A DNA stretch of 64,000 nt from a virus. The notes below the pieces were generated by a model. That model was not told the DNA's origin. It saw nothing but the letters and a program-made list of their open reading frames with translations, and made no database searches. Shown here piece by piece: positions 1 to 64,000 of this stretch. The stretch covers positions 1 through 64,000 of the IMG/VR virus record IMGVR_UViG_3300027082_000001; one strand, written 5' to 3'. A program made the position numbers and the translations under genes. Each line of letters begins with the position of its first letter. Position 1 is the stretch's first letter.

Positions 1-307
1 GATCGTCGATCAGGAAACCAACCAGCGTCTTCAAGACACTCTGGATGCAGCAGCCACTGCGGTCTCCACTGTGACCCAGAAGCTACGGATCCCTCTTCCT
101 ATGGTCGTTGCAGCCTTCGAAGCAGTTCATGATTCCAATATGAGCAAGCTCGATGACGAGGGCAAACCGATCCGTCGTGAAGATGGAAAGATCCTCAAAG
201 GTCCGAACTACAAAGCTCCGGACATGACGGGGATCGTCAGCGAATGGAAGAAATTCCAGACTGAAATGGCAGAACAGGAGACAGCAAATGCTCAAACCAC
301 TCACTGA
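1..307 (+). CDS. Hypothetical protein, 5'-partial
   Basis: The reading frame is open from base 2 to the stop at 305-307, so the true start lies upstream of the window. The visible 101 residues are mostly helical and charged, with no motif I recognise. A start inside the window is not needed. The last 20 bases overlap the thioredoxin gene, which suggests translational coupling and membership in the same middle operon. The sequence and the overlap make it very likely to be a real gene. Its function is unknown. Confidence 0.75.
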   Translation, partial: IVDQETNQRLQDTLDAAATAVSTVTQKLRIPLPMVVAAFEAVHDSNMSKLDDEGKPIRREDGKILKGPNYKAPDMTGIVSEWKKFQTEMAEQETANAQTTH

Positions 308-605
308 CACTGACTTTCGCACGAACGTTCGTGAAAATACCGATCCCATCGTCATCATGTTCACTGGGTCTTGGTGTCAGCCGTGCAAACGATTCAAACC
401 CACAGTCGAAGAGATGGCTCAACAGATGGCCGGAGATGTACGTTTCGCAGAGATGGACATCGAACATGCGGAAGAGACTGCTTCTCACCTGAACATCCGG
501 TCTGTACCTTCTGTGGTGTTGTTCTCGAACGGAATGGTGCAAAACATCCACGTTGGAACCATGACCAAAACTGAACTCCGTTTATGGATTCAGGAAAACA
601 TCTGA
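288..605 (+). CDS. trx: Thioredoxin
   Basis: A 105-residue protein with the thioredoxin fold signature: active site WCQPC at residues 29-33, preceded by a beta strand (IVIMF), and the conserved cis-proline segment (SVPSVVLF) in the second half. Its length is normal for a single-domain thioredoxin. Known role: a dithiol reductant. In roseophages it probably supports ribonucleotide reductase, which is encoded about 6 kb downstream. The active site has Gln-Pro between the cysteines where E. coli Trx has Gly-Pro; WCxPC variants are common in phage thioredoxins. It overlaps the preceding gene by 20 bases and ends just before the lipoprotein gene. Confidence 0.93.
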   Translation: MLKPLTDTDFRTNVRENTDPIVIMFTGSWCQPCKRFKPTVEEMAQQMAGDVRFAEMDIEHAEETASHLNIRSVPSVVLFSNGMVQNIHVGTMTKTELRLWIQENI

Positions 606-616
606 AAGGACTGACG

Positions 617-1036
617 ATGAAACGTCTTCTTCTCGGGGCTACTGCGGTAGTCTCATTCTTCGCTCTGGCTGCTTGTCAGGATGATGCAACCACCGCCAAC
701 CTCAATCTTTCCAAAGAGGCTGACAACTTCAAGATCATGAGGAACATTGTGTTTTACAACACATGGACCGATACTGAGGTTGTTCAGGTAACTGGTCTTT
801 GCAGCATCGAAGACAAAGGTGACAAGCTCTGGGCAACCTGCAAGGAGCCTGATGGCTTCAAGCGACACTCCATGGGTCGAAGTGCCAACCTAACCTACTT
901 CAGTGTCCAACTCGAATCGGCAGATGTGTCGGTGTATCACACCAAGATCATCTGGAAGCCTCAGAGCTTTATTCCCGATATCGACATTCGTAGTGATGCA
1001 GGAGAACTGCTCTCCACTGATCACATCGACAACTGA
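617..1036 (+). CDS. Small predicted lipoprotein
   Basis: A 139-residue protein with a textbook lipoprotein signal peptide: basic start (MKR), hydrophobic core, and lipobox Leu-Ala-Ala-Cys with the acylated Cys at residue 20. I chose ATG 617 because an AAAGGA ribosome site precedes it and the signal peptide begins exactly there; a start at 584 would put 11 unneeded residues ahead of it. The mature part has two more cysteines. Phage lipoproteins made before lysis often block superinfection or receptors (for example T5 Llp), but this family is not one I recognise, so that role is inference. It is the last gene before a strong terminator. Confidence 0.8.
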   Translation: MKRLLLGATAVVSFFALAACQDDATTANLNLSKEADNFKIMRNIVFYNTWTDTEVVQVTGLCSIEDKGDKLWATCKEPDGFKRHSMGRSANLTYFSVQLESADVSVYHTKIIWKPQSFIPDIDIRSDAGELLSTDHIDN

Positions 1037-1043
1037 TCCCTGA

Positions 1044-1080
1044 GTGGAGTCGCAGTAGCAAAAGCGAAATTGCGATCCAC
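1044..1080 (+). other. Bulged hairpin downstream of the lipoprotein gene
   Basis: GTGGA-TCGCA (1044-1054, one bulged G at 1049) pairs with TGCGATCCAC (1071-1080), leaving a 16-base loop. A second small stem (GGCAT/ATGCC, 1081-1095) follows, then the terminator. It could protect the 3' end of the mRNA or be a processing site. No function can be assigned. Confidence 0.4.
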
Positions 1081-1109
1081 GGCATTCTTGATGCCCTATG
1101 ACGGGATAA

Positions 1110-1141
1110 CTCCTGCCCCATTTCTTGGGGTAGGGGTTTTT
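1110..1141 (+). terminator. Rho-independent terminator
   Basis: A 10-bp stem (1110-1119 with 1127-1136, including two G-T wobbles) and a 7-base loop are followed by TTTTT (1137-1141). It closes the thioredoxin/lipoprotein unit just upstream of the rIIA-like gene. Confidence 0.85.
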
Positions 1142-1167
1142 GTATTTCAAACCAAGGAGATATGACC

Positions 1168-3723
1168 ATGCAAGTCCTGAATGGCAGCGACTTCGAACAG
1201 AAAAACGTCCTGATCGGAGGCGGTGAAACTGAGGCATTCGGGGTCACAAATGACCCTGTACTGATGAACATGCTGTCCACTGGTCTCTACCAGAAACCAA
1301 TGCGGACCATGATCCAAGAAACGATGTTCAATGCTTGGGATGCCCACCGCATGGGTGATTGCCAAGATACTCCCATCGACATCTACATCAACGACACCTC
1401 GGGTCTGATCATTCGTGACTATGGTCCCGGTATCCATAAGAGCGAAATCCACCCGATTTATTGCATCTATGGCAACTCTACCAAGCGTTCCCAAGATGCT
1501 CTCACTGGTGGTTTCGGTCTTGGTTCCAAGTCCCCCTATGCCTACACAGACAGCTTCACTGTCACCTCATTCCACAAAGGAGTGAAGGGAATGTATGTGA
1601 TGAACCGTGTCTCTGACGAAAGTGCAGGTGGACCCGGACGCTCCATCATTTTCGAAGATATCCCTACTGATGAATCAGGACTTCTCGTTACCGTTCCTTT
1701 GAACTCAGAAGGAGACATGGTACGTGCTTATGAGTACGTAAAAGAAATCCTTTATCTTTCTGGAATCAAAGCAAATATTCACTATTGCAATGAAGAAGTA
1801 GAACTCATTGAAGCAGATGAAGTTTCTCCCGGTGAGTGGGTTATCGGTGATGACCAAAACAGTGGTAATCTCTATGCCGTTTACGGTGGTGTTCGCTACA
1901 AGTTGGTTCCGGATGAAGCCTATGAAGCCGAGTATCGGTTCGTCTCCAAAATGGCTCGTCGTCTTGGAACGTTGTACATCGGCTTCAAACCATCGACTTT
2001 GACACCTCTGCCTAGTCGTGAAGGTTTGAACCTGAACGCAAAGACAGTGGAAACCATCCGTAACCAACTGGAAATCATAGAAGAAAACTTTCGTTCCATG
2101 TTGATTCCCTGCGCTCGTGTCATGCTCAAGGAAGGCTTCAAATCCCTCAAGGAATCTGGAGTAGAACCAAAGTTTATGATTGAAGCATGGGTTCGAGTTG
2201 GTGATCGGAAGCCACTTCAGAAAGTAGTGGATCCAGATCATCTTGTTCTGGCTTCTGCACAAGAACAGTGTCCTGACACCATGAATCAGTCGATGTGGAA
2301 CAGCATCTGTACTTTAGTTCTGAAAGACACTGCGGAAGTCGAACGATTCATTAGCAGCAAGCGGTTTGACCAAATGAAGTATATCATTTGGGCCAAAAAC
2401 TTCCCGGAGTTCAAGCACTATCGGGATTACATCATGAATTGGGGACGCTCTTGTCGAAATATCAAGACTGTGAAAATGATCGAAATCCCCAAATCCATGA
2501 AAGAACTGATCGACGCCAAGAAGATCTGTGATGACATCACCGGACTCGACAACGATATTCGTGTTGGTGACAGTGATGATTGGCTTGTGGTGGAGAACAT
2601 CCGTCGTGCTGGTAAGGTGGGGTATATCACTAACCGTCAGAAAACCATCATCGAAAACCTCCGTGGAACCAAGGCTTTGAAAACGCCCAATCGTCGGTAT
2701 CCTGATCGTCTTTGGTTCAAGAAAAATGGTAAAGAGTACAGTAATGTACTACTGACCAAGACGGTCATTCTGGCGAAAACTCTGGGTACTCTGAAAGAGA
2801 CTCGTTTCTCATACCAGAGTATGTTCACCAAGAACTACCCAACAGTCAAAATATATCACCAGTTTCATCGGTCTGCGTTTGGCGACAACTACCACCACGC
2901 CAATGCCCACCCTATAGCTGCTATCGTGGTTCATCAGAAGAAAGGGAACTACGACAAGGCTCTCAAGGCACTAGAGGACGCTGGATACACGGTCTATGAA
3001 GCCGATGAGCCTCCGAAGCAGGTGAGATCCTCTACACCCTCTACACCCTCTACACCTCGTCCGAGAAGCACCTATCCTCTCTACGATCCTACGGAGGAGG
3101 ACTGGTGTGACTGGGACAATCCAGTAGAAAATCCCACCTGCTACATCACTCTGACAGAGCACAAGATCAAAACCGGATATCGCTCGGATCTCCCTGATCG
3201 GAAACTCATGGCTTGGGTTTATCAAAACACGCCTCGTTTCGTGGTTATCCACAACAAGTCTCGTGTGACAAAGAAATTTGATAAGATCCCAACCTACGAG
3301 CAGAAGCTCCACCAGATGATCTGTAAGATTCTGGAAGATCCGCAGAGAGTAGAGACAATGCGTTTGCATTATCTGCTTCAGAAAGAATCGGGACTACCTG
3401 AGAAAATCAGAGCACTTCCAGAGATCCAGAAGTTCTTCGGTCTTCCCTATTTACGAACTAAGCAGAAAGACAAGTTCTGGGAAGACATGACGATCCTTCA
3501 CACGGCAAAGAAATGTCGGTACACCAATACCGATACTCGGGTTCTAGTCCGTGAAAGTCTCAGCCCACACGTCGAAAGTGACGCTGTTTCTTTGGTTCGT
3601 CAGAAAATGAAGAACTTGGAGTTTTTCAACGACTACCGGATGGAGTCTCACATTCGTGGAATGAAACCGGGAGAGATAAAAGTCTTTTCCGAAAAACTCA
3701 TGCGGTTCCTGCGAACTGTTTGA
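1168..3723 (+). CDS. rIIA: rIIA-like protein, GHKL ATPase domain
   Basis: An 851-residue protein with an N-terminal GHKL (gyrase/Hsp90/histidine kinase/MutL) ATP-binding domain. Visible motifs are the N box (Glu51, Asn55, Asp58 in a helix), the G1 box DYGPGI (84-89) and the G2 box GGFGLGSKS (114-122). This architecture, followed by an rIIB-like gene, is that of the rIIA family of T4 and of N4-like phages. T4 rIIA affects membrane energetics and exclusion by lambda Rex; its role here is unknown. Start: ATG 1168 is 8 bases after AGGAG, while ATG 1162 is only 2 bases away. A Ser/Thr-Pro linker near residues 621-630 is encoded by a 9-bp tandem repeat. The C-terminal half is not recognisable. Confidence 0.85.
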   Translation: MQVLNGSDFEQKNVLIGGGETEAFGVTNDPVLMNMLSTGLYQKPMRTMIQETMFNAWDAHRMGDCQDTPIDIYINDTSGLIIRDYGPGIHKSEIHPIYCIYGNSTKRSQDALTGGFGLGSKSPYAYTDSFTVTSFHKGVKGMYVMNRVSDESAGGPGRSIIFEDIPTDESGLLVTVPLNSEGDMVRAYEYVKEILYLSGIKANIHYCNEEVELIEADEVSPGEWVIGDDQNSGNLYAVYGGVRYKLVPDEAYEAEYRFVSKMARRLGTLYIGFKPSTLTPLPSREGLNLNAKTVETIRNQLEIIEENFRSMLIPCARVMLKEGFKSLKESGVEPKFMIEAWVRVGDRKPLQKVVDPDHLVLASAQEQCPDTMNQSMWNSICTLVLKDTAEVERFISSKRFDQMKYIIWAKNFPEFKHYRDYIMNWGRSCRNIKTVKMIEIPKSMKELIDAKKICDDITGLDNDIRVGDSDDWLVVENIRRAGKVGYITNRQKTIIENLRGTKALKTPNRRYPDRLWFKKNGKEYSNVLLTKTVILAKTLGTLKETRFSYQSMFTKNYPTVKIYHQFHRSAFGDNYHHANAHPIAAIVVHQKKGNYDKALKALEDAGYTVYEADEPPKQVRSSTPSTPSTPRPRSTYPLYDPTEEDWCDWDNPVENPTCYITLTEHKIKTGYRSDLPDRKLMAWVYQNTPRFVVIHNKSRVTKKFDKIPTYEQKLHQMICKILEDPQRVETMRLHYLLQKESGLPEKIRALPEIQKFFGLPYLRTKQKDKFWEDMTILHTAKKCRYTNTDTRVLVRESLSPHVESDAVSLVRQKMKNLEFFNDYRMESHIRGMKPGEIKVFSEKLMRFLRTV
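3030..3056 (+). repeat. Three perfect 9-bp tandem repeats inside rIIA
   Basis: CTCTACACC occurs three times head to tail and encodes a Ser-Thr-Pro linker. It is in frame, so copy-number change would only lengthen or shorten the linker. Confidence 0.85.
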
Positions 3724-3742
3724 TCAAACCAAGAGGTAAACC

Positions 3743-5173
3743 ATGACCGACAATACCAAGAACGTCGTGTCCATGTTGGCTTCCGAGACGAATATCATGC
3801 TCATCACCGTTGATGGTGAAGTGCTTGATATGAAGATCGACGGCCCGTATGACACGACGGCACTTGCGGAGTTTCTGACTCCCAAACTGGACGGAAAGAC
3901 AGTCGTTCTGACTGACCTGAACCAGTTCATGACAATCTCCAAAGCCATCATTCCTGAAGGCTTTGAGAACAGTGGCATAATTGTCACACACGAAATCAAC
4001 GGCAAACAGGTTCAGGGGATCTTCTATCCTCAGAAAGTCTCTGTGGCCGTTGAACACGAGGGTGAACAGGTTGTCATCCCGAAGGTGGAGAAGCTCCAAA
4101 AGCACGCAAACCGTGCTGCTGATGAACAATCCCCTGCGGTACGTAACTTCCTTCGTCGCCTCGCTCCAGTGGCCAAAGATCGCCTTCACAGTGCTGAAGA
4201 TCTGATGGACTTCATCGAACGGTCTGAGCTTCCGCTCACCAACGACGGTCTCATCATCGGATACAAGAAGGTGAACCAACGGTCTAATGAAATGTTCGTT
4301 GATATCCACTCGGGTAAAATCGAACAACAGGTCGGGAGTCACGTCTGGATGGATGTGGATGGGGTTGATCCCAGTCGCAACCGTTCCTGCTCTCACGGCC
4401 TGCATGTGGCCAATCTTGGCTACCTTCGTTGGTTTGGTGGTTCTCACACTCTGATCGTTCTGGTGGATCCTGCAAATTTCATTGCTGTCCCTCATGGCGA
4501 GACGAACAAGGCCCGTGTCTGTGCATATGATGTCATTGGCGTCATGACTGCACAAACACATGAGATGGTTGACTCTGGTGCATTCGTCACCGGAGAACAG
4601 ACCTTCAACTCTGTCATCCAAGATGCAGTGATGGGACGAGCTATCAAGCCGTTCGAAGCTGTGCAGGTAGGTGATAAAAAGGTGGAGAGTCGAGTGGCTA
4701 TCAAAGGCCGTGAGATCCCTGCTATAGCCTTGGAAGAAGCCAAGCCTGATATACAAACCTCTGGTGAATCTCTGAATATTGATAAAGAGATTCGTCGTGA
4801 AAAGAAGGACATCGTGAAGATGGCAAAAACTTCTCAGAAAACTGCAACTGGCGCAATGCCTTGGGACTCTGCTCCAAAAGAAGTCATCGCAGTGTTCGAA
4901 GATCTCCGTCTGGAGAAAGGCTCGAAGTCGGCAATCGCTGCACTTCACAACACCTCGACCCGTACCATGGGTCGCTGGGCTGACAAGTACGACTACGACG
5001 GTTACGTGAAGTCGAAAGAAACGACTCTCACCGTCACCGAACGTGCTCGCCTAATGTTCAATCAGGGTGCTTTCGAAGCACTAGCAGCCTTCAAGAAGGC
5101 AAAGAAAAAGAGCTACAATGCGCTCGGATTCACTGCCAAAGAAGAGAAACAGATTCTGACTGCTATCAGTTAA
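3743..5173 (+). CDS. rIIB: rIIB-like protein with C-terminal HTH-like region
   Basis: A 476-residue protein directly after the rIIA-like gene (19-base gap, ribosome site AGAGGT), the usual rIIA-rIIB pairing. The central part (about 130-310) is the region I associate with rIIB-like proteins of N4-like phages, including a His-rich stretch (SCSHGLHVANLGYLRW). The last 115 residues look like a separate domain: a helix-turn-helix-like segment (SAIAALHNTSTRTMGRWADK) followed by basic helices, which suggests DNA or RNA binding. T4 rIIB acts with rIIA at the membrane; the biochemical role is unsettled. The call is by family resemblance and neighbourhood. Confidence 0.75.
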   Translation: MTDNTKNVVSMLASETNIMLITVDGEVLDMKIDGPYDTTALAEFLTPKLDGKTVVLTDLNQFMTISKAIIPEGFENSGIIVTHEINGKQVQGIFYPQKVSVAVEHEGEQVVIPKVEKLQKHANRAADEQSPAVRNFLRRLAPVAKDRLHSAEDLMDFIERSELPLTNDGLIIGYKKVNQRSNEMFVDIHSGKIEQQVGSHVWMDVDGVDPSRNRSCSHGLHVANLGYLRWFGGSHTLIVLVDPANFIAVPHGETNKARVCAYDVIGVMTAQTHEMVDSGAFVTGEQTFNSVIQDAVMGRAIKPFEAVQVGDKKVESRVAIKGREIPAIALEEAKPDIQTSGESLNIDKEIRREKKDIVKMAKTSQKTATGAMPWDSAPKEVIAVFEDLRLEKGSKSAIAALHNTSTRTMGRWADKYDYDGYVKSKETTLTVTERARLMFNQGAFEALAAFKKAKKKSYNALGFTAKEEKQILTAIS

Positions 5174-5187
5174 GGCTGTTCACTACT

Positions 5188-5254
5188 TTTGGATTAATGG
5201 TCATTTTAGTCTTAAATCCCGGCTCTGGGAGACTAATTTGGCCATTAATCCAAA
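5188..5254. repeat. Long inverted repeat between rIIB and HNH gene
   Basis: A perfect 13-bp arm (5188-5200 with 5242-5254, TTTGGATTAATGG and its complement) encloses a second 7-bp stem (TTAGTCT 5206-5212 with AGACTAA 5230-5236) and a CCC/GGG pair. It lies in the non-coding stretch after rIIB. No T-run follows, so it is not an ordinary terminator. It could be a regulatory RNA structure or a protein-binding cruciform. Confidence 0.6.
5211..5251 (+). repeat. Dispersed 41-bp element, copy A
   Basis: This segment aligns without gaps to 58276-58316 (about 29 of 41 bases by my count). The strongest shared cores are CTTAAA and TCTGGGAGAYTAAT. Both copies are intergenic, in the plus orientation, shortly after a stop codon. 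This copy is embedded in the inverted repeat at 5188-5254. It is a possible phage-specific promoter or RNA element; see copy B. Confidence 0.5.
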
Positions 5255-5330
5255 TCTTACTGCATGTTCACTTTTTGTTCTACATGACGCGAGTTCCGCC
5301 GCGAATATCAAATCGAAGGAGGTTTCCCAA

Positions 5331-5789
5331 ATGTGTCGCCGCTCTGAGATCCAAGAAAAAGTCTACTCCAACGTCGAGATCGTTGATCTTGGATACGAAA
5401 CTGAGTGTCACATTTGGCAAGGCTCTAATTCTGGGAACGGTCGTGGAGGTGGATACCCTCGAATGTGTCTGTCAGGTCACACTGTCGCTGTGCATCGAGT
5501 CATGTACACTCAACTTCATGGCTACATTCCGGGTAAGAAACAGATAGACCATAAGTGTCGAAACCGTATGTGTGTTAATCCTAATCATCTGGAGATGGTC
5601 ACACACAAACAAAACCAACGGAGAAGAGATGATGCCAGATTTTCTGACACCAATGATGATGACACAAGCAATCGTACTGGGATGTTTGTTTCTGGGTTTG
5701 ATCATGCAAGTGATCCATGCCCAAGCCATCGCCAAAATGGAACGGTCCATGACCCAAAAACTCGATCAACTGTTGGAGCAACAGCCTGA
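5331..5789 (+). CDS. HNH endonuclease (free-standing homing type)
   Basis: A 152-residue protein with a zinc-finger-type HNH core: a His in VHRVMY, then IDHKCRNRMCVNPNHLEMV with the CxxxxC and His-Asn-His pattern. The start at ATG 5331 is set by a strong AGGAGG site at 5317-5322; longer readings from 5238 lack one. HNH proteins of this kind nick or cut DNA and often move as selfish genes between phage genes. The last ~55 residues, after the basic helix QNQRRRD, are low complexity. They are read out of frame through the first 160 bases of the next gene, which suggests the element was inserted and borrows downstream DNA for its stop codon. Confidence 0.85.
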   Translation: MCRRSEIQEKVYSNVEIVDLGYETECHIWQGSNSGNGRGGGYPRMCLSGHTVAVHRVMYTQLHGYIPGKKQIDHKCRNRMCVNPNHLEMVTHKQNQRRRDDARFSDTNDDDTSNRTGMFVSGFDHASDPCPSHRQNGTVHDPKTRSTVGATA

Positions 5790-5940
5790 ATACCATGGAC
5801 CCAAACTGGAAGATTTGATTCAGAAAGACTTCCTCAAACAGATGGATTTCGATCCTGAATCGTTCACCCCTATAACCGACGAAGAGCTTGAAGAAATGCA
5901 GAATCTGCAAGAGACTCTGAGTCAAACAAAAAAGTCCTGA
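5629..5940 (+). CDS. Small membrane-anchored protein
   Basis: A 103-residue protein: one N-terminal transmembrane helix (about residues 12-30, rich in Ile, Leu, Val, Gly) followed by a charged coiled-coil-like tail ending in acidic residues. There are two adjacent ATGs (5629, 5632); GGAG at 5620-5623 fits both. It overlaps the HNH frame by 160 bases. The hydrophobic anchor plus helical tail looks like a genuine protein, so I favour this frame as the native gene and the HNH tail as the intruder. Function unknown. Confidence 0.65.
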   Translation: MMPDFLTPMMMTQAIVLGCLFLGLIMQVIHAQAIAKMERSMTQKLDQLLEQQPEYHGPKLEDLIQKDFLKQMDFDPESFTPITDEELEEMQNLQETLSQTKKS

Positions 5941-6007
5941 TCATGATTTTTGTTTTTGGTTCCAACAAATCTGGCATTCATGGTGCCGGAGCAGCAAAGG
6001 AGCAGAC

Positions 6008-6367
6008 ATGAATATGGAGCACAAGAAGGGGATCCGATGGTGGATCTTCAGACTGTTTGGCCCCCCAACGGTCCAAAACTTGGTGAATTACATCGACGAG
6101 ATGCAATTGAATTGTCCAGAAGCTATGGACATTGCCATCTACCCGATGGGGGAGTTCAGTTTCAATGTGAAAACTTCCAGAGACAACGATTTGAAGCCTT
6201 TAGTATTCCCTACCATACAAGAAAGAACCTCTTTCCAAGCTGGTCTGAACTATGGAGTGGGTCTTATGGGTGGGACTACAGAAACCCTGTCTGAAGAAGA
6301 CTTTCAAGCCCTTGAAGCCATGGAGAAAAAAACGACCCATGGTGGAGGAGGGCAGCGAAATAACTAA
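6008..6367 (+). CDS. Hypothetical protein
   Basis: A 119-residue protein starting 8 bases after AAGGAG (about 5997-6002). It has a basic, aromatic N-terminus (KKGIRWWIFRLF) and a Gly-rich C-terminus. No recognised family. A competing ORF at 5950-6294 in another frame has a less protein-like composition and no ribosome site. It lies between the membrane protein and nrdJ in the same direction, so it is probably co-transcribed with them. Confidence 0.65.
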   Translation: MNMEHKKGIRWWIFRLFGPPTVQNLVNYIDEMQLNCPEAMDIAIYPMGEFSFNVKTSRDNDLKPLVFPTIQERTSFQAGLNYGVGLMGGTTETLSEEDFQALEAMEKKTTHGGGGQRNN

Positions 6368-6440
6368 ATGTGCTTGCTCCTCTGAAGTGACATTGGTACA
6401 TCGAACATCCGTTTTCCAACCCAAACCAAGAGGTCCAACC

Positions 6441-8795
6441 ATGAGTGAAGCTCATTTCCTTCAACCCATCAGCGAGCAGATCTGGAACCAAAAGTACCGT
6501 TTCAAAACGGATCGTGAAGGTTTCAATTCTGATCGAGATGTGGTTGATACATGGAGTCGAATTGCATCTGCCTGTGCAGATCTTCCTCCTCTCCACAACA
6601 ACTATGCAGAACGAGAAGCACTCGAACAACGCTTCTTCAAATCTTTGTATGGTTTCAAGTTCTTACCTGCTGGTCGGATCAATTCCGGTGCAGGTACAGG
6701 ACGCAACGTGACTCTGTTCAACTGCTATGTCATGGGAACCATCCCAGACAGTCTTGACGGTATCTTCGATATGCTCAAGGAAGCTGCTTTGACAATGCAG
6801 CAAGGTGGTGGAATCGGTTACGACTTTTCTACCCTTCGTCCGCAGGGGGCACCTGTGAAGGGCGTGGAGAGCTTCTCTAGCGGTCCTCTCACATTCATGG
6901 ATGTCTGGGATGCGATGTGTAAAACCATCATGTCTGCTGGTTCTCGTCGTGGAGCCATGATGGCTACCATGCGGTGTGATCATCCGGACATCATGGAATT
7001 CGTCCAAGCCAAGCAGGATCCTGCACGTCTTCGCAACTTTAACGTATCGGTGCTCTGTACTGATGAGTTCATGGAAGCGGTGGCTGCTGATTCTGACTGG
7101 GATCTCATGTTCAATGGCAAAGTCTATGAGACTATCAAAGCCAAAAAACTCTGGGATGCAATTCTGTGGAATACCTACAACTACGCTGAACCCGGTGTGA
7201 TCTTCATTGATCGCATTAACAAAGAGAACAACCTCTGGTTCCTTGAAACCATTGCCGCTACAAATCCATGCGGTGAGCAGCCGTTACCTCCTTATGGTGC
7301 ATGTTTGCTTGGTTCAGTGAATCTGGCAGCCCATGTCGTCTTTCCGTTCATCAAAGGACAGGCAGAGATAGACATGAACTCGCTGGAAGAATCTGTACGG
7401 ACTGGAGTGCGTCTTCTGGACAGTGTGGTAGAGACCAGCCTCTTCCCTCTGAAAGCACAACGAGACGAAGCACGCTTCAAGCGTCGCCAAGGCTTGGGTG
7501 TGACCGGACTGGCTGATGCTCTCTTCATGATTGGTGCAAAATATGGCAGTGAAAACGCTGTTCATTATACCAATATGATCATGAGAAATATTGCCATCTG
7601 GGCTTATGAAGAGTCCATTCAGATGGCACGGGAGATGGGTCCAGCACCTTGTCTTCAAAGCCTTGAAGCCCGTGAGAAGTTCATTCAATCTGGCTTCATG
7701 CAACGGATGCCACAGTACATCAAGGACGACATCCTTGAATGGGGTATCCGAAACTCTCACCTACTATCGGTGGCTCCCACAGGAACCATCAGCATGTATG
7801 CAGGCAATGTGAGTTCCGGGGGTGAGCCTATCTTCGCTCCTAGCTTTACTCGCAAGGTAACAAACGATGATGGAACCAAGCGAGAAGAGACAGTGTATGA
7901 CTACGCTGTTCTCAAATTCGAAGAGCACTTCGGTGAGAATGATAATCCCGACGCCATCTGGTGGTGGGAAAACTACATGGCAACGGCTCAGGATCTGACT
8001 CCTGAAGATCATATCGTCATGCAGGCTGTTCTCCAGAAGTGGGTGGACTCGTCCATTTCGAAAACTGTGAATTTGCCCAAGGATATCTCGTTCGAGAAGT
8101 TCAAAGCAGTCTACGACCATGCCTTCAAAACTGGCTGTAAAGGTTGCACAACCTACCGGCCAAATGACGTGACAGGATCCGTCTTGTCCGTTGAAACCAA
8201 AGAAAAAGAACCGGAAATTAAACCGGAAATCGTAGACAAAGAATACGATGGCGATATGCGGGTGATGGCTCGTCCTGCCGTAACTGATGGCTCTACTTAC
8301 AAGTGTCGTTGGGGTAAGGACAGCTACTATGTCACCTTCAACAACGTCGTGGACCCTGAACATGAATGGTTCATGCCTTTCGAGATCTTCATCAACAGTA
8401 AAAATGTCGAACATCACCAATGGACAATGGCTCTGACTCGAATGATCAGTGCAGTATTCCAACGAGGTGGAGATGTGAGATTTGTAGCTGAAGAACTCAA
8501 GCAAATCCATGATCCCAAAGGGGGTCAGTGGGTAGAAGGTCGGTACTGTCCTTCTTTGGTTGCTCTGATAGGCCAAAAGCTGTCAGAGCATCTAGACCTG
8601 ATCGGGTATCAATCGACCCCTGAAAGTCTACCATCTCCTGTGACCACCTCTTTCATCACGACAGAGGAAGATGCCAAGCAGTCGCCCGATACAAGCTATG
8701 TGCCTGATCAATGCTCAAACTGCAAAGGTTATAGCATGGTGAACCTTTCTGGATGCCCGACTTGTCAGGACTGTGGCTACAGCAAATGTGGCTAA
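6441..8795 (+). CDS. nrdJ: Ribonucleotide reductase, class II (adenosylcobalamin-dependent)
   Basis: A 784-residue enzyme that reduces ribonucleotides to deoxyribonucleotides using vitamin B12 as radical source. Evidence: the N-terminal Gly-rich substrate region (QQGGGIGYDFS), the active-site segment NPCGEQPLPPYGACLLGSVN with Cys277, the loop VAPTGTISMYAG, and a C-terminal Cys-rich tail (CxxC...CxxCxxC, residues 758-784) that would relay electrons from thioredoxin. No small subunit gene lies nearby, as expected for class II. The start at ATG 6441 follows AAGAGGT; the open frame upstream to 6252 overlaps the preceding gene. Class II enzymes are common in roseophages, whose hosts make B12. It works with the thioredoxin at 288. 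Confidence 0.95.
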   Translation: MSEAHFLQPISEQIWNQKYRFKTDREGFNSDRDVVDTWSRIASACADLPPLHNNYAEREALEQRFFKSLYGFKFLPAGRINSGAGTGRNVTLFNCYVMGTIPDSLDGIFDMLKEAALTMQQGGGIGYDFSTLRPQGAPVKGVESFSSGPLTFMDVWDAMCKTIMSAGSRRGAMMATMRCDHPDIMEFVQAKQDPARLRNFNVSVLCTDEFMEAVAADSDWDLMFNGKVYETIKAKKLWDAILWNTYNYAEPGVIFIDRINKENNLWFLETIAATNPCGEQPLPPYGACLLGSVNLAAHVVFPFIKGQAEIDMNSLEESVRTGVRLLDSVVETSLFPLKAQRDEARFKRRQGLGVTGLADALFMIGAKYGSENAVHYTNMIMRNIAIWAYEESIQMAREMGPAPCLQSLEAREKFIQSGFMQRMPQYIKDDILEWGIRNSHLLSVAPTGTISMYAGNVSSGGEPIFAPSFTRKVTNDDGTKREETVYDYAVLKFEEHFGENDNPDAIWWWENYMATAQDLTPEDHIVMQAVLQKWVDSSISKTVNLPKDISFEKFKAVYDHAFKTGCKGCTTYRPNDVTGSVLSVETKEKEPEIKPEIVDKEYDGDMRVMARPAVTDGSTYKCRWGKDSYYVTFNNVVDPEHEWFMPFEIFINSKNVEHHQWTMALTRMISAVFQRGGDVRFVAEELKQIHDPKGGQWVEGRYCPSLVALIGQKLSEHLDLIGYQSTPESLPSPVTTSFITTEEDAKQSPDTSYVPDQCSNCKGYSMVNLSGCPTCQDCGYSKCG

Positions 8796-8799
8796 GTTT

Positions 8800-8818
8800 G
8801 AGCTAATTCATTTAGCTC
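8800..8818 (+). other. Short hairpin after nrdJ
   Basis: GAGCTAA (8800-8806) pairs with TTAGCTC (8812-8818) around a 5-base loop. It starts 5 bases after the nrdJ stop and has no T tail, so it may stabilise the mRNA end rather than terminate. Confidence 0.4.
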
Positions 8819-8831
8819 TCCGAGGAAGATT

Positions 8832-8906
8832 ATGTTCCACCTATTCGGACGAACTTCACAAATCGTAGACGGGAATAGGGCCAGAGAAAACTGGACTTTC
8901 GTGTGA
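8832..8906 (+). CDS. Possible 24-residue peptide
   Basis: An ATG 5 bases after a GAGGAAG site opens a 24-codon frame that starts MFHLFGRTSQ and ends before the terminator at 8930. Only the ribosome site and its position in an otherwise empty 180-base gap support it. It could equally be a non-coding remnant. Confidence 0.3.
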   Translation: MFHLFGRTSQIVDGNRARENWTFV

Positions 8907-8929
8907 AAGCCACAAGAACCAAATCAACA

Positions 8930-8960
8930 CCCCTCATCTCTTCGGAGGTGAGGGGTTTTT
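8930..8960 (+). terminator. Rho-independent terminator with TTCG loop
   Basis: An 11-bp stem (8930-8940 with 8945-8955, one wobble) is capped by the stable TTCG tetraloop and followed by TTTTT. It separates the nrdJ unit from the replication cluster. Confidence 0.93.
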
Positions 8961-8975
8961 CTTCAAGAGGAAACC

Positions 8976-9344
8976 ATGATCGAAATCAGCTATGACAACG
9001 TGATGAATGGCCTGAATAAAGGTCTGCACATGATATGTGTTTGTCCAACTCAATATGAATCAGATCGACTTTACCGAAATGCACGAGAACTCTGGTACGT
9101 CAAAGGCTGGGCTATTTGTAAAAATGTCGAACGTTCCATTGAGTATGGCCCGGAAGGTTTTCCCAGAGTGTCTATAAGATTCAAGTCTTTGAACTCCTGT
9201 AGACAAAATTCTTGGAAAGGTTCTCGTAGAATTTTTCTGTTACATCCCGACTTCAATTCAGAAACTCTCAGTAGTCAAGAAGAACAAATGATCTCTGAGC
9301 TTCACCAACATAACATGAGGGATCTCGAACAATGGCGAGCCTAA
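8976..9344 (+). CDS. Hypothetical protein
   Basis: A 122-residue protein with ribosome site AAGAGG before ATG 8976, and its end overlapping the helicase gene by 13 bases. It contains several basic and aromatic residues and the segment GLHMICVCPTQYESDRLYRNA, which could be a beta strand-helix unit. No motif I can name. It is the first gene of the replication cluster after the terminator at 8930-8960. Confidence 0.7.
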   Translation: MIEISYDNVMNGLNKGLHMICVCPTQYESDRLYRNARELWYVKGWAICKNVERSIEYGPEGFPRVSIRFKSLNSCRQNSWKGSRRIFLLHPDFNSETLSSQEEQMISELHQHNMRDLEQWRA

Positions 9345-10609
9345 ACCAAGAACAACGAGATGCTTTTGCAGACGTACTAGCTTTCATCAATGACCCATCA
9401 CGGAAATTCCACCGGGTTTCAGGTGGTGCTGGAACAGGCAAGAGCTTCTTCATCTCTAAAGTAGCAGATGACATCCTAAAGCACAAAGGACCACATTCCA
9501 ATCTGGTCCACGTCGCTATCACAGCCACCACAAATAAAGCAGCAGCGGTCCTCAAAGGGTCAATGCAGCACCGTCGGGCTGCCATTCAGACCATCTACAG
9601 CTATATGAATCTCCGGATTAAGAATGACTTCAACACAGGTGAGCAGCGGGTGATTCCAACTCCCAAATGGGAAGTCCATGACCGCACTCTGATCATCGTG
9701 GATGAAGCTTCAATGGTGAATCGGACTCTGTACGATTACATCGACAAAGGTACGACCAGTTCCTGTAAGATCTTGTTCGTCGGTGACAAAAACCAACTTG
9801 CCCCGGTTAAGGAAAATATCTCCCCGGTGTATGCTAAGAACAAGACAGAGAGTATGCTGATTCAGCCTGTTCGTCAGGAAAACCAACAAGCTCTAATGGA
9901 TCTCGCAGAGATAGCCAAGCAAACAGTCTTAACTGGTGAGTTCTTCCCTATTGAAGAAGTCCCCGGTGTGATTGACTTCGTGAATGGGAACCAAATGAAA
10001 GGTATTCTTGAGAGAGACTATAATCAAGAAGACTCCAAGCGTCGTATCCTCTGCTACACCAACGAACGGGTTAGGGATTACAATCTCTATGTCCGTGAAC
10101 TTCGTGGTTATACTCAACACTACGAAGTAGGTGAAATGCTCACCAACAATTCCAGTGCTGAACTGGTGGATAAAACTCGTCTCTATACCGATCAGGTTGT
10201 GGAAGTGATTGAACGTGGTGACGAATATCAGAATGATCAAATTATTCCCAATCACAGTCTGGACATGATTGATCTCGTGGTTCGAGATCCTGAGACTTTA
10301 GCTATTTATGAAGTCACAGTCACAGCAGATCCAAACGACCGTGAAGAAGTCCTGAAATACTGGAAGTCCCGGAAGAAGTGGGATCGGTTTTTCAAGTTCC
10401 GTGATCACCATCCAGATCTTCGTAGTGTAGCAGCCAGTACTACTCACAAAGCACAAGGTTCTACTTATGATGATGTCATTGTAGACCTTGGTGACATCGG
10501 AAAGTGTACCCAGCCTGAGATGGCAGCACGTCTTCAGTACGTGGCTCTTACTCGTCCCAAAAACCGCCTCTTCATCCGAGGCAAACTCCCAGAAAGGTTT
10601 TTCAAATGA
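9332..10609 (+). CDS. SF1B DNA helicase, Dda/RecD-like
   Basis: A 425-residue protein with the helicase motifs in order: Walker A GGAGTGKS (31-38), Walker B IIVDEASM, motif III GDKNQLAPV, a Gln/Arg motif (PVRQEN), then STTHKAQGSTYDDV and YVALTRPKNRL near the C-terminus. This pattern is that of Dda/RecD-type 5'-3' helicases. Its length matches T4 Dda (about 440 residues). N4-like phages carry such a helicase in their replication region, and N4 gp42 is the likely counterpart. It probably unwinds DNA for the phage polymerase encoded 0.7 kb downstream. It overlaps both flanking genes. Confidence 0.9.
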   Translation: MASLNQEQRDAFADVLAFINDPSRKFHRVSGGAGTGKSFFISKVADDILKHKGPHSNLVHVAITATTNKAAAVLKGSMQHRRAAIQTIYSYMNLRIKNDFNTGEQRVIPTPKWEVHDRTLIIVDEASMVNRTLYDYIDKGTTSSCKILFVGDKNQLAPVKENISPVYAKNKTESMLIQPVRQENQQALMDLAEIAKQTVLTGEFFPIEEVPGVIDFVNGNQMKGILERDYNQEDSKRRILCYTNERVRDYNLYVRELRGYTQHYEVGEMLTNNSSAELVDKTRLYTDQVVEVIERGDEYQNDQIIPNHSLDMIDLVVRDPETLAIYEVTVTADPNDREEVLKYWKSRKKWDRFFKFRDHHPDLRSVAASTTHKAQGSTYDDVIVDLGDIGKCTQPEMAARLQYVALTRPKNRLFIRGKLPERFFK

Positions 10610-10908
10610 GCGAAATGGAAATGTGCGTATGTCGATTCGAAGAAGCCGATGATCAAACCATCTTCCCAGAAGACACCGATGACTTCTACGACATGGAAAA
10701 AGAACACGGCTGTCATTACGTCCGTGTGAACGGGAAAATTTTCAAATTCTGGAGTGTCCTCGACGTGGACTACTACGGTTTCCAGACCACACTGCCAGCA
10801 CAGGATGGCCCTGTCATTCTGGCTGCGTGGTATAATGGTGGAGCCGGGATACATGAAGTCGTGGAAGAGACAATCAAGGATCTTCTGAATGATCAGCAAA
10901 GCGACTGA
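10606..10908 (+). CDS. Hypothetical acidic protein
   Basis: A 100-residue protein rich in Asp and Glu near the N-terminus (EEADDQTIFPEDTDDFYDME). It starts by ATGA overlap with the helicase stop, so it is translationally coupled. No known motif. Its acidity and position in the replication operon would suit a small accessory or inhibitor protein, but that is speculation. Confidence 0.7.
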   Translation: MSEMEMCVCRFEEADDQTIFPEDTDDFYDMEKEHGCHYVRVNGKIFKFWSVLDVDYYGFQTTLPAQDGPVILAAWYNGGAGIHEVVEETIKDLLNDQQSD

Positions 10909-11293
10909 TTCGTTTACTCAGCGAATCTGGATGGCAGGTAACTACGCCAATGCGGAAGAGATCTGTCGAACATTCTGTGAACAAGGGATGTGTGTCTCCA
11001 TCAGCCCAGCCAACTACATCTATACAAGTGGAGAAGAAGCTGGGTTTGTGGTGACTCTCATCAACTATGCCAGATTCCCAAAAGACCCTGTTTTTTTGAA
11101 GGATCTGGCATTTTGCCTTGCCCTAGATCTCATGAACGGACTACACCAACAGTCCTTCTCGATTGAAGGACCAGAGGAGACTCTGTTTTTCTCAAAAAGA
11201 CCTGAAGATGAACAGAAAGCAATGTCAGAAACAGATCGCTGTCCTTACTGTGGAAAACCCGGTCCACCTTGTTTCAATTGCTCAAAGCCATGA
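10889..11293 (+). CDS. Hypothetical protein with C-terminal zinc ribbon
   Basis: A 134-residue protein; its last 20 residues hold CPYCGKPGPPCFNC, a CxxC...CxxC arrangement typical of a small zinc ribbon. The first 100 residues are unrecognised. ATG 10889 lies inside the end of the preceding gene (20-base overlap). Zinc ribbons of this sort bind nucleic acid or partner proteins. The gene directly precedes the DNA polymerase. Confidence 0.7.
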   Translation: MISKATDSFTQRIWMAGNYANAEEICRTFCEQGMCVSISPANYIYTSGEEAGFVVTLINYARFPKDPVFLKDLAFCLALDLMNGLHQQSFSIEGPEETLFFSKRPEDEQKAMSETDRCPYCGKPGPPCFNCSKP

Positions 11294-11301
11294 GGTAAAC
11301 T

Positions 11302-13917
11302 ATGCACTACGAAATCATTGGCAAAGGTGGTCCTGCTCGCATCGCTATCTTGGTTCCACGTATCCAGAAGAATGAGGTGATCAAACACTACATGCCAGTG
11401 CTTTCGCAGATAAATGAGGAGGTCATGATCTGTGACCTCTTCATCGACCGAAAGAAGAAAAAGACATCCAACTCCAACATCAAGGAATATCTTGATGATC
11501 TTCTGCCAAATCTGGCAGCCGCTGGGATTGAGATGCTGATTGTAACCCAGCCCGATTACTTTAAAGTACTGACAAAACAAGGAAAAACAGATGCAAACAT
11601 CGGTGATATCTTTGATTCGGTTGCTGGTTTCAAAGCAACCTACTGCCCTAACTACACCCGTATTTTCTACGACCCGGAAAAGACCAAAGCAAAGGTTGAT
11701 CAATCACTCCGGGCCGTTACCCACTACTTCGGAGGAACCCATCAGAAGGTCGGATCTTCTATCATCCATGGAGCCACGTATCCATCTACGCTGAAAGACA
11801 AGCTCGATTGGCTGGACAAGCTGATCAAGATGGATGTGGATCTCTCCTGTGATATCGAAGGCTTCTCTTTGAAGCACTACGATGCAGGGATCGGTACAAT
11901 CACATTTTGCTGGGACGAACATAACGGCATAGCCTTTGAGGTGGACAACACTCGAACCAAGAAAGAAGATCCAGTCATTCGACAGGCACTGCGGAGGTTC
12001 TTCGAGAACTTCAAGCGCAGGATGATCTATCATAATGCCTGCTACGACGTGTACGTGTTGATCTTCCAGTTGTTCATGGACAATATCTTGGATCAGGAAG
12101 GTCTCCTCGAAGGTTTGGAGGTGATGCTGAGTAACTGGGAAGACTCCCAACTCATCACCTATCTCGCTACGAACTCCTGTGCTGGCAATGAGTTAGGTCT
12201 CAAAGCTCAAGCACAGGAGTTCGCTGGTAACTATGCCGTCGAAGAGATCAACGACATCACCCAAATCCCACTGAATAATCTTTTGAAGTACAACCTCGTT
12301 GATGGTCTCAGCACTTGGTACGTGTATAACAAGCACTACCCAACCATGATTGCTGACCAGCAGATGGAGACCTACCAGCACTTCAAAGAGTGGGCAGTGG
12401 ATATCATTCAGATGCAGTTGACCGGGCTTCCGGTGAACATGGAGAAAGTCGAAGCTCTCGACAAACTCCTAAACCAAGAGTCAGATCACTGTGTCTTTAA
12501 GATGAAATACACCAAGATCGTTCAAGGGTTTGTGTATCAGCTTGAGGAAGATGCTCTCAAGAAGAAGAACGAGAAGCTGAAGACCAAAATTGTCACTCGT
12601 GCTGACCTTGGATCGACCAAAGATCTCGTGGTTGAATTCAATCCGGGATCTGCTCCACAGCTTCAAAAACTGTTGTATTCCAAGGAGTTTCTTAGTTTGC
12701 CAGTCCTCGATCTGACAGACTCTGGACTTCCATCTACAGGTGCAGACACACTGGAGAAACTGCTTCAGCAGAACATCACTGAGGAAACCAAAGAATTCCT
12801 CAACATCCTATTGAAGTACAAGGCCAGTGCAATCATCATCAGCACATTCATCCCGGCATTCCTGAAAGCATGTCCGGGACCAGATGGATGGCATTACCTG
12901 TTTGGTAATTTCCGACTGGGTGGAACTCTTTCTGGTCGGTTGTCATCAAACAACCCCAATCTCCAGAACATTCCGAGCAGTGCAGGTGGTCCGCTGAAGA
13001 GCAGACTTGCCAAGCTGATCAAAGAATGTTTTGAAGCTCCTCCCGGATGGCTCTTTGTAGGTCTGGACTTCGATTCACTCGAAGACCGGATCTCTGCATT
13101 GCAGACGAAGGATCCTGAGAAGCTGAAGGTTTATACTGACGGCTACGATGGTCACTCTCTGAGAGCCTACGGGTACTTCAGTGATCAGATGCCAGACATC
13201 GACCCTACGTCGGTGGAAAGCATCAACAGCATCGCCAAGAAGTATAAGCCACTGCGTCAGGAATCGAAGGCTCCAACCTTTGCTCTGACCTATCAGGGTA
13301 CATTCCACACGCTGATGACGAACTGTGGTTTCAGCAAGGAGAAGGCTCAAATGATCGAGTCCAAGTACAAGAAGATGTACAAAGTCTCGATTGACTACGT
13401 GAACCAGAAACTGGAGCAAGCGACTCACGATGGCTATATCACAGTGGCCTTCGGACTGCGTGTACGGACACCTCTGTTGAAGCAGACTATTCTTGGTACA
13501 GGAAAGACCCCCAAGGAGGCAGCAGCAGAGGGCAGGACAGCAGGTAACGCCATGGGCCAGAGCTACTGTATGCTCAACTCACGGGCTGCCTGTGCCTTTC
13601 TCAAGAAGGCTCGTAAGTCCAAGCACCGTCTGGACATCAAACCATGTGCTCATATTCATGATGCTCAGTATTACCTCGTTCGTGACGGAGCGTATGAAGC
13701 ACTCATGTATCTGAACACCGAACTTCCCAAAGAAGTCTCGTGGCAAGATGATCCTGAGATCTGGCACGATGAAGTAAAACTCTCTGGTTCAGTGGAGATC
13801 TTCTATCCGAACTGGAACCATGGTTTCGACATCCCCAATACAGCGAATGAGAACACGATCAAAAACAAGATCAAAGAACATCTCGCTGACCTCAAAGAGA
13901 AAGGTATCGCAGCATGA
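11302..13917 (+). CDS. DNA polymerase, family A, with 3'-5' exonuclease
   Basis: An 871-residue replicative polymerase. The exonuclease domain has the DxE motif at Asp184/Glu186 and a later Exo II-like NACYD. The polymerase domain has SGRLSSNNPNLQNIPSS, motif A with Asp589 (GLDFDSLEDR), motif B RQESKAPTFALTY (Arg652, Lys656, Phe660) and motif C HIHDAQYY (His786, Asp787). Phe660 corresponds to E. coli Pol I Phe762. Oddities: motif C is His-Asp-Ala instead of the usual His-Asp-Glu, and motif A has DFDSLEDR where most have DYSQIELR. The ribosome site is AGGT at 11292. It sits where N4 has gp39, amid other replication genes, and ends in an ATGA overlap. Confidence 0.95.
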   Translation: MHYEIIGKGGPARIAILVPRIQKNEVIKHYMPVLSQINEEVMICDLFIDRKKKKTSNSNIKEYLDDLLPNLAAAGIEMLIVTQPDYFKVLTKQGKTDANIGDIFDSVAGFKATYCPNYTRIFYDPEKTKAKVDQSLRAVTHYFGGTHQKVGSSIIHGATYPSTLKDKLDWLDKLIKMDVDLSCDIEGFSLKHYDAGIGTITFCWDEHNGIAFEVDNTRTKKEDPVIRQALRRFFENFKRRMIYHNACYDVYVLIFQLFMDNILDQEGLLEGLEVMLSNWEDSQLITYLATNSCAGNELGLKAQAQEFAGNYAVEEINDITQIPLNNLLKYNLVDGLSTWYVYNKHYPTMIADQQMETYQHFKEWAVDIIQMQLTGLPVNMEKVEALDKLLNQESDHCVFKMKYTKIVQGFVYQLEEDALKKKNEKLKTKIVTRADLGSTKDLVVEFNPGSAPQLQKLLYSKEFLSLPVLDLTDSGLPSTGADTLEKLLQQNITEETKEFLNILLKYKASAIIISTFIPAFLKACPGPDGWHYLFGNFRLGGTLSGRLSSNNPNLQNIPSSAGGPLKSRLAKLIKECFEAPPGWLFVGLDFDSLEDRISALQTKDPEKLKVYTDGYDGHSLRAYGYFSDQMPDIDPTSVESINSIAKKYKPLRQESKAPTFALTYQGTFHTLMTNCGFSKEKAQMIESKYKKMYKVSIDYVNQKLEQATHDGYITVAFGLRVRTPLLKQTILGTGKTPKEAAAEGRTAGNAMGQSYCMLNSRAACAFLKKARKSKHRLDIKPCAHIHDAQYYLVRDGAYEALMYLNTELPKEVSWQDDPEIWHDEVKLSGSVEIFYPNWNHGFDIPNTANENTIKNKIKEHLADLKEKGIAA

Positions 13918-14102
13918 ATTTCATCTCTGTGGCTAACATCAAATACGTGGACTCGGAAAACTTTGAAGAAGTCAGAGGCTATGACGATCTTACCGTCCAA
14001 ACCAACTGTTTCATCTTCCAGTGGTTCGAGTCTCAACAAACCTTGGTCATCCCAATGCACCGGATTGATTACCTCACCACATCTCAGGAGGAAGATTCAT
14101 GA
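13914..14102 (+). CDS. Hypothetical small protein
   Basis: A 62-residue protein, started by ATGA overlap with the polymerase stop and ended by ATGA overlap with the next gene. The sequence looks like a compact beta-rich domain ending in an acidic tail (QEEDS). No family recognised. The tight coupling makes it a credible gene. Confidence 0.65.
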   Translation: MNFISVANIKYVDSENFEEVRGYDDLTVQTNCFIFQWFESQQTLVIPMHRIDYLTTSQEEDS

Positions 14103-14281
14103 GTCAGAAAGTCTATAAAAAAGGCTATATGCAAGCTCTAACTGATCTCGAAAAGAAGTTGGACAACGCCATAGCTAACGAAGGAGGTGTTCATTTCGGT
14201 AAGCACTTCGTTCTCAATGTCCACTGGGATCCTGAGATTCGTGACCAAATTGAAGAACTCAAAACGGAGTTTCGCAGATGA
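14099..14281 (+). CDS. Hypothetical small protein
   Basis: A 60-residue, mostly helical, charged protein preceded by AGGAGG and coupled by ATGA overlaps at both ends. No motif recognised. It lies between the polymerase and the PD-(D/E)XK nuclease. Confidence 0.65.
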   Translation: MSQKVYKKGYMQALTDLEKKLDNAIANEGGVHFGKHFVLNVHWDPEIRDQIEELKTEFRR

Positions 14282-15273
14282 AACAGCTGACCAACAACCA
14301 TCAGATCGACCTACCCATTGCAGTCTGGCTTCTTCAGCAGGGCTACTATTCTGGAGCAGATGTCGCTCCAGAAGGAGAGTTGATCAGCGTCACAACCCTG
14401 ATGAAACCGACTCGTCGGTTGATTCTGGAACGTCAGGTAGACCAGAGCCACGAGGTAATGGACGTATCTGATCTGATTGCCTCGCGGGTGGGTCATGGTC
14501 TTCATGATTCCATCGAGCGAGCATGGACTGAGGGCGACTGGAAAGGGGCCATGCGGAGGCTTCGCTATCCCCAGTCAGTGATTGATCGTGTAAAGATCAA
14601 TCCAGATCCTTCGGAGGTTGGTGAGAACGATATTCCCATCTTCTTGGAGCAGCGCCGATTCAAGGAAATCGGGGGTATTGTTCTCACTGGCCAACTGGAT
14701 TTTGCCATCAATGGGGCATACCGTGATGTAAAGACCACTTCTACTTTCAGTTATACTTCTGGATCCAAGGATAAAGATTACATTCTCCAAGGCTCCATGT
14801 ATCGCTACATCATGCCGGAACTGATCTGGCAGGATACCATGAGGATCGAGTTCATCTTCACCGACTGGCAGAAGTATCGAGCCAAAGGAGATCAGAACTA
14901 TCCTCAAGCGAAAGTAGCTCACAAAGAATTCCCTCTAATGTCTGAAGCTGAGACAGAAGAGTGGATCCTCGACAAGCTGGCTGACATCAAGAAGAATGCC
15001 AAACACACGAACAATCAGTCTAAGATGGTTCGATGCACTGATGAAGAACTGTGGAAGCAATCGGATCAGTACAAGTATTACGCCAATTCCGAAACAGCGA
15101 AGAAGGGTGGGCGTGCTCAAAAGACATTTGCCAATCTGGCAGATGCAGAACTCCACAAAAAAGAGAAAGGCAAAGGCACTATCGTCACTGTCAAAGGTGA
15201 AGTGAAAGCCTGCGACTATTGCCCTGCTTTCTCGGTCTGTGAACAACGCAAGGAGTATTTTCCAGATGTCTAA
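14278..15273 (+). CDS. PD-(D/E)XK (RecB/Cas4-like) nuclease with cysteine cluster
   Basis: A 331-residue protein. The nuclease signature is Asp141 (GQLDFAI) followed by Asp150-Val-Lys152 (YRDVKTT), the D...(D/E)xK metal site of RecB-family exonucleases. Near the C-terminus, CDYCPAFSVC gives three closely spaced cysteines, as in Cas4/AddB-type Fe-S nucleases, where a fourth Cys often lies at a distance. It probably processes DNA ends in replication or recombination. It lies between DNA polymerase and primase and is coupled to both by overlaps. Family placement is firm; the Fe-S cluster is inference from spacing alone. Confidence 0.8.
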   Translation: MKQLTNNHQIDLPIAVWLLQQGYYSGADVAPEGELISVTTLMKPTRRLILERQVDQSHEVMDVSDLIASRVGHGLHDSIERAWTEGDWKGAMRRLRYPQSVIDRVKINPDPSEVGENDIPIFLEQRRFKEIGGIVLTGQLDFAINGAYRDVKTTSTFSYTSGSKDKDYILQGSMYRYIMPELIWQDTMRIEFIFTDWQKYRAKGDQNYPQAKVAHKEFPLMSEAETEEWILDKLADIKKNAKHTNNQSKMVRCTDEELWKQSDQYKYYANSETAKKGGRAQKTFANLADAELHKKEKGKGTIVTVKGEVKACDYCPAFSVCEQRKEYFPDV

Positions 15274-17422
15274 CTTCTATGATCTCAGTGTCATAGAGAA
15301 CACGCCACATAACCATGCAATGCAGGAACTGACTGATCTTCTCTGTCACCGTACAGGGCAAGTCAATCGGGACTTCTTTCAGGCAGAAGTGGCGTATTTT
15401 CTCGGCCTCATTCCATCCGCAATGCGATGCAAAATCCAGTCACCTGAACGTGGTGTGCTGCCTGTGAATATCTATTCCATCGGTCTGGCTACGTCCGGCT
15501 TTGGTAAAGGCCATTCTGTGAGCCTGCTGGAAGATGTGCTCTCAGAGTTCAGAGAGATATACATGAAGAGCACTTTTGGTCAACTTTCTGAACAAAACCT
15601 CTTCAATCTCGCTGTAGACATTGCCGCTGCCAAAGGCGGTGATGAACAGAAAGAGCTTGAAGCACTCGAAACTGACTTCAAGAAGCAAGGTCATGCCCCG
15701 TTTATCTTTGACTCGGGTACTGGTCCTGCTGTAAAGCAGCTTCGCTACAAGCTCCTACTCTCAGGGGTGGGGTCCATCAATTTTCAAATGGATGAGATGG
15801 GTTCTAACCTGTTGGGAAACAACGAAGTTCTCAACACACTGTTGGAGCTTTATGACCTTGGCAAGATCAAAGCCAAGTTGGTGAAGAACACCCCGGACAA
15901 TGAAAGGGGTCTGGATATCGCTGGCTCAACACCAGCCAATGTCCTGATGTTCGGAACCAGTTCTAAGCTGTTCGACGGAGCCAAGATCGAGGAAGAGTTC
16001 TATTCCTTCCTCGCAACAGGCTACGCTCGACGCTGTTTTTTCGGGATGGGTAAGAGTGAAACCAAGTTTGCGAGTATCAATCCCGAAGATGTCTACAACG
16101 GGTTGGTGTCAAAGAATCAGTCTGCGGCACTCACCCGTTGGCAGACATTCCTCACCAAGTTTGCCGATCCTCGGTATTACAACCACACGTTGGACGTACC
16201 AAAGGACGTGGGTATCGAATTGATTAGCTATCGTCTTCAGTGTGAGGCGACAGCCAATGAAATGCCAGAGCATGAGGAAATCCGAAAAGCTGAACTGTCA
16301 CATAGGTATTTCAAATCCCTGAAACTCGCTGGAGTGTATGCTTTCCTTGATGAGTCGAGTGAAATCCAGATTCAGCATCTCCGTCAGGCCATCAAGGTCG
16401 CGGAGGAGTCAGGTGCGTCTTTTCAGAAACTGCTGAAGCGCGAACGTAACTTCGTTCGATTGGCGAAGTACATTGCGACCAGCCCGGACAACCTTACTCA
16501 TGCAGACTTGGTTGAGGATTTGCCCTACTACCCAACTTCGACTGTCGCTCGTAAAGAGATGATGGACTTGGCTATGGCGTGGGGTGTGAGCAACCATGTG
16601 GTCATCACCAAAAACGTGGTGCAACAGGTGGAATTTTTCTCTGGTTCAACTCTCACTGAGACGGATCTGAACAAACTGAAGTTCAGCTTCAGTGATCACT
16701 TTGCCTATGACTACGAGGATCAGGAACAGCCTCTGGACAAGCTGGAGATTTTACTCAAGCAACCGAATCTTCACTGGTGTAATCACTCTTTCGAGGGTGG
16801 ACACCGGAGCGAAGATAAGGTGATTCCCGGCTTCAACATGCTGGTGGTGGACGTAGATGGAGGCATTAAGCTCGATGCTGTCCATCAGCTTCTGGCTGAC
16901 TATACGTTCATCACAGCCACAACCAAGCGTCATACAGACGAGGAGAATCGCTTCCGGCTCATCATGCCTGCGAACTACCATCTCCACTTGGAAAAAAACG
17001 ACTATAAGGAATTCATGAATTCCTTTCTTTTGTGGCTTCCATTTGAGTCGGACTCGTCTGCCAATCAGCGTTCCAAGAAATGGCAAACTCATGAAGACTC
17101 TGTGGTTCACATTAACCGTGGACCGCAAGTCATTGATGTTCTGCCATTTATCCCAAAGACCAAGGCAAACTCTGAGTATGTGAAACAAGTCGCAGACCTT
17201 GGAAACCTTGAAAATCTGGAGCGATGGTTCTTGAACAACATGGAGGTTGGGGGTAGGAATAACACCCTGCTCAACTACGCCATGATGCTCAAGGATGCAG
17301 GCATGAGCTACGACGATTTGGAGAAAAAAGTTATCAAACTGAACTCTGAATCGGAGTCACCTCTCAAGAAGGACGAAATCTATTCGACCGTCCTCAAATC
17401 TGTGGCATCCAAAATACCATAA
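15266..17422 (+). CDS. Helicase-primase (N4 gp43-like)
   Basis: A 718-residue protein. The N-terminal half has a degenerate P-loop (GLATSGFGKGHS, about residues 73-84) and a Walker B-like stretch (INFQMDEMG), as in DUF3987-type phage ATPases. The C-terminal half has MLVVDVDGG (Asp529, Asp531), then NRFRLIMP, the pattern of archaeo-eukaryotic-type primases, and ends with a helical PriCT-like segment. N4 carries a primase (gp43) at this place in its replication cluster. Start: ATG 15266, 11 bases after AAGGAG and overlapping the nuclease stop. It probably primes replication; helicase activity is less certain because the P-loop is unusual. Confidence 0.75.
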   Translation: MSNFYDLSVIENTPHNHAMQELTDLLCHRTGQVNRDFFQAEVAYFLGLIPSAMRCKIQSPERGVLPVNIYSIGLATSGFGKGHSVSLLEDVLSEFREIYMKSTFGQLSEQNLFNLAVDIAAAKGGDEQKELEALETDFKKQGHAPFIFDSGTGPAVKQLRYKLLLSGVGSINFQMDEMGSNLLGNNEVLNTLLELYDLGKIKAKLVKNTPDNERGLDIAGSTPANVLMFGTSSKLFDGAKIEEEFYSFLATGYARRCFFGMGKSETKFASINPEDVYNGLVSKNQSAALTRWQTFLTKFADPRYYNHTLDVPKDVGIELISYRLQCEATANEMPEHEEIRKAELSHRYFKSLKLAGVYAFLDESSEIQIQHLRQAIKVAEESGASFQKLLKRERNFVRLAKYIATSPDNLTHADLVEDLPYYPTSTVARKEMMDLAMAWGVSNHVVITKNVVQQVEFFSGSTLTETDLNKLKFSFSDHFAYDYEDQEQPLDKLEILLKQPNLHWCNHSFEGGHRSEDKVIPGFNMLVVDVDGGIKLDAVHQLLADYTFITATTKRHTDEENRFRLIMPANYHLHLEKNDYKEFMNSFLLWLPFESDSSANQRSKKWQTHEDSVVHINRGPQVIDVLPFIPKTKANSEYVKQVADLGNLENLERWFLNNMEVGGRNNTLLNYAMMLKDAGMSYDDLEKKVIKLNSESESPLKKDEIYSTVLKSVASKIP

Positions 17423-17440
17423 CCACCTGAAGGAGACACA

Positions 17441-18181
17441 ATGTCTGACGCCAACAATCCTCACAGCATCCTGATCTGTGGGGAGTCTGGGGCTGGTAAA
17501 TCCATGTCCCTGTACTCTCTGCGTGATCGTACAGACGTGCTGTATCTTAACTGTGAGGGCGGGAAACCCCTGCCCTTCAAGAACAAGTTCAAGAACAAGG
17601 TGATCACCGATCCGGAAGACATCATCGACTGGCTTGCACAACTCGAAGAACTGGGATCTGAAAACCCCTATAACTTCGTTGTGATCGACACCATCAGTTT
17701 CATGATGGATATGTACGAGACGGTCTATGTGATCGACTCTGCAAACACCCAGAAGGCATGGGGCAACTATTCCCAATTCTTCAAGCGTCTGATCAACGCA
17801 TCTTCGAAAGTCAATGCTTTCTTCATTTTCATCGGTCACTTGGATCGTGAACTCGATGAAGAAGCAGGTGTCTTTCGTACCAGCGTACCCGTCAAGGGTG
17901 CTCTCAAGAAGAAAGGTCTCGAAGCCTATTTCACCACAGTGGTGAACGTCAGCAAGGAAACCATCAAGGATCTCCAGAAGTATCCTGAAAACTCGATGCT
18001 GAATATCACTGAGGAAGAAAAAGAACTGGGCTTCAAGCACGTTTTCCAAACCCGAACCACCAAGAAGACTGTCGGTGATCGGATCCGTTCTCCCATGGGA
18101 ATGTGGGATCGTTCCGAACTTTACATCGACAATGACCTTACTCCTGTAATCAAACGATTGATTGCATACTACGAGGACTGA
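17441..18181 (+). CDS. RecA-like P-loop ATPase (Sak4-like)
   Basis: A 246-residue protein with Walker A GESGAGKS (residues 14-21) and Walker B NFVVIDTIS, with a downstream IFIGHLDRE strand resembling RecA-fold motif III. The size and motifs suit the single-domain RecA-like ATPases of phages (Sak4/AAA_24 group) that help strand annealing with SSB. It directly precedes the ssDNA-binding protein gene, which supports a recombination or replication partnership. The ribosome site is AAGGAG. The exact substrate is unknown. Confidence 0.8.
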   Translation: MSDANNPHSILICGESGAGKSMSLYSLRDRTDVLYLNCEGGKPLPFKNKFKNKVITDPEDIIDWLAQLEELGSENPYNFVVIDTISFMMDMYETVYVIDSANTQKAWGNYSQFFKRLINASSKVNAFFIFIGHLDRELDEEAGVFRTSVPVKGALKKKGLEAYFTTVVNVSKETIKDLQKYPENSMLNITEEEKELGFKHVFQTRTTKKTVGDRIRSPMGMWDRSELYIDNDLTPVIKRLIAYYED

Positions 18182-18236
18182 CTCTTCTCTCTTGGTTTCG
18201 ACCAAGTCAACTCATGAACCAAAAGAAGGACAAACC

Positions 18237-19055
18237 ATGAGCAACATTTTCTCGAAAGCAAAACCCGCTGCCAAGGCTGAAGTCGAAGACGACTTTCTCG
18301 GTGGTGGTGGCATACTCGACACGGATATCTATCCGGCTGAGATCAAATATGCCTACATCGGCAAAGCTGCCCACAGCGATGCCCGCAACCTGACCCTCTG
18401 CTTGAAGGTCAATGGCAAAACGGAAGTGACCCGTCAGACTTGGATGACCAACCGGAACGGTGATGTCACCTACAAGGACAAGAAGACTGGTGAAGCAAAG
18501 AACCTTCCCGGCTTCAATCAGGTGAACAGCCTGTGTATGCTCATCGCTTCAAAAGAAGTCGGTGACATGGAAGTAGAGGAGAAGACTCTGAATCTCTACG
18601 ACTTCGATGCACAGAAAGAAGTTCCTCAAGCTGTGGAGTGTTTCACCGAACTCCATGGTGAGAAGATCCAAGTCGCCATCCAGCGTCAGACGGTGGACAA
18701 GACTGAGAAAAACGAAGCCACGGGTGACTATGAACCCACTGGCGAAACTCGTGATCAGAACGAGTTCATCAAGTTCTTCCCAGAAGATCGTCTGGTGACG
18801 ATCAGCGAAGTGGCTCATTTTGTGAAGAGTCTTGGTGGTGACTTCGAAGAAGTTCTCAACGACGGTGATCTCGGCAAAGCCATCTCCAAGATGGACGAAG
18901 ACGGTGATTATGCTCACAAGTGGCTGGAAAAGAACCGTGGCCAGACCTACGACAAATCCACCGGCAAGAAAGAAGGCAAAGCCTTCAAAAATGGCAAGTC
19001 TGACTCGTCTGGTGGAGGCGAGAAAAAGCAGAAGTCCAGCTTGTTCGACGATTGA
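18237..19055 (+). CDS. ssb: Single-stranded DNA-binding protein (N4 gp45-like)
   Basis: A 272-residue protein. Its position after the helicase-primase and ATPase, its moderate size, a beta-rich centre, and a disordered Gly/Ser/Lys tail ending in an acidic tip (SSLFDD) are those of phage SSBs. In N4 the SSB gp45 coats DNA and also activates host RNA polymerase at late promoters. The start at ATG 18237 has GAAGGA upstream; the longer frame from 18162 overlaps the ATPase gene and lacks a ribosome site. The N-terminus (MSNIFSKAK) echoes the C-terminal peptide. The same tip recurs in the next gene, suggesting a shared binding partner. Confidence 0.7.
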   Translation: MSNIFSKAKPAAKAEVEDDFLGGGGILDTDIYPAEIKYAYIGKAAHSDARNLTLCLKVNGKTEVTRQTWMTNRNGDVTYKDKKTGEAKNLPGFNQVNSLCMLIASKEVGDMEVEEKTLNLYDFDAQKEVPQAVECFTELHGEKIQVAIQRQTVDKTEKNEATGDYEPTGETRDQNEFIKFFPEDRLVTISEVAHFVKSLGGDFEEVLNDGDLGKAISKMDEDGDYAHKWLEKNRGQTYDKSTGKKEGKAFKNGKSDSSGGGEKKQKSSLFDD

Positions 19056-20002
19056 ACCAAGCAGACTTCATAGAGGTCTTCGGACAGGTGGTGGATTCGT
19101 ACTCATTGCGGATCCCCACCTACGTTCATGTCAGCAAGAAAAACCAGAAAGCAGTCAACCTGAACGTCTATCGAAACCTCCATCACCATCATCTCAACAC
19201 ACAAAAGAAAAACTTCGCAGATGAGGTGAAACCACTTCTGAGGGATAAGCCACGAGCAGAACGAGTGTGGATCCACTACACAGTCTTTGCCCCCAGAAAT
19301 GGCCGACTCGACACGATGAATGTCGGGTCCATCGCTGACAAGTATTTCAGTGATACGATGGTGGAAGCTGGAAAGATCCCTGATGACAACATGGATCATA
19401 TCGTGTTGTCCACTTTTTCCTTTGGTGGTGTGGTTCCAATGGATGGCCATGCTATCGCAACAGTCAATATTCTCACAAAGGAGTCCGAAGATATGCGGAT
19501 TATTCTCGACCAAGAGGACATCCAGAACGCCCTGAACGCATACGTCAAGACGCTGAATTTCCCCAATGCTGAACAAGCAGAAGTGGATCTGGACGTCGAA
19601 AACGATGAGATCGTCGCAGAGGTGGTCATGGGTGAAGCCAAGCCAAAAAACAAAGGCGGGCGTCCTCGCAAAAACACCACACGGAAGGCTCCGGCCAAGA
19701 AGCAGGAGGACACCGATGTGGAAAACACTACTTCTGGCAGCGACGAAGGAGATAGCACTGACTCTGATTCAGGAGGAAGTACAGAGACGGAGGACGCTGC
19801 TGAAACAGGAGAGAAAAACTCTTCTGAAGACGCAAAACCCAAAACCACAACCGAAGAAGTCAAAGGGAACTCCAAAAAGGGAAACCTTTTCGGGGACGAG
19901 GAAACAAAATCCTCGGACTCAGCGACGACTGAGAGTGATTCCCCCAAATCAAAAACGGTTGTGAAGCCTGCAAAAAAGTCGAGCATTTTCGATGTGGACT
20001 AA
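19052..20002 (+). CDS. RusA-like Holliday junction resolvase with long acidic tail
   Basis: A 316-residue protein. Residues 70-125 carry the RusA-type pattern: FAPRNGRLDTMN, an Asp/Lys helix, then AGKIPDDNMDHI, where acidic residues bind metal. From about 195 the chain becomes disordered: an AT-hook-like KGGRPRK, long Asp/Glu/Ser/Thr runs, and two copies of a Lys-then-(Leu/Ile)-Phe peptide (KKGNLFGDEE, KKSSIFDVD at the C-terminus). RusA enzymes cut four-way junctions before packaging. The start is TTG 19052, overlapping the SSB stop, with weak ribosome-site support; GTG 19088 is an alternative. The tail is far longer than in ordinary RusA (about 120 residues in total). Confidence 0.7.
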   Translation: MNQADFIEVFGQVVDSYSLRIPTYVHVSKKNQKAVNLNVYRNLHHHHLNTQKKNFADEVKPLLRDKPRAERVWIHYTVFAPRNGRLDTMNVGSIADKYFSDTMVEAGKIPDDNMDHIVLSTFSFGGVVPMDGHAIATVNILTKESEDMRIILDQEDIQNALNAYVKTLNFPNAEQAEVDLDVENDEIVAEVVMGEAKPKNKGGRPRKNTTRKAPAKKQEDTDVENTTSGSDEGDSTDSDSGGSTETEDAAETGEKNSSEDAKPKTTTEEVKGNSKKGNLFGDEETKSSDSATTESDSPKSKTVVKPAKKSSIFDVD

Positions 20003-20189
20003 ACTTTGCAACATTTTCAAAGCACTGGCAGGGACGATAGGTATCGTCCTTGCCTTTATCATCATAGCAATCATTGGAGTTGCTGTGTCCTTTGTCGGCT
20101 TCTTTCTATTCTGGGGCCTCATCGGCATTGCTGTTGTCATGTGCATTTTCTTCGTCATCTGGGCTATGCTCGACGAAGCAAAGGATTGA
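19992..20189 (+). CDS. Small membrane protein
   Basis: A 65-residue protein consisting of two predicted transmembrane helices (about residues 13-35 and 37-58) with an acidic C-terminus. ATG 19992 overlaps the end of the RusA-like gene by 11 bases. It is the last plus-strand gene before the convergent junction. Its size and topology would suit a holin-like or membrane-stress protein, but a holin candidate exists in the late lysis block, so function is open. Confidence 0.65.
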   Translation: MWTKLCNIFKALAGTIGIVLAFIIIAIIGVAVSFVGFFLFWGLIGIAVVMCIFFVIWAMLDEAKD

Positions 20190-20190
20190 T

Positions 20191-20214
20191 CTTATTGGTG
20201 TGGCAACCAATAAG
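20191..20214 (+). terminator. Hairpin ending the middle operon
   Basis: A perfect 9-bp stem (CTTATTGGT 20191-20199 with ACCAATAAG 20206-20214) and a 6-base loop begin 1 base after the last plus-strand stop. Only a weak T-run follows (GTCTTT), so it may be a leaky or phage-polymerase terminator. Confidence 0.6.
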
Positions 20215-20342
20215 GTCTTTGGCCACCCGGTTGGTGCTCAACAAATTCCGGCGTTACCAGACCTGACGATAGAGAGGTCTTCCCGGCATCACAGAGTAGG
20301 TCGTAGACAGCAAGCCACTGTCATCCTGTGCGGGGATAGAGT

Positions 20343-20365
20343 GGTCAGGGGTCGCTCCCCTGACC
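20343..20365 (-). terminator. Hairpin ending the late operon
   Basis: GGTCAGGGG (20343-20351) pairs perfectly with CCCCTGACC (20357-20365) around TCGCT, just past the vRNAP stop codon at 20372. It is very stable but without a clear T-run on the minus strand. Together with the hairpin at 20191 it insulates the convergent operons. The 130 bases between the two hairpins show no gene. Confidence 0.6.
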
Positions 20366-20371
20366 CCCCTG

Positions 20372-23300
20372 TTACCTATTCATCAGATTGTACCACGGGT
20401 TGAGTTCTGGTGCGTTAAACATCATTCCAAGACCCGTGGCATAACCCAATCGGTTCTCACCAATCACAGTGAAAATGTTGTCTCCAACCGGAGAACCGAC
20501 ATCTAATGCTGAGTTCACAGCCAGAGCACGTACTGGATTGTCCCGAAGCTGCTGCATCGCAATCTTCGTGATCCGCAGTTTGAAGGCCATGAACCACAGC
20601 ATACCATACCCTTCCAAAGCGGAACGACTACGACCCGGAAGAACACTGTAGTTGACGAATTCTTCGTTCATCTGAGTCAGTGCCTTATCCTCGCTAAGTC
20701 CCTGTTCAATCAGGTGGTCGTAATAGATAGACTTAGCCAAGAAGTCCCCATACTGAGTGGCACGGTTTGCCACATGATAGATCTGCGTGGACTTCGACAC
20801 CAATCCCACTCCAGCAAGATCACCGGCTTTTGGATGCACTTTGTTTGCCATGGCTTCCATGTACTCACCAATACGACCAGAAGACACTTCAACATCCATC
20901 TCCGTGAGACCTTCAACAAGCTGTTTGTACGCACCCGCAGCCAGCACAGGAGCGATGCTCATTTTCTGGTTCAGGTCTTCAAGCACCTTGATCTTGTCAT
21001 CAATGATCTGACGCTGCTTGTCGTTCCGAGCCAGAAGCATCTTCTTGGCATCCAGTTCGATGATCTTCGTCCGGTTCTTGTTGTACTCCTCAACTTCAGC
21101 CAGTTTCCGACGGAAGCTCTTCTGAATAGTTTTCACAGGCACACCACGAGAAGCCAACTGAACGATATTGGCCTGAAGGTTCACACTCGGAACCACAAGA
21201 GACCTAATCAAAATCCAGTCTTTAGCTGTAGACACAGTATCTTGCAGAATCTCCTCACCACCTGTGAGAATACGCATGGCCTTGGTCCCAAGGAAACGCT
21301 CACTGACACCTTTCACAGTCGCTTGGAGAGCCTTGGGCAATCGAGTCTTCCCAGACCACATATCGGCCAGTGAGAACTCCCTGTAGCCTACTGAGAGGTT
21401 CACCATCGACTTAGGGACCATGACACCATCATCACCAAACAAATTCTCCATGTAGAGCTTGGTAGACTGAGGGATGAGGCTCCATGAGTCTTTGTAGATT
21501 GGATCGTCTGTTTTACTCAAATCAATGAAAGTGGCTTCTTCGCCTGCTTCTCGGTTGTCCCAGATATTCTTCAGTTCGTCAGCCAACTGTTTATTGTACT
21601 GATCTGCCAGACTTTCTTCCACCTGACGACCCTGCCAAGCACCAAGCATCACAGCAAGGTTTTCATCACGACCCATGTGAGTGTCGATCATCTCTTGAGA
21701 GATAGACCGCTCGAAACCAATGATGTCACCATCAGGACCGAAAACAGGCATCAGGGCTTCTTGATCATTTTCCAGTTCCACAGACTCATCCAGTTGGTTC
21801 TCCATGATCCGTTGAATCGCACCATCTTCACCAGAGATGAAACCAGCAGTATCACCTGTCACAGTCAGTCCCGTGTTCACATCCACACCACGATAAGTCA
21901 TAGCCACGTTCTGGACCACACCCTGAGAATAGATACCCTGACGACGGACAGTGGACACATAGTAGGACCGAGGAAAGATCGAATCAGTCTCCCCAGTGTA
22001 CGAAATATTCAGCTTCTTGTAGCCTTTCCGTTCCATATCTCCTTCAGCCTCATCCAGAGCCACAGTGATGTGTACGTTCTTGGCTCCCTCGTTCGGGATG
22101 TAGCCTTTGTATCCATTCAGACGGGCTTGCTCCGAGATGTCTTTGGCTTCTTCAGCCTCATTCAACTGTTGCAAATATGCCACAATCCCAAGGATCCCAA
22201 CGGGATCTTCCTGCCACAGACGAACAGTTTCTTCCCGAGTCTGCGAATCCATCTTGTCCACAGCTTCAAGAGTGATCCACCGATCCAGCAGATCAATCGT
22301 AGCCTGATCCACATCACCTTCGAGGTTCTTCCCGATGGCATAAGCATTGCGAACCAAGAGTTTACCGACAGACTGTCCATTCATATAGGCAGCCAGTTGA
22401 CGACCTTTTTCAATGGCAGCTTGGAAGTTCGAACCAGACAGAGATTGCTGAAGCTGGGTTTCGATACGCTGCATTTCAGCATGACGAGCACCAGACTCTT
22501 CCATGAAACGCATGGATCCCTTCATATTCTCCAGATCCACCATGCGAGAGAAGTCAGTCTTGGCCAGAGTCTGGAACATCGAAGTCCATTGTTCCTTAGT
22601 CGGAGCCTCTTTGAAGGACCGATCCAAGATCACCGGAAGATCTTGCCGGAATGCCTGACGCATACCCGACACAGAAGCGTTCACACGGTCGAGAAGAGCC
22701 ACAACATTTTTATTCTGAGCATCAGTCCCTACCATCTCCGACACCAGTTCCCGAATAGGAACCAAGGAAAGGAAGGGGATACCCATGTGAGTGACACGCT
22801 TGGCAGCCTTGTTCGTCAGATCAGTACCCGGCTTGTCCAGATAGTTAGTTGCGAACGTAGCAGCAGCCACAAGGTATTTCTGAGTATCCGAACGAATCGA
22901 AGCCTGCACCTCACGGTTCTTGGCACGCATCAAATCAGCCGACTGGGTGAATTTCCCAGACACATACTCATCAGCAGCAGTAAGAGTTTCCGTGGCTTTC
23001 TTCAGTACACGAAATTCACGCTCCACATCATGATCAATAATTGTACCAGCCACAGTTGCTAGAACATCTGCCGGAACCTTATTGGTTTCCATCGACCCAG
23101 TAAGTTTCTGCATCGTAAATGCAGCAGTCTTGGTCAGAAAATCATTTAGAGATCCATCACCAACCGGACCACTTTCCGGAGCAGGGATTTGATCCAGAGC
23201 ATTCCGGAATTTCTCAGAGGTCTGGCTCAATGCGAAGAGTACAGCCACAGCATGACTCGGTTCTTTGGACTCACGAAGAGCATTCAGAACAGCAGAGTAG

Positions 23301-26300
23301 GTGTTACCTGCTTCTGAATCTGTGCCAAACATTTCAGGAGAGAGGTTGTCTTCGATGTGACCAAAGATCTTTGTCAGACCGATCAAAGCATTGCTGTTCA
23401 GTTTCATGTCAGACAACACAATACCGTAGATCGCTTTGAAAGTGGCTTTGTCCTTGTTGTTCCGCAGCATTCCAGCTTGACGCAGGTTTTCCAAAACACG
23501 TTTAGCACGAGCTAGATCTAGAGAGGTTTTCATGAGTTTCGGATCTTGCGTCTCCGCAAGTCCTGCCATGTAGTCCTTGATGTTCTGGATCCAATAGTTC
23601 GTGAATTCACCAAACGGACCAGACGATTCCGAAGGACCACCATCTCCACCGTCATCTCCACCAGAACCATTGCCACCATTATCCACAGGAGTCGCGTTCA
23701 AAACACGAGTATTGAACACCACCTGCGAGAACATATCAGAAGGGACACCACCCATCACACGACGAAGCAACTGGATTACCTTGTTTTTCATCGAAGCAAG
23801 GATATTGGCTTGCGTACCTTCTAGCTTCTGACGGACCTGAGAAGACGACAAAGCATAAGCCATGAACTCATTGAGAGCATTGGCATTTGCTACAGGAGTG
23901 TTCTTCACCAGACGACGGTTGATGGCTGCCTGTGCTTCTCGGATCTTTTTCTCACCGTCCAGTTCCATGAACTGCGCCATAAGAGCTTCAAGTCGTTCCA
24001 CAGCAGGGTTGGTCTCACCTTTATAGTGGGCCAGAACCTTGTTGTAGGTTGCAGCATGAACCATCTCATGAAGCAGGGTTTCACCCGTAGCAGTGGTCAT
24101 GAAGACGATATCGTTTGCTGCATCGTACTGGCCTTTGGCTTTCAACACGACACCATCTTGAGCAACGTGCTCACCACGCCACTTATTCAGTTGATCAAGC
24201 GTACCAAAGACCACACGAGTCTCACCCATGAGAGGTTTCAAGATCCCCACAACCTTCTTCTGAGCTTCAGTCCACCGAGTATTTTCCAGCACAGCTTTGC
24301 CCGTCAGAACACGAACAGGAGTTTTCACTTGCTCTTGAGCATCAGGATCACGACCTTCCATCTCACGTTCGATTCGTTGGTTCACAGTATGAAAGTCCCA
24401 TTCATGACCATCACGAGTGAATCCCACATCAGAACCACCCATCTGATCGACAGACACAGCCATCTGTTTCATGACTTTCTTACGAGCACGGTTTTCTCGA
24501 AGACGACGCTGCATCTGCTCCAGAAGATCTGCCGCATTGGAAGTCTGGACAGTCTCTTTTTTGAAGTCTCCAATGACTTCAGATTCTGCTTCTTGCAAGA
24601 GATCCGGATCCGAAATGGAATTAAGGAAACCTTCAAAATTCATAATTGGCATAGCCAGAACATCACGATCCCAAGACTTCAGAACCTGTTGATTCACATA
24701 AGGAGCATATTGTTTGATTTTGCCAACAGGAACGTCCACCCCATCATGAATTCCCAACACATCATTTGGTGCGTCTTTTGAACCAAAGATGAGATTCATC
24801 ATCATCGCATCACCCGTACCAATAACAATGTATGGAATAGCTTTGACTCCAACATCATCAGGACGACGCATTCTTGCAGGCTGTTTAAGCCTTTCATTGA
24901 AATTGCTAGAAAACTTGAATGTTGTCAGTTTCTTTTGGAAACCACCAATAGCAAGAGTCTGATCATCAGACACAAATATTGGTCCTAGTTGGCTAAGTTC
25001 CTCTTCCAATTTTTTCCATTCTGCACGAGGAATTTGCCCATGAATTGGAACACCTTTCTTGTTTCGACCAATTTTACCTTCATTGGCCAGATGTTCTGCC
25101 AGTTGTTCGACACGACGATCAAAGAGTTTCTGAAGATAACGATTCTGAATGTTGGTCGATAGGACCAGCATATCATTCAGTTCCTGAATACGATTACCCA
25201 GTACTTCACGAGTCGAGTCGGTTAGAACACGACCAATGGTGAACATGATCGACTTTCGGAAATTCTCCACTTGCTCTTTTGGAAAGACGAAATTTTCATC
25301 ATATTCTTGAGGCAGTTTCAGACCCATGGTTGCCATGTCCTGCTCGAAGCCAGCATAAAACACATCATCTATAGTTGTTTCTTCAGTGAGAGTCTGAAGC
25401 TTTTCATAAAATGCCAGCAGCATGTCATCTGCCACACCAATAGCAACACCCATCACACCTGAACCATAATTGACTTTGGTTACAGGATTTTTGGCTGTTT
25501 CTCTGGTCATTTTGTAAGTGTAAGTTCCGTCAGAGTTTTTCACAATCTCGAAATTACCAATAGATGCAGCCAAACGCTGTGCAGCAGCACGCTGTTCTTT
25601 TTGCCATGGTTTCAGACGATGACCACCCAAAGCCATCATTCGATCACCAACCTTACTCACGGTTTGGTAGAGATCGACATTTGTCTTATCTTTGAAATAG
25701 TCATTTAAGGTCATTCCTTTTTTACCAAGGTAAAGACCCACACGCTTCAGATTCTCCCATTCATCTGGAGTAAACAAACCATGACCAAAGTTCACCATCA
25801 TATTGGCTGCACCATTGGTTTTACCATCCATCTCAAAGCTCTGAGACATACGAAATTCAGATTCACCATTCTCTTTGGCAATTTCCATAGAAGCAACAGA
25901 TTCAATTGCACCCAATACTTCCGGATCAACTATTCCCACAACAGTTGCGAAAGCATCTGCATCAAACGAACCTTCTTCCAATAGTTCTTTTATCATGACC
26001 ACAGCAGGACCAAAATCCTCTGCAAAGTCTTCTTGAATGTTTTTAATATGAGCTTCTTGATCAATCATCTCTGGTTTTATCAAACCAGTTGCTTGTCCAA
26101 CACCTAACCAGAACTCATCCATATCATTTTTAGAAGCAAAGCTAAGTGTATTCCACGTCGGAGTGGCAAGCATACGAAGCAGCTTGTTTGTCTGAGCATT
26201 TGGTCCTTGGTGGTGATGTCTACCTCCTTTAGAGATAGCAATAGGGTAGTAAATAGGTTGAGACACATCTCCTTCTAGAGACCCAACCAAATTCACCACA

Positions 26301-29300
26301 TCTCGAATGTTCTTATCAATAGAAGCATTTTTTCCGATAGCAGATTTTCGAAGAATGACATGAGTCATATTTTCAGCATCAGGAATCCAACCAAGCATAC
26401 GCATTAGAGGACCGTCTCCCAAAGCTTCCAATAGTTTAAGACGAGCTTCATTTACATAATGAGGAATGTTTTGTTCTTGCTTTATAGCATTACGCTCAAG
26501 CTCAGACAAAGATACATTTCCTCTGTCTTGATAAGAAGGAACGTGTTTGATCTTCTTACCAATTGAATACATCTCACGTTTTTCATTGAAAACTTTTTCA
26601 CGAACTGTGTTTGGCACACCTTTTTGAGTACTCGAACGAATACGATCCTGAAGCTCTTTAAGTCGTGTTGTATTCACTTTAATAGAATCTGCAAAAGCAG
26701 TTTCTGTTACAGTAGATTTTTCTCCTGTATCTGGATTTATCACATCATAAGTGTATTGCTCTTTACTTTCGATTTTCAAAAATTCTACGATCTTCATTTT
26801 TTGCAAAGCAGTCAAAAGTTCTGCTGCAAAACCTTGAGCAATGCCTTGAAGATCTGCTTCAGCAGATTGCTCATTAGGTTTCAAGTTCATCAGACGAATA
26901 AAATCATCTGCAAGCTGGTCTTTAAGCTGACTCACTGGCACACTGTTAAGAATGTTTTTCAACATACTTTCATCAATTTCATTGATAGTTGTGCCAAGAT
27001 CCTCAAGTGTATCATCCAACTTATTGGGATCAATTGGATTTGCAGTTGCAATGAAATCTGTAATTACAATTGCAGCCATATCCATAATACGGTTGTCATA
27101 TTGCTTTGTCTCAGGGTTTACAAACGTACCTGCTTGAAACTGAGTAAACTGAACCAGACCATCTTTGATAAAATCAATTACTCTCTTGTATCGACCACCG
27201 TTTCGTACATGTTCTTTGAGACGTTTATTCATAGTTTCTGCCAATTCAGGCAAAAGCTCACGAACTACAGAAACATGTTCCGGATTGAATTCAGCATTCT
27301 CCAGATCAGAAATACTGTTCAGAGGAGCTTCAGTCTTACGAGTCTCATAGTGCTCATCCAGCATAGGATGAGTGACCACCGGGGTTGTTCCAGTGGTTTC
27401 ACCCAAACCAGCTTCATTGTTGATTTCAACAACACCAGTATTGTAGATTTTACGACCAGTTTGGTATTGCTCTTCTAGCCACATTTGACGACCAGCAGCA
27501 TCATCTATACCAACGCGATTGATGTACTCCTCAGCAAATTGAAGCCATTTGGAATATAGATTCCTAGATCTTTCAGAATATCCTCGTTTTTTACTCCATT
27601 CGAGAGTATTTTCTGGTTTCACATTATCTGGGTAATTCCCACCATGAAATTCATCCGCAGACGTTTGCAAGGCCAAGTAATCGTATACCGTTTCTAGGTC
27701 AGCATCAGACAGATTTTCTGGATTTCTATTCAAAAGATTTACAGGTACTTCCGGGACGTGTGTTTCCAAACGATATAGGCCATTTGGAATCTCTGAAGCA
27801 TTTCCATCATAGAGTGGATAATCTTTTATTTCGGGGAAGGTTGATCCTTCAGCGGTATCTCCTCCGTCGGAGGTACTGGTGTCTTCGGTATCGGTTCCCA
27901 ATTCCTCACCCGTCGTAGTCGCGTCCGTCGCTGTCGCTCCGGTCTCGTCTACTCCGTTCTCGGAATCGCTCACCTCTTCGTCAGCCGTTGGGTTTTCACC
28001 TAACAACTGATCAATAAGTTGAATTTTTCGACTCTGTGGAATTTGATCCCAACTACGTTTTGCAGCTTTTTCAATTGTATTATCTGATAGATTGGGAAAT
28101 GCTTCAGAAAGTTCACCTTCTTTTCGTTCTTGAGACAGGTTTTCCCAAATTTCTTTTGCTTGTGTTTCTCGATCTTGATCAGAATTCTTTTCATTATTCG
28201 CTATGAACAAAGAAACATTAGGATCCCATTCCTTATTTTGAATACGATCTTGTGCAATGTCTTCCAAAAGATGAACATTATAATTTTCATCAGAATTAGG
28301 ATAAATACCTGCATTATCCATTGCTTTACGTTCTTTATTTGTAAGTTGAGAACGGTTTAGATCACCCTCTCTAGCAAGCATAAGTACACGTTGAGGAATT
28401 TTTGAATAATCTACATCCTCGCTGGTGCTCGTCGCTTCCTCCCCTTTGGGGTCGGAAGACTCCTCGACACCCGTTGGTTGCTCGGATTCATTTACAGTAT
28501 CAGCAGGTGTCAAAGACACAGGTTCAATTGCAGGCATATTTTCGAAGGTCTCAGGAAATTCTTTCCGGAGAGTGTTGTACACTTCGATCAGATCATTCTG
28601 GTCCTGTGCAACCTGTTGCGCAAATGCAACACTATTGGGGTTGTCCGGAGAGTAAAATACTCCCCGAAGGTTGTTTGAACCAAGGGAAGAGCTTTGAAAC
28701 TTGCCATTCACCAACCCTTCATAGTCTTTTTTGACTCCTTCACGGAGACCTTTCTTATTGGTAAAGCTCTCAGCAACAGAATCGTTCAATGCCTGCACTT
28801 TGTTCTTCATGTGCTGGGCAAAGTTACTCATTTGTTGAGTAACTTGTCGAACAGGAACTACCTCTCCTTTTTGGTTGATGACTGTAGCATCTGCGGGATA
28901 GGCACCTGTCTGTTCCCCGGATTGCACAGCACTCAGGATGTCCCGTGCGAAGTCATTGATGGACCGGTATTTGGCCTTTAGGTCATTGTCGGTCTTTCCT
29001 TCAGCGTGAATTTGCCGTGAAACTCCTTCCACAGTAAGATCACGTTTCTTCGGACGGGACGCCTGAGTGAGATTGATGTTCTCATTGGTCCGGATTTCCA
29101 CCTGTTTCTCAAGGTTCCGGTTCACAATACGACCGATCTTTGAAGCCACACGCACATAACGTGCTTCTTCCGGAGTGAGATCTTCACCCGACTCTTCAAG
29201 AATCTTGTCAGCCACATCTGGATTGACGTTGGCTGGATTGGTTTTCGCCACATTCACAGTGGTGGTGACATCTGCTTCTTCCGGGTTACGGTTCAGATCA

Positions 29301-31255
29301 AGTTTCTCAGCCTTGGCAGAGACATCCTTAGCCACTTTGGATGCCAAAATCCGACCAGCCTTTGTCCGAAGATCCTTCGGGAGAGAACCAACCACAGAAC
29401 GAAGTTTCTGGTATTGAGCAGCAGCATATGCTGTGTCAGCATTTGAAGCTCGGAACTTCCGAGATCCCATCTTGGCAGTGATCCCAATGATGTTGTCCAT
29501 CAGAGAGTTGTTACCACCAGCCACGTCAGTAAAGCTGGCAGACGGAGTATCTGTATCAGGCTGTGATACGATCTTAGAGACCGTATCTTCAAGCTGACCT
29601 GTTTCGACAGCTTCACGCAAACCTTCGGTAATGTTCACCGCAGCTTTCACAGACTGAGTGACTTCTTTGGATGAAGGACGATTCGCATACTCCTGAACCT
29701 GTTCAGAGACTCGTCCACCCACCTCAAAAGCCCGTGTACGAGCTTTGTTGACCATAGGGGCCACACGGTCCACGACAGGCTTGATAGCAGGCCCAGCGGC
29801 TTCAGCAGCCGTACGCAGACCTTCTCCGACAGTTCGGGCTGCATTACGAGCACGAGAATCACCAACAATATCCTGACGAGTAGAGTCATTGTAAGTGGTT
29901 TCATTAAAGAGTGCATCGGCTGCACTGCGAGCAGTATTCGCCCCAGCACGAACAGTACCTACAGTAGTGGCAGGAGCACTCATAACACCTGCCATTCCTG
30001 CACCTGCGATCAAACCAGTCGCAAATTCTTCAGGAGCATTTTCAAAAGTATTTCGATTAGGATCTACTTCTTCTTGAATTGCCAAATTACTTGTAACAGT
30101 TCCACTGAGTCCTTGAAGACTTTCTTCTCCAGCCTGAGAAGCAACTGTACGAGTAGATTTAACCAATCCATTACCTACAAAAGAACCAATTGGAGCAGCC
30201 TCAAAACGACCACCAACAACACCAATACCAGTAGCCATTGGAAAGGACATTTTAAATGACTGCCACCCAGCATCGGCTGCCAACATTTGTTTAGCTTCTT
30301 CAGATGTATGATTTTCCAGTAAATTTTGATACTGAACTGATGTCTCCATAAGTTGATCATGAGACATATTCAGAATTTCATTGACAGTTTGTGAATACAC
30401 ACCAGACGCTTCGCTAACACCAACAGAAGCTGCAATTGCTGATTTTTCTACAGCTTTGGCACCGCGTTCAATTAAACGAGTTCCACGAGTCGGATTTATG
30501 GCATTAGCAAGAATTGCTGCCTTAAATGTGTTTGTACCTGTGACTGCTTGAGAGGCAACCCCAGCAAGTTTGGCACTCGGTCCAAGAGAGCCAATACCTT
30601 GAGCAACAACATCACCAGCTATAGCAGGATCAGAAGCCAACCGTTCTAGATTATTAAGAGTGCCTCGACCAAACCAACTCAATTCATCAATAAATGAAGA
30701 GTCTTTTCCATTATCCGTATCATTATTGTATTGAGCCACATTGTCAGCAGCATCAAGTTCTGCTTCAATCAGCGAAAGCTCACGACGATCTTTGAATTCA
30801 TCAGTATAAAACTGATCCAACCAACTAACAGCGTCTTCTGTTTTCTTTGAAGTGATAGTGGCAAGATCTGAAAATCCTGTATTTTCAGGATCAAAATATT
30901 CATCAACTTTACCAGCACCAGCAAAAAGCAAAGAACCTAAAGAACCAACAGTGTTAGAAAACCCAGACGCCACCCCAATCGCAGTATCATCTAAAATTTC
31001 ACCATTTTGTCTTTTTTGTTTTTCAATCCGGTCTACCTCATTTGAGGTGTAATACTGACCCATGGAAGCAAGATAACCTTCATCTCCGTACTTAGCACGA
31101 ATCTCCAAGTCGTTCATCGACCGCATGTCTTGAATCAGTTCATCTTCGTTTCCGGTATTCCGGTTTCGAGAGACTGCGACTTGTTTTTGGAATTTGGGAT
31201 CCCAAAGACGTTGAGCGATCAATTCGGCTGCAAGAGTTTCGTCGCGTTCAGACAT
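20372..31255 (-). CDS. Virion RNA polymerase (N4 gp50-like) with metallopeptidase domain
   Basis: A 3,627-residue single-ORF protein, close to N4 vRNAP (about 3,500). The central core has the single-subunit RNAP motifs: GGRHHHQG with Arg1679, motif A FEMDGKTNG with Asp1810, motif B R-x3-K-x7-YGS with Arg1918, Lys1922 and Tyr1930, and motif C GIHDGVD with Asp2171. Spacings resemble the N4 mini-vRNAP. It is packaged, injected and transcribes early genes from hairpin promoters. The N-terminal third has Gly/Ala-rich amphipathic segments suited to DNA ejection, then two acidic low-complexity linkers (about 920-950 and 1087-1139). After the RNAP core, LLHEMVHAAT (His2396, Glu2397, His2400) plus Glu2463 (NEFMAYALS) predict a zincin peptidase. 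The core is markedly more AT-rich than its flanks. Confidence 0.95.
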   Translation of the reverse strand: MSERDETLAAELIAQRLWDPKFQKQVAVSRNRNTGNEDELIQDMRSMNDLEIRAKYGDEGYLASMGQYYTSNEVDRIEKQKRQNGEILDDTAIGVASGFSNTVGSLGSLLFAGAGKVDEYFDPENTGFSDLATITSKKTEDAVSWLDQFYTDEFKDRRELSLIEAELDAADNVAQYNNDTDNGKDSSFIDELSWFGRGTLNNLERLASDPAIAGDVVAQGIGSLGPSAKLAGVASQAVTGTNTFKAAILANAINPTRGTRLIERGAKAVEKSAIAASVGVSEASGVYSQTVNEILNMSHDQLMETSVQYQNLLENHTSEEAKQMLAADAGWQSFKMSFPMATGIGVVGGRFEAAPIGSFVGNGLVKSTRTVASQAGEESLQGLSGTVTSNLAIQEEVDPNRNTFENAPEEFATGLIAGAGMAGVMSAPATTVGTVRAGANTARSAADALFNETTYNDSTRQDIVGDSRARNAARTVGEGLRTAAEAAGPAIKPVVDRVAPMVNKARTRAFEVGGRVSEQVQEYANRPSSKEVTQSVKAAVNITEGLREAVETGQLEDTVSKIVSQPDTDTPSASFTDVAGGNNSLMDNIIGITAKMGSRKFRASNADTAYAAAQYQKLRSVVGSLPKDLRTKAGRILASKVAKDVSAKAEKLDLNRNPEEADVTTTVNVAKTNPANVNPDVADKILEESGEDLTPEEARYVRVASKIGRIVNRNLEKQVEIRTNENINLTQASRPKKRDLTVEGVSRQIHAEGKTDNDLKAKYRSINDFARDILSAVQSGEQTGAYPADATVINQKGEVVPVRQVTQQMSNFAQHMKNKVQALNDSVAESFTNKKGLREGVKKDYEGLVNGKFQSSSLGSNNLRGVFYSPDNPNSVAFAQQVAQDQNDLIEVYNTLRKEFPETFENMPAIEPVSLTPADTVNESEQPTGVEESSDPKGEEATSTSEDVDYSKIPQRVLMLAREGDLNRSQLTNKERKAMDNAGIYPNSDENYNVHLLEDIAQDRIQNKEWDPNVSLFIANNEKNSDQDRETQAKEIWENLSQERKEGELSEAFPNLSDNTIEKAAKRSWDQIPQSRKIQLIDQLLGENPTADEEVSDSENGVDETGATATDATTTGEELGTDTEDTSTSDGGDTAEGSTFPEIKDYPLYDGNASEIPNGLYRLETHVPEVPVNLLNRNPENLSDADLETVYDYLALQTSADEFHGGNYPDNVKPENTLEWSKKRGYSERSRNLYSKWLQFAEEYINRVGIDDAAGRQMWLEEQYQTGRKIYNTGVVEINNEAGLGETTGTTPVVTHPMLDEHYETRKTEAPLNSISDLENAEFNPEHVSVVRELLPELAETMNKRLKEHVRNGGRYKRVIDFIKDGLVQFTQFQAGTFVNPETKQYDNRIMDMAAIVITDFIATANPIDPNKLDDTLEDLGTTINEIDESMLKNILNSVPVSQLKDQLADDFIRLMNLKPNEQSAEADLQGIAQGFAAELLTALQKMKIVEFLKIESKEQYTYDVINPDTGEKSTVTETAFADSIKVNTTRLKELQDRIRSSTQKGVPNTVREKVFNEKREMYSIGKKIKHVPSYQDRGNVSLSELERNAIKQEQNIPHYVNEARLKLLEALGDGPLMRMLGWIPDAENMTHVILRKSAIGKNASIDKNIRDVVNLVGSLEGDVSQPIYYPIAISKGGRHHHQGPNAQTNKLLRMLATPTWNTLSFASKNDMDEFWLGVGQATGLIKPEMIDQEAHIKNIQEDFAEDFGPAVVMIKELLEEGSFDADAFATVVGIVDPEVLGAIESVASMEIAKENGESEFRMSQSFEMDGKTNGAANMMVNFGHGLFTPDEWENLKRVGLYLGKKGMTLNDYFKDKTNVDLYQTVSKVGDRMMALGGHRLKPWQKEQRAAAQRLAASIGNFEIVKNSDGTYTYKMTRETAKNPVTKVNYGSGVMGVAIGVADDMLLAFYEKLQTLTEETTIDDVFYAGFEQDMATMGLKLPQEYDENFVFPKEQVENFRKSIMFTIGRVLTDSTREVLGNRIQELNDMLVLSTNIQNRYLQKLFDRRVEQLAEHLANEGKIGRNKKGVPIHGQIPRAEWKKLEEELSQLGPIFVSDDQTLAIGGFQKKLTTFKFSSNFNERLKQPARMRRPDDVGVKAIPYIVIGTGDAMMMNLIFGSKDAPNDVLGIHDGVDVPVGKIKQYAPYVNQQVLKSWDRDVLAMPIMNFEGFLNSISDPDLLQEAESEVIGDFKKETVQTSNAADLLEQMQRRLRENRARKKVMKQMAVSVDQMGGSDVGFTRDGHEWDFHTVNQRIEREMEGRDPDAQEQVKTPVRVLTGKAVLENTRWTEAQKKVVGILKPLMGETRVVFGTLDQLNKWRGEHVAQDGVVLKAKGQYDAANDIVFMTTATGETLLHEMVHAATYNKVLAHYKGETNPAVERLEALMAQFMELDGEKKIREAQAAINRRLVKNTPVANANALNEFMAYALSSSQVRQKLEGTQANILASMKNKVIQLLRRVMGGVPSDMFSQVVFNTRVLNATPVDNGGNGSGGDDGGDGGPSESSGPFGEFTNYWIQNIKDYMAGLAETQDPKLMKTSLDLARAKRVLENLRQAGMLRNNKDKATFKAIYGIVLSDMKLNSNALIGLTKIFGHIEDNLSPEMFGTDSEAGNTYSAVLNALRESKEPSHAVAVLFALSQTSEKFRNALDQIPAPESGPVGDGSLNDFLTKTAAFTMQKLTGSMETNKVPADVLATVAGTIIDHDVEREFRVLKKATETLTAADEYVSGKFTQSADLMRAKNREVQASIRSDTQKYLVAAATFATNYLDKPGTDLTNKAAKRVTHMGIPFLSLVPIRELVSEMVGTDAQNKNVVALLDRVNASVSGMRQAFRQDLPVILDRSFKEAPTKEQWTSMFQTLAKTDFSRMVDLENMKGSMRFMEESGARHAEMQRIETQLQQSLSGSNFQAAIEKGRQLAAYMNGQSVGKLLVRNAYAIGKNLEGDVDQATIDLLDRWITLEAVDKMDSQTREETVRLWQEDPVGILGIVAYLQQLNEAEEAKDISEQARLNGYKGYIPNEGAKNVHITVALDEAEGDMERKGYKKLNISYTGETDSIFPRSYYVSTVRRQGIYSQGVVQNVAMTYRGVDVNTGLTVTGDTAGFISGEDGAIQRIMENQLDESVELENDQEALMPVFGPDGDIIGFERSISQEMIDTHMGRDENLAVMLGAWQGRQVEESLADQYNKQLADELKNIWDNREAGEEATFIDLSKTDDPIYKDSWSLIPQSTKLYMENLFGDDGVMVPKSMVNLSVGYREFSLADMWSGKTRLPKALQATVKGVSERFLGTKAMRILTGGEEILQDTVSTAKDWILIRSLVVPSVNLQANIVQLASRGVPVKTIQKSFRRKLAEVEEYNKNRTKIIELDAKKMLLARNDKQRQIIDDKIKVLEDLNQKMSIAPVLAAGAYKQLVEGLTEMDVEVSSGRIGEYMEAMANKVHPKAGDLAGVGLVSKSTQIYHVANRATQYGDFLAKSIYYDHLIEQGLSEDKALTQMNEEFVNYSVLPGRSRSALEGYGMLWFMAFKLRITKIAMQQLRDNPVRALAVNSALDVGSPVGDNIFTVIGENRLGYATGLGMMFNAPELNPWYNLMNR

Positions 31256-31265
31256 GATATGACAC

Positions 31266-31299
31266 CTTAGAACAGGATTTGTGTGGTTCCTGCTCTAAG
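31266..31299 (-). other. Imperfect hairpin upstream of vRNAP
   Basis: An 11-base arm (31266-31276) pairs with 31289-31299 with one A-C mismatch and a 12-base loop, in the 74-base gap between the lytic transglycosylase gene and vRNAP. The adjacent sequence is AT-rich. It could tune read-through into the giant gene. No convincing -35/-10 pair is visible. Confidence 0.4.
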
Positions 31300-31329
31300 T
31301 GGCATAATACTTATAAACAATCAAGAGAG

Positions 31330-33432
31330 TTAGCGAGATTGCCTGCGACCGTTGCCCCACGGGTGTCCGGGGGCGCGTGGTGCAGGTGCAGGAGAAGATT
31401 CTTCTCTGGCAGTCTCAGGGACAATTTGTGGATTCGGACGCTCAGGTTCCTCATTAGTTTTCTCAGATGTATCTTTTGAGAGTATTGCTGCATCGTTGAT
31501 CAAACGATCCAGACGTTTGCTCAGGTTCTGATAACGCGAATCATCAGTATTACCTGATGCTTCGAAACGATTCATCTGACTGAGAATCTGACGCTGTTGT
31601 AATGCGTTCTGTTCAAGACGGGTTTCAAGGATCTCAATTTCGGTACGAGCACGATCATATTCAGCCATTCGTTCAGGTGTCAGTTGGTCCGCCGCAGCCT
31701 TTACCGCAGCTTTATCAAACTGATTTCTAAGAGTGTTGAGAGTCAGGTCATTGTCGTACCAAAAGCTCGAATACGGATCATCACCCGGATCAGGATTGTA
31801 GACATCACGCATTGCCACAGCAACGACAGCAGGTTCTACTTCCATATCAACCGCATACTCATTAACCAGACGACGCAACATCTCCGGACGATAACTTCCA
31901 AGAGTTTGAGGATCTTCCGGAATACCCAGATCTGTTGCCAGTTGCAGGTGAGGTTGTTCAGCCTGACGATAGCGTTCAACATCCTGCATTGCCCGAAATT
32001 GATCATTACCTGCCAGATTACGATTGGCTTGGGTAATGGCATTCGTCAGAGCTTCATTGATCACAGTATTTTGTGCTTCAGTGGTTCGTCCACGATTGAA
32101 TTCTGCACTCATCGCAGCACTTGATTCGATGTTTTTAATAGCATCAGCAGCCAAATCAGTAGCTTTAGATGTGGAATAGTCTCCACTATCAATCAATTCC
32201 TGTCGAATTGCAGCCTCAGCACTGGCTGCATCACCCGGAATGAAATTATCAGCAGAAACTACGTTCTGCGTGATGCCAGTAACCAAATCAGCAGTATATG
32301 CTGCACGTTGACTGTCAATTTCACCTTGCCCTGCAACCGCTGCATCACGAATAGGATCAATCTTTTCAAGAATTTCTGGACCACTGAAAAGCCCAGTTTC
32401 AATAAGATACCGAGCATAATCAGAACCACCTCGATTAATCGCAGTAGGCTGAAACCCACTTTGTTGAGAGCCAGTGGTATTTCCAGCATGAGTACGAGCG
32501 TAGTCAGAAAGACTGGTTCCATTGTCATCAGCCGGGTTGTATTGACCACCGGACTTTAGATACTGACGCATACCATTAAACCCACCAAGGTGAGCCATTG
32601 CGACCATACCATCACGAGTGATTTCAACACCCCCAATGTTCTGTCCAATATACTTTTCCAAACCATTGGAAGAGATACGATCCTGAATGTCACCGAAGTG
32701 CCAGTCTTCAGCAGCGATCTGAGCACGAATAGCTTCAGGAGTATCTTGACCAAACTGTTCAATGGTCATGTCCGGAGGAACAACACCAGCAGCTTTTGCT
32801 TCTGCAAAGCGAGCACGACCAAACTGAACACGCCCAAAGTGACCTTTACCACCTGCACCTTCAGCGTTGTTACGGGCAGCAAAGTTCCCACCTGATTCAG
32901 TCCGAACCAAGGAAGCAGGAGCAAGACCTTTAGTGAAAGCATTCTGTTCACCTGTAACAAAGAGATCAGCCCCTTCACGCAGTGCATCACGACGTTCAAG
33001 AGTATCTGCACGATTTTCGTTTTTCCAATCAAATTGAGTAGCTTGGCGTCCTTCAGCAGCAGCGGCTCTCCCATCTGCATTCCATGCACGGGTATTTTGA
33101 TCACCAGCAATCTGCATACCTTGACGATTTTGAGCATAGTCCAAGACGTTGCCTTGATGACCCAACATAGTATCCAGCAGGCCAGCAGAGACATTACGGC
33201 CATTCAGACCGCCACTTTTGAACCAAGCATCCAGTTCTTCTTGGGTGTCGATTCCGGCAAGTTCTTGTGCCACTTCCGCATCAAACTTTGATTTCTGACC
33301 TTTATCATACGACTCCAGAATCCCCTGAGCAGCTTCACCTGCTTTGTTGATTCCACTCTGAGCCGTGGATAAAAGGCCAGACACGTTTGGAGACGCGATC
33401 TGAAGTGATTTCCATCCGGGTCCATATGCCAT
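31330..33432 (-). CDS. Internal virion protein with lytic transglycosylase domain (N4 gp51 position)
   Basis: A 700-residue protein. Residues about 170-310 form a goose-type/SLT lysozyme-like domain: LVRTESGGNF with catalytic Glu179, followed by HFGRVQFG and MVAMAHLGGFNGMRQYL, matching the helix pattern of transglycosylases. The rest is helical and Gln/Ala-rich, as in ejected internal proteins. Such enzymes open the peptidoglycan during DNA entry. It lies directly before vRNAP, as gp51 does in N4. The C-terminus is Pro/Arg-rich and basic. AAGGA precedes the start. Confidence 0.8.
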   Translation of the reverse strand: MAYGPGWKSLQIASPNVSGLLSTAQSGINKAGEAAQGILESYDKGQKSKFDAEVAQELAGIDTQEELDAWFKSGGLNGRNVSAGLLDTMLGHQGNVLDYAQNRQGMQIAGDQNTRAWNADGRAAAAEGRQATQFDWKNENRADTLERRDALREGADLFVTGEQNAFTKGLAPASLVRTESGGNFAARNNAEGAGGKGHFGRVQFGRARFAEAKAAGVVPPDMTIEQFGQDTPEAIRAQIAAEDWHFGDIQDRISSNGLEKYIGQNIGGVEITRDGMVAMAHLGGFNGMRQYLKSGGQYNPADDNGTSLSDYARTHAGNTTGSQQSGFQPTAINRGGSDYARYLIETGLFSGPEILEKIDPIRDAAVAGQGEIDSQRAAYTADLVTGITQNVVSADNFIPGDAASAEAAIRQELIDSGDYSTSKATDLAADAIKNIESSAAMSAEFNRGRTTEAQNTVINEALTNAITQANRNLAGNDQFRAMQDVERYRQAEQPHLQLATDLGIPEDPQTLGSYRPEMLRRLVNEYAVDMEVEPAVVAVAMRDVYNPDPGDDPYSSFWYDNDLTLNTLRNQFDKAAVKAAADQLTPERMAEYDRARTEIEILETRLEQNALQQRQILSQMNRFEASGNTDDSRYQNLSKRLDRLINDAAILSKDTSEKTNEEPERPNPQIVPETAREESSPAPAPRAPGHPWGNGRRQSR

Positions 33433-33442
33433 AGTCTATTCC

Positions 33443-33913
33443 TTACAAGCTGTGCTGGTCGATTTCACCCTGAAGCTGGTCTTCAGAGCGTGTACCCGTC
33501 GCATAACGACCACGAATACGATCTTCCAGAGAGGTGTTGTACGTCTGGGTTTGGTTTTCAAGGTTCGTATCCCACTGTTCACGCGCAAAAGCCATCTTTT
33601 CTTTGGCCATCTTGTGAGCTTGGAAACTGGACCACAGATTTCCAAGAACCTTCACACCACCCAGAATCAAACCAGCACCACCATCCTTCGACCAGAAGTC
33701 ATCTTTTGACCAGAAGTTATTGGCTTCTCCAGTTTGAGCATCAACCTGTGGAGTATCGGGAGCCTGAACCGTGACATCTGCAATAGCAGGAGCACCAACT
33801 TGAATGGGTTGTCCCAAGCTCAAACTATTTGCAGCAAACCCAGTCGTTCCCAATTGAGAACCATTGGTTGTTGCATTGTTGTAATTCCCAAAGGAAAGTT
33901 TAGGTGTGGTCAT
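33443..33913 (-). CDS. Small virion protein (N4 gp52 position)
   Basis: A 156-residue protein with a Gly/Asn/Ala-rich N-terminal half, a short hydrophobic Gly-rich stretch (GAGLILGGVKVLGNLW), then a helical basic part. It lies 10 bases before the transglycosylase gene and 3 bases after the 908-residue gene. Position equals N4 gp52, a virion protein gene; the sequence itself shows no enzyme motif. A role in the ejectosome is inferred from neighbours. Confidence 0.7.
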   Translation of the reverse strand: MTTPKLSFGNYNNATTNGSQLGTTGFAANSLSLGQPIQVGAPAIADVTVQAPDTPQVDAQTGEANNFWSKDDFWSKDGGAGLILGGVKVLGNLWSSFQAHKMAKEKMAFAREQWDTNLENQTQTYNTSLEDRIRGRYATGTRSEDQLQGEIDQHSL

Positions 33914-33916
33914 GGC

Positions 33917-36643
33917 TTAATTCCTCGGCAGTGTACGGGCAATCGTCACGTATTCATACACCATGTTGTGGGTGAGTTCTACGATTTGAGTCCCAGTCAT
34001 TGTTGTTCGACGGATGTACTGTTCTGCGGTTTCCGGGAGGTATCCACGAGAATTGCCACGTTCTTTTGCCCTTGTAAGGAACATCGGATTGAAATTCAAA
34101 TTACTTTCACCATCCAAGCCGTCGATTAGATCTTGGATGTAGTCCATTTTCTCCTCGTACTCACTTCGATCAGCTTCCAAATCAGATTGCATCTCAGCAA
34201 TATCACCTTGAACCCACCCCGCATAACCATTGGCCAGAGCATTACCTAAACCAAGAAGACCTTCTGCGCTGAAGAGCGATGTACCAGAAATGGCCGCACC
34301 CAGAGCAAATCCAGCAATAGCAGAAAACAACGCACCCCACTTCTCCCCTAACAACTCGGTCCCAACGATCTTGAGAACCTCTGCAATGATGATCGACGCG
34401 ATGTAGTTGGCCACAACGCCCGCCACAAGAGCGGCTGTACCTGTCAATCCAAGGGCCGTGCCAACGGCCAGATTCCCTCCCAGAATCCCGCTTCCAGCAG
34501 AAAATGATCCCGGAAACACCACAACTGCTATGATGATGATTGCAATAACCAAAAGGATTTTGAAGATCCCTCGCTGATACCACTTTTGTTTTGTTACCTC
34601 ATATGAGTTGAACAGGATGTGCGAGTTTGCAGTACAAAGCTGCGTGTAGTCGATGATGTTCATTTCCAACATGGTTGGATAATGTAGCGGAACCAAGAAA
34701 CCAGATTCCTCATCATCTTCCAAAGCTTGTTTAGAAGTGATTGTGACAGCTTTCCCACCATAGATGTAGTTCTGAGAAACCAGTCCCCAAATGGTCAGCA
34801 CACGATAAGTGTTGTCGTCGATTTGACGATAGATCTTCATCGACGGAATTGAGTTAGAAAGCAAACGAGTCGATTCGTCATCCCGAGTATTGTACGATTC
34901 TTCAACTTGCCATGTTACATCAGGACCAACTTCCATCTTACAGTCTTTGATACGAGACTGAATTTCGGAAACAACTTCAAATGTCCCATTGAACTGTTCT
35001 TCTTCGATATGAACCCACGATAAACGATAATCAATACCAATCGAATCATCTCGAAGACGGATCGTAGTTGTAGGGGGTGGATCCAAGGAAGGAATTTTCG
35101 GACGAGGAGGAATGTCCTGCCACCAGTAATTGAAATTTCCCCCATCTTGTTGGCCATATTGAGACAACCAATTTTCAAGCTCTTGTTTGGCTTGATCATA
35201 TGCAGCAATACGAGTTTCGAAATCACTCATTACAGACCCTGAGCCAGAATCCTGAAATGGAATCATCTTCTTGAAAAAATCATAGGTGTATATTTTTGCT
35301 GAATTATCTTTGGCATTCAGGGAAGTACCCCAGCACAGATACGCATAGTCAATGTCGTCGATAGACGGATTATCTTCAACAGTCTCAACCAATTGCCCAA
35401 AACGTTTGCCGGAAAATCCTCGACGATAAATCGCTTTATTCTCTTCTAACAAATCAGCATACTGCGGTTCTTCAATCGAGACATTGTCAATCCGAACAGG
35501 AACAAATGGAAAGAATTCCTGAAAACTAGACGCATCTATATCCGAAACCAAAGTATCGAGATTGGTATTTCCAGTCCCGATTTCATAGATGAAGATCTGT
35601 TCTGGACCATACTGCTCACCAATAAACAGATCCTGAGTGTCATATCGAGTCGTCCAAGACTCAACGACTTCTTCTCCTGTAGTAGTTGAAGTCTCTGTAC
35701 GAATTACCCCATCACCAAGATCAGTCGTCGTCACTACTGTATTACTATAGGTATTAGCGACGTTATCAGTTCCGGTGAAGTTCCAGATCTGACGCTCACC
35801 TTGCATTTTCACTCCATTCTGCTCAATGGTCACGTCACGTTGATAGATATCTTCAGACGTGTTGAGAGTGTCAGCAACATCAGCATCCACTTCGTCTTCA
35901 ATGGTTTCGTCCGGATCTCCATTGTTGTAGCTGTAAACTGTGGTTCGGGTACGTTGAAGAGTCACGTTCGTGAACGTGTTGGTTTTCTGGATCTCGTTCC
36001 AACTAGAGACATCAGGAAGGGAAGTGACACCTGTTGTTAATGTACCTTCCACCAGATCTGCTTCACTGGAGGAAATAAACTCAATATACTTCGCAATGAC
36101 ATACTGTTTCTGGGAACTGAAAATAGGTCCGACAGACCCATCATTATCCCATGCAAAGAAGTCATTGTTTGGGAACTCAACCGAAAAGGTATCAGTGCTG
36201 GGTTCATATTCTCCAAGCCAGTCTTCACCAATTCGTTCTGGATAGTTTCCCAGAATCCATTTCTCAATCCATGGTTCGAAATCTCCATCACTGACGAAAG
36301 AGTTATATGCAGAGATTTCCAACCCTGAACGTGCTGAAGGAACAGAAGTCAATGGAATCTCAGCCGCCACTGCTGCTGAATCCAAAGGAGCCGTGTTCAC
36401 AATCGAAGTCGTTGGCATGATGGAATAATTCATCTGCTGACAGTATCGAAAGAACTGAAGCTGTTTCTGTCCCGGACCATTGAAATAGGCACCAGTCAAA
36501 TCTTCGGCCAGCGATGGAGCATCTGCCATCACTGAACCGAAGATAGTCCCTTTCAGGAAGTCTGGACGGTCATCCTCGTCTCCAGCCATGTTGTACAATG
36601 TACTGGAGACGGTGATGATCTTCTTTGAGGAGAACAAACCCAT
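33917..36643 (-). CDS. Large virion protein with membrane segments
   Basis: A 908-residue protein. The first ~650 residues are rich in Thr, Ser, Asp and beta-type repeats (many TTT/VTT runs), a fold suited to a tail or internal shell protein. Residues about 690-800 hold at least three hydrophobic Gly/Ala helices (LLVIAIIIIAVVVF, then Gly-rich stretches to AIAGFALGAAI), enough to cross a membrane. A coiled coil follows (QSDLEADRSEYEEKMDYIQD). It lies in the internal-protein block between gp54- and gp52-like genes. I infer a channel-forming ejection protein; no enzymatic motif is visible. Confidence 0.75.
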   Translation of the reverse strand: MGLFSSKKIITVSSTLYNMAGDEDDRPDFLKGTIFGSVMADAPSLAEDLTGAYFNGPGQKQLQFFRYCQQMNYSIMPTTSIVNTAPLDSAAVAAEIPLTSVPSARSGLEISAYNSFVSDGDFEPWIEKWILGNYPERIGEDWLGEYEPSTDTFSVEFPNNDFFAWDNDGSVGPIFSSQKQYVIAKYIEFISSSEADLVEGTLTTGVTSLPDVSSWNEIQKTNTFTNVTLQRTRTTVYSYNNGDPDETIEDEVDADVADTLNTSEDIYQRDVTIEQNGVKMQGERQIWNFTGTDNVANTYSNTVVTTTDLGDGVIRTETSTTTGEEVVESWTTRYDTQDLFIGEQYGPEQIFIYEIGTGNTNLDTLVSDIDASSFQEFFPFVPVRIDNVSIEEPQYADLLEENKAIYRRGFSGKRFGQLVETVEDNPSIDDIDYAYLCWGTSLNAKDNSAKIYTYDFFKKMIPFQDSGSGSVMSDFETRIAAYDQAKQELENWLSQYGQQDGGNFNYWWQDIPPRPKIPSLDPPPTTTIRLRDDSIGIDYRLSWVHIEEEQFNGTFEVVSEIQSRIKDCKMEVGPDVTWQVEESYNTRDDESTRLLSNSIPSMKIYRQIDDNTYRVLTIWGLVSQNYIYGGKAVTITSKQALEDDEESGFLVPLHYPTMLEMNIIDYTQLCTANSHILFNSYEVTKQKWYQRGIFKILLVIAIIIIAVVVFPGSFSAGSGILGGNLAVGTALGLTGTAALVAGVVANYIASIIIAEVLKIVGTELLGEKWGALFSAIAGFALGAAISGTSLFSAEGLLGLGNALANGYAGWVQGDIAEMQSDLEADRSEYEEKMDYIQDLIDGLDGESNLNFNPMFLTRAKERGNSRGYLPETAEQYIRRTTMTGTQIVELTHNMVYEYVTIARTLPRN

Positions 36644-36655
36644 ATGGAAGTCTCC

Positions 36656-38008
36656 TTACAAGTTGTTGTTCGACTTCACGTTGCCAAACACACTAGAGAC
36701 ATTCGACTCAGAGAATTCAGCAGGAACTGGAACACCGATATCAAGAGTTTTCCGAGTGATCCACGAGTCCAGATACATCTTCGCAGTCTTGTGCTGTGCA
36801 TCTTTAATGAACGAGTCGATCTGTTGATCATACAGGTCTTTTTGCTTTCCAACTGAACCTTCGACAGTGGCTCCATCACTCCGAGTATCCAGAGTTTTAG
36901 CACGTTCTGCTTCAGTTTGTTCCTCAGTGAATTTGATCTGCTCACCAACCAGTTCGACCTGACGAGGTAGCGTGTTATCAAGGTTGTAATCCTTGATGTC
37001 AGCATCAGACACGAGATTCCGTTTCTGGAGTCCAATGACACCAGAGACCGGAGTGAGACCATCCACACGAGTGTCCAGAGTATTTGCCCGCTGAGTTTCG
37101 ATCTGTTCTTTGACAAGACTCGTTTCAGCAGGTTGACGCTGGTTGAGGATGTGCTGTTGTTGCGCCAGTTCGACAGGCAGCATGTTGTCACGACGGAACT
37201 CTTCAATATCCGCAGCTACCGGAACAATCCGATCACGTTGCAGCTTTTGAAGATCCGCCTGAAGCGGCTGGAGAACTTGATTCTCATATTCACTGATGGC
37301 AGCCTGTGCAGGAAGGATCCGATCCGTCTGAAGCTCATTCATGGCCACAGTGGAAGGCATCACAGCAGTACGTTCGTAGTGCGTGACAGCAAGATCAGCA
37401 GGTTGTTGGTAGTTCCGCTGGAACTGTTTGATCGCCACATCAGCAGTCACAGAGTCGTGGTTCGCTTCTTCTGTGGCAATCTGCATCTTGGTCAAACCAT
37501 ACTGAGCAGCAGTCAGGTTCAACTGGAAATTCGCTTGAGCAGCTTCGATCTTGGTTTTCTCAAGCTCCACCAGAGCCTGAGTTGCTTGGATCTCAGCAAT
37601 ACGGGCCTGCATCTGTGCAGTCACAGCAGCCCATCGTGCTTGGTCTTTCTGGAGAGTAAAAGAGACAGCTTGTCCCATAACTTGGTTTGCAATAGCCGTA
37701 TAGACCTCTGCATACTGGGAACCAGTAAGACGATTCCCTTTGAACTCCCGTTCAAGGTGTTTGTCCATGGCTTGCATGAACACATCAAAAGCACCCGGAC
37801 CTTCCAGAGTACCTTCACCAGCAGTTACTTCTGCAATAGTTGCACCAACAATGTCTGAATAAAGATTTGAGGTTTGATCTGGAGTGATATCAAATTTGGA
37901 ATCACTGAAGTCAGGAGAGGCGGGGATCGTAATCCCCGCCGTCAATGTGGTGAACAAATCATTCGCCAACGCAGACGAATTATCGGTGTTTACAAATTCA
38001 TTGCTCAT
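36656..38008 (-). CDS. Helical virion protein with 15-residue proline repeat (N4 gp54 position)
   Basis: A 450-residue, nearly all-helical protein. Between Pro203 and Pro293, seven prolines are spaced exactly 15 residues apart; the units follow a pattern like P-V-x-A-A-I-x-E-Y-x-R-D-x-(I/L)-x. Upstream and downstream are coiled-coil segments rich in Gln, Glu, Ala and Arg, with TLDTR(V/S)DG appearing twice. Position matches the N4 gp54 internal virion protein. The regular kinks would make a bent or stacked helical rod, plausible for a tube lining the tail. AAGGAG precedes the start. Confidence 0.8.
   Translation of the reverse strand: MSNEFVNTDNSSALANDLFTTLTAGITIPASPDFSDSKFDITPDQTSNLYSDIVGATIAEVTAGEGTLEGPGAFDVFMQAMDKHLEREFKGNRLTGSQYAEVYTAIANQVMGQAVSFTLQKDQARWAAVTAQMQARIAEIQATQALVELEKTKIEAAQANFQLNLTAAQYGLTKMQIATEEANHDSVTADVAIKQFQRNYQQPADLAVTHYERTAVMPSTVAMNELQTDRILPAQAAISEYENQVLQPLQADLQKLQRDRIVPVAADIEEFRRDNMLPVELAQQQHILNQRQPAETSLVKEQIETQRANTLDTRVDGLTPVSGVIGLQKRNLVSDADIKDYNLDNTLPRQVELVGEQIKFTEEQTEAERAKTLDTRSDGATVEGSVGKQKDLYDQQIDSFIKDAQHKTAKMYLDSWITRKTLDIGVPVPAEFSESNVSSVFGNVKSNNNL
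37133..37402 (-). repeat. Six 45-bp units encoding P-x14 repeats
   Basis: These bases encode residues 203-292 of the helical virion protein. Proline codons recur every 45 bases with no exception over six units. The DNA units have diverged, so the period is visible mainly at protein level. Confidence 0.85.
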
Positions 38009-38048
38009 CGCACTGATCTCCTTGTTTTCTCAACCCGATATAGCGGGT

Positions 38049-38774
38049 TTACTCGTGAGCGTCCACGGCTCCACGAGCTTTCTGGTCTTTCGCCAGAGAT
38101 TCGACTTCTTCTTTTGAAAGAGGAGGAAGCTCTTCGATTGAAAAACGAGGCATGAGAACAGTCTTGTACTGCTTCACACCGAAGCTCTGGCCACGTTGTT
38201 TGATCTCTTTTCGCATCGGATAGCGTTCTTCACGCATCGAATTGATGAGGATTTCGGGAACGTGATAGCCCAGTTCATTCTCTTCACCAAAGGGAATATA
38301 CTTCGAAACCTTGCCACAAAACTTGTTGTAGACGGTCTTGATGGAACCCGGCAGAGCAGAATCATTTGGATCCAGATTGGTGATCCGCACACGATGAAGA
38401 CGCATTGCCTTGGCACGAACGATGGCACGCTGTTCAGCCTGAGTCAGTCCGGGAGTATGGGGATTCAGCAGAGCCTGTGCAGTACGAGGAAGGTCCATGA
38501 CAGATTTTTTCTTCAGAACTGCTTTCGTTTCGTCCGTCGTCTGGTTCTTCAGAGCCTGCATCAAAGTCTGATCGACTTCATCATCTGGTTCATTCTCAGA
38601 CTCTTGTCGGTTCAGAAGAACCGGGAGAATCTTCTCCTTCAGAGTGCCAGCACCAGTATTGCCAGAGAACGAGACTTCGAGTTCATTGGCGATGTAACGA
38701 AGCACTTCCTTGTCATCCGTGTTGTCCACGATTTCCAGAAGCTCTTCAGTGGTTTTGTTGGAGATATCATCCAT
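38049..38774 (-). CDS. Virion-associated protein with SAP/HeH-like N-terminus (N4 gp55 position)
   Basis: A 241-residue protein. Residues about 20-55 (LRYIANELEVSFSGNTGAGT followed by LKEKILPVL) resemble the SAP/HeH helix-extension-helix fold, often found in phage head proteins and known for nucleic acid binding. A basic middle part (ERYPMRKEIKQRGQSFG) and an acidic C-terminal helix follow. It is the gene immediately downstream of the capsid gene, as gp55 is in N4. The fold is a suggestion from the sequence pattern. Confidence 0.7.
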   Translation of the reverse strand: MDDISNKTTEELLEIVDNTDDKEVLRYIANELEVSFSGNTGAGTLKEKILPVLLNRQESENEPDDEVDQTLMQALKNQTTDETKAVLKKKSVMDLPRTAQALLNPHTPGLTQAEQRAIVRAKAMRLHRVRITNLDPNDSALPGSIKTVYNKFCGKVSKYIPFGEENELGYHVPEILINSMREERYPMRKEIKQRGQSFGVKQYKTVLMPRFSIEELPPLSKEEVESLAKDQKARGAVDAHE

Positions 38775-38842
38775 TGGGTTTTTCCTTTTGAGTTACCATG
38801 GTGCAGTCCGCTTAACACAGCCTAAAAACCAAGACAAGAAAT

Positions 38843-38866
38843 GAAAGAGGCACCCGAAGGTGCCTC
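38843..38866 (-). terminator. Terminator after the capsid gene
   Basis: GAGGCACC (38847-38854) pairs with GGTGCCTC (38859-38866). On the minus strand the loop is TTCG and the stem is followed by TTTC. It starts 23 bases after the capsid stop. It may trim capsid mRNA or lower expression of the genes downstream. Confidence 0.75.
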
Positions 38867-38888
38867 AATCAGTCTTATGTACCTGAGA

Positions 38889-40331
38889 TTACTCAGGGAT
38901 GGGGCTGTAGGCCACGGCCATACGTTCACCACGAAGCTTGATGAAGCCGTAGAAGAACTTGACCGAGGAGAACCCGATCTTGCCGTAGGGGTCAGTCCGG
39001 TCAGCAGTCTTCTCACCGGGCTTCTTGACGATGATGCGGAACTTGGACTTGCCTTTCCCACCCATGCCCTGAAGGCCGATGGTTGCGAATGCTTCGTCAC
39101 CGATCACAAGCAGCGGAGCAACATCATAGCGACCACCAGTGGCTTGATAGCCATCATTGGTGCTTTCAGTTGCACCAACACCCTGCCAGCGCATCATCTG
39201 CGGAACCACGATGATCCGAAGATGAGCAGTCGGAATTGCACCGATCTCACCATTCATGATCGTTGCAGCATCTGCATACTTCTCAACGGGTATGAAGTCT
39301 GCCCAATCACTGATCATGATTTGCAGTTCAGAACCGATGTAAGCGATACGCGATGCCGAGATCACACGGGTGTCAGTCATCCGCGAACCCTTGATGATAC
39401 GGGTTTTCTTCGGAGTCCGGTTGTCATCGAGGATGACGCTCAGACGCTTCAGATCACCGACATCGAGAGCCGTGACAGAACCATCTTCACCAGAGACTTC
39501 AGCCACCGAAGTTGCAGTACCGGGGAAGATCTTCACGTCCGCAGCCGACAGGAGGTCAGCTTGCAGAAGGTCTTCGTAGATCTCGTTCGCACCACGGAGC
39601 ATCTCACGCGAGAGATGGCCGTAGAGGTCCGAGTCGGTATCGAACATCAGCGAATCTTCAGTCCATTCCATGAAGAAGCCGTGCTCTTGGATTTCACCCT
39701 TGCGCTCCAAACGGGTAAAGCCGACGCGGTTCACACGACCACCTTGTTCCGTCAGAGTCGGCATTTTGCCGAGGATCGTACCCACGTCACGCGAACCACC
39801 GTACAGAGAACCAGCGTTCTCCATCTTCACACCGGCACCAGCAGCAGAGATTGCTGCGTCAGCATCGGTTTCGTTCGCGTAGTGAACCACATAGTCGGTC
39901 ATACCAATCAGGGTCAGACCAGTACCACCAGTGTCGTCAGCAGCATCGGTCGCAACCGTTTCTGCCGTACCAGTGGCCGAGTTCACGTTGTCGTTGATAG
40001 CAGTTACGGCAGCAGCCGAGCCAGCATTGGCGACAGTCAGCGGGTTGGGGAACGTCACAGTGAACGTGCCGGGGACACGGGCCACACCATTGGCGTCGAT
40101 GCCTTGGTCGTTGATGTTCAGTTCGTCCAGAAGCGGCACGTAGTAGTATACGCGCAGTTCTTTACCGTAGTGCTTCGGCATAGACTTCGCATCCGCCAGC
40201 GGCGAGAAATACATCTCTTCGGCAGCGTCGATCAGCGATTTTCGATCCCAGTAGTGGGTGTTGAACTGGGGGCCAACGCTGGACTGGTTGCCAGCCTCGT
40301 TGACCTTCGGGGCGTTATAGATCTGAGCCAT
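38889..40331 (-). CDS. Major capsid protein (N4 gp56 family)
   Basis: A 480-residue HK97-fold capsid protein of the N4-gp56 type. Recognisable segments include TLTEQGGRVNRVGFTRLE, a helical E-loop/P-domain region (SREMLRGANEIYEDLLQADL), and the C-terminal block SSVKFFYGFIKLRGERMAVA typical of the family. Residues about 85-165 form an Ala/Thr/Asp-rich insertion that is probably a surface domain. Codon use is more GC-rich and regular than neighbouring genes, as expected for high expression. AAAGGA precedes ATG 40331. The preceding gene is the scaffold, and a terminator follows. Confidence 0.93.
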   Translation of the reverse strand: MAQIYNAPKVNEAGNQSSVGPQFNTHYWDRKSLIDAAEEMYFSPLADAKSMPKHYGKELRVYYYVPLLDELNINDQGIDANGVARVPGTFTVTFPNPLTVANAGSAAAVTAINDNVNSATGTAETVATDAADDTGGTGLTLIGMTDYVVHYANETDADAAISAAGAGVKMENAGSLYGGSRDVGTILGKMPTLTEQGGRVNRVGFTRLERKGEIQEHGFFMEWTEDSLMFDTDSDLYGHLSREMLRGANEIYEDLLQADLLSAADVKIFPGTATSVAEVSGEDGSVTALDVGDLKRLSVILDDNRTPKKTRIIKGSRMTDTRVISASRIAYIGSELQIMISDWADFIPVEKYADAATIMNGEIGAIPTAHLRIIVVPQMMRWQGVGATESTNDGYQATGGRYDVAPLLVIGDEAFATIGLQGMGGKGKSKFRIIVKKPGEKTADRTDPYGKIGFSSVKFFYGFIKLRGERMAVAYSPIPE

Positions 40332-40359
40332 GGTGTTTTCCTTTCAGTGTCTCAGAGTT

Positions 40360-41745
40360 TCACTCGGGAGGAGCCATCTTCAGGAATTCCTCATCCGACA
40401 TTTTATCGAAGTCAGGTTCTTTCGGGGTCATATTCCCGGTCTGCTTCGAGGGAGGTGTCGAAGAAAGATGTGGATTGGCAGCAGGCTTCTTCGTACCTGT
40501 CTGCTTCCTCGCCCCCTGTGCAACTGGCTGATTCTGAGGTTGGCCCGATTGGAGCGGAGCCATAGAATTACCACCTTGCGCGGGATTTTGTTGAGGTTGA
40601 TTGAATACTCCAGCGTTCTTCATGGCTTCTCCGACTTGATCGAAGGCTTGAAGGAAGGGAACTCCCTGCAAATAACCAATCGAGCGTTGATAATTCAACT
40701 CCTCTACCACCTTGTCGTAGATCCCACTCGCTTTCATTTCAGAGAGATTGCCGATAATTCCCGGATTCTCTCGAAGTTTGGCTTTGGACGGTTTGTCCCA
40801 GTCTTTGTGGATATGCGATACCAGAGCCTGACCTTCAGGTGTAGCAAGTGCATTATCCAACGCATCCCGGAACTCGTTATCCTGTGGGTCGCCTTGGTAG
40901 TTACTAGCCTGATAACCCGAATCTTTTTCCGTATCAAGGTCCATTGGGTCGATATTGTGACTTTTTAGCAACTGTGTGATTGCGCCTTTGTCACCTTTCG
41001 ATAGGTCGATAAGGAAATTCAACTTGTTTGGATCGTTCAAACCTTGGTCTGTCAGCATCCGATTCAGTTGCTTCATTGGCTTGATTTCCTGCATCCGACG
41101 CGAATAATTCACGCCTTGCTGCATCAAGCGAATTGCATCTTCCGGAGAACGCACAGTGAAATCTTTCCCATCCGCTTTGAATGGTTTGGTAATCTCTTGA
41201 TAAAAACCAAGAGCAGTATCCATCTGTGCAGTGTCCATGCCATCAGGGAGTTTGTAGTATCCAGCTTTGGCAGGAGTTTCTTTACCTTTTACAGATTTTT
41301 CTTCTCCGGTTTCGCCATCGGGAGTCTTCCCTTCTTCCCCGGTGTCTGTTTGGGATTGCTTACCTTTCGATGAATCTTCCTCGCCGGTAGCTTCTTTTCC
41401 TTCACCGGCCATGGGGTCAGTGTTGTTTTCGGTATTTTCCGGGTCTTCTTCTTCGGACCCGTCAGTGATGCCGGAATCAGAACCATCGTCGGACTCGCCA
41501 GACTTATCAGTGTCAGTAGATGCGTCAGACCCGTCAGGATCATTGCTATCATCTTCTTCTTTTCCATCTTGTGGTTCGTCTTCTGGGTCGTTCGATCCTT
41601 GTACTGGAGCATCGTAGTCTTCCTCGCTAGTCAGAGATGTTTCACCGTCCGGAACATTTCCCGAATAGTCTTCTTCTGACAGCTTGAGGAAATCCTCATC
41701 GCTCATGTTTTCAAAATCGTTGCGTGTGGTAGGTTCTTTAGCCAT
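40360..41745 (-). CDS. Scaffold-like protein, acidic (N4 gp57 position)
   Basis: A 461-residue protein next to the capsid gene. Residues 25-160 are extremely acidic and low complexity (Asp, Glu, Ser, Gly, Thr). The middle (160-370) is helical. The tail is Gln/Pro/Asn-rich. Nearly the same peptide occurs at both ends: FENMSDEDFLKLSEED near residue 11 and FDKMSDEEFLKMAPPE at the C-terminus. Phage scaffolds are acidic, helical and bind the capsid protein by a short terminal helix, so a scaffold role fits well; the duplicated end peptide is a good candidate for that contact. Confidence 0.75.
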   Translation of the reverse strand: MAKEPTTRNDFENMSDEDFLKLSEEDYSGNVPDGETSLTSEEDYDAPVQGSNDPEDEPQDGKEEDDSNDPDGSDASTDTDKSGESDDGSDSGITDGSEEEDPENTENNTDPMAGEGKEATGEEDSSKGKQSQTDTGEEGKTPDGETGEEKSVKGKETPAKAGYYKLPDGMDTAQMDTALGFYQEITKPFKADGKDFTVRSPEDAIRLMQQGVNYSRRMQEIKPMKQLNRMLTDQGLNDPNKLNFLIDLSKGDKGAITQLLKSHNIDPMDLDTEKDSGYQASNYQGDPQDNEFRDALDNALATPEGQALVSHIHKDWDKPSKAKLRENPGIIGNLSEMKASGIYDKVVEELNYQRSIGYLQGVPFLQAFDQVGEAMKNAGVFNQPQQNPAQGGNSMAPLQSGQPQNQPVAQGARKQTGTKKPAANPHLSSTPPSKQTGNMTPKEPDFDKMSDEEFLKMAPPE

Positions 41746-41782
41746 GATTCTTCTCCATCATTGGGCTTAGGGAAATGACGAA

Positions 41783-41800
41783 AGCCGGGATTATCCGGCT
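41783..41800 (-). other. Small hairpin at the end of the 129-residue gene
   Basis: AGCCGG (41783-41788) pairs with CCGGCT (41795-41800) around 6 bases that contain the stop codon. There is no T-run. Possibly an mRNA-stabilising structure in front of the scaffold gene. Confidence 0.35.
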
Positions 41801-42180
41801 GCCGCTTCTTCTGCTTTGATTGCTTCGTCACGAGCCTCTTCGAGAGCAACCATCTCATCACGGGCCATGTTACCCTGTTCGATGATATTCTTCATGTAGG
41901 TTCGGAAATCACCAATCGAAACCAATTGACGAGAACAGTCTTCTCGAACTTTCTCATTCAGACGACCAGAAGCAACCAGTTCTGCCAGTCGTTGCGGTTC
42001 ATCGGTAAGATAACCTTCCATTACGAGAGCCTTGAAATCTGCATTATCTGCAAGACGACGGGCTGCATCAGCACGTTCAATGATCGTACTGTAATGAGCT
42101 TTGGCTTCTTCGTATTGTTCGAGGGTCAGTTCAATGGGGGATTCGTCTTCTTCCCCCATGGATGCGTTGTATAGATCCAT
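41791..42180 (-). CDS. Hypothetical head protein (N4 gp58 position)
   Basis: A 129-residue, helical, acidic protein between portal and scaffold genes, the place of gp58 in N4. A Glu/Ala-rich C-terminal coiled coil (EMVALEEARDEAIKAEEAAA) is visible. GGAGA precedes ATG 42180. No motif points to a function; involvement in head assembly is inferred from position. Confidence 0.7.
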   Translation of the reverse strand: MDLYNASMGEEDESPIELTLEQYEEAKAHYSTIIERADAARRLADNADFKALVMEGYLTDEPQRLAELVASGRLNEKVREDCSRQLVSIGDFRTYMKNIIEQGNMARDEMVALEEARDEAIKAEEAAAG

Positions 42181-42202
42181 TTGCAGTCTCCAGTATTGGA
42201 CC

Positions 42203-42226
42203 GGGGGACCGAGGTTTCAGTCCCCC
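42203..42226 (-). other. Hairpin after the portal gene
   Basis: GGGGGAC (42203-42209) pairs with GTCCCCC (42220-42226) around a 10-base loop, in the 53-base gap after the portal stop. On the minus strand no T-run follows. It may attenuate transcription or protect the mRNA. Confidence 0.4.
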
Positions 42227-42233
42227 TTCAGTC

Positions 42234-44609
42234 TTATTGGCTGCTTAATGGCCCCATTGGAACTCTTTGTCCACCCCCTTGGCTAAATTCCGGGACCATG
42301 GAAGGGTCTGAAAACCCTGAACCAAGAGCAGGAGCACCTGAAGGTTGACCCGGTGCAGGACCACTGGCAACCGGAGGAACAACCCCTGCTCCAGCTTTCA
42401 CGTCGTCCTTGGCATCCGACAGAGCGTTGTATCCGACGGCTGCCTCAATATTCTGCGGAGGAGTTTCACCTTCCAGCAGAGCCTTGGTAACTTCCAGACT
42501 ACGATTGCCAGCAGCTTGAGCACCCATCTTCTCAACTTCTCGCTGATGAGAGACACCAGAGACATCATTAGTGACTTCTTCCAGTAGTTTTGCAGCACGA
42601 GCACGAGCTTCTTCTGCACGGGCTTCGTCCAGAGCAACTTCACTTTGAAGTTTGGCCAGTTCTGCCTTGGCAGTTTCTACAGCAATCGGATCAGGTTGAG
42701 GCTCATAAGAACGAATCTGTTCGGCAAGGTCAGGCATACGCTTGAGATCTGCAATCTTGCCAAGCACGATTTTCCGAAGATTGGGATCCATATCCGGACC
42801 CACAGTCTGAAGAACCATACCAAGATCATTGGCTTTTTGTTCATCAACAGAAGCAGTTGAGATATCAACTTTGAGGTCGAAGTTACCTTCGAGTTCTGCA
42901 CGAGAAACTTCAACGAACTCTTCGTTTGTGACTCGAACAATTTCTTGCTCACTCAAGAATTTAGCGTTCATGGCAATGATCTTGGTGCCAATATCTTGCA
43001 TACCTTTGGCAAGACGACGAAGAATCGACATCTCACGAGTTGCAGCCGAATCCAGAGCACCACGGATACCCGTAGCAACTGAACCATAGGCATCACCAGA
43101 AATACCTCCACTGAACGATTTCACACCTGTAAGTGCTTCAGCTTCAGCATTCTGCATCTGAATGGTTTCATGAGCAGAGCGAGGAATCTCCGGATATTCC
43201 ATCTGACGGATGTTGGTTTTCGGATCATTATTTGGATTGAATTCGAAATCCTCACCATTCACAAACCGACGTTTGTTGATTGGATCGAGAAAGCCTTTGG
43301 CATAACCAGTCTGAGAATTGGCAGAGCGACCCATGAGGTCAATGACTCCACGAGTGACAGCACCAATGATACGCTGGTTGTCTTGGAGCAGCGATGCATC
43401 GGCCTCACCAAAAACCGATTTGAGAATGGGCATATAAGGAATGATGACGAACGGAGGCTTGTTGTCCGGAAATGGGTTTTCACGCATCTCGATGATAGTT
43501 TCACCAACCCATGTCACGACAATAGGAACCATGACACCAGTTTCGTAGATGTCGTAATAACCCCAGTATTCGTAAACCAGAATCTTCTGTTTATCAGCAG
43601 AACCAGATTCAGCCCCTGTACGCATGTCGTTGTTCGGTGTGTTGGATTCGTGATCTGGGTTCCCATGTTGAGATTGAATCTTTGCAGACTCCCAATTCAC
43701 TTGATCCAGATTCTGATACTGATCCTTCCGAGCCTTCAGTTCAGACGAAGTGGCTTCATAGGTATGAATCATATACTGGGCATTCTCCCAGTCACCATCA
43801 CACGACGGATCAACGAACAGGTTTGCCACGTTGATGATACGAATAGACGGACAGTTCTTCACCATCCGCTCTTCTACAGTTTCAATCACCCCATCTGCTT
43901 CAGCAGTGACAGGTTGACCAAGTTCAGCACTCATCTCAGCAGCAGCTTTCAAAGATTCAGGCAGGGATTCCCAATCAGGAACCTGTGCCTGCATCATTTG
44001 TACAGCTTGCATGATCAACTGAGCTTCACGTTCATCTTGAACCGGGAAATAATTGAAATTCGTGGTTTCGACCTTTTCAGTCCGGTATTCCTGTTCCCAA
44101 CCAACACGAACCACCACAGAACCTTCATCCACAGCAGTTCGAACATAGCGGTCGATGAAGTCCACTTTGTTGATCTTGGTATCAAACTGCCAGTTCAGAA
44201 GGATCTGGTTTTGCTTGGCTTTGGGTGCATCTTCGTGCGTACGTGGAAGCACTTGAAACATCCGGTCGGTATTGAGGAAAGGCTCACTCAAAGCCGGATA
44301 GCGCCATTCGTTGTGTTTGCGGATCAGTTTGGGCTGAACAGCGGATCGACCCGGTTTCGCTTTTTTGGGAGCTTCTGCTCCTGTTGCGTTCCGGAGATCC
44401 AGCCATCCTTCGACGTTGCTTTTCTGATCGTCAGTTTCCTGACGTGCAAATTCAAGATCCTGACGCAAATCTGCAAGATCAGGTTCTTTTTTCCACTTTG
44501 TCAGTTTTGGTTTGGGCTGCACATCCAATTGTTCAGGGTCCACGTCTTGAGCACCGGACATCTCGTTCCGGTCTTCCGACTGTACCTTGTATTCGTCATT
44601 CATTTCCAT
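42234..44609 (-). CDS. Portal protein (N4 gp59-like)
   Basis: A 791-residue protein, near the N4 portal (gp59, about 760). It has the mixed alpha/beta core expected of portals (KINKVDFIDRYVRTAVDEGS, then a conserved helical stem region with SFSGGISGDAYGSVATGIRG), a long Ala/Glu coiled coil near residues 650-700 (the crown/barrel), and a Gly/Pro-rich disordered C-terminus. The portal forms the ring through which terminase packages DNA. It lies upstream of the scaffold and capsid genes, in the usual N4 order. The start has AAGGG upstream; a second Met three codons in is possible. Confidence 0.9.
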   Translation of the reverse strand: MEMNDEYKVQSEDRNEMSGAQDVDPEQLDVQPKPKLTKWKKEPDLADLRQDLEFARQETDDQKSNVEGWLDLRNATGAEAPKKAKPGRSAVQPKLIRKHNEWRYPALSEPFLNTDRMFQVLPRTHEDAPKAKQNQILLNWQFDTKINKVDFIDRYVRTAVDEGSVVVRVGWEQEYRTEKVETTNFNYFPVQDEREAQLIMQAVQMMQAQVPDWESLPESLKAAAEMSAELGQPVTAEADGVIETVEERMVKNCPSIRIINVANLFVDPSCDGDWENAQYMIHTYEATSSELKARKDQYQNLDQVNWESAKIQSQHGNPDHESNTPNNDMRTGAESGSADKQKILVYEYWGYYDIYETGVMVPIVVTWVGETIIEMRENPFPDNKPPFVIIPYMPILKSVFGEADASLLQDNQRIIGAVTRGVIDLMGRSANSQTGYAKGFLDPINKRRFVNGEDFEFNPNNDPKTNIRQMEYPEIPRSAHETIQMQNAEAEALTGVKSFSGGISGDAYGSVATGIRGALDSAATREMSILRRLAKGMQDIGTKIIAMNAKFLSEQEIVRVTNEEFVEVSRAELEGNFDLKVDISTASVDEQKANDLGMVLQTVGPDMDPNLRKIVLGKIADLKRMPDLAEQIRSYEPQPDPIAVETAKAELAKLQSEVALDEARAEEARARAAKLLEEVTNDVSGVSHQREVEKMGAQAAGNRSLEVTKALLEGETPPQNIEAAVGYNALSDAKDDVKAGAGVVPPVASGPAPGQPSGAPALGSGFSDPSMVPEFSQGGGQRVPMGPLSSQ

Positions 44610-44619
44610 GGTCGGACCC

Positions 44620-44910
44620 TTATTTCAGGATTTCAGTCAGTTGCTGATAACCCTCTACAGCAATATCCTTTTCTTGACCACACTCGATAAGAGCATCACC
44701 AAGACGGCCCATCCGGAGTTCATCTGAACCAACGGAAGTACCAGAGACAGTTCTGATCACATCCAAAGGATGAGGACAAGGATCAGATACATTCTCAGGG
44801 AGTGGTTGAACTTTCACTCCATCTGCGTTCCAACCGGCGCAACCCGCCAGTAGTAGCAACGCCGGGATTATCAGCACCTTCGGCTGCCAGAGCTTGTTGT
44901 TCAAGGTCAT
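44620..44910 (-). CDS. Rz1: o-spanin lipoprotein (Rz1-like)
   Basis: A 96-residue protein with a lipoprotein signal: hydrophobic LIIPALLLLAGC with the lipobox Cys at residue 24, then a short periplasmic part with prolines. It overlaps the preceding Rz-like gene by 116 bases in another frame, the classic nested Rz/Rz1 arrangement. The o-spanin sits in the outer membrane and with Rz fuses the two membranes at lysis. Its length is somewhat longer than lambda Rz1. The ribosome site AAGGG sits within the Rz frame. Confidence 0.8.
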   Translation of the reverse strand: MTLNNKLWQPKVLIIPALLLLAGCAGWNADGVKVQPLPENVSDPCPHPLDVIRTVSGTSVGSDELRMGRLGDALIECGQEKDIAVEGYQQLTEILK

Positions 44911-45127
44911 TGATTAACCCTTCCTTTTCACGGTTCAGCCGAAGAATCTCTGTGTTCTTCTGATTGAGATCGAGATTCAAATCAAGGATTTCATCTTGAA
45001 GCTTTTGCTTGGCTTCCAAATTCTTTTCAATTTGCCAAACTGTACCTTTGTGGACTCCAAAGGCAAAAGCCCCACCAATCATGGCGAGGCTGATACCCAA
45101 CGCAATCAATTTACGTTTTACAATCAT
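44795..45127 (-). CDS. Rz: i-spanin (Rz-like)
   Basis: A 110-residue protein with an N-terminal signal-anchor helix (LIALGISLAMIGGAFAFG) and a heptad coiled coil to about residue 80 (LEAKQKLQDEILDLNLDLNQ and on), the layout of inner-membrane spanins. It starts by ATGA overlap with the endolysin stop and contains most of the Rz1 gene in another frame. Its Gly/Thr C-terminus would meet Rz1. Lysis-cassette context makes this secure even without sequence homology. Confidence 0.82.
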   Translation of the reverse strand: MIVKRKLIALGISLAMIGGAFAFGVHKGTVWQIEKNLEAKQKLQDEILDLNLDLNQKNTEILRLNREKEGLINDLEQQALAAEGADNPGVATTGGLRRLERRWSESSTTP

Positions 45128-45783
45128 AGAAATCGCTCCAGCAGTCGTTCTCGAAGAATATTCCCAATGGCCACAGGGTCTTGGAAACCATTGGTATCAC
45201 CGGGAAGTACAGTGTAATCCCATTTCCAGCGTTGCTTCACACCCAGAGTGGGTTCGACTTCTGCATGAGTGAGAGTGGTCCATTTCGAGACCGGAATGCC
45301 GTATTCCTCAACCAGTTCAGCAGACTGTTCCAGCATTGCATCAATGCCTACCCAAGTAATGGGGTTGGATCCCCAAACCATGGGATTCGCTTGCTTCGAA
45401 CCAGCCATAGCATCGACAGATTGACCGATCCATCCAGTGTTCATCGACTTGGTGTGAGAGGCACCAATACCACGACGCCAATCATACATGACTTGTTCAG
45501 CCACAGTGGCATCGCCTTGAATGGTATCACCCGTCGTAGAGTGGAGAAAGTTGTAGGCTTTCGTTTCAAGGTCAATGAAGCCTTTGGCTCCAGCCGTCCA
45601 ATGCCAGACAATCCCTCGAACTCCTCGATCAAAGAGATCTTGCTGACGAGAGACTCCACGTTTTCGCATGGCTTTCTCGATACCCTTTCGAGTGTTCGGA
45701 CCCATGATCCCATCAACTGTTAGAACGGCACCCCGAAGAATGCCGTTCACTCGCCCTTGGTAGTCTCGTACTGTGATGCTCAT
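45124..45783 (-). CDS. Endolysin: peptidoglycan-binding plus amidase
   Basis: A 219-residue protein. Residues about 8-42 fit a peptidoglycan-binding domain (GRVNGILRG, TVDGIMGPNTRKGIEKAM). From residue 55 it follows the Amidase_2 (N-acetylmuramoyl-L-alanine amidase) plan: IVWHWTAG with zinc-binding His61, a GIGASHTKSMNTGWIG segment, and a second His in TLTHAEVEP with the following WKWDY. It cleaves the bond between sugar and peptide of the cell wall at lysis. It has no signal peptide, so a holin is needed. N4's own gp61 is a muramidase, so this gene is a replacement of different chemistry. Confidence 0.85.
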   Translation of the reverse strand: MSITVRDYQGRVNGILRGAVLTVDGIMGPNTRKGIEKAMRKRGVSRQQDLFDRGVRGIVWHWTAGAKGFIDLETKAYNFLHSTTGDTIQGDATVAEQVMYDWRRGIGASHTKSMNTGWIGQSVDAMAGSKQANPMVWGSNPITWVGIDAMLEQSAELVEEYGIPVSKWTTLTHAEVEPTLGVKQRWKWDYTVLPGDTNGFQDPVAIGNILRERLLERFL

Positions 45784-46337
45784 CGGATGATATCCTCATT
45801 GGTTAGGTTGTAGATCAAAGTGTTTCGTTCTGGTTCATTGGGGTAGAAAACATTGGAACAAAAGTTCTTCGTAGAATCATCAACTCCAGAGTCGTTTGCT
45901 TTCACATCATATCGAACACAGACATAAAATGATTCCGTTGGAACATCCGGAGGATCTGAGTTTTCATTGTCAAACCATGCAGCCCAACTCCAGTATTTAG
46001 GTTCGTCTTTCGCGTCAGTATAGTTTCCCTTTCCTTTCCGGGAAGTCAACCGAGTGCCATTTGCCTGATACACAGCAGCAGTCCATGTTCCAGATACAGG
46101 TTGAAGCGCATCAGCGTCATACTTGACCAAAGGTGCCAGATTGGAATCCACGTAGACAAGCTCTACAGTGGCACTGACAAAAGGACGATCAGCCAAAAAG
46201 GCATCATAAAATTTGGTGTATGCTCCGTGCAGCATAATCAACAAAATGCAGAACACAGAACCTGCAATCATCACACGAAGATCGTCTCGATTCCTCGTGG
46301 TCTTTTCGGCGCGAATTTGTGGGACATATAAAGTCAT
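45780..46337 (-). CDS. Single-span membrane protein in lysis cassette
   Basis: A 185-residue protein with one transmembrane helix (about residues 23-42) after a short basic N-terminus; the remaining 140 residues look like a beta-rich exported domain (many aromatic and Asp/Asn residues, two Cys in FYVCVRYD...NFCSNVF). It overlaps the holin candidate and the endolysin genes by four bases each. Possible roles are antiholin or a periplasmic regulator of lysis, inferred only from context. Confidence 0.65.
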   Translation of the reverse strand: MTLYVPQIRAEKTTRNRDDLRVMIAGSVFCILLIMLHGAYTKFYDAFLADRPFVSATVELVYVDSNLAPLVKYDADALQPVSGTWTAAVYQANGTRLTSRKGKGNYTDAKDEPKYWSWAAWFDNENSDPPDVPTESFYVCVRYDVKANDSGVDDSTKNFCSNVFYPNEPERNTLIYNLTNEDIIR

Positions 46338-46744
46338 TGGTTTTCCTCCGGGGTAGGAACTTGTTCCTCCTCTTCCAAACGACCATCAGGGCCATATTGG
46401 CGAATAGTAGGTGCAGTCGGTTCATTGGCTTCGCCTGAGATTAACCGCTCAACCAATGTCACAGCCACAAGGCCGATCAGAAACGAAGCAGCGGTGAGAG
46501 TTCCCATCGCTCCTGCCATCTCATCAGGAAGATCTCCAATCCAGGGTCGCATAATCACAGGCCCAAGTACACCAACGCCAAATGCGACGGCTCCACCTAC
46601 GAATACAACTCGAAGACCCTCACGCCAAGTGGTCTTCAAGACTGCGGCACGTACAGATCCACCCAATGTACCAAAAAACGTAAGAATCGCAGCACGTTGG
46701 TTGAAAACTTCGAAAAATAGATTCGGATCCTTACTATCGCTCAT
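46334..46744 (-). CDS. Holin-like membrane protein
   Basis: A 136-residue protein with two to three hydrophobic helices (ILTFFGTLGGSVRAAVL, VVFVGGAVAFGVGVLGPVI, TLTAASFLIGLVAVTLVE) and a charged, Glu-rich C-terminal tail. This topology and its place two genes before the endolysin fit a phage holin that permeabilises the inner membrane to time lysis. The first helix, including the GGSVRA turn, resembles GGSVRA-type holins of alphaproteobacterial phages, a comparison from memory. It starts at TAATG overlap with the connector gene. Confidence 0.72.
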   Translation of the reverse strand: MSDSKDPNLFFEVFNQRAAILTFFGTLGGSVRAAVLKTTWREGLRVVFVGGAVAFGVGVLGPVIMRPWIGDLPDEMAGAMGTLTAASFLIGLVAVTLVERLISGEANEPTAPTIRQYGPDGRLEEEEQVPTPEENQ

Positions 46745-47412
46745 TAGACAAATCCTCGGTCTTGGAAGCGAGTATCCTCATCCATAACCTCTGATGTCTG
46801 AGATTTGTTCTCAATGACATCATCACCCATCATTTTTAGATAAAGGCCATAGTAGGAATCTCCCTTTGCAGTGTGTTCTTCACCACCCATGTGGCTGAGA
46901 TATATCCCTGAGACATAAAGTACCAGCACTTCATAAAGATGATACGGAAGTTCCATTGCGTCATTCAGTCCAATCTTCGGATGACGGGTTTGGAATTTGA
47001 GATCAACCGCAGGTGTGTAATCAGCCATGAAGGCATCGGTGAATCGCACAGTGCTGGGGGATGGAATTGTGATTTGGTTGTTCGTTTTTGGAATGAAGGT
47101 TTTCTCGTTTTCTGGAATCACTTTCATGTTTTTGTGAACACCGTGTACGGACAAGAGCCGTACATAGTTGGTGAAGACAGGATCGAGATTTTCATCGAGA
47201 GTGTAGATGTTCTGTCCGGGGATAAAGGACAGTGCATACGTCGTCTCGAACAACTTCAACCGGGTACTGATGTCAGCCAGTCCCTGATTAGTCAGTTCAA
47301 GTAGTTGATCTTCGTGTCCCGGATGCAGTTCACCCAGATCTTGATCGGCTACGGCTCCCGTGTTCTTGAGTTGACCCCAAGCCAGCTTGGTAATGAAATC
47401 TGTGAATTGCAT
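46744..47412 (-). CDS. Head-tail connector/adaptor (N4 gp67-like)
   Basis: A 222-residue protein, first gene downstream of the large terminase, the place of gp67 in N4. The helical N-terminal half (LLELTNQGLADISTRLKLFE) followed by a strand-rich part (FIPGQNIYTLDE, RLLSVHGVHKN) and a C-terminal helical hairpin resembles phage head-completion/adaptor proteins. GAGGA precedes the start. The call relies on synteny plus general pattern. Confidence 0.7.
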   Translation of the reverse strand: MQFTDFITKLAWGQLKNTGAVADQDLGELHPGHEDQLLELTNQGLADISTRLKLFETTYALSFIPGQNIYTLDENLDPVFTNYVRLLSVHGVHKNMKVIPENEKTFIPKTNNQITIPSPSTVRFTDAFMADYTPAVDLKFQTRHPKIGLNDAMELPYHLYEVLVLYVSGIYLSHMGGEEHTAKGDSYYGLYLKMMGDDVIENKSQTSEVMDEDTRFQDRGFV

Positions 47413-47422
47413 GTATCATTCC

Positions 47423-49036
47423 TCATACCACATAGGCGTCAATGCCAACTTCTTCATCCATTTCGGCCTCTGTACCCCAAATAGGGTCAGTAGTCGATAC
47501 TTCTTCCGGTGTTTGCTCTTCTTCCGGGTTTGGTTTCCATGGGTTCATAACAGACAGCATTGAGATTGTATCTAGGCAGTCATCCTTGCCCATAATACCG
47601 TCCCGAGTTGCAAGACTGATCTGTTCCATGAATAGACCAAGCGTTTTCGTCTCTTTCAGTTCCAACGCAAAATGGATCTTTCCAGCTTTGAAAAATGGAA
47701 CCACAAGATTGAACCGCGACAGTTTGTCTGTCATCGGACGAATTCCGGGTTTGTTGGTTTTTGGATCATGGGTCAAATTGAAGTAGACACCCCGACGATC
47801 CATCTCGGCCATGATCCATGGAATGAAACCACCCTGCTGACCAGTGACTTCGATACCGACACCTTGAGGTTCATACTCCTGTGCAAAATTGAACAGATCG
47901 TTGATAGTTTTGCCCATCTGTTGACGTTCGCACAGACCATCCACCCATGTCCAATGACCGTCTTTGTCATAGGCCCAGACCGAAATTACAGTGTAATCAG
48001 CGGTTTGTTTGGACGACGTAGCAAAGTCAGTGGTGATGTAGAAGTTGTAATCCTTTTTGCGCTGAAGGATTTGCTGTCGAGACTTCCAACCAATTTCTGC
48101 TTCCTGAACCAAACGAGATTCATCAGAGGTAATCCGAAGCATAAGCTCCTGACGGAACGACTTTTCTTTGCCTTCTTGTACAGCCGACTCATACATATCC
48201 TTGACGTATTCAAAGGTGAATCGGTCTTCCCAAGCGCCCGAGAACTCTGCTTCAGTACAAGGAAATTCTTTACAAATAGGCCAGACGTTCACTTCCCATG
48301 CACCAGACTCAATTGCCTGATACACGATGTCGTCTTTGTTGAATGGAGTTCCGTTGAGGATCATCTTGTGACGGGTGGGGTCCAGAGCATACTGCACACC
48401 CGAGTAGACCGTATCATTTATTGCTTCCATCGCAGTGGGAGACTTAGAGTCAGCATCTGAGATCAAGTCATCCATAACTGCAAGCACAGGACGACGGTTG
48501 AAAATCTTTGTACCTCGGATACCAGACTTGGCACCAAACATCTTTACACCAAAACGACCACCGCTTTTATTGAAGAATTCCATATACTTCTCAGTGAAAC
48601 GAACATTTTCTTCTGGCAACCAATACTGAAGAAACTCCGAAGAAAAGTATCGTGACTTCACTGATTCACGCATCGACTGAACACCGTTATCCATCGAATC
48701 TGAAATATACAACATTCCCGAGACTGATCCAAAACCGGGAATGTGATTGAACATTGCCAAATACAGAATCAGATATTCAGCCATCAATGTGGTCTTTGCC
48801 GTACCACGAGCACAGAGATTCGTGATCTTCTTTTTCTTGGTGGGTAGTTTATCAAGCATAGCTAAGTGCATTGTAGGGGTCTTGTTGTCTTCACCACGAC
48901 CATCATTGCACAGTTTAATGAAGTTCATGAATTCGAGACTGAACTTTGAAGGAATGTAACCCCCGTTGTTCAGCCAATCGAAATCCACTTCATTCAGATA
49001 ATCATCTACCGTCTTATTTCCGAAAAACTTACTCAT
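47423..49036 (-). CDS. terL: Terminase large subunit (N4 gp68-like)
   Basis: A 537-residue packaging motor. The ATPase domain has a variant Walker A CARGTAKTT (75-83) and Walker B LAVMDDLIS. The nuclease domain has YITTDFATSSKQTADYT (first catalytic Asp), GVGIEVTGQQGG, and KDDCLDTIS near the C-terminus (last acidic site). This is the plan of large terminases that translocate and cut DNA. It overlaps the stop of the small-subunit gene by 8 bases. Its type in N4 cuts to give genomes with direct terminal repeats. Confidence 0.93.
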   Translation of the reverse strand: MSKFFGNKTVDDYLNEVDFDWLNNGGYIPSKFSLEFMNFIKLCNDGRGEDNKTPTMHLAMLDKLPTKKKKITNLCARGTAKTTLMAEYLILYLAMFNHIPGFGSVSGMLYISDSMDNGVQSMRESVKSRYFSSEFLQYWLPEENVRFTEKYMEFFNKSGGRFGVKMFGAKSGIRGTKIFNRRPVLAVMDDLISDADSKSPTAMEAINDTVYSGVQYALDPTRHKMILNGTPFNKDDIVYQAIESGAWEVNVWPICKEFPCTEAEFSGAWEDRFTFEYVKDMYESAVQEGKEKSFRQELMLRITSDESRLVQEAEIGWKSRQQILQRKKDYNFYITTDFATSSKQTADYTVISVWAYDKDGHWTWVDGLCERQQMGKTINDLFNFAQEYEPQGVGIEVTGQQGGFIPWIMAEMDRRGVYFNLTHDPKTNKPGIRPMTDKLSRFNLVVPFFKAGKIHFALELKETKTLGLFMEQISLATRDGIMGKDDCLDTISMLSVMNPWKPNPEEEQTPEEVSTTDPIWGTEAEMDEEVGIDAYVV

Positions 49037-49718
49037 CCACAGTCTCCGCTTCCGGAATGTTTAAGGGCATTCCTGCAACATCTTCCACGGACATGGCTTT
49101 TCCTTCGATGGTTTTCATCTGCATCTCAGCCATTTCACTCAGACGTTGTTCCAGAGCTTTCATACCATCGTTCAGACCAATCTCGACTTTCAGTTCAGCT
49201 TTGTTGGATTCAGGCTTTTTCAGATGAGTTAGAATCGAGTTTGCAGCTTCCACACGCACTTTATCACTCACGCTCACGTCGTTCATGATCTCATACTGGG
49301 TGTTCAGCGCAGATTGGAACATATCCTGATTCAGAACCCATGTTGGAATCATGGCTCGTTCATAAACCATGTTGACCAGCTTGCCTTTGTTGTACGCGGA
49401 AACATAACTGGCAATGTCTTTGGGCTGCCGTCCGTTGGCTACCATTTGTTGATGTCGATCTGGAAATGTTGCCTTGTAGGCTTCGAGATTCGATTTCCCC
49501 ATAACCTTGTGAGACACGTACATGACTGCACGCACATAATCTCCCAGTTTGAAACGACCTTCAGACAAAACTTGACTGAATGAGATAAAATTCTCTCTAA
49601 TGTACCGAGCTTCTTCTGGATCTTTAGATAGAGCATTTAGTTGGTTGACCATATCCTGCGTAATATGACCTTTTTGGCCAGCGGGCAGGCTGTCTTGAAC
49701 TTCTTTTAATGTCAGCAT
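49029..49718 (-). CDS. Putative small terminase (N4 gp69-like)
   Basis: A 229-residue protein upstream of and overlapping the large terminase. Its middle region (YNKGKLVNMVYERAMIPTWV...VRVEAANSILTHLKKPESNK) has the helix pattern I associate with small terminases that mark the genome for packaging, and a C-terminal coiled coil (MKALEQRLSEMAEMQMKTIE) fits oligomerisation. Start choice: ATG 49718 is 9 bases after GGAG; ATG 49733 gives five more residues but poor ribosome-site spacing. Synteny equals N4 gp69. Confidence 0.7.
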   Translation of the reverse strand: MLTLKEVQDSLPAGQKGHITQDMVNQLNALSKDPEEARYIRENFISFSQVLSEGRFKLGDYVRAVMYVSHKVMGKSNLEAYKATFPDRHQQMVANGRQPKDIASYVSAYNKGKLVNMVYERAMIPTWVLNQDMFQSALNTQYEIMNDVSVSDKVRVEAANSILTHLKKPESNKAELKVEIGLNDGMKALEQRLSEMAEMQMKTIEGKAMSVEDVAGMPLNIPEAETVDE

Positions 49719-49733
49719 TGTTTTCAGCTCCAT

Positions 49734-49840
49734 AACCTTAGAATAAGAGTTTTTCTAACACTCCTATAACCTAAACAAAGACTAAAAAACAAATACTGCT
49801 TACAGGTCGAGCGAAACAGTCTTCATGGCTGGTGCGCCTG
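49734..49840. other. Gap between tail module and packaging genes
   Basis: This gap marks a sharp change in base composition: GC-rich tail genes to the right, AT-richer packaging genes to the left. It includes a small hairpin (TTAGAA/TTCTAA near 49739-49760). No convincing promoter is seen. It looks like a module boundary. Confidence 0.45.
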
Positions 49841-50353
49841 TTACTTTGACAGAGTGCCGCTCCACGACAAAATCTCATCCATCACAGCCAGCAGACACGC
49901 AAACGTGTCACGGGCCTGTTGGGTGTGCTGGATCTTGCCCCTCACCGATTTCACCCACGCCTGCGCCTCATCGGGATTTCGGTAGCAGATATGACCACAG
50001 GGCAATCCGCGCTTGACCAGCGTTGGGGCCAACACTCGCCCACCGCTGCGATGTGCTCCGTGCAGAACGTAGGCAGATCCCGTGATATCCTGATCTTTGA
50101 GAGTTTCCGCAAACCGAACAGCCGACTCGCTCGTTTCAGCCAAGGGCAGAACAGACAGGTCGGCTTGCAGCAACACCTCCCGATTCATATGATCTGGAAG
50201 ACCGAGATCAATCACTGCGTGCAGGGTTTGAAAGGCGGTCAGCCAATATGCCCACTCCGCGCGGGTGACGTTTCCGGCAAACATCCGTTGTCCGACCGGG
50301 TGTGCCTCACAGGCATGATGTAGATCGCGGGTAGCTTCATAAAGTGTCTTCAT
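49841..50353 (-). CDS. Heme-oxygenase-like protein
   Basis: A 170-residue protein with the heme oxygenase family pattern: an N-terminal helix with candidate proximal His12/His13 (ATRDLHHACE), the helix WAYWLTAFQTLHAVIDLGLP, and GSAYVLHGAHRSGGRVLA, matching the family's YVLEGSxxGG distal helix. Heme oxygenases split heme to biliverdin, iron and CO. Its length suits the bacterial BphO/HugZ-like short forms. It is the last gene of a GC-rich tail fibre module that otherwise contains structural genes, so it may instead use the fold as a tail assembly factor. Overlaps the 94-residue gene by 4 bases. Confidence 0.6.
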   Translation of the reverse strand: MKTLYEATRDLHHACEAHPVGQRMFAGNVTRAEWAYWLTAFQTLHAVIDLGLPDHMNREVLLQADLSVLPLAETSESAVRFAETLKDQDITGSAYVLHGAHRSGGRVLAPTLVKRGLPCGHICYRNPDEAQAWVKSVRGKIQHTQQARDTFACLLAVMDEILSWSGTLSK

Positions 50354-50634
50354 ATCTTTTCCAGTCTGTTGTTGTGTTCCAAGGTTTTCAAAGCATCGGA
50401 AACTTCAACGGTCCATGCGTTCGCGCAGTGATCCTCTTCCCACCAGAGTGGTAGGTGTCGAAAAAAGGAGTCGATCCGACGTTCAGCCACCGGCCATTCC
50501 AGATGTGCTCTTGCGCTGACGCTCTGTCGGGTCGAGCCACCGAGAAAGGCGGCGTTGGCAAACCGTGACGCCACCTGCCCCAGCGCCTCGAAGACCCGCA
50601 GAACGATGTAGACGGGACGCGGCAGACGCATCAC
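50350..50634 (-). CDS. Hypothetical protein of tail module
   Basis: A 94-residue protein with a basic, hydrophobic N-terminal helix (PRPVYIVLRVFEALGQVAS) and a Trp-rich C-terminal half. It is coupled by four-base overlaps to both neighbours. The GC-rich composition matches the module. It is likely to belong to an alphaproteobacterial prophage-type tail cassette; no function can be named. Confidence 0.6.
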   Translation of the reverse strand: MMRLPRPVYIVLRVFEALGQVASRFANAAFLGGSTRQSVSARAHLEWPVAERRIDSFFRHLPLWWEEDHCANAWTVEVSDALKTLEHNNRLEKI

Positions 50635-51173
50635 CCCATCACCTCGATATAGGCTGCGTCAAAAGCCGCTTCGACGTTAACAGTTGGGTCAGCCGTTAGC
50701 ATGGCCGCAACAGCTTCCTCAGCCTCGAAACACGCTCTGACGTGACCTGCGATAGCACCGGCCACCTGCATCAGTTGCTCGGAAGACAGTTCCACCCAGC
50801 CGCTCTCGGCCTTCCAGCGCACCGGTAGTTCGATTAAACCAAGGTTGGCGCTCAATACCGTGGCTGTGATCTGAGATTGCGACTCCCGTGAGGTCAGAAG
50901 GGAAAGGCCGTTTGGAAGAATTAGCCCCCCAACCTCCCGCTGCCAACGGACCCACGCCAAACGGGCAAACGGCTCTGTCGGAGCGGCGGTCTTTTGTGCT
51001 GCCTCGGGGTTGGCTTTGATCTCGCGCAGCCGGGACTGAAAGTTGCTTTCGACCGAGAAGGTTTCAAAGAACTTTGCACCCGTGGAAAGGGTGGCCCCGG
51101 CAGACAGAAAACCACTGCCCACCGTTTCACCATGCGCGATCCACCACGTTGGTTCAGTTGCCGTGTAATTCAT
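50631..51173 (-). CDS. DUF4376-like tail-associated protein
   Basis: A 180-residue protein. The middle and C-terminal parts (LRE-IKANPEAAQKTA..., SSEQLMQVAGAIAGHVRACF) resemble the DUF4376 region commonly found in or after phage tail fibres, as part of fibres or fibre assembly proteins. The N-terminus (TATEPTWWIAHGETVGSG) is a fibre-like beta segment. It lies immediately after the adhesin gene, sharing one base. Assignment is by pattern and context. Confidence 0.6.
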   Translation of the reverse strand: MNYTATEPTWWIAHGETVGSGFLSAGATLSTGAKFFETFSVESNFQSRLREIKANPEAAQKTAAPTEPFARLAWVRWQREVGGLILPNGLSLLTSRESQSQITATVLSANLGLIELPVRWKAESGWVELSSEQLMQVAGAIAGHVRACFEAEEAVAAMLTADPTVNVEAAFDAAYIEVMG

Positions 51174-53776
51174 CAGACCAGCCCTCCATCAGATATGGTC
51201 CAGCCCGCACCACCGGGAGTGCTCCCCGTCAGATAGGTGCGACCTTCAACAGCGTCTTCGTAAGTTTCGCCAACAAAATAATCGGTGGCATCATATGTGC
51301 GGAAACTGAAATCCGCCGAAAGCCCGAACGGTCCGCTATTCAATGTTATGTTATTCGCCCAGCCAGCCAGCAACTTGGAATAATTCTCGGTAGAGAAGCC
51401 GTGGGTTGTTTCACTACCGCCACCCATGAACCCTTCCAAATTAACTCCAGCAGGGTTTAACTGCCAACTGGAAATGTCTTGGTTAAAAGGAATCACATTG
51501 GGTCGATTAGTGCCGTCAATACACCCGAACATGTAACTCATATCCACGACATTTGAAACGTCCCAACCGGCAAGAGGCTGATTGAAACTTGATTTTCGCT
51601 CACTAGCACTCGCTTTAGTTTTTGAAAACATGCCTTTCATTGTTACGACACTCGACACATCCCAACTCTCGATAGGTTGATTGAACGCATAGGCAATGTT
51701 GGTCCCTTGAAACATGTAACTCATATTCGTTACGTTCGATGTGTTCCAGTTCCCGATGGGCTGGTTGAAGACGTTTGCACCTAGAAACAAATCAGCCATA
51801 TTAGTGACGCCGGATGTGTCCCATGTCGTGATGGAAGGATGGTTGAACGCGAAAGCATATTTGAACATCCCACTTATATTTGCTGGCAACACCCATCCGC
51901 TGACATCGTTGTTAAATTGCGAAACAGAAAACATGCGATCAACATTTGTAGCCGATGACAGGTTCCAGTCAGTTAAGGGCTGGTTGAAAGATGTGTTAGC
52001 AAACATCCAGTCAAAACTTGTGACATTGGACACGTCCCATCCGGCTATGGGCTGATTAAACTCATTTGCTGCTTTGAACATGCCTTCCATCGTGACCGCG
52101 CTTGAAACATCCCAGCCGGATATATCCTCGTTCCAGTAGCGCCCCCGGTTGCTGTCGCTGTCTCCAAACATGTACGAGAAGTCAGTGACCTTAGAGACGT
52201 TCCAGCCGGTCACACCATACTGAAAAAGACCGCCGCCGTTATAGGTGTCTCCGTCGATAGCAGCACTGTCGCTATTGGTGCCAAACATGTGGGACATGGT
52301 TGTGGCACTGCTGGTGTCCCACGCGCTCAGATCCTGATTGAATACCGGGTTGCGGATAAACATGCCGCTGAAGGTCGTGACGTTCGACACATCCCAGACG
52401 CCTATGGATGGGTGGTTGAACTTGGTCCGGTCCACATAGCCATAGAACATCTCGCGCATATTTGTCGCGCTGCCCGTGTTCCATTCCAGCGGGCCGTTGT
52501 AGTCCGAGTAAAAGAACATACGCTCGAAGGTCTGGACATTCGACATGTCGAGTGCAGAGACGTTGAAGCCGGGGTTGGCCTCCCAAAACATGCCGGTGCA
52601 ATCCGTCACCTGCGGTGGCAAAGCCGGGTTCACATAAGTCGTATTACTGGTGCAGTTGCGGAACATTTCGCGCAGTGAAGTCAGCCCCAGTTTGAAGCCG
52701 ATGTTGTCCACCCGCACCAAACCCTGAAGGTTCGCATTGCCACCATATTGTTCAAGCTGCCCACTAATCGTGACCACGCGCAAGCTGTCGTCGCCTTCTG
52801 CGTAGGTGTGGCTGACGTTGCCGCTAGACTGAACAGTTTGCGTGGACCCGTCACCCCATGCGATCAGCACATCAACGATGCCGCCGTAGATACCCAGCGG
52901 AAGAGTAATCGTCCGATTCTGCGCCTTTACAGGATCATAGACCATGATCATGGACGCAGCACCGTTCAAGATCGTGCGAACAGATGACCAATCGGTGTAA
53001 GTGATCGCACCTGCCCCACCTACACGCCCGCCGTAGCGACCGCGCCAAAGGTAAGCGTTACCATCAACCAACGTATCAGGTAGAAAAACAGACGCACCAA
53101 CAACCGATGTGACCGTTTCCAACGGCGGATCGACTTCGGGATCAGACCCTTCATCCCAAAGTTCGATCTGGGTTTCGACATAGGACAGCCCAAAAGCGGA
53201 ATTGAACGCGGTAAGTTCAACGGCACCACTGGTAGCACCCTCGGCAGTCACGGCGCTAGGATCGTCAATCAGATCAGGGTAAACCTGACGGAACGGCAAG
53301 GAAAACTCCGACTGCCCACCCTCGGTGCCAGTGTATAAACCACGCCACCAAAACTCTTGGCCGGGGGTTAGGCCGTCTCCGGGGTAGATCGTCTCATATT
53401 CACTGGCCGTGGTACTGGTTATATCGCGCGTCAATATAGGATTGTCGAACCCGTCCTGAGAAGCCGCCACTTCAAAATACACCCCGGTTTGTGTCAAACC
53501 GCGTGGGCTGAAAAACTGCGTCAAACGCAGCTTCTTTGCTTCTTCGCTATTTGTAGGGGGCAGCGCACTCGGTCTCCCGATGTCCACGACTCCCGTGGGG
53601 ATTCGCCATTGAACACCATCCGAGTAGTAAAACTGGCCATCAGAGCCGTAGATCGCCGCGCCCTCATAAAGCGTGGCATCGAGAGATTCTTCTACGGGCG
53701 ACTGGACGGGCCTACCGCGACCAAGAAATTGCGGCTGTCCAAGAAAACGAAGGCCGGTATTCAGAAATCTGCTCAT
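51173..53776 (-). CDS. Tail adhesin with BspA/DUF285-type leucine-rich repeats
   Basis: An 867-residue protein. The first ~280 residues are beta-rich with a virion-attachment look. Around 290-350 a short beta domain (IAWGDGSTQTV, SHTYAEGDD) resembles a PKD-like fold. From about 360 to 800 there are some 15 repeats of the type FNQPI-x-W-(D/N)-(T/V)-S-x-V-T-x-M-x-x-MF, the DUF285 (BspA-like) leucine-rich repeat found in surface proteins. In a phage it is most simply a receptor-binding adhesin. GC-rich, fibre-module composition. No reverse transcriptase is nearby, so no diversity-generating retroelement is evident. Confidence 0.8.
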   Translation of the reverse strand: MSRFLNTGLRFLGQPQFLGRGRPVQSPVEESLDATLYEGAAIYGSDGQFYYSDGVQWRIPTGVVDIGRPSALPPTNSEEAKKLRLTQFFSPRGLTQTGVYFEVAASQDGFDNPILTRDITSTTASEYETIYPGDGLTPGQEFWWRGLYTGTEGGQSEFSLPFRQVYPDLIDDPSAVTAEGATSGAVELTAFNSAFGLSYVETQIELWDEGSDPEVDPPLETVTSVVGASVFLPDTLVDGNAYLWRGRYGGRVGGAGAITYTDWSSVRTILNGAASMIMVYDPVKAQNRTITLPLGIYGGIVDVLIAWGDGSTQTVQSSGNVSHTYAEGDDSLRVVTISGQLEQYGGNANLQGLVRVDNIGFKLGLTSLREMFRNCTSNTTYVNPALPPQVTDCTGMFWEANPGFNVSALDMSNVQTFERMFFYSDYNGPLEWNTGSATNMREMFYGYVDRTKFNHPSIGVWDVSNVTTFSGMFIRNPVFNQDLSAWDTSSATTMSHMFGTNSDSAAIDGDTYNGGGLFQYGVTGWNVSKVTDFSYMFGDSDSNRGRYWNEDISGWDVSSAVTMEGMFKAANEFNQPIAGWDVSNVTSFDWMFANTSFNQPLTDWNLSSATNVDRMFSVSQFNNDVSGWVLPANISGMFKYAFAFNHPSITTWDTSGVTNMADLFLGANVFNQPIGNWNTSNVTNMSYMFQGTNIAYAFNQPIESWDVSSVVTMKGMFSKTKASASERKSSFNQPLAGWDVSNVVDMSYMFGCIDGTNRPNVIPFNQDISSWQLNPAGVNLEGFMGGGSETTHGFSTENYSKLLAGWANNITLNSGPFGLSADFSFRTYDATDYFVGETYEDAVEGRTYLTGSTPGGAGWTISDGGLV

Positions 53777-54243
53777 TATGATGCCTCCGGCTCGTGTTGT
53801 TCTGCGGCCCCTTCGGAGCCTGTGCTGGTGACGCTCACTACGCCCGCTGTGGAGGCTTTGACCTGAAGCCGATCTCCGTTGGTGGAGTCTTTGTCCAGCT
53901 TCAAAAGACGTTGTCCCGGCGAAGGATGCAAGTAGGTTTCTAGTGTCGTGATCTGGATGACAGCCTGAACGACACGGGTTCCGTCTTCCTGCAAGATGCT
54001 GATTTCCACTGTCACCGTGTCGAGACTGCGGTTGTGAAACATAATTGGAGCTTCAACTAGAGCAAAACCCGGTTGAACGCGGCGCTCATTGTCCGCTGGA
54101 TCACGATCAGTAGGCCACCGTAGCTGCGGGTCCGGCACTGAAAAATCCGGCGCTTCCAAGATTGTCTCCCATACCGTTCCGATGGATTCGATTGCGATGG
54201 ACTTCGGGACTGCTGCCCCAGCTTGACGAACAGTGTATCTCAT
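53776..54243 (-). CDS. Small tail module protein
   Basis: A 155-residue beta-rich protein between the tail spike and the adhesin, overlapping the spike by 4 bases and the adhesin by 1. It contains PTDRDPADNERRVQPGFALV and VTVEISILQEDGTRVVQAV, which read like a connector or chaperone-like beta sandwich. It has an acidic, Glu-rich C-terminus. No family recognised. Confidence 0.65.
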   Translation of the reverse strand: MRYTVRQAGAAVPKSIAIESIGTVWETILEAPDFSVPDPQLRWPTDRDPADNERRVQPGFALVEAPIMFHNRSLDTVTVEISILQEDGTRVVQAVIQITTLETYLHPSPGQRLLKLDKDSTNGDRLQVKASTAGVVSVTSTGSEGAAEQHEPEAS

Positions 54244-57134
54244 GTCTGGCCTCCAGTAATCATGGCAGCGCGACGGGCACGCGGCAGAATGGTGCGGTCA
54301 ATCGGGGGGCCTTCAAGCTGCCCTGTTAGCGGGTTCACCAGCGCGCCACCTGTGAAGTATTGCTTGCCGTTCTCATCAACGCCAGAGTAAACCACACGAC
54401 CCAAGTTTTTTTCGACGATGCTCTGTGGAACTTCTTGAGAGGGGCGCGAAAAGGCTCGTCCGTTAACTCCACTCAAGGTCTGGTTCCACTGGTGATTCTG
54501 GGCGCTCACGACGCTGGGGATGCGCTTGGTGGGAATTGTGGAAGCATTGGTGGTCCCAATCAGAACATCGTCGATCAAAGTTGTCACCATCGCTTGCGCC
54601 CCAGCCGAAACCAGAGCGTTGATCTCGTCCCTGATCTTCTCCCAAGCCATCGTGAACCACGACAAGTCTCCCGAACTCCAAACGGGAACAGCGTTCCAGT
54701 TGAACATACCTTGGGTGAATAGCTTTACCGAGTTTTGTTGCCCGGCCTCCAGATCGTAGCGCAGCGACAAGAGCAAAAAGGTAGCATCTTTGCGTGTATG
54801 CGCCTCAAGAGACGCCGCTGATTCCGTGGAAAGCCCGTTCGTGTATCCTTCCGCGACAAGGTGACTCCACATGGCGTCCTGAATCGCGGTTTCATTGCTC
54901 TCGATAGCAGAAGCCGCCGTTGGGTAGGCGCTGATCGCCGCCGTGTTGGCGTCGTAGGATTCGACTTGATTGCGATAACCCTCTGACCACAAAGACCAGT
55001 CCCCAGCTTGAGAGGCGCAGCCCGAGGCAATGATAAGACCACCGTTCAAGGCCATATACTGCTTATGGGACCACAAGGCGATGGCATTAATGGCGTTAAT
55101 GAAAGCGCCGTTCTTGGCGCAGTAACCAATACCGTTGGGGTTGCTGGGCGTGGCTCCCCACGCCATGATCTGCGGGAATACCGAGTAGGGGCTGACCACA
55201 TCGCGGTCGGCAAGAATGACTCCACCACCGCGCCCGACCATCGGGTTCTGATTGGCTCGGTCAAGCGGTGGTGGGATCAGCACCGGATTCCCCGTGCGAT
55301 ACATCACGATGTTATGGGCGTAAACCGTGCGGTTGATGACGGCTCCGGGACGAAAGGATATGGCGAAACCTTCGGTGGGATTATCGAGGTCATCGACGCG
55401 CCAGCCACCTTCGAAGCTGAAGCCCTGCACATAACCACCATTACCCATGCGGAACACATTACGCTCCTCATAACCCGGCGCGGGGATGATTTTGGTGGAG
55501 CGCGCCGCAGTGGCAGAAATGACGCCCGTGCAATTATCGGGAAAATCAATATGCCCCTGTGTCTGGTAGGTTCCCGGCCACACTTGGATCGACCACAGCG
55601 TTGTATCGTCGGCTGCGGCAATGTCTCTGGCTTGCTCGATACTTCGTACTGCGTTTCGTAAGCTTCGGCCATTATTTGAATCATCGCCTCCCTCGGAAAC
55701 AAAAATTGTCCGAGCTACAGGTTCTCCCGGAATCCATTCCGACGGCCATTCAAACTCAGGTTCCGAGGTATAGACGCCTTCAGCTCTGACTTTAACCGTT
55801 TCTTTGCTCCATTGAGGAACTGTTCGCAGCATAAGTAAATCTACAGCAGTCGAATGATCTACACCAAAAAACTCAACTTCAACAGTCGCGTATTTTGCAC
55901 CAGTAGGTGGAATAATCTTATCCGCAATTGAAGCATTCCAAGAAATGATTTTGATGACTGTTTTATAGCCATCAGCAACAGTTAGACTGCTATCATTTAC
56001 AATTTGTTCTGCACCAATCCATGTTTTGGATTGATCAAAATAACGAATTCGAACTTGCACTGCATCGTTTGCTGGATCGAGAGATTCAACAGTACGGTAG
56101 TATCCAACTTTCAGTTCAAGCGATGAACCTTCTTCAATTGCTACAAGTTCTAAAGGTTTCACAATTGTTGCAGTAGATGTTACCGCAGCAGTTCCATGTG
56201 GAGTAACTTGAACAGTTGCTTCACCAAGATCAAATACACCCGGAACATCACCCGGACGAAATCGCATTTCCGCGCGTTTATAGTATGTTTCGTTTGTGAC
56301 ACCTGCATCTACAACATTATCTTCAAGCGCAACAATTCTTTGTTGCCAATCTGCTTCAAGATTATTCACTAATGCAGCTTCTCGGATCAGATTGCTCGAA
56401 GCATCTCGTGCAATTTCTGCATCTGTTTTGGCTGCAATAACTTCTGTTTTTGTTGCAACAACAATATCTTTATCTGTTTCCACTTGAGAAGCTAGGGACG
56501 TAACAGTATTTTTATCAGTTGCAGCTTGGGATGCAGAAGCATTCGCCAGTTTTTGACTATTCAAACTTTGTTCTGAATAATTTTTCGACGTTTCAGAATA
56601 AGTTTTTGCTGAATCCTTATAGGATTTACTATTTTGTTCTGCTTGTTGAGATTGCTCAACAGCAGTATCCAAAGCACCCAGATCAACTCGATTTGCTGCT
56701 TCTTCAGCATTAGCTGCATTTGTTTCGGCAGAAGAAACCAAACCCAGCATAGTTGCATATAGATCAAAAGATCCCGGACTATACTCAGACGTGATATTCA
56801 AATCTGCAATACAAAATGGTCCTGAACCAGTAAGAGAAACTGTACCAAGAAATTTTTTAATCCTCGGATCATACAATCTATGTTTCGAGTTTTGATCAAT
56901 GTACGAAACATAAATCTCGTACACGGTCTGATTAATGCCGTTTGTGTTGGTAAACAAAGTTACTTCAAAATTACCTTGTGCATCCACATCTGCAACATAA
57001 GGACCAGCGACAAAAACATCATCATTTGGATTGGCATCCCAAGATGTCAGATCAAATATGATTTTAGCATCTTCAAGAGCAACAAGTCCGGGAGAATACA
57101 AAGGACCATGAACAACTGTCGATTGAATTGGCAT
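54240..57134 (-). CDS. Tail spike/fibre with beta-helix domain
   Basis: A 964-residue protein. Residues 1-130 form a virion-anchoring beta domain; 130-290 is a long Ala/Ser/Gln/Lys coiled coil (triple-helix stalk); from ~470, ARTIFVSEGGDDSNNGRSLR and PGTYQTQGHIDFPDN mark the start of a right-handed beta-helix like pectate-lyase/DUF1565 spikes, which bind or cut surface polysaccharide. Composition changes inside the gene near 55.69 kb (residue ~480): the anchor and stalk are AT-rich, the spike is GC-rich. That suggests a swapped receptor-binding part. It is the first late gene behind the promoter at 57.2 kb. Confidence 0.82.
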   Translation of the reverse strand: MPIQSTVVHGPLYSPGLVALEDAKIIFDLTSWDANPNDDVFVAGPYVADVDAQGNFEVTLFTNTNGINQTVYEIYVSYIDQNSKHRLYDPRIKKFLGTVSLTGSGPFCIADLNITSEYSPGSFDLYATMLGLVSSAETNAANAEEAANRVDLGALDTAVEQSQQAEQNSKSYKDSAKTYSETSKNYSEQSLNSQKLANASASQAATDKNTVTSLASQVETDKDIVVATKTEVIAAKTDAEIARDASSNLIREAALVNNLEADWQQRIVALEDNVVDAGVTNETYYKRAEMRFRPGDVPGVFDLGEATVQVTPHGTAAVTSTATIVKPLELVAIEEGSSLELKVGYYRTVESLDPANDAVQVRIRYFDQSKTWIGAEQIVNDSSLTVADGYKTVIKIISWNASIADKIIPPTGAKYATVEVEFFGVDHSTAVDLLMLRTVPQWSKETVKVRAEGVYTSEPEFEWPSEWIPGEPVARTIFVSEGGDDSNNGRSLRNAVRSIEQARDIAAADDTTLWSIQVWPGTYQTQGHIDFPDNCTGVISATAARSTKIIPAPGYEERNVFRMGNGGYVQGFSFEGGWRVDDLDNPTEGFAISFRPGAVINRTVYAHNIVMYRTGNPVLIPPPLDRANQNPMVGRGGGVILADRDVVSPYSVFPQIMAWGATPSNPNGIGYCAKNGAFINAINAIALWSHKQYMALNGGLIIASGCASQAGDWSLWSEGYRNQVESYDANTAAISAYPTAASAIESNETAIQDAMWSHLVAEGYTNGLSTESAASLEAHTRKDATFLLLSLRYDLEAGQQNSVKLFTQGMFNWNAVPVWSSGDLSWFTMAWEKIRDEINALVSAGAQAMVTTLIDDVLIGTTNASTIPTKRIPSVVSAQNHQWNQTLSGVNGRAFSRPSQEVPQSIVEKNLGRVVYSGVDENGKQYFTGGALVNPLTGQLEGPPIDRTILPRARRAAMITGGQT

Positions 57135-57175
57135 GATTTTAGACCTTTTTGTAGAGTCACTTTGGCGCTTTGGTC

Positions 57176-57204
57176 TCTGTAGGTTACCAGTCTGATACTG
57201 TCAA
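57176..57204 (-). promoter_or_regulatory. Sigma70-like late promoter
   Basis: On the minus strand, a perfect -35 TTGACA (57199-57204) is 17 bases from TACAGA (57176-57181), about 40 bases upstream of the tail spike start. N4 late genes use host RNA polymerase, so a host-type promoter here is expected. The weak -10 could reflect need for an activator such as phage SSB. Confidence 0.6.
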
Positions 57205-57274
57205 CTGACTTTTCTTTTGTGATATCTCATAGGTCATGAGTCTGACGACACAATATCAACAAAAAGGAAAACCC

Positions 57275-57613
57275 ATGCCTGACTTCAAAGTTTACATTGC
57301 CGGTCCCATGAGTGGGATCAAAGACCACAACAAATCTGCATTTCTCAAGGCTGAAGAAGATATCGTGGCTATGCTCGAAGGGGAAACCAAGGAAGTCTTC
57401 AACCCGATCTCCCACGAGGCTTCTCTCATGGTTCAGACGGGTCAAGTCCGGGATACACAGGAAGCCTACCGTATGTGTATGGCCATCGACTGTGAGTATA
57501 TCTGCAAGCACGCCACGCACATCTATATGCTCAAAGGCTGGGAATACTCCAAGGGTGCCATGGCAGAATGGACGCTGGCCAAGTGTCTGAGGCTGGAGAT
57601 CTGGTATGAGTAG
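57275..57613 (+). CDS. DUF4406-like (nucleoside 2-deoxyribosyltransferase fold)
   Basis: A 112-residue protein beginning FKVYIAGPMSGIKDHNKSAF, the signature of the DUF4406 family, which has a nucleoside 2-deoxyribosyltransferase-like fold. FNPISHEASL and the C-terminal HIYMLKGWEYSKGAMAEW also match. Possible roles are nucleotide salvage or modification. Start: ATG 57275 has AAGGA upstream and puts the first beta strand at the N-terminus; ATG 57236 adds 13 residues without a good ribosome site. First gene of the early block, next to the inferred genome end. It overlaps the next gene by 8 bases. Confidence 0.8.
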   Translation: MPDFKVYIAGPMSGIKDHNKSAFLKAEEDIVAMLEGETKEVFNPISHEASLMVQTGQVRDTQEAYRMCMAIDCEYICKHATHIYMLKGWEYSKGAMAEWTLAKCLRLEIWYE

Positions 57614-57836
57614 GTTTCCATATACCCATGCTGCGGACTTCATTCGACAGATCGTCAGTCTACAGGTATCTCGATCTGAGGCTTCCCAGCTTCGTCAGAA
57701 GATTGCTGAAGCTCTTGACATGGAAGATTCTGAACTCGCAGCCAAACTGGCTATCATTTTCATGCGAGAGAATGATCTCCTGCCTAAACCAACGATGACA
57801 TCAGACGAACTCATGGCTCTCACACGAGAGAAATAG
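57606..57836 (+). CDS. Hypothetical early protein
   Basis: A 76-residue helical protein, translationally coupled to the preceding gene (ATGAGTAG overlap). It has a Leu/Ala-rich helical middle and a short basic end. No motif recognised. Followed by a 300-base gene-free stretch. Confidence 0.65.
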   Translation: MSRFPYTHAADFIRQIVSLQVSRSEASQLRQKIAEALDMEDSELAAKLAIIFMRENDLLPKPTMTSDELMALTREK

Positions 57837-58141
57837 CGTGCCTCTTCTGCAACTGTGCAAAAATACACACCCCTTGTGCAAAAATGCAGATCTTGACAGG
57901 CTGATTTGAAAAATCTACCTCGTAGGGCAGGGCTGCGGCCTTGGGGGCAAGCCAGGGTGAAATCCGTTCTCACTACAGTGATAACCAGACCGGCCCCGTT
58001 CCCTTACTGTATCCCTCCAGTACACTCACCCCTCACCCGAAAGGGAACAGAGTTACTGATCCTGCACCCCTCCTGAGAAGATCCTTTACCTATACCCATC
58101 GGTTATCGACGAACAAACGCCAGTTTGTGAGGAGCATATCT
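57837..58141. other. Gene-free stretch with direct repeats, inferred near genome end
   Basis: No convincing gene. TGTGCAAAAAT occurs twice (57854-57864 and 57875-57885), 21 bases apart, i.e. two helical turns. TTGACA lies at 57893-57898 without a good -10. CTAC-CTC-GTAG (57915-57925) and ACAAAC/GTTTGT (58113-58128) are short hairpins; the latter is directly upstream of the next ribosome site. Being between late and early blocks, this is a candidate for the terminal repeat. Confidence 0.45.
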
Positions 58142-58273
58142 ATGTCTAAACCAAGTCTGACAGATCTCATGAACCAGATCGAAAACTGGAAGATTCAAAC
58201 CATGAAAGAGATTGAGCTTTATGACCGTCGAGAGTTAGCTCGTGGAGTAGCTTCTGCATTACTCTCAAAATAG
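58142..58273 (+). CDS. Hypothetical small early protein
   Basis: A 43-residue helical protein with ribosome site GAGGAG and ATG 58142. It starts MSKPSLTDLMNQIENW and is rich in charged residues. The open frame extends upstream to 57941 but that leader is Pro/Ser/Thr-rich and unlike protein. No function known. Confidence 0.55.
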   Translation: MSKPSLTDLMNQIENWKIQTMKEIELYDRRELARGVASALLSK

Positions 58274-58275
58274 CT

Positions 58276-58316
58276 CTTAAAATGGGGGTCTGGGAGATTA
58301 ATAACCCCACTAATCT
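58276..58316 (+). repeat. Dispersed 41-bp element, copy B
   Basis: Gapless match to 5211-5251 (see copy A) with the cores CTTAAA and TCTGGGAGAYTAAT. Here AGATTA/TAATCT (58295-58300, 58311-58316) and GGGG/CCCC can pair. It begins 2 bases after the 43-residue gene stop. Conservation of sequence and orientation at two distant intergenic places points to a cis-acting role. Confidence 0.5.
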
Positions 58317-58431
58317 GAGAGTAAGTTTCTGTTCTCAGTTTGTTCCCCTATATGGTGACAGCCTCAGCATAAAATTTCCATTGGTGATTTTCGCTATACT
58401 GTCGAGGGTGGAGGGGTTTCTGTGTGTGGAG

Positions 58432-58530
58432 TTACACACCCTGACCCCACCCCCCCACCTTCAAATTACACACATTGGACTGCCCCCCATTTATTACACA
58501 CCCTGATACACACCCAGATCATTACACTCC
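58432..58530. repeat. Cluster of TTACACACC-like repeats
   Basis: TTACACACC or close variants occur at 58432, 58466, 58494, 58507 (ATACACACC) and 58522 (TTACACTCC), mixed with C-runs. Upstream TGTGTGTGG (58421-58429) can pair with the first copy. The 313-base region 58274-58586 has no gene. The repeats lie just before the first early promoter hairpin and could be replication iterons, packaging signals or repressor sites. Confidence 0.5.
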
Positions 58531-58537
58531 AGTTATG

Positions 58538-58555
58538 CAGGCTTCGCCTGTCTTG
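58538..58555 (+). promoter_or_regulatory. vRNAP-type hairpin promoter 1
   Basis: CAGGC-TTC-GCCTG (58538-58550): a 5-bp stem and 3-base loop whose centre (58544) is exactly 11 bases before G58555 in TCTTG. N4 vRNAP reads promoters as template-strand hairpins centred at -11 with a purine there; the template loop here is GAA. Precedes the gene at 58587. Confidence 0.75.
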
Positions 58556-58586
58556 GCACTTCAACCCAGTCATAGGAGATCATACC

Positions 58587-58874
58587 ATGGGAATCTTTGC
58601 CTCAACTCGCAATGCCATCTGCTCCGTCCTCGATACCGTCACCGATGTGGCTGATACCGCAGGAAAAAGCGTCAGCATGGCAACCACTTATGTGGACAAT
58701 CGTGCATTCGTCTTCGAAGATGAAGATGCTGCCGTAGTTGCTACTGCCTCTGCTAAACGTCAAGCTGAACTCAAGCGTGAACTGGAAGCCGACGAGGATG
58801 CAACCGAGATCTACAACGACCTCATCAAGCGCATGGAAACTCGTCGTGAAGCACGTCGCTCCAACCGCACCTAA
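58587..58874 (+). CDS. Hypothetical early protein
   Basis: A 95-residue protein: a hydroxyl-rich N-terminal helix (TRNAICSVLDTVTDVADTAG), an acidic middle (FEDEDAAVV), then an Arg/Glu coiled coil ending in RREARRSNRT. AGGAGA precedes ATG 58587. It is the first gene behind hairpin promoter 1, so it is expected early and in quantity; early N4-like proteins often target host functions. No family recognised. Confidence 0.75.
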   Translation: MGIFASTRNAICSVLDTVTDVADTAGKSVSMATTYVDNRAFVFEDEDAAVVATASAKRQAELKRELEADEDATEIYNDLIKRMETRREARRSNRT

Positions 58875-58882
58875 CCAACTGG

Positions 58883-58906
58883 CTCTCCCTACCACCATAG
58901 GGGGAG
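58883..58906 (+). terminator. Hairpin after first early gene
   Basis: A 9-bp stem (58883-58891 with 58898-58906, one wobble) and 6-base loop begin 9 bases after the stop. No T-run. N4 vRNAP is known to stop at such stem-loops, so it may end or thin out early transcripts. Confidence 0.5.
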
Positions 58907-59009
58907 TCGGAACCGTTTCCCAGATAGACTGACTGATAGACCACTATACTCAGACTAAAGTCTAGCTTGGTAACTGAATTCAACTTTCCCTCAACTCAGG
59001 AGAACTCAG

Positions 59010-59297
59010 ATGACACCTGTCATGCCCTCTGTCACGTATGTCTACGCTCAACTGCTCCAAGGTCGTGACATCCTCTCTCAGAAGATCTCAGACCAAGCCA
59101 ATTGGATTCACTGCATGATTGGAGTCATGAGCAATATCAAACCAACCAGCTTAGATATTGCTCAACTCGAAGACGCGAAAACCAGAAGAGATCAGATGAT
59201 CCAAGACCTTGACTGGTGCGAGAAGTTCATCACTGAAATCGAAACCTGTGGCTGTCTTGAAAAAGACATAGAAGCTCAACCTCTCAACATCCCCTAA
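59010..59297 (+). CDS. Hypothetical early protein
   Basis: A 95-residue helical protein preceded by CAGGAG. It contains a long amphipathic helix (LEDAKTRRDQMIQDLDWCEK) and two close Cys (TCGC). The upstream region has a TATACT box at 58945-58950 but no matching -35. No known motif. Confidence 0.68.
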   Translation: MTPVMPSVTYVYAQLLQGRDILSQKISDQANWIHCMIGVMSNIKPTSLDIAQLEDAKTRRDQMIQDLDWCEKFITEIETCGCLEKDIEAQPLNIP

Positions 59298-59319
59298 ATT
59301 TCTGTGAAAGGATACCAGC

Positions 59320-59478
59320 ATGAAACTGTTCTGGAACCTCATCACCATCATTGGACTGCTGCTTGTAGTGGGGGCAATCCTTACCTTTCCACCTCTGCTA
59401 CTGACTCTCACCCTATTCCACGAAGGCAAAATGCCTTGGAACAGAGAGAAAGAAGCAGGAATCTCAGGAGATATCTGA
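59320..59478 (+). CDS. Small membrane peptide
   Basis: A 52-residue ORF starting MKLFWNLITIIGLLLVVGAI, with one long or two short transmembrane helices and a charged tail (WNREKEAGISGDI). The ribosome site is AAAGGA; the gene ends 1 base before the next start. Length, anchor and tight spacing support a real gene. Function unknown. Confidence 0.6.
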   Translation: MKLFWNLITIIGLLLVVGAILTFPPLLLTLTLFHEGKMPWNREKEAGISGDI

Positions 59479-59479
59479 A

Positions 59480-59788
59480 ATGACAACATCAAACGTCATC
59501 CACACAATGGATGCACAACAACAGAACCAACTGATCGAACAAGATCGGGTAAACTACCAATTCACCATTGGTGGTGAACTGTTCCGTGCATCCTATCTGC
59601 CTTTCCTCAAGACCATCGTCTTCACACAGATCACACACAATCACAGTGAAGAGGCTAAGATGGAGGCAGGTCAATTCGTCCTGACCAGACGGTTCATAAA
59701 TCCTACACCTCACCAATCCTTGGTCTGGAACGAAGTCGTCAATTACCTCGATCACACACCCGCAGAAAGGGAGAAATACTATGCTTGA
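59480..59788 (+). CDS. Hypothetical early protein
   Basis: A 102-residue protein with AGGAG upstream and coupled to both neighbours. It has strand-like segments (YQFTIGGELFRASYLPFLKT) and a Gln/Asn-rich N-terminus. It overlaps the next gene by 8 bases. No family recognised. Confidence 0.68.
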   Translation: MTTSNVIHTMDAQQQNQLIEQDRVNYQFTIGGELFRASYLPFLKTIVFTQITHNHSEEAKMEAGQFVLTRRFINPTPHQSLVWNEVVNYLDHTPAEREKYYA

Positions 59789-59987
59789 AATCATCCTCTA
59801 CGTCCTTATGGCAGCACCTTCTGCCACTGATGATCACGTCATGAACTATGCTGTTCCTCTGGGAATCTACTCCTCAGCTTTGGACTGTGCTGAAGCAGCA
59901 AGCTGGATTGACGAACATGGCATGACACTGCCGCGTCATCTGTTCTGTATGCCAATGCAGATCATCCCGGAAGGGGAAGCTTTGTGA
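59781..59987 (+). CDS. Hypothetical small protein with hydrophobic N-terminus
   Basis: A 68-residue protein with a short hydrophobic start (MLEIILYVLMAAPSA) that could be a signal peptide, then two Cys (C36, C56). If exported, a disulphide is possible. It overlaps the preceding gene by 8 bases (ATGCTTGA). No family recognised. Confidence 0.62.
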   Translation: MLEIILYVLMAAPSATDDHVMNYAVPLGIYSSALDCAEAASWIDEHGMTLPRHLFCMPMQIIPEGEAL

Positions 59988-60142
59988 CTTCACCTGTGAA
60001 ATCTCATGGCAACAAAGCACATCTCTTTCCCCCATTGATGACCCAAGAAAAGATAGATGCTGACGTATCTGTGACTCTCTGTTCTCGGTGCATTCAATGG
60101 ACCATCAACCTCAGAAACCGGCTTCGCCGGTCTTGGGAATAA
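59984..60142 (+). CDS. Possible 52-residue protein (GTG start)
   Basis: GTG 59984 overlaps the preceding stop, with AAGGGGAAG upstream. The product has a Cys pair (CSRC) and a basic end (NRLRRSWE). Its 3' end lies over hairpin promoter 2, so the last residues are constrained by the promoter sequence. Plausible but weakly supported. Confidence 0.4.
   Translation: MTSPVKSHGNKAHLFPPLMTQEKIDADVSVTLCSRCIQWTINLRNRLRRSWE
60117..60135 (+). promoter_or_regulatory. vRNAP-type hairpin promoter 2
   Basis: ACCGGC-TTC-GCCGGT (60117-60131): a 6-bp stem and TTC loop centred at 60124, with TCTTG ending at G60135, exactly +1 by N4 geometry. A further small inverted repeat (TTGGGA/TCCCAA, 60133-60148) would form at the mRNA 5' end. 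Precedes the gene at 60188. Confidence 0.78.
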
Positions 60143-60187
60143 TCCCAAACATCAACCAACTAACCATGCAATGAAGGAGAAATCATC

Positions 60188-60592
60188 ATGGCTTTCAAAC
60201 CCGCAGCAAGTAAGACTGTTCCGACCTCGAAGAAGCGTTCCAACGTCGATGAAGACGAGTTCGCAGGTCTGTGGATCAACGTCGGCGTCGTTACCGCACC
60301 GGAAGGTGAAGAAGGTGCCGAGAAGTTCAACCGTCTGCCTCGTGGCATCGCAGTGAGCGACCTCGAACAGCACCGTATCTATGCGAACGCGCATGAGCGG
60401 AATCCCGAATGGGCCGAAGAGGCTCAGATCGTGAACGCTCTGATCCAGAAGATCCGCGAGAAATCGGCTACGTTGGGTGAAGGTGAGTCCATGCCGCTGA
60501 ACTTCAGCGTTCAACTCTACCGTCGTCAGGAGCAGGTCGAATCCGTGGCCGCTCCGGAGGTCAGCGTGGACCTCGACTCTCTGTTCGGCTAA
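60188..60592 (+). CDS. Abundant early protein, possibly DNA-binding
   Basis: A 134-residue protein with a strong AAGGAG site and more GC-rich, regular codon use than its neighbours, suggesting high expression. The beta-rich start (FAGLWINVGVVTAP) and acidic C-terminal tip (VDLDSLFG) resemble the layout of small ssDNA-binding proteins, and the tip is like those of the SSB and RusA-like proteins at 18-20 kb. That function is only a guess. It follows hairpin promoter 2. Confidence 0.75.
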   Translation: MAFKPAASKTVPTSKKRSNVDEDEFAGLWINVGVVTAPEGEEGAEKFNRLPRGIAVSDLEQHRIYANAHERNPEWAEEAQIVNALIQKIREKSATLGEGESMPLNFSVQLYRRQEQVESVAAPEVSVDLDSLFG

Positions 60593-60669
60593 GGCTCGAA
60601 CCCATGTCCTGAGCATGACATAAAACTGCTCATCGTCATCATCATCATCCTCATCTGGAGATATATCTC

Positions 60670-60846
60670 ATGCCGATGAACCCCAACATCACTCCTGCCA
60701 TGAAACCTGAAGTCCAGAATCCTCAGATTCCGGATCTTCAACAGTATATCAAGGACAAACTCAAAGAAATTATTCACATGAAGGCGTCGAAGTCGCAAGA
60801 CTACGACACCTCGTTTACGTGGGCATTCGTGAAAGCACTTCACTGA
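60670..60846 (+). CDS. Small early protein
   Basis: A 58-residue ORF starting MPMNPNITPAMKPEVQNPQI, with a helical basic middle and ending before a strong terminator. TGGAG lies 9 bases upstream of ATG 60670. Co-transcribed with the gene at 60188. No motif recognised. Confidence 0.6.
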   Translation: MPMNPNITPAMKPEVQNPQIPDLQQYIKDKLKEIIHMKASKSQDYDTSFTWAFVKALH

Positions 60847-60867
60847 ACCATGTTCATACGACTAAAG

Positions 60868-60910
60868 ACTGGCTTCTCAACTTCATGTTGGGAAGCCAGT
60901 TCTTTTTTTC
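60868..60910 (+). terminator. Strong Rho-independent terminator
   Basis: A 14-bp stem (60868-60881 with 60887-60900, one wobble), a 5-base loop, then TTCTTTTTTT. It ends the second early transcript. Confidence 0.95.
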
Positions 60911-60974
60911 CAACTCAAGTTCTTGTTTTTTGGAGAGCAGATAGACCTGAGATCTGACTCACACCTATATGGTG

Positions 60975-60992
60975 GCGGCTTCGCCGCTCTTG
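60975..60992 (+). promoter_or_regulatory. vRNAP-type hairpin promoter 3
   Basis: GCGGC-TTC-GCCGC (60975-60987), loop centre 60981, TCTTG ending at G60992 (+1). CCTATATGGTG just upstream (60964-60974) also occurs at 58347-58357. It lies after the terminator and before RNAP subunit 1, the expected place. Confidence 0.75.
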
Positions 60993-61096
60993 CGCTTTGC
61001 GCCTAACTCGGGATTCCAACATCTATAAACTGAAAGTTCCGAAATGTGGCTGAAGTGACTAAACTAAACCCAACACTAACCACAGGAGAAAACCCC

Positions 61097-61888
61097 ATGG
61101 AAATGACTGAAAACATGGTCGAAACTCAGCGAAATCTTGAGGAACTGTTCCATCGGAATCAGTTGCTGGATGTACTGCGTGAGCAATTCCAGCCTCTGAC
61201 TGATGACCCGTTCAAACTCGACTGTGTGGTACAGATCTACCTGCACAAGCAGGCTGATGTACCAACCATGGTGGGACTGTTCAGCCCGAAGTGGGGAACA
61301 CCACAAGAAGTGGCTGAGATGCTCAAGGAAGTCGTGGAAGATGACCTCATCGACTTCAACATGGAACACATGAAGTTCGTGTTAAAGTACGAGATCACTG
61401 CTGATGTGGAAGAACAACTGGCCAACTACCAGTTTCCTCTGCCAATGGTGGTTCCACCTCGCAAGGTGCAGAACAATCACATGGGCAGTGGCTACATCGA
61501 CCGTCGTGGGAAAATCATCCTTAATGGATCTGATGTCTTCGACGACGAAGACGTATGTCTCGACCATATAAACCGAGCCAACAGTGTCGGTCTGTCTCTG
61601 AACATGAATGTCATCGCATCTGAAGAAGGTCACATGATCCTACCCAAGAGAAAGATCGGTGAGAGCTTCGACGAATTCCAGAAGCGTCAGAAACAAGCCA
61701 AGGTGTTCTATGAGAACTCTATGAATGTCATGCAGGGACTGCTGACTCTCGGAAACGAGTTCTGGCTGACATGGAAATATGATAGACGTGGAAGGTCATA
61801 CTGTGTAGGATATCACGTAAACGCACAAGGAACGGAATATAACAAAGCGGTCCTTGAGCTTCACAACAAAGAGGTCATTACAGGATGA
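61097..61888 (+). CDS. RNA polymerase subunit 1 (N4 gp15-like), 3' end remodelled by HNH insertion
   Basis: A 263-residue protein, near N4 gp15 (269). The C-terminal part (LTWKYDRRGRSYCVGYHVNA, then QG) with Asp229-x-Arg-Gly-Arg233 matches the DxRGR motif region of T7 RNAP. It forms the N-terminal portion of the two-subunit phage RNAP that transcribes middle genes; the catalytic palm is in the gene starting at 63730. Start: ATG 61097 follows AGGAG; GTG 61046 is in frame but lacks support. The last 16 codons are a second, recoded version of a sequence still present after the HNH gene at 62408-62458. It overlaps the HNH start by ATGA. Confidence 0.88.
   Translation: MEMTENMVETQRNLEELFHRNQLLDVLREQFQPLTDDPFKLDCVVQIYLHKQADVPTMVGLFSPKWGTPQEVAEMLKEVVEDDLIDFNMEHMKFVLKYEITADVEEQLANYQFPLPMVVPPRKVQNNHMGSGYIDRRGKIILNGSDVFDDEDVCLDHINRANSVGLSLNMNVIASEEGHMILPKRKIGESFDEFQKRQKQAKVFYENSMNVMQGLLTLGNEFWLTWKYDRRGRSYCVGYHVNAQGTEYNKAVLELHNKEVITG
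61838..61888 (+). repeat. New RNAP-1 C-terminal segment (copy 1)
   Basis: 17 codons encoding YNKAVLELHNKEVITG and stop. Same reading register as copy 2 (62408-62458): 12 of 16 residues and about 35 of 51 bases identical, with many differences at third codon positions. This copy is the one joined to the RNAP gene. Confidence 0.85.
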
Positions 61889-62412
61889 AAACAAAACCAC
61901 TTCCATCACAAGCTGAGTTATGTGAACTGCTTGAGTATGATCCAGTCACTGGATCTCTCAAGTGGAAACCAAGATCTGACAAATACTCAGATTATTTGAG
62001 GTTCAATAAACGACATGCAGGACGTGAAGCATTTACTTGTGTCTCACGAGGGTATCGCACAGGATCGATTTATGGAACTAACTACAAAGCTGCACGAGTG
62101 ATTTGGAAAATGATTCATGGACATGATCCAGAAATCATTGACCATACTGATGGCAATAAGCTCAACAATCGATTGAGCAATCTCATCAACACTACACAAG
62201 CTCAAAATACCAAAAACCGAGCCAACTACAAAAACAATACATCCGGTTATTCGGGTGTATCTTGGATTACTCGACTTCAGAAATGGCAAGTGACGACTGG
62301 TGGTGCGAAGAATCGCAAATACCATGGCACGTATGCTGATCTTGATGAAGCAATCAAAGTTAAACAACAAGCAGAAAAGGATGAACAATACCATGCAAAC
62401 CATGGACGATAA
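61885..62412 (+). CDS. HNH homing endonuclease with AP2-like DNA-binding domain
   Basis: A 175-residue protein. The N-terminal 40 residues (LLEYDPVTGSLKWKPR) and PEIIDHTDGNKLNNRLSNLI with the His-Asn-Asn core are typical of HNH_3 endonucleases; NNTSGYSGVSWITRLQKW and the following GTYADLDEA form an AP2/ERF-like domain that recognises DNA. It starts by ATGA overlap with RNAP subunit 1. Its last few codons (HANHGR) are read from the abandoned end of the RNAP gene in a different frame. It is a mobile gene that targets a conserved polymerase locus. More AT-rich than neighbours. Confidence 0.9.
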   Translation: MKTKPLPSQAELCELLEYDPVTGSLKWKPRSDKYSDYLRFNKRHAGREAFTCVSRGYRTGSIYGTNYKAARVIWKMIHGHDPEIIDHTDGNKLNNRLSNLINTTQAQNTKNRANYKNNTSGYSGVSWITRLQKWQVTTGGAKNRKYHGTYADLDEAIKVKQQAEKDEQYHANHGR

Positions 62413-62458
62413 CAAAGCTGTGCTCGAACTGAGCAGAAAGGAAGTCATCAATGGCTGA
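62408..62458 (+). pseudogene. Remnant of the original RNAP-1 3' end (copy 2)
   Basis: Codons for DNKAVLELSRKEVING and a stop, in the register of the RNAP gene but cut off from it by the HNH gene. Similarity extends upstream to a Gln five codons before the Asn (QTMDDNK versus QGTEYNK). The stop overlaps the start of the next gene (AATGGCTGA), as expected for the ancestral arrangement. Confidence 0.8.
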
Positions 62459-62780
62459 TCGTAGCTATTTCCCGATGGACGATCTTCGTAAACTCATGGA
62501 CGTAGAGTTTGTGAACAAAAGCAAGATCACCTGCATCAAACATCTACGTTCAATGACAGGAGAAAATCTGAGGGAAATCAAAGACTTCTTCGAACAAGAG
62601 TGGTTGCCATTCATCAATGGCACTCGCACACCACCGAAAGAGATCAAAACCTACATCAGTGAAACTCCTGAATTTGAAGCACTTGTGCAGCAGGTTCGGA
62701 AACTCTCTGAAGAGGTCGATTCTCTCAAGTCCATGAACACACGTTCACGGACAGCAACCATCTTCAACGATGAGGAGTAA
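62451..62780 (+). CDS. Protein with ribosomal L7/L12 C-terminal-like domain
   Basis: A 109-residue protein. Residues about 22-50 (KITCIKHLRSMTGENLREIK, then DFFEQ) follow the pattern K-x-x-x-I-K-x-x-R-x-x-T-G-x-x-L-x-E-x-K of the ribosomal protein L7/L12 C-terminal domain, which in bacteria contacts translation factors. A coiled coil (LVQQVRKLSEEVDSLKSMN) follows and could dimerise it. It starts inside the remnant of the RNAP gene with AAGGAAG upstream. It might touch translation or be an adaptor for the phage RNAP; both are inference. Confidence 0.7.
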   Translation: MADRSYFPMDDLRKLMDVEFVNKSKITCIKHLRSMTGENLREIKDFFEQEWLPFINGTRTPPKEIKTYISETPEFEALVQQVRKLSEEVDSLKSMNTRSRTATIFNDEE

Positions 62781-62784
62781 ACCA

Positions 62785-62889
62785 ATGAAATGGCCTTTGA
62801 ATTCATTCTGGTATGATCTCTGGGAGAAGATCCTTGGATCTGATCACATGCAGCGAAACTATATCCGCTGTTCCACTGTGAAGTATTGA
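62785..62889 (+). CDS. Small early peptide
   Basis: A 34-residue ORF with GAGGAG upstream and 2 bases before the next start, rich in aromatic residues (MKWPLNSFWYDLWEKILG). Tight packing supports it. No function known. Confidence 0.5.
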   Translation: MKWPLNSFWYDLWEKILGSDHMQRNYIRCSTVKY

Positions 62890-62891
62890 TC

Positions 62892-63020
62892 ATGATTATC
62901 GTCAATGGTCAGACCAAATCCTTGGTCATCTTCGGGGAAGTCACACCCAATGACTTCCAAAAATTCATGGCTCAAATGGCTCATGCCATCAGCCTACATC
63001 ATGGAGGAGATCCAGCATGA
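62892..63020 (+). CDS. Small early protein
   Basis: A 42-residue ORF (MIIVNGQTKSLVIFGEVTPN...) that ends by ATGA overlap with the next gene. Beta-strand start, helical end. The ribosome site is weak, so it probably relies on coupling. Function unknown. Confidence 0.5.
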   Translation: MIIVNGQTKSLVIFGEVTPNDFQKFMAQMAHAISLHHGGDPA

Positions 63021-63262
63021 TTACTGGAGAAGACGTACAACGCTGCAAAGAAGAGAAGCAAGGAGTGAAACTCGTTGTCGTCGATACGATGCAGTTCTTC
63101 GAATTCGAGATTCCTGAAACCATGGATCCCGAAGAGTTCGTAGATTCTGATACCTGTCGCATGGAGTGTGCGATGAGGATCATGAATCAAACCACTGATC
63201 TCATTATCGACCGTGTTTGCACTCAGTATGATACGGAAAATGAAATGTGGCATGACATATGA
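63017..63262 (+). CDS. Hypothetical early protein
   Basis: An 81-residue acidic protein with GGAGG upstream and ATGA overlaps at both ends. It has LVVVDTMQFFEFEIPETMDP (strand-loop) and an Asp/Glu-rich second half. No family recognised. Confidence 0.68.
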   Translation: MITGEDVQRCKEEKQGVKLVVVDTMQFFEFEIPETMDPEEFVDSDTCRMECAMRIMNQTTDLIIDRVCTQYDTENEMWHDI

Positions 63263-63543
63263 GCCACGAAATCCCAAAGACAGCATTGGAGGACAGGCAC
63301 TATCTGTGTCTGTCCATTTCAGAGTACAAAGCATTCGCTGAAGCCTTGGCGAACAACTGCTTTCTGAATCGTGATGCACAACCGTGCTCCATTCGAAAGG
63401 CTAGAACCAAAAAGCTCAAGAATATCCGTGCAAACATTCGCAAGCATAAATTCCTGATGAACTCTCTCATCTGGAAGGAGCAATTGCGTCGGATTGAAAT
63501 GGAGCTTGTCAAAAGACAGAAGGAACCTCGTCATGCCCGGTAA
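63259..63543 (+). CDS. Hypothetical early protein, basic C-terminus
   Basis: A 94-residue protein with a helical, very basic second half (RKARTKKLKNIRANIRKHKF, ending VKRQKEPRHAR), consistent with nucleic acid binding. ATGA overlap with the preceding gene. No motif recognised. Confidence 0.66.
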   Translation: MSHEIPKTALEDRHYLCLSISEYKAFAEALANNCFLNRDAQPCSIRKARTKKLKNIRANIRKHKFLMNSLIWKEQLRRIEMELVKRQKEPRHAR

Positions 63544-63595
63544 CAGGGAAACTTTTCTATGGTGGTCATAAGCCAACGCAGCAAAGCACCTAGTC

Positions 63596-63736
63596 GTGCC
63601 TGAGTCTGCCAGCAAAGCCGAGATCCACAGAGATTCTGAAGGCTACTGGCTCAACGTCTGGTGGTTATGTGGAGTCATTGCTCCCCTCACCATTCAAGAA
63701 CACATACAAGCATCTGAAGGAGAAGTATCATGCTGA
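63596..63736 (+). CDS. Possible small protein (GTG start)
   Basis: A 46-residue frame, the only one covering 63.60-63.73 kb, which would begin at GTG 63596. It overlaps the RNAP-2 start by 7 bases and contains YWLNVWWLCGVIAPL, a membrane-like stretch. An in-frame stop at 63569 and the absence of a good ribosome site keep confidence low. Confidence 0.4.
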   Translation: MPESASKAEIHRDSEGYWLNVWWLCGVIAPLTIQEHIQASEGEVSC

Positions 63737-64000
63737 AGGTCCAGCAATTTCGTGAACTAACAGGCAAAGAGTATCTCATGGCTGACATCGCCTGTAAGCA
63801 CGACAAAGCCTATGAAAAACTGGGCTGGGATGAGCGACTGGCTCACTTCGCAGAGATCGACTTCAAGGACAAAAAGACGTTCAAGGAAGCATCAAACCCC
63901 GTGGGACTGCGTGCAGCTTATCTGGCTATGGAAGATGCCATGAACCAAAAACCCAGTGGTTACATGATCAGCCTCGACGCCGCATCGTCAGGACTGCAAC
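63730..64000 (+). CDS. RNA polymerase subunit 2 (N4 gp16-like), 3'-partial
   Basis: The first 90 residues of a larger protein cut by the window end. GYMISLDAASSGLQ at the edge, with Asp83, matches motif A of T7-like RNAPs (DGSCSGIQ in T7), whose Asp binds the catalytic metal. With subunit 1 it would form the middle-gene RNAP. AAGGAG lies 6 bases upstream of ATG 63730. In N4 the two subunit genes are adjacent; here about 1.8 kb of other genes separates them. Confidence 0.85.
   Translation, partial: MLKVQQFRELTGKEYLMADIACKHDKAYEKLGWDERLAHFAEIDFKDKKTFKEASNPVGLRAAYLAMEDAMNQKPSGYMISLDAASSGLQ

Follow-up and report, generated by a model that had tools for sequence, protein, structure and literature searches.

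Arrangement of the locus

How does a free-standing endonuclease gene come to lie where an essential RNA polymerase gene ends, between two versions of that gene's last codons? The usual view is that homing endonucleases can survive inside essential genes only by way of an intron, an intein or an intergenic gap. The locus that raises this question lies in a 64-kb stretch of DNA (hereafter called the window) out of a 73,612-base IMG/VR virus record. The window phage is an N4-like roseophage; the annotated phages closest to it belong to the Rhodovirinae (Schitoviridae), for example Sulfitobacter phage EE36phi1 and Ruegeria phage V12. Its RNAP1 was related to those of N4-like phages by tblastn, and it matches the solved N4 RNAP1 structure (PDB 6dt7) with an E value of 2.7e-89.

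Table 1. Features at the 3' end of the RNAP1 gene (positions in the window)
Feature	Position	Strand	Basis or remark
RNAP1, whole gene	61097-61888	+	TGA at 61886-61888
RNAP1 (N4 gp15-like subunit, RNA polymerase II), resident part	61097-61768	+	tblastn; PHROG 2166, E 3e-92; PDB 6dt7
Foreign recoded 3' end of RNAP1 (copy 1, putative 'rescue' block)	61769-61888	+	identity changepoint, GC3
HNH endonuclease gene, 175 aa	61885-62412	+	Pfam HNH_3 PF13392, PHROG 99, I-HmuI 1u3e
HNH_3 domain, residues 68-109, IIDHTDGNKLNNR	62086-62211	+	Pfam
Weak AP2-like stretch, residues 120-150, possible DNA-binding domain	62242-62334	+	sub-threshold Pfam AP2
Copy 2, abandoned native RNAP1 tail, DNKAVLELSRKEVING-TGA	62408-62458	+	identity to V12 tail; displaced-tail test
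AAAGGAA, Shine-Dalgarno-like, within copy 2, for next gene	62437-62443	+	sequence reading; V12 likewise
Next gene, weakly L7/L12 C-terminal domain-like	62451-62780	+	PF00542 below cutoff; PHROG 23470

RNAP1 ends with YNKAVLELHNKEVITG, and its stop codon overlaps the ATG of the HNH gene (ATGA, from 61885). The upstream version of the tail (copy 1) encodes the T/DxxGR motif region TWKYDRRGRSYCVGYHVNAQGTEYNKAVLELHNKEVITG. The downstream version (copy 2) is in register with RNAP1; the HNH gene takes its stop codon (TAA, 62410-62412) from the first bases of copy 2, whose end is overlapped by the ATG of the next gene. Local alignment of the RNAP1 tail with the downstream DNA gave a score of 56 (z 8-9.4) that 0 of 60-300 shuffles reached, which rules out chance similarity of the two tails. 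The layout and this alignment confirm the first-pass annotation, which had described an HNH gene at the 3' end of RNAP1 with a replacement C-terminus, the old tail being stranded behind it and containing the HNH stop codon. A group I intron or an intein holding the HNH gene, with copy 2 as the downstream exon, might be considered, since HNH_3 genes are frequent in group I introns. However, the RNAP1 frame is complete and has its own stop before the HNH gene, and Rfam gave no match up to E 1 at the locus and none at the gathering threshold in EE36phi1 (L001) or in L015, which rules out this arrangement; we give it practically no credence.

The match of the next gene to PF00542 scores 20.7 bits, under the cutoff of 25.9. 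Short genes with weak likeness to the L7/L12 C-terminal domain are found 3' of RNAP1 in several roseophages. In EE36phi1 (L001:2662-2760) the gene 3' of copy 2, which is L7/L12-like in relatives, is shortened to MADSKHTTLDELSDGNIERKTNG.

Copy 2 and the empty allele

It had been predicted from the window alone that an allele without the insertion would run from RNAP1 through a copy-2-like tail straight into the next gene. This allele exists: a single copy-2-like tail was found in the HNH-free phages V12, DSS3phi2 and R7L and in the IMG/VR phage L023, the closest relative of the window phage by RNAP1 (92% aa identity). The RNAP1 C-terminus is DYNKAVLELFRKEVING in V12 and DSS3phi2 and DYNKAVLELSRKEVING in R7L, and V12 RNAP1 joins the next gene directly through a AATGGCTGA overlap, as does copy 2 in the window. 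Of 48 bases compared with the V12 RNAP1 tail, copy 2 shares 43 in the window and 46 in EE36phi1, whereas copies 1 and 2 of the window agree at only 33 of 48. EE36phi1 has the same layout as the window, and its copy 2, DYNKAVLELSRKEVING, is the native tail of R7L. HNH-free relatives carrying both copies, which would have refuted the interpretation, were not encountered, save for the odd case of L073 (see below).

Copy 2 may be more than debris, if it is still translated or holds the ribosome-binding site of the next gene. AAAGGAA lies 7 bases before the ATG of that gene in the window, and GGAGG is found in the Agrobacterium phage OLIVR1, which has the same layout (see below); in addition, an in-frame ATG lies ahead of copy 2 in the window and in EE36phi1. 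OLIVR1 copy 2, by contrast, is without an in-frame ATG, making a shared peptide role unlikely. We hold a function for copy 2 to be a minority possibility, though a serious one, and its ribosome-binding form is compatible with the main explanation proposed below. The AAAGGAA ahead of the next gene is common to copy 2 and V12, and the end of the copy 1 block carries a purine-rich AAAGAGG ahead of the HNH start, so that the genes to either side apparently stay expressed after insertion.

A recoded RNAP1 end with a sharp left boundary

Changepoint analyses located the left edge of the foreign DNA. Compared with HNH-free L023, window RNAP1 shows 89.3% nucleotide identity until 118 bases before the stop codon and 63.6% thereafter (LLR 21.7). 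Between EE36phi1 and HNH-free V12, identity is 91.5% until 121 bases before the stop and then 66.9% (LLR 22.7). The two changepoints are at most 3 bases apart, at TTC TGG CTG AC/A (slash, changepoint), and the junction in native RNAP1 3' end DNA reads CAAGGCAC/TGACTAC. Downstream of the changepoint, the block DNA differs by 33-36% from the native DNA of HNH-free relatives, mostly through synonymous changes (e.g. CGT CGT GGT CGT to AGA CGT GGA AGG), with few amino-acid substitutions, such as H to W and D to E. In the window and EE36phi1, respectively, GC3 is 0.36 and 0.26 in the block, 0.32 and 0.31 in the HNH gene and 0.61 and 0.54 in the RNAP1 body (Fisher P of 0.005 and 0.002 for block versus body); native blocks have GC3 values of 0.49-0.69. 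The block is thus close to the HNH gene and far from the RNAP1 body in GC3, indicating that it belongs with the former.

From these data the unit spans about 61769-62407, i.e. approximately 640 bases. The mobile unit inferred in the first-pass annotation is thus supported; its left edge had been placed at about 61.84 kb, whereas the changepoint falls at 61769-61771 (~61.77 kb), some 70 bases earlier, and the foreign RNAP1 segment, taken to be 16-20 codons, is about 40 codons long. The accompanying claim that insertion removes the original site holds for the 64-67 native bases upstream of the junction, which are lost, but not for the remainder, which persists as copy 2. The unit replaces the native 3' end of RNAP1 up to a sharp left boundary, strands the last 16 native codons downstream, and is present in some and absent from other close relatives. 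Simple divergence after a tandem duplication was rejected as the main account because the identity drops sharply, and does so about 65 bases before the duplication starts. The recoding could be the ordinary divergence of an AT-rich donor rather than a selected trait. No donor of the block came to light: an exact pattern search of IMG/VR gave EE36phi1 only, and HNH searches of IMG/VR and GTDB genomes yielded no additional RNAP1 unit.

As a separate observation, the native DNA corresponding to 61769-61860 is 82% identical between genera among HNH-free relatives, versus 68% for the RNAP1 body, with the conservation partly at synonymous positions.

The HNH protein and the site

The HNH protein belongs to the HNH_3 family (PF13392; 40.7 bits, cutoff 24.8) and matches PHROG 99 with an E value of 1.8e-52. 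Its active-site motif DH..GN..N is intact (IIDHTDGNKLNNRLSNL in the window), with D86, H87, G90 and N99 invariant in the alignment, and it is related to the homing endonuclease I-HmuI (1u3e; E 0.001) over the HNH region only. The AP2-like stretch remains under the cutoff (Pfam AP2, E 0.11; 3igm AP2 chain, E 0.68). The gene is probably a DNA-cutting selfish gene, although there are no cleavage or homing data. The last 60 residues of RNAP1 align with the T7 and mitochondrial RNA polymerases and constitute what we take to be the T/DxxGR region required for catalysis; the enzyme is therefore located at a stretch of DNA that leaves the phage little room for change.

Probable separate entries into two roseophage lineages

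The window and EE36phi1, both HNH-positive, are 73-76% identical at the nucleotide level in their RNAP1 bodies, 88% in the block and 98% in its first 48 bases. Their HNH genes are only 73% identical, arguing against a recent transfer from a single source. As the divergence of the HNH genes is similar to that of the RNAP1 bodies, one ancient insertion might be common to both roseophages, the HNH-positive allele having been lost in V12 and L023 and the block having diverged in place. Nevertheless, divergence in place would not give a sharp step from 90% to 65% shared by both phages, and the differences in copy 2 appear to have arisen while it was coding. Indeed, 6 of 48 bases differ between the two copies 2, affecting five codons, and all the changes are synonymous; the probability of this outcome under neutral drift after one insertion is between 4e-5 (uniform) and 3e-4 (transition-biased). 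We consider a single ancient insertion improbable. The synonymous-only differences suggest that the remnants diverged while they were working RNAP1 ends; judging from these sequences, the unit most likely entered the window and EE36phi1 lineages separately. Alternatively, copy 2 remains under coding constraint. Between the copy 1 blocks of the two phages, eight codons show synonymous and three show non-synonymous differences, which is what a translated end should show.

The same layout in Agrobacterium phage OLIVR1

In OLIVR1, RNAP1 ends with IEFAHGELVED and is followed by an HNH gene and then by VEFAHGELLED-stop, which overlaps the ATG of the next gene (displaced tail z 7.7-9.3). A single tail is present in each of the HNH-free relatives ZX86 and L098; that of ZX86 continues into a homologue of the OLIVR1 next gene, and that of L098 has TTGGAGGATTAA in common with OLIVR1 copy 2. 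OLIVR1 copy 2 matches the L098 tail at 29 of 36 bases and copy 1 at 27 of 36, counts so close that they are weak evidence by themselves. The last 40 codons of OLIVR1 RNAP1 have a lower GC3 (0.30 versus 0.51, P 0.017). The left boundary could not be placed because the nearest empty relatives are just 65-66% identical in RNAP1 protein, and the recoded part may comprise only the last ~14 codons.

The OLIVR1 HNH protein is 41% identical to that of the window. In a tree of 14 HNH proteins it groups with those encoded 3' of RNAP2 in Pectobacterium phages (support 0.98), apart from those of the window and EE36phi1, and the layout thus seems to have arisen more than once at the RNAP1 site. In the Pectobacterium phages CB1 and Possum (L054:2001-2534 and L046:2001-2534) the related HNH gene lies 45 bases after RNAP2.

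Survey of RNAP1 ends and the accretion alternative

Among 73 distinct RNAP1 3' ends, an HNH_3 gene together with a displaced tail was found in the window, EE36phi1 and OLIVR1. In L080, RNAP1 is followed by an HNH gene but no displaced tail, and one end (L073) has a displaced tail around a gene without any nuclease. In this IMG/VR N4-like phage (L073:3337-3735), the RNAP1 end AVIEFTDRELVT is followed by a DUF5983 gene and a displaced VIEFTDKEIVQ-stop that overlaps the next start codon. The displaced-tail matches in L030 and L077 (z 4-5) were discarded as chance-like, the former being the start of RNAP2 and the latter a poor match 1.4 kb off. No displaced tail was found beside ten HNH relatives at other genes (0/10), ruling out displaced tails as a general habit of this HNH family.

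L073 bears on the possibility that the locus results from passive gene accretion. In this scenario a phage with RNAP1 and an HNH gene in their normal order recombined with the window lineage through a homologous left crossover in RNAP1 and an illegitimate right one in the tail, the foreign tail being mere flanking DNA and the HNH gene having no role in its own spread. With L073 as a nuclease-free example of tail displacement, ordinary accretion is not excluded. A published precedent is the YungJamal gene 60 insertion in cluster O mycobacteriophages (PMC4351075), which has on its flanks, as in the window, an intact native copy of the end of the upstream gene and a second copy with synonymous changes; unlike in the window, the duplicated stretch spans only 24 bases and the inserted gene, of unknown function, is on the opposite strand, with no nuclease named. 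However, L073 represents just 1 of the 73 distinct ends, while two backgrounds have nearly one left boundary, the layout occurs again in OLIVR1, and an HNH gene is there every time. We therefore regard accretion as unlikely, if somewhat less so than a single ancient insertion.

Proposed mechanism

The explanation that we favour, with reasonable though not full confidence, is that the locus contains a free-standing HNH homing-endonuclease unit carrying a recoded rescue end for the last ~40 codons of RNAP1; cleavage and homing are inferred. The presumed target is the 3'-terminal stretch of phage RNAP1 that encodes the conserved catalytic T/DxxGR region. In a co-infecting phage, the HNH protein would cut the native RNAP1 3' end, and repair would copy both the block and the HNH gene, using the RNAP1 body as the left homology arm and copy 2 together with the next gene as the right one; neither step is supported by cleavage or homing data. 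The recoded block would keep RNAP1 whole: the unit brings its own recoded gene end, so that insertion would not break the essential polymerase. Its difference from the native sequence suggests that the block may also resist the enzyme, for which there are no resistance data, and since it would not pair with the native tail, repair could not end before the HNH gene.

More broadly, and only tentatively, phages might carry natural home-and-rescue drives, that is, HNH enzymes targeting RNA polymerase catalytic-motif DNA and accompanied by an evolved, cleavage-resistant recoded end, with at least two origins at one RNAP1 site; we would rate this generalization somewhat below an even chance. Purely as speculation, past rounds of such invasion may even be the reason why the N4-type polymerase is divided into two genes here.

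Relation to known systems

The closest natural parallels are mobile endonuclease ORFs with foreign C-termini in fungal mitochondria, in Allomyces macrogynus atp6 and Glomus atp6, atp9, cox2 and nad3 (PMC3630166). There, as in the window, an in-frame foreign C-terminus encodes nearly the same protein, an endonuclease ORF follows, and the displaced native C-terminus is the better match to that of the close relative. The window unit shares with them an in-frame foreign C-terminus whose DNA has diverged while the protein stays similar, and a displaced native C-terminus nearest to the empty relative; the site is occupied in the window and EE36phi1 and empty in L023, V12, DSS3phi2 and others. It departs from them in that the fungal enzymes are of the LAGLIDADG or GIY-YIG type and mitochondrial, whereas here an HNH enzyme is found in lytic Schitoviridae phages at the RNA polymerase catalytic-motif region. 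The first-pass statement that such self-restoring units are little described is accordingly valid for phages within the open-licence literature, but not for fungal mitochondria.

Among phages, the available parts of the reports on T4 MobA and MobE depict free-standing HNH genes beside or inside essential genes, with start-stop overlaps and presence or absence among relatives (PMC2988022); in contrast to the window unit, these insertions split genes or sit between them, and no replacement tail is described in those parts (PMC2988022, PMC5009743). T4 mobA with the gene 60 bypass insert also combines a homing endonuclease with a sequence that perhaps protects against cleavage, but this is a non-coding bypassed insert rather than a recoded coding end (PMC5009743). 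Rescue tails are not described in the accessible portion of a survey of phage homing genes (PMC10448857), and the authors of the EE36phi1 genome gave ORF8 only as an extra endonuclease (PMC2784036). We found no phage report of a nuclease with a displaced tail in the open-licence literature; an earlier report elsewhere is possible.

The design recalls the synthetic HomeR element at Drosophila PolG2, which also targets the conserved 3' end of an essential gene and has a re-coded 3' end in the insert and homology arms on both sides (PMC7968924). HomeR is an engineered Cas9 drive in flies, whereas the window unit is natural, resides in a phage and has not been shown to home. In the window, a free-standing enzyme appears to survive in an essential gene by means of its own recoded end, which is the home-and-rescue design of engineers. 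If cleavage were confirmed, the isolates (EE36phi1 versus the V12/DSS3phi2 type) would offer a natural, tractable system in which to study the movement of essential phage genes between lineages and the evolution of homology arms, rescue tails and resistance.

HNH-like genes without displaced tails also lie directly 3' of RNAP1 in the N4-like contigs L033 (3825-4300), L034 (3850-4200) and L080 (3313-3900), and the site therefore seems to attract endonuclease genes.
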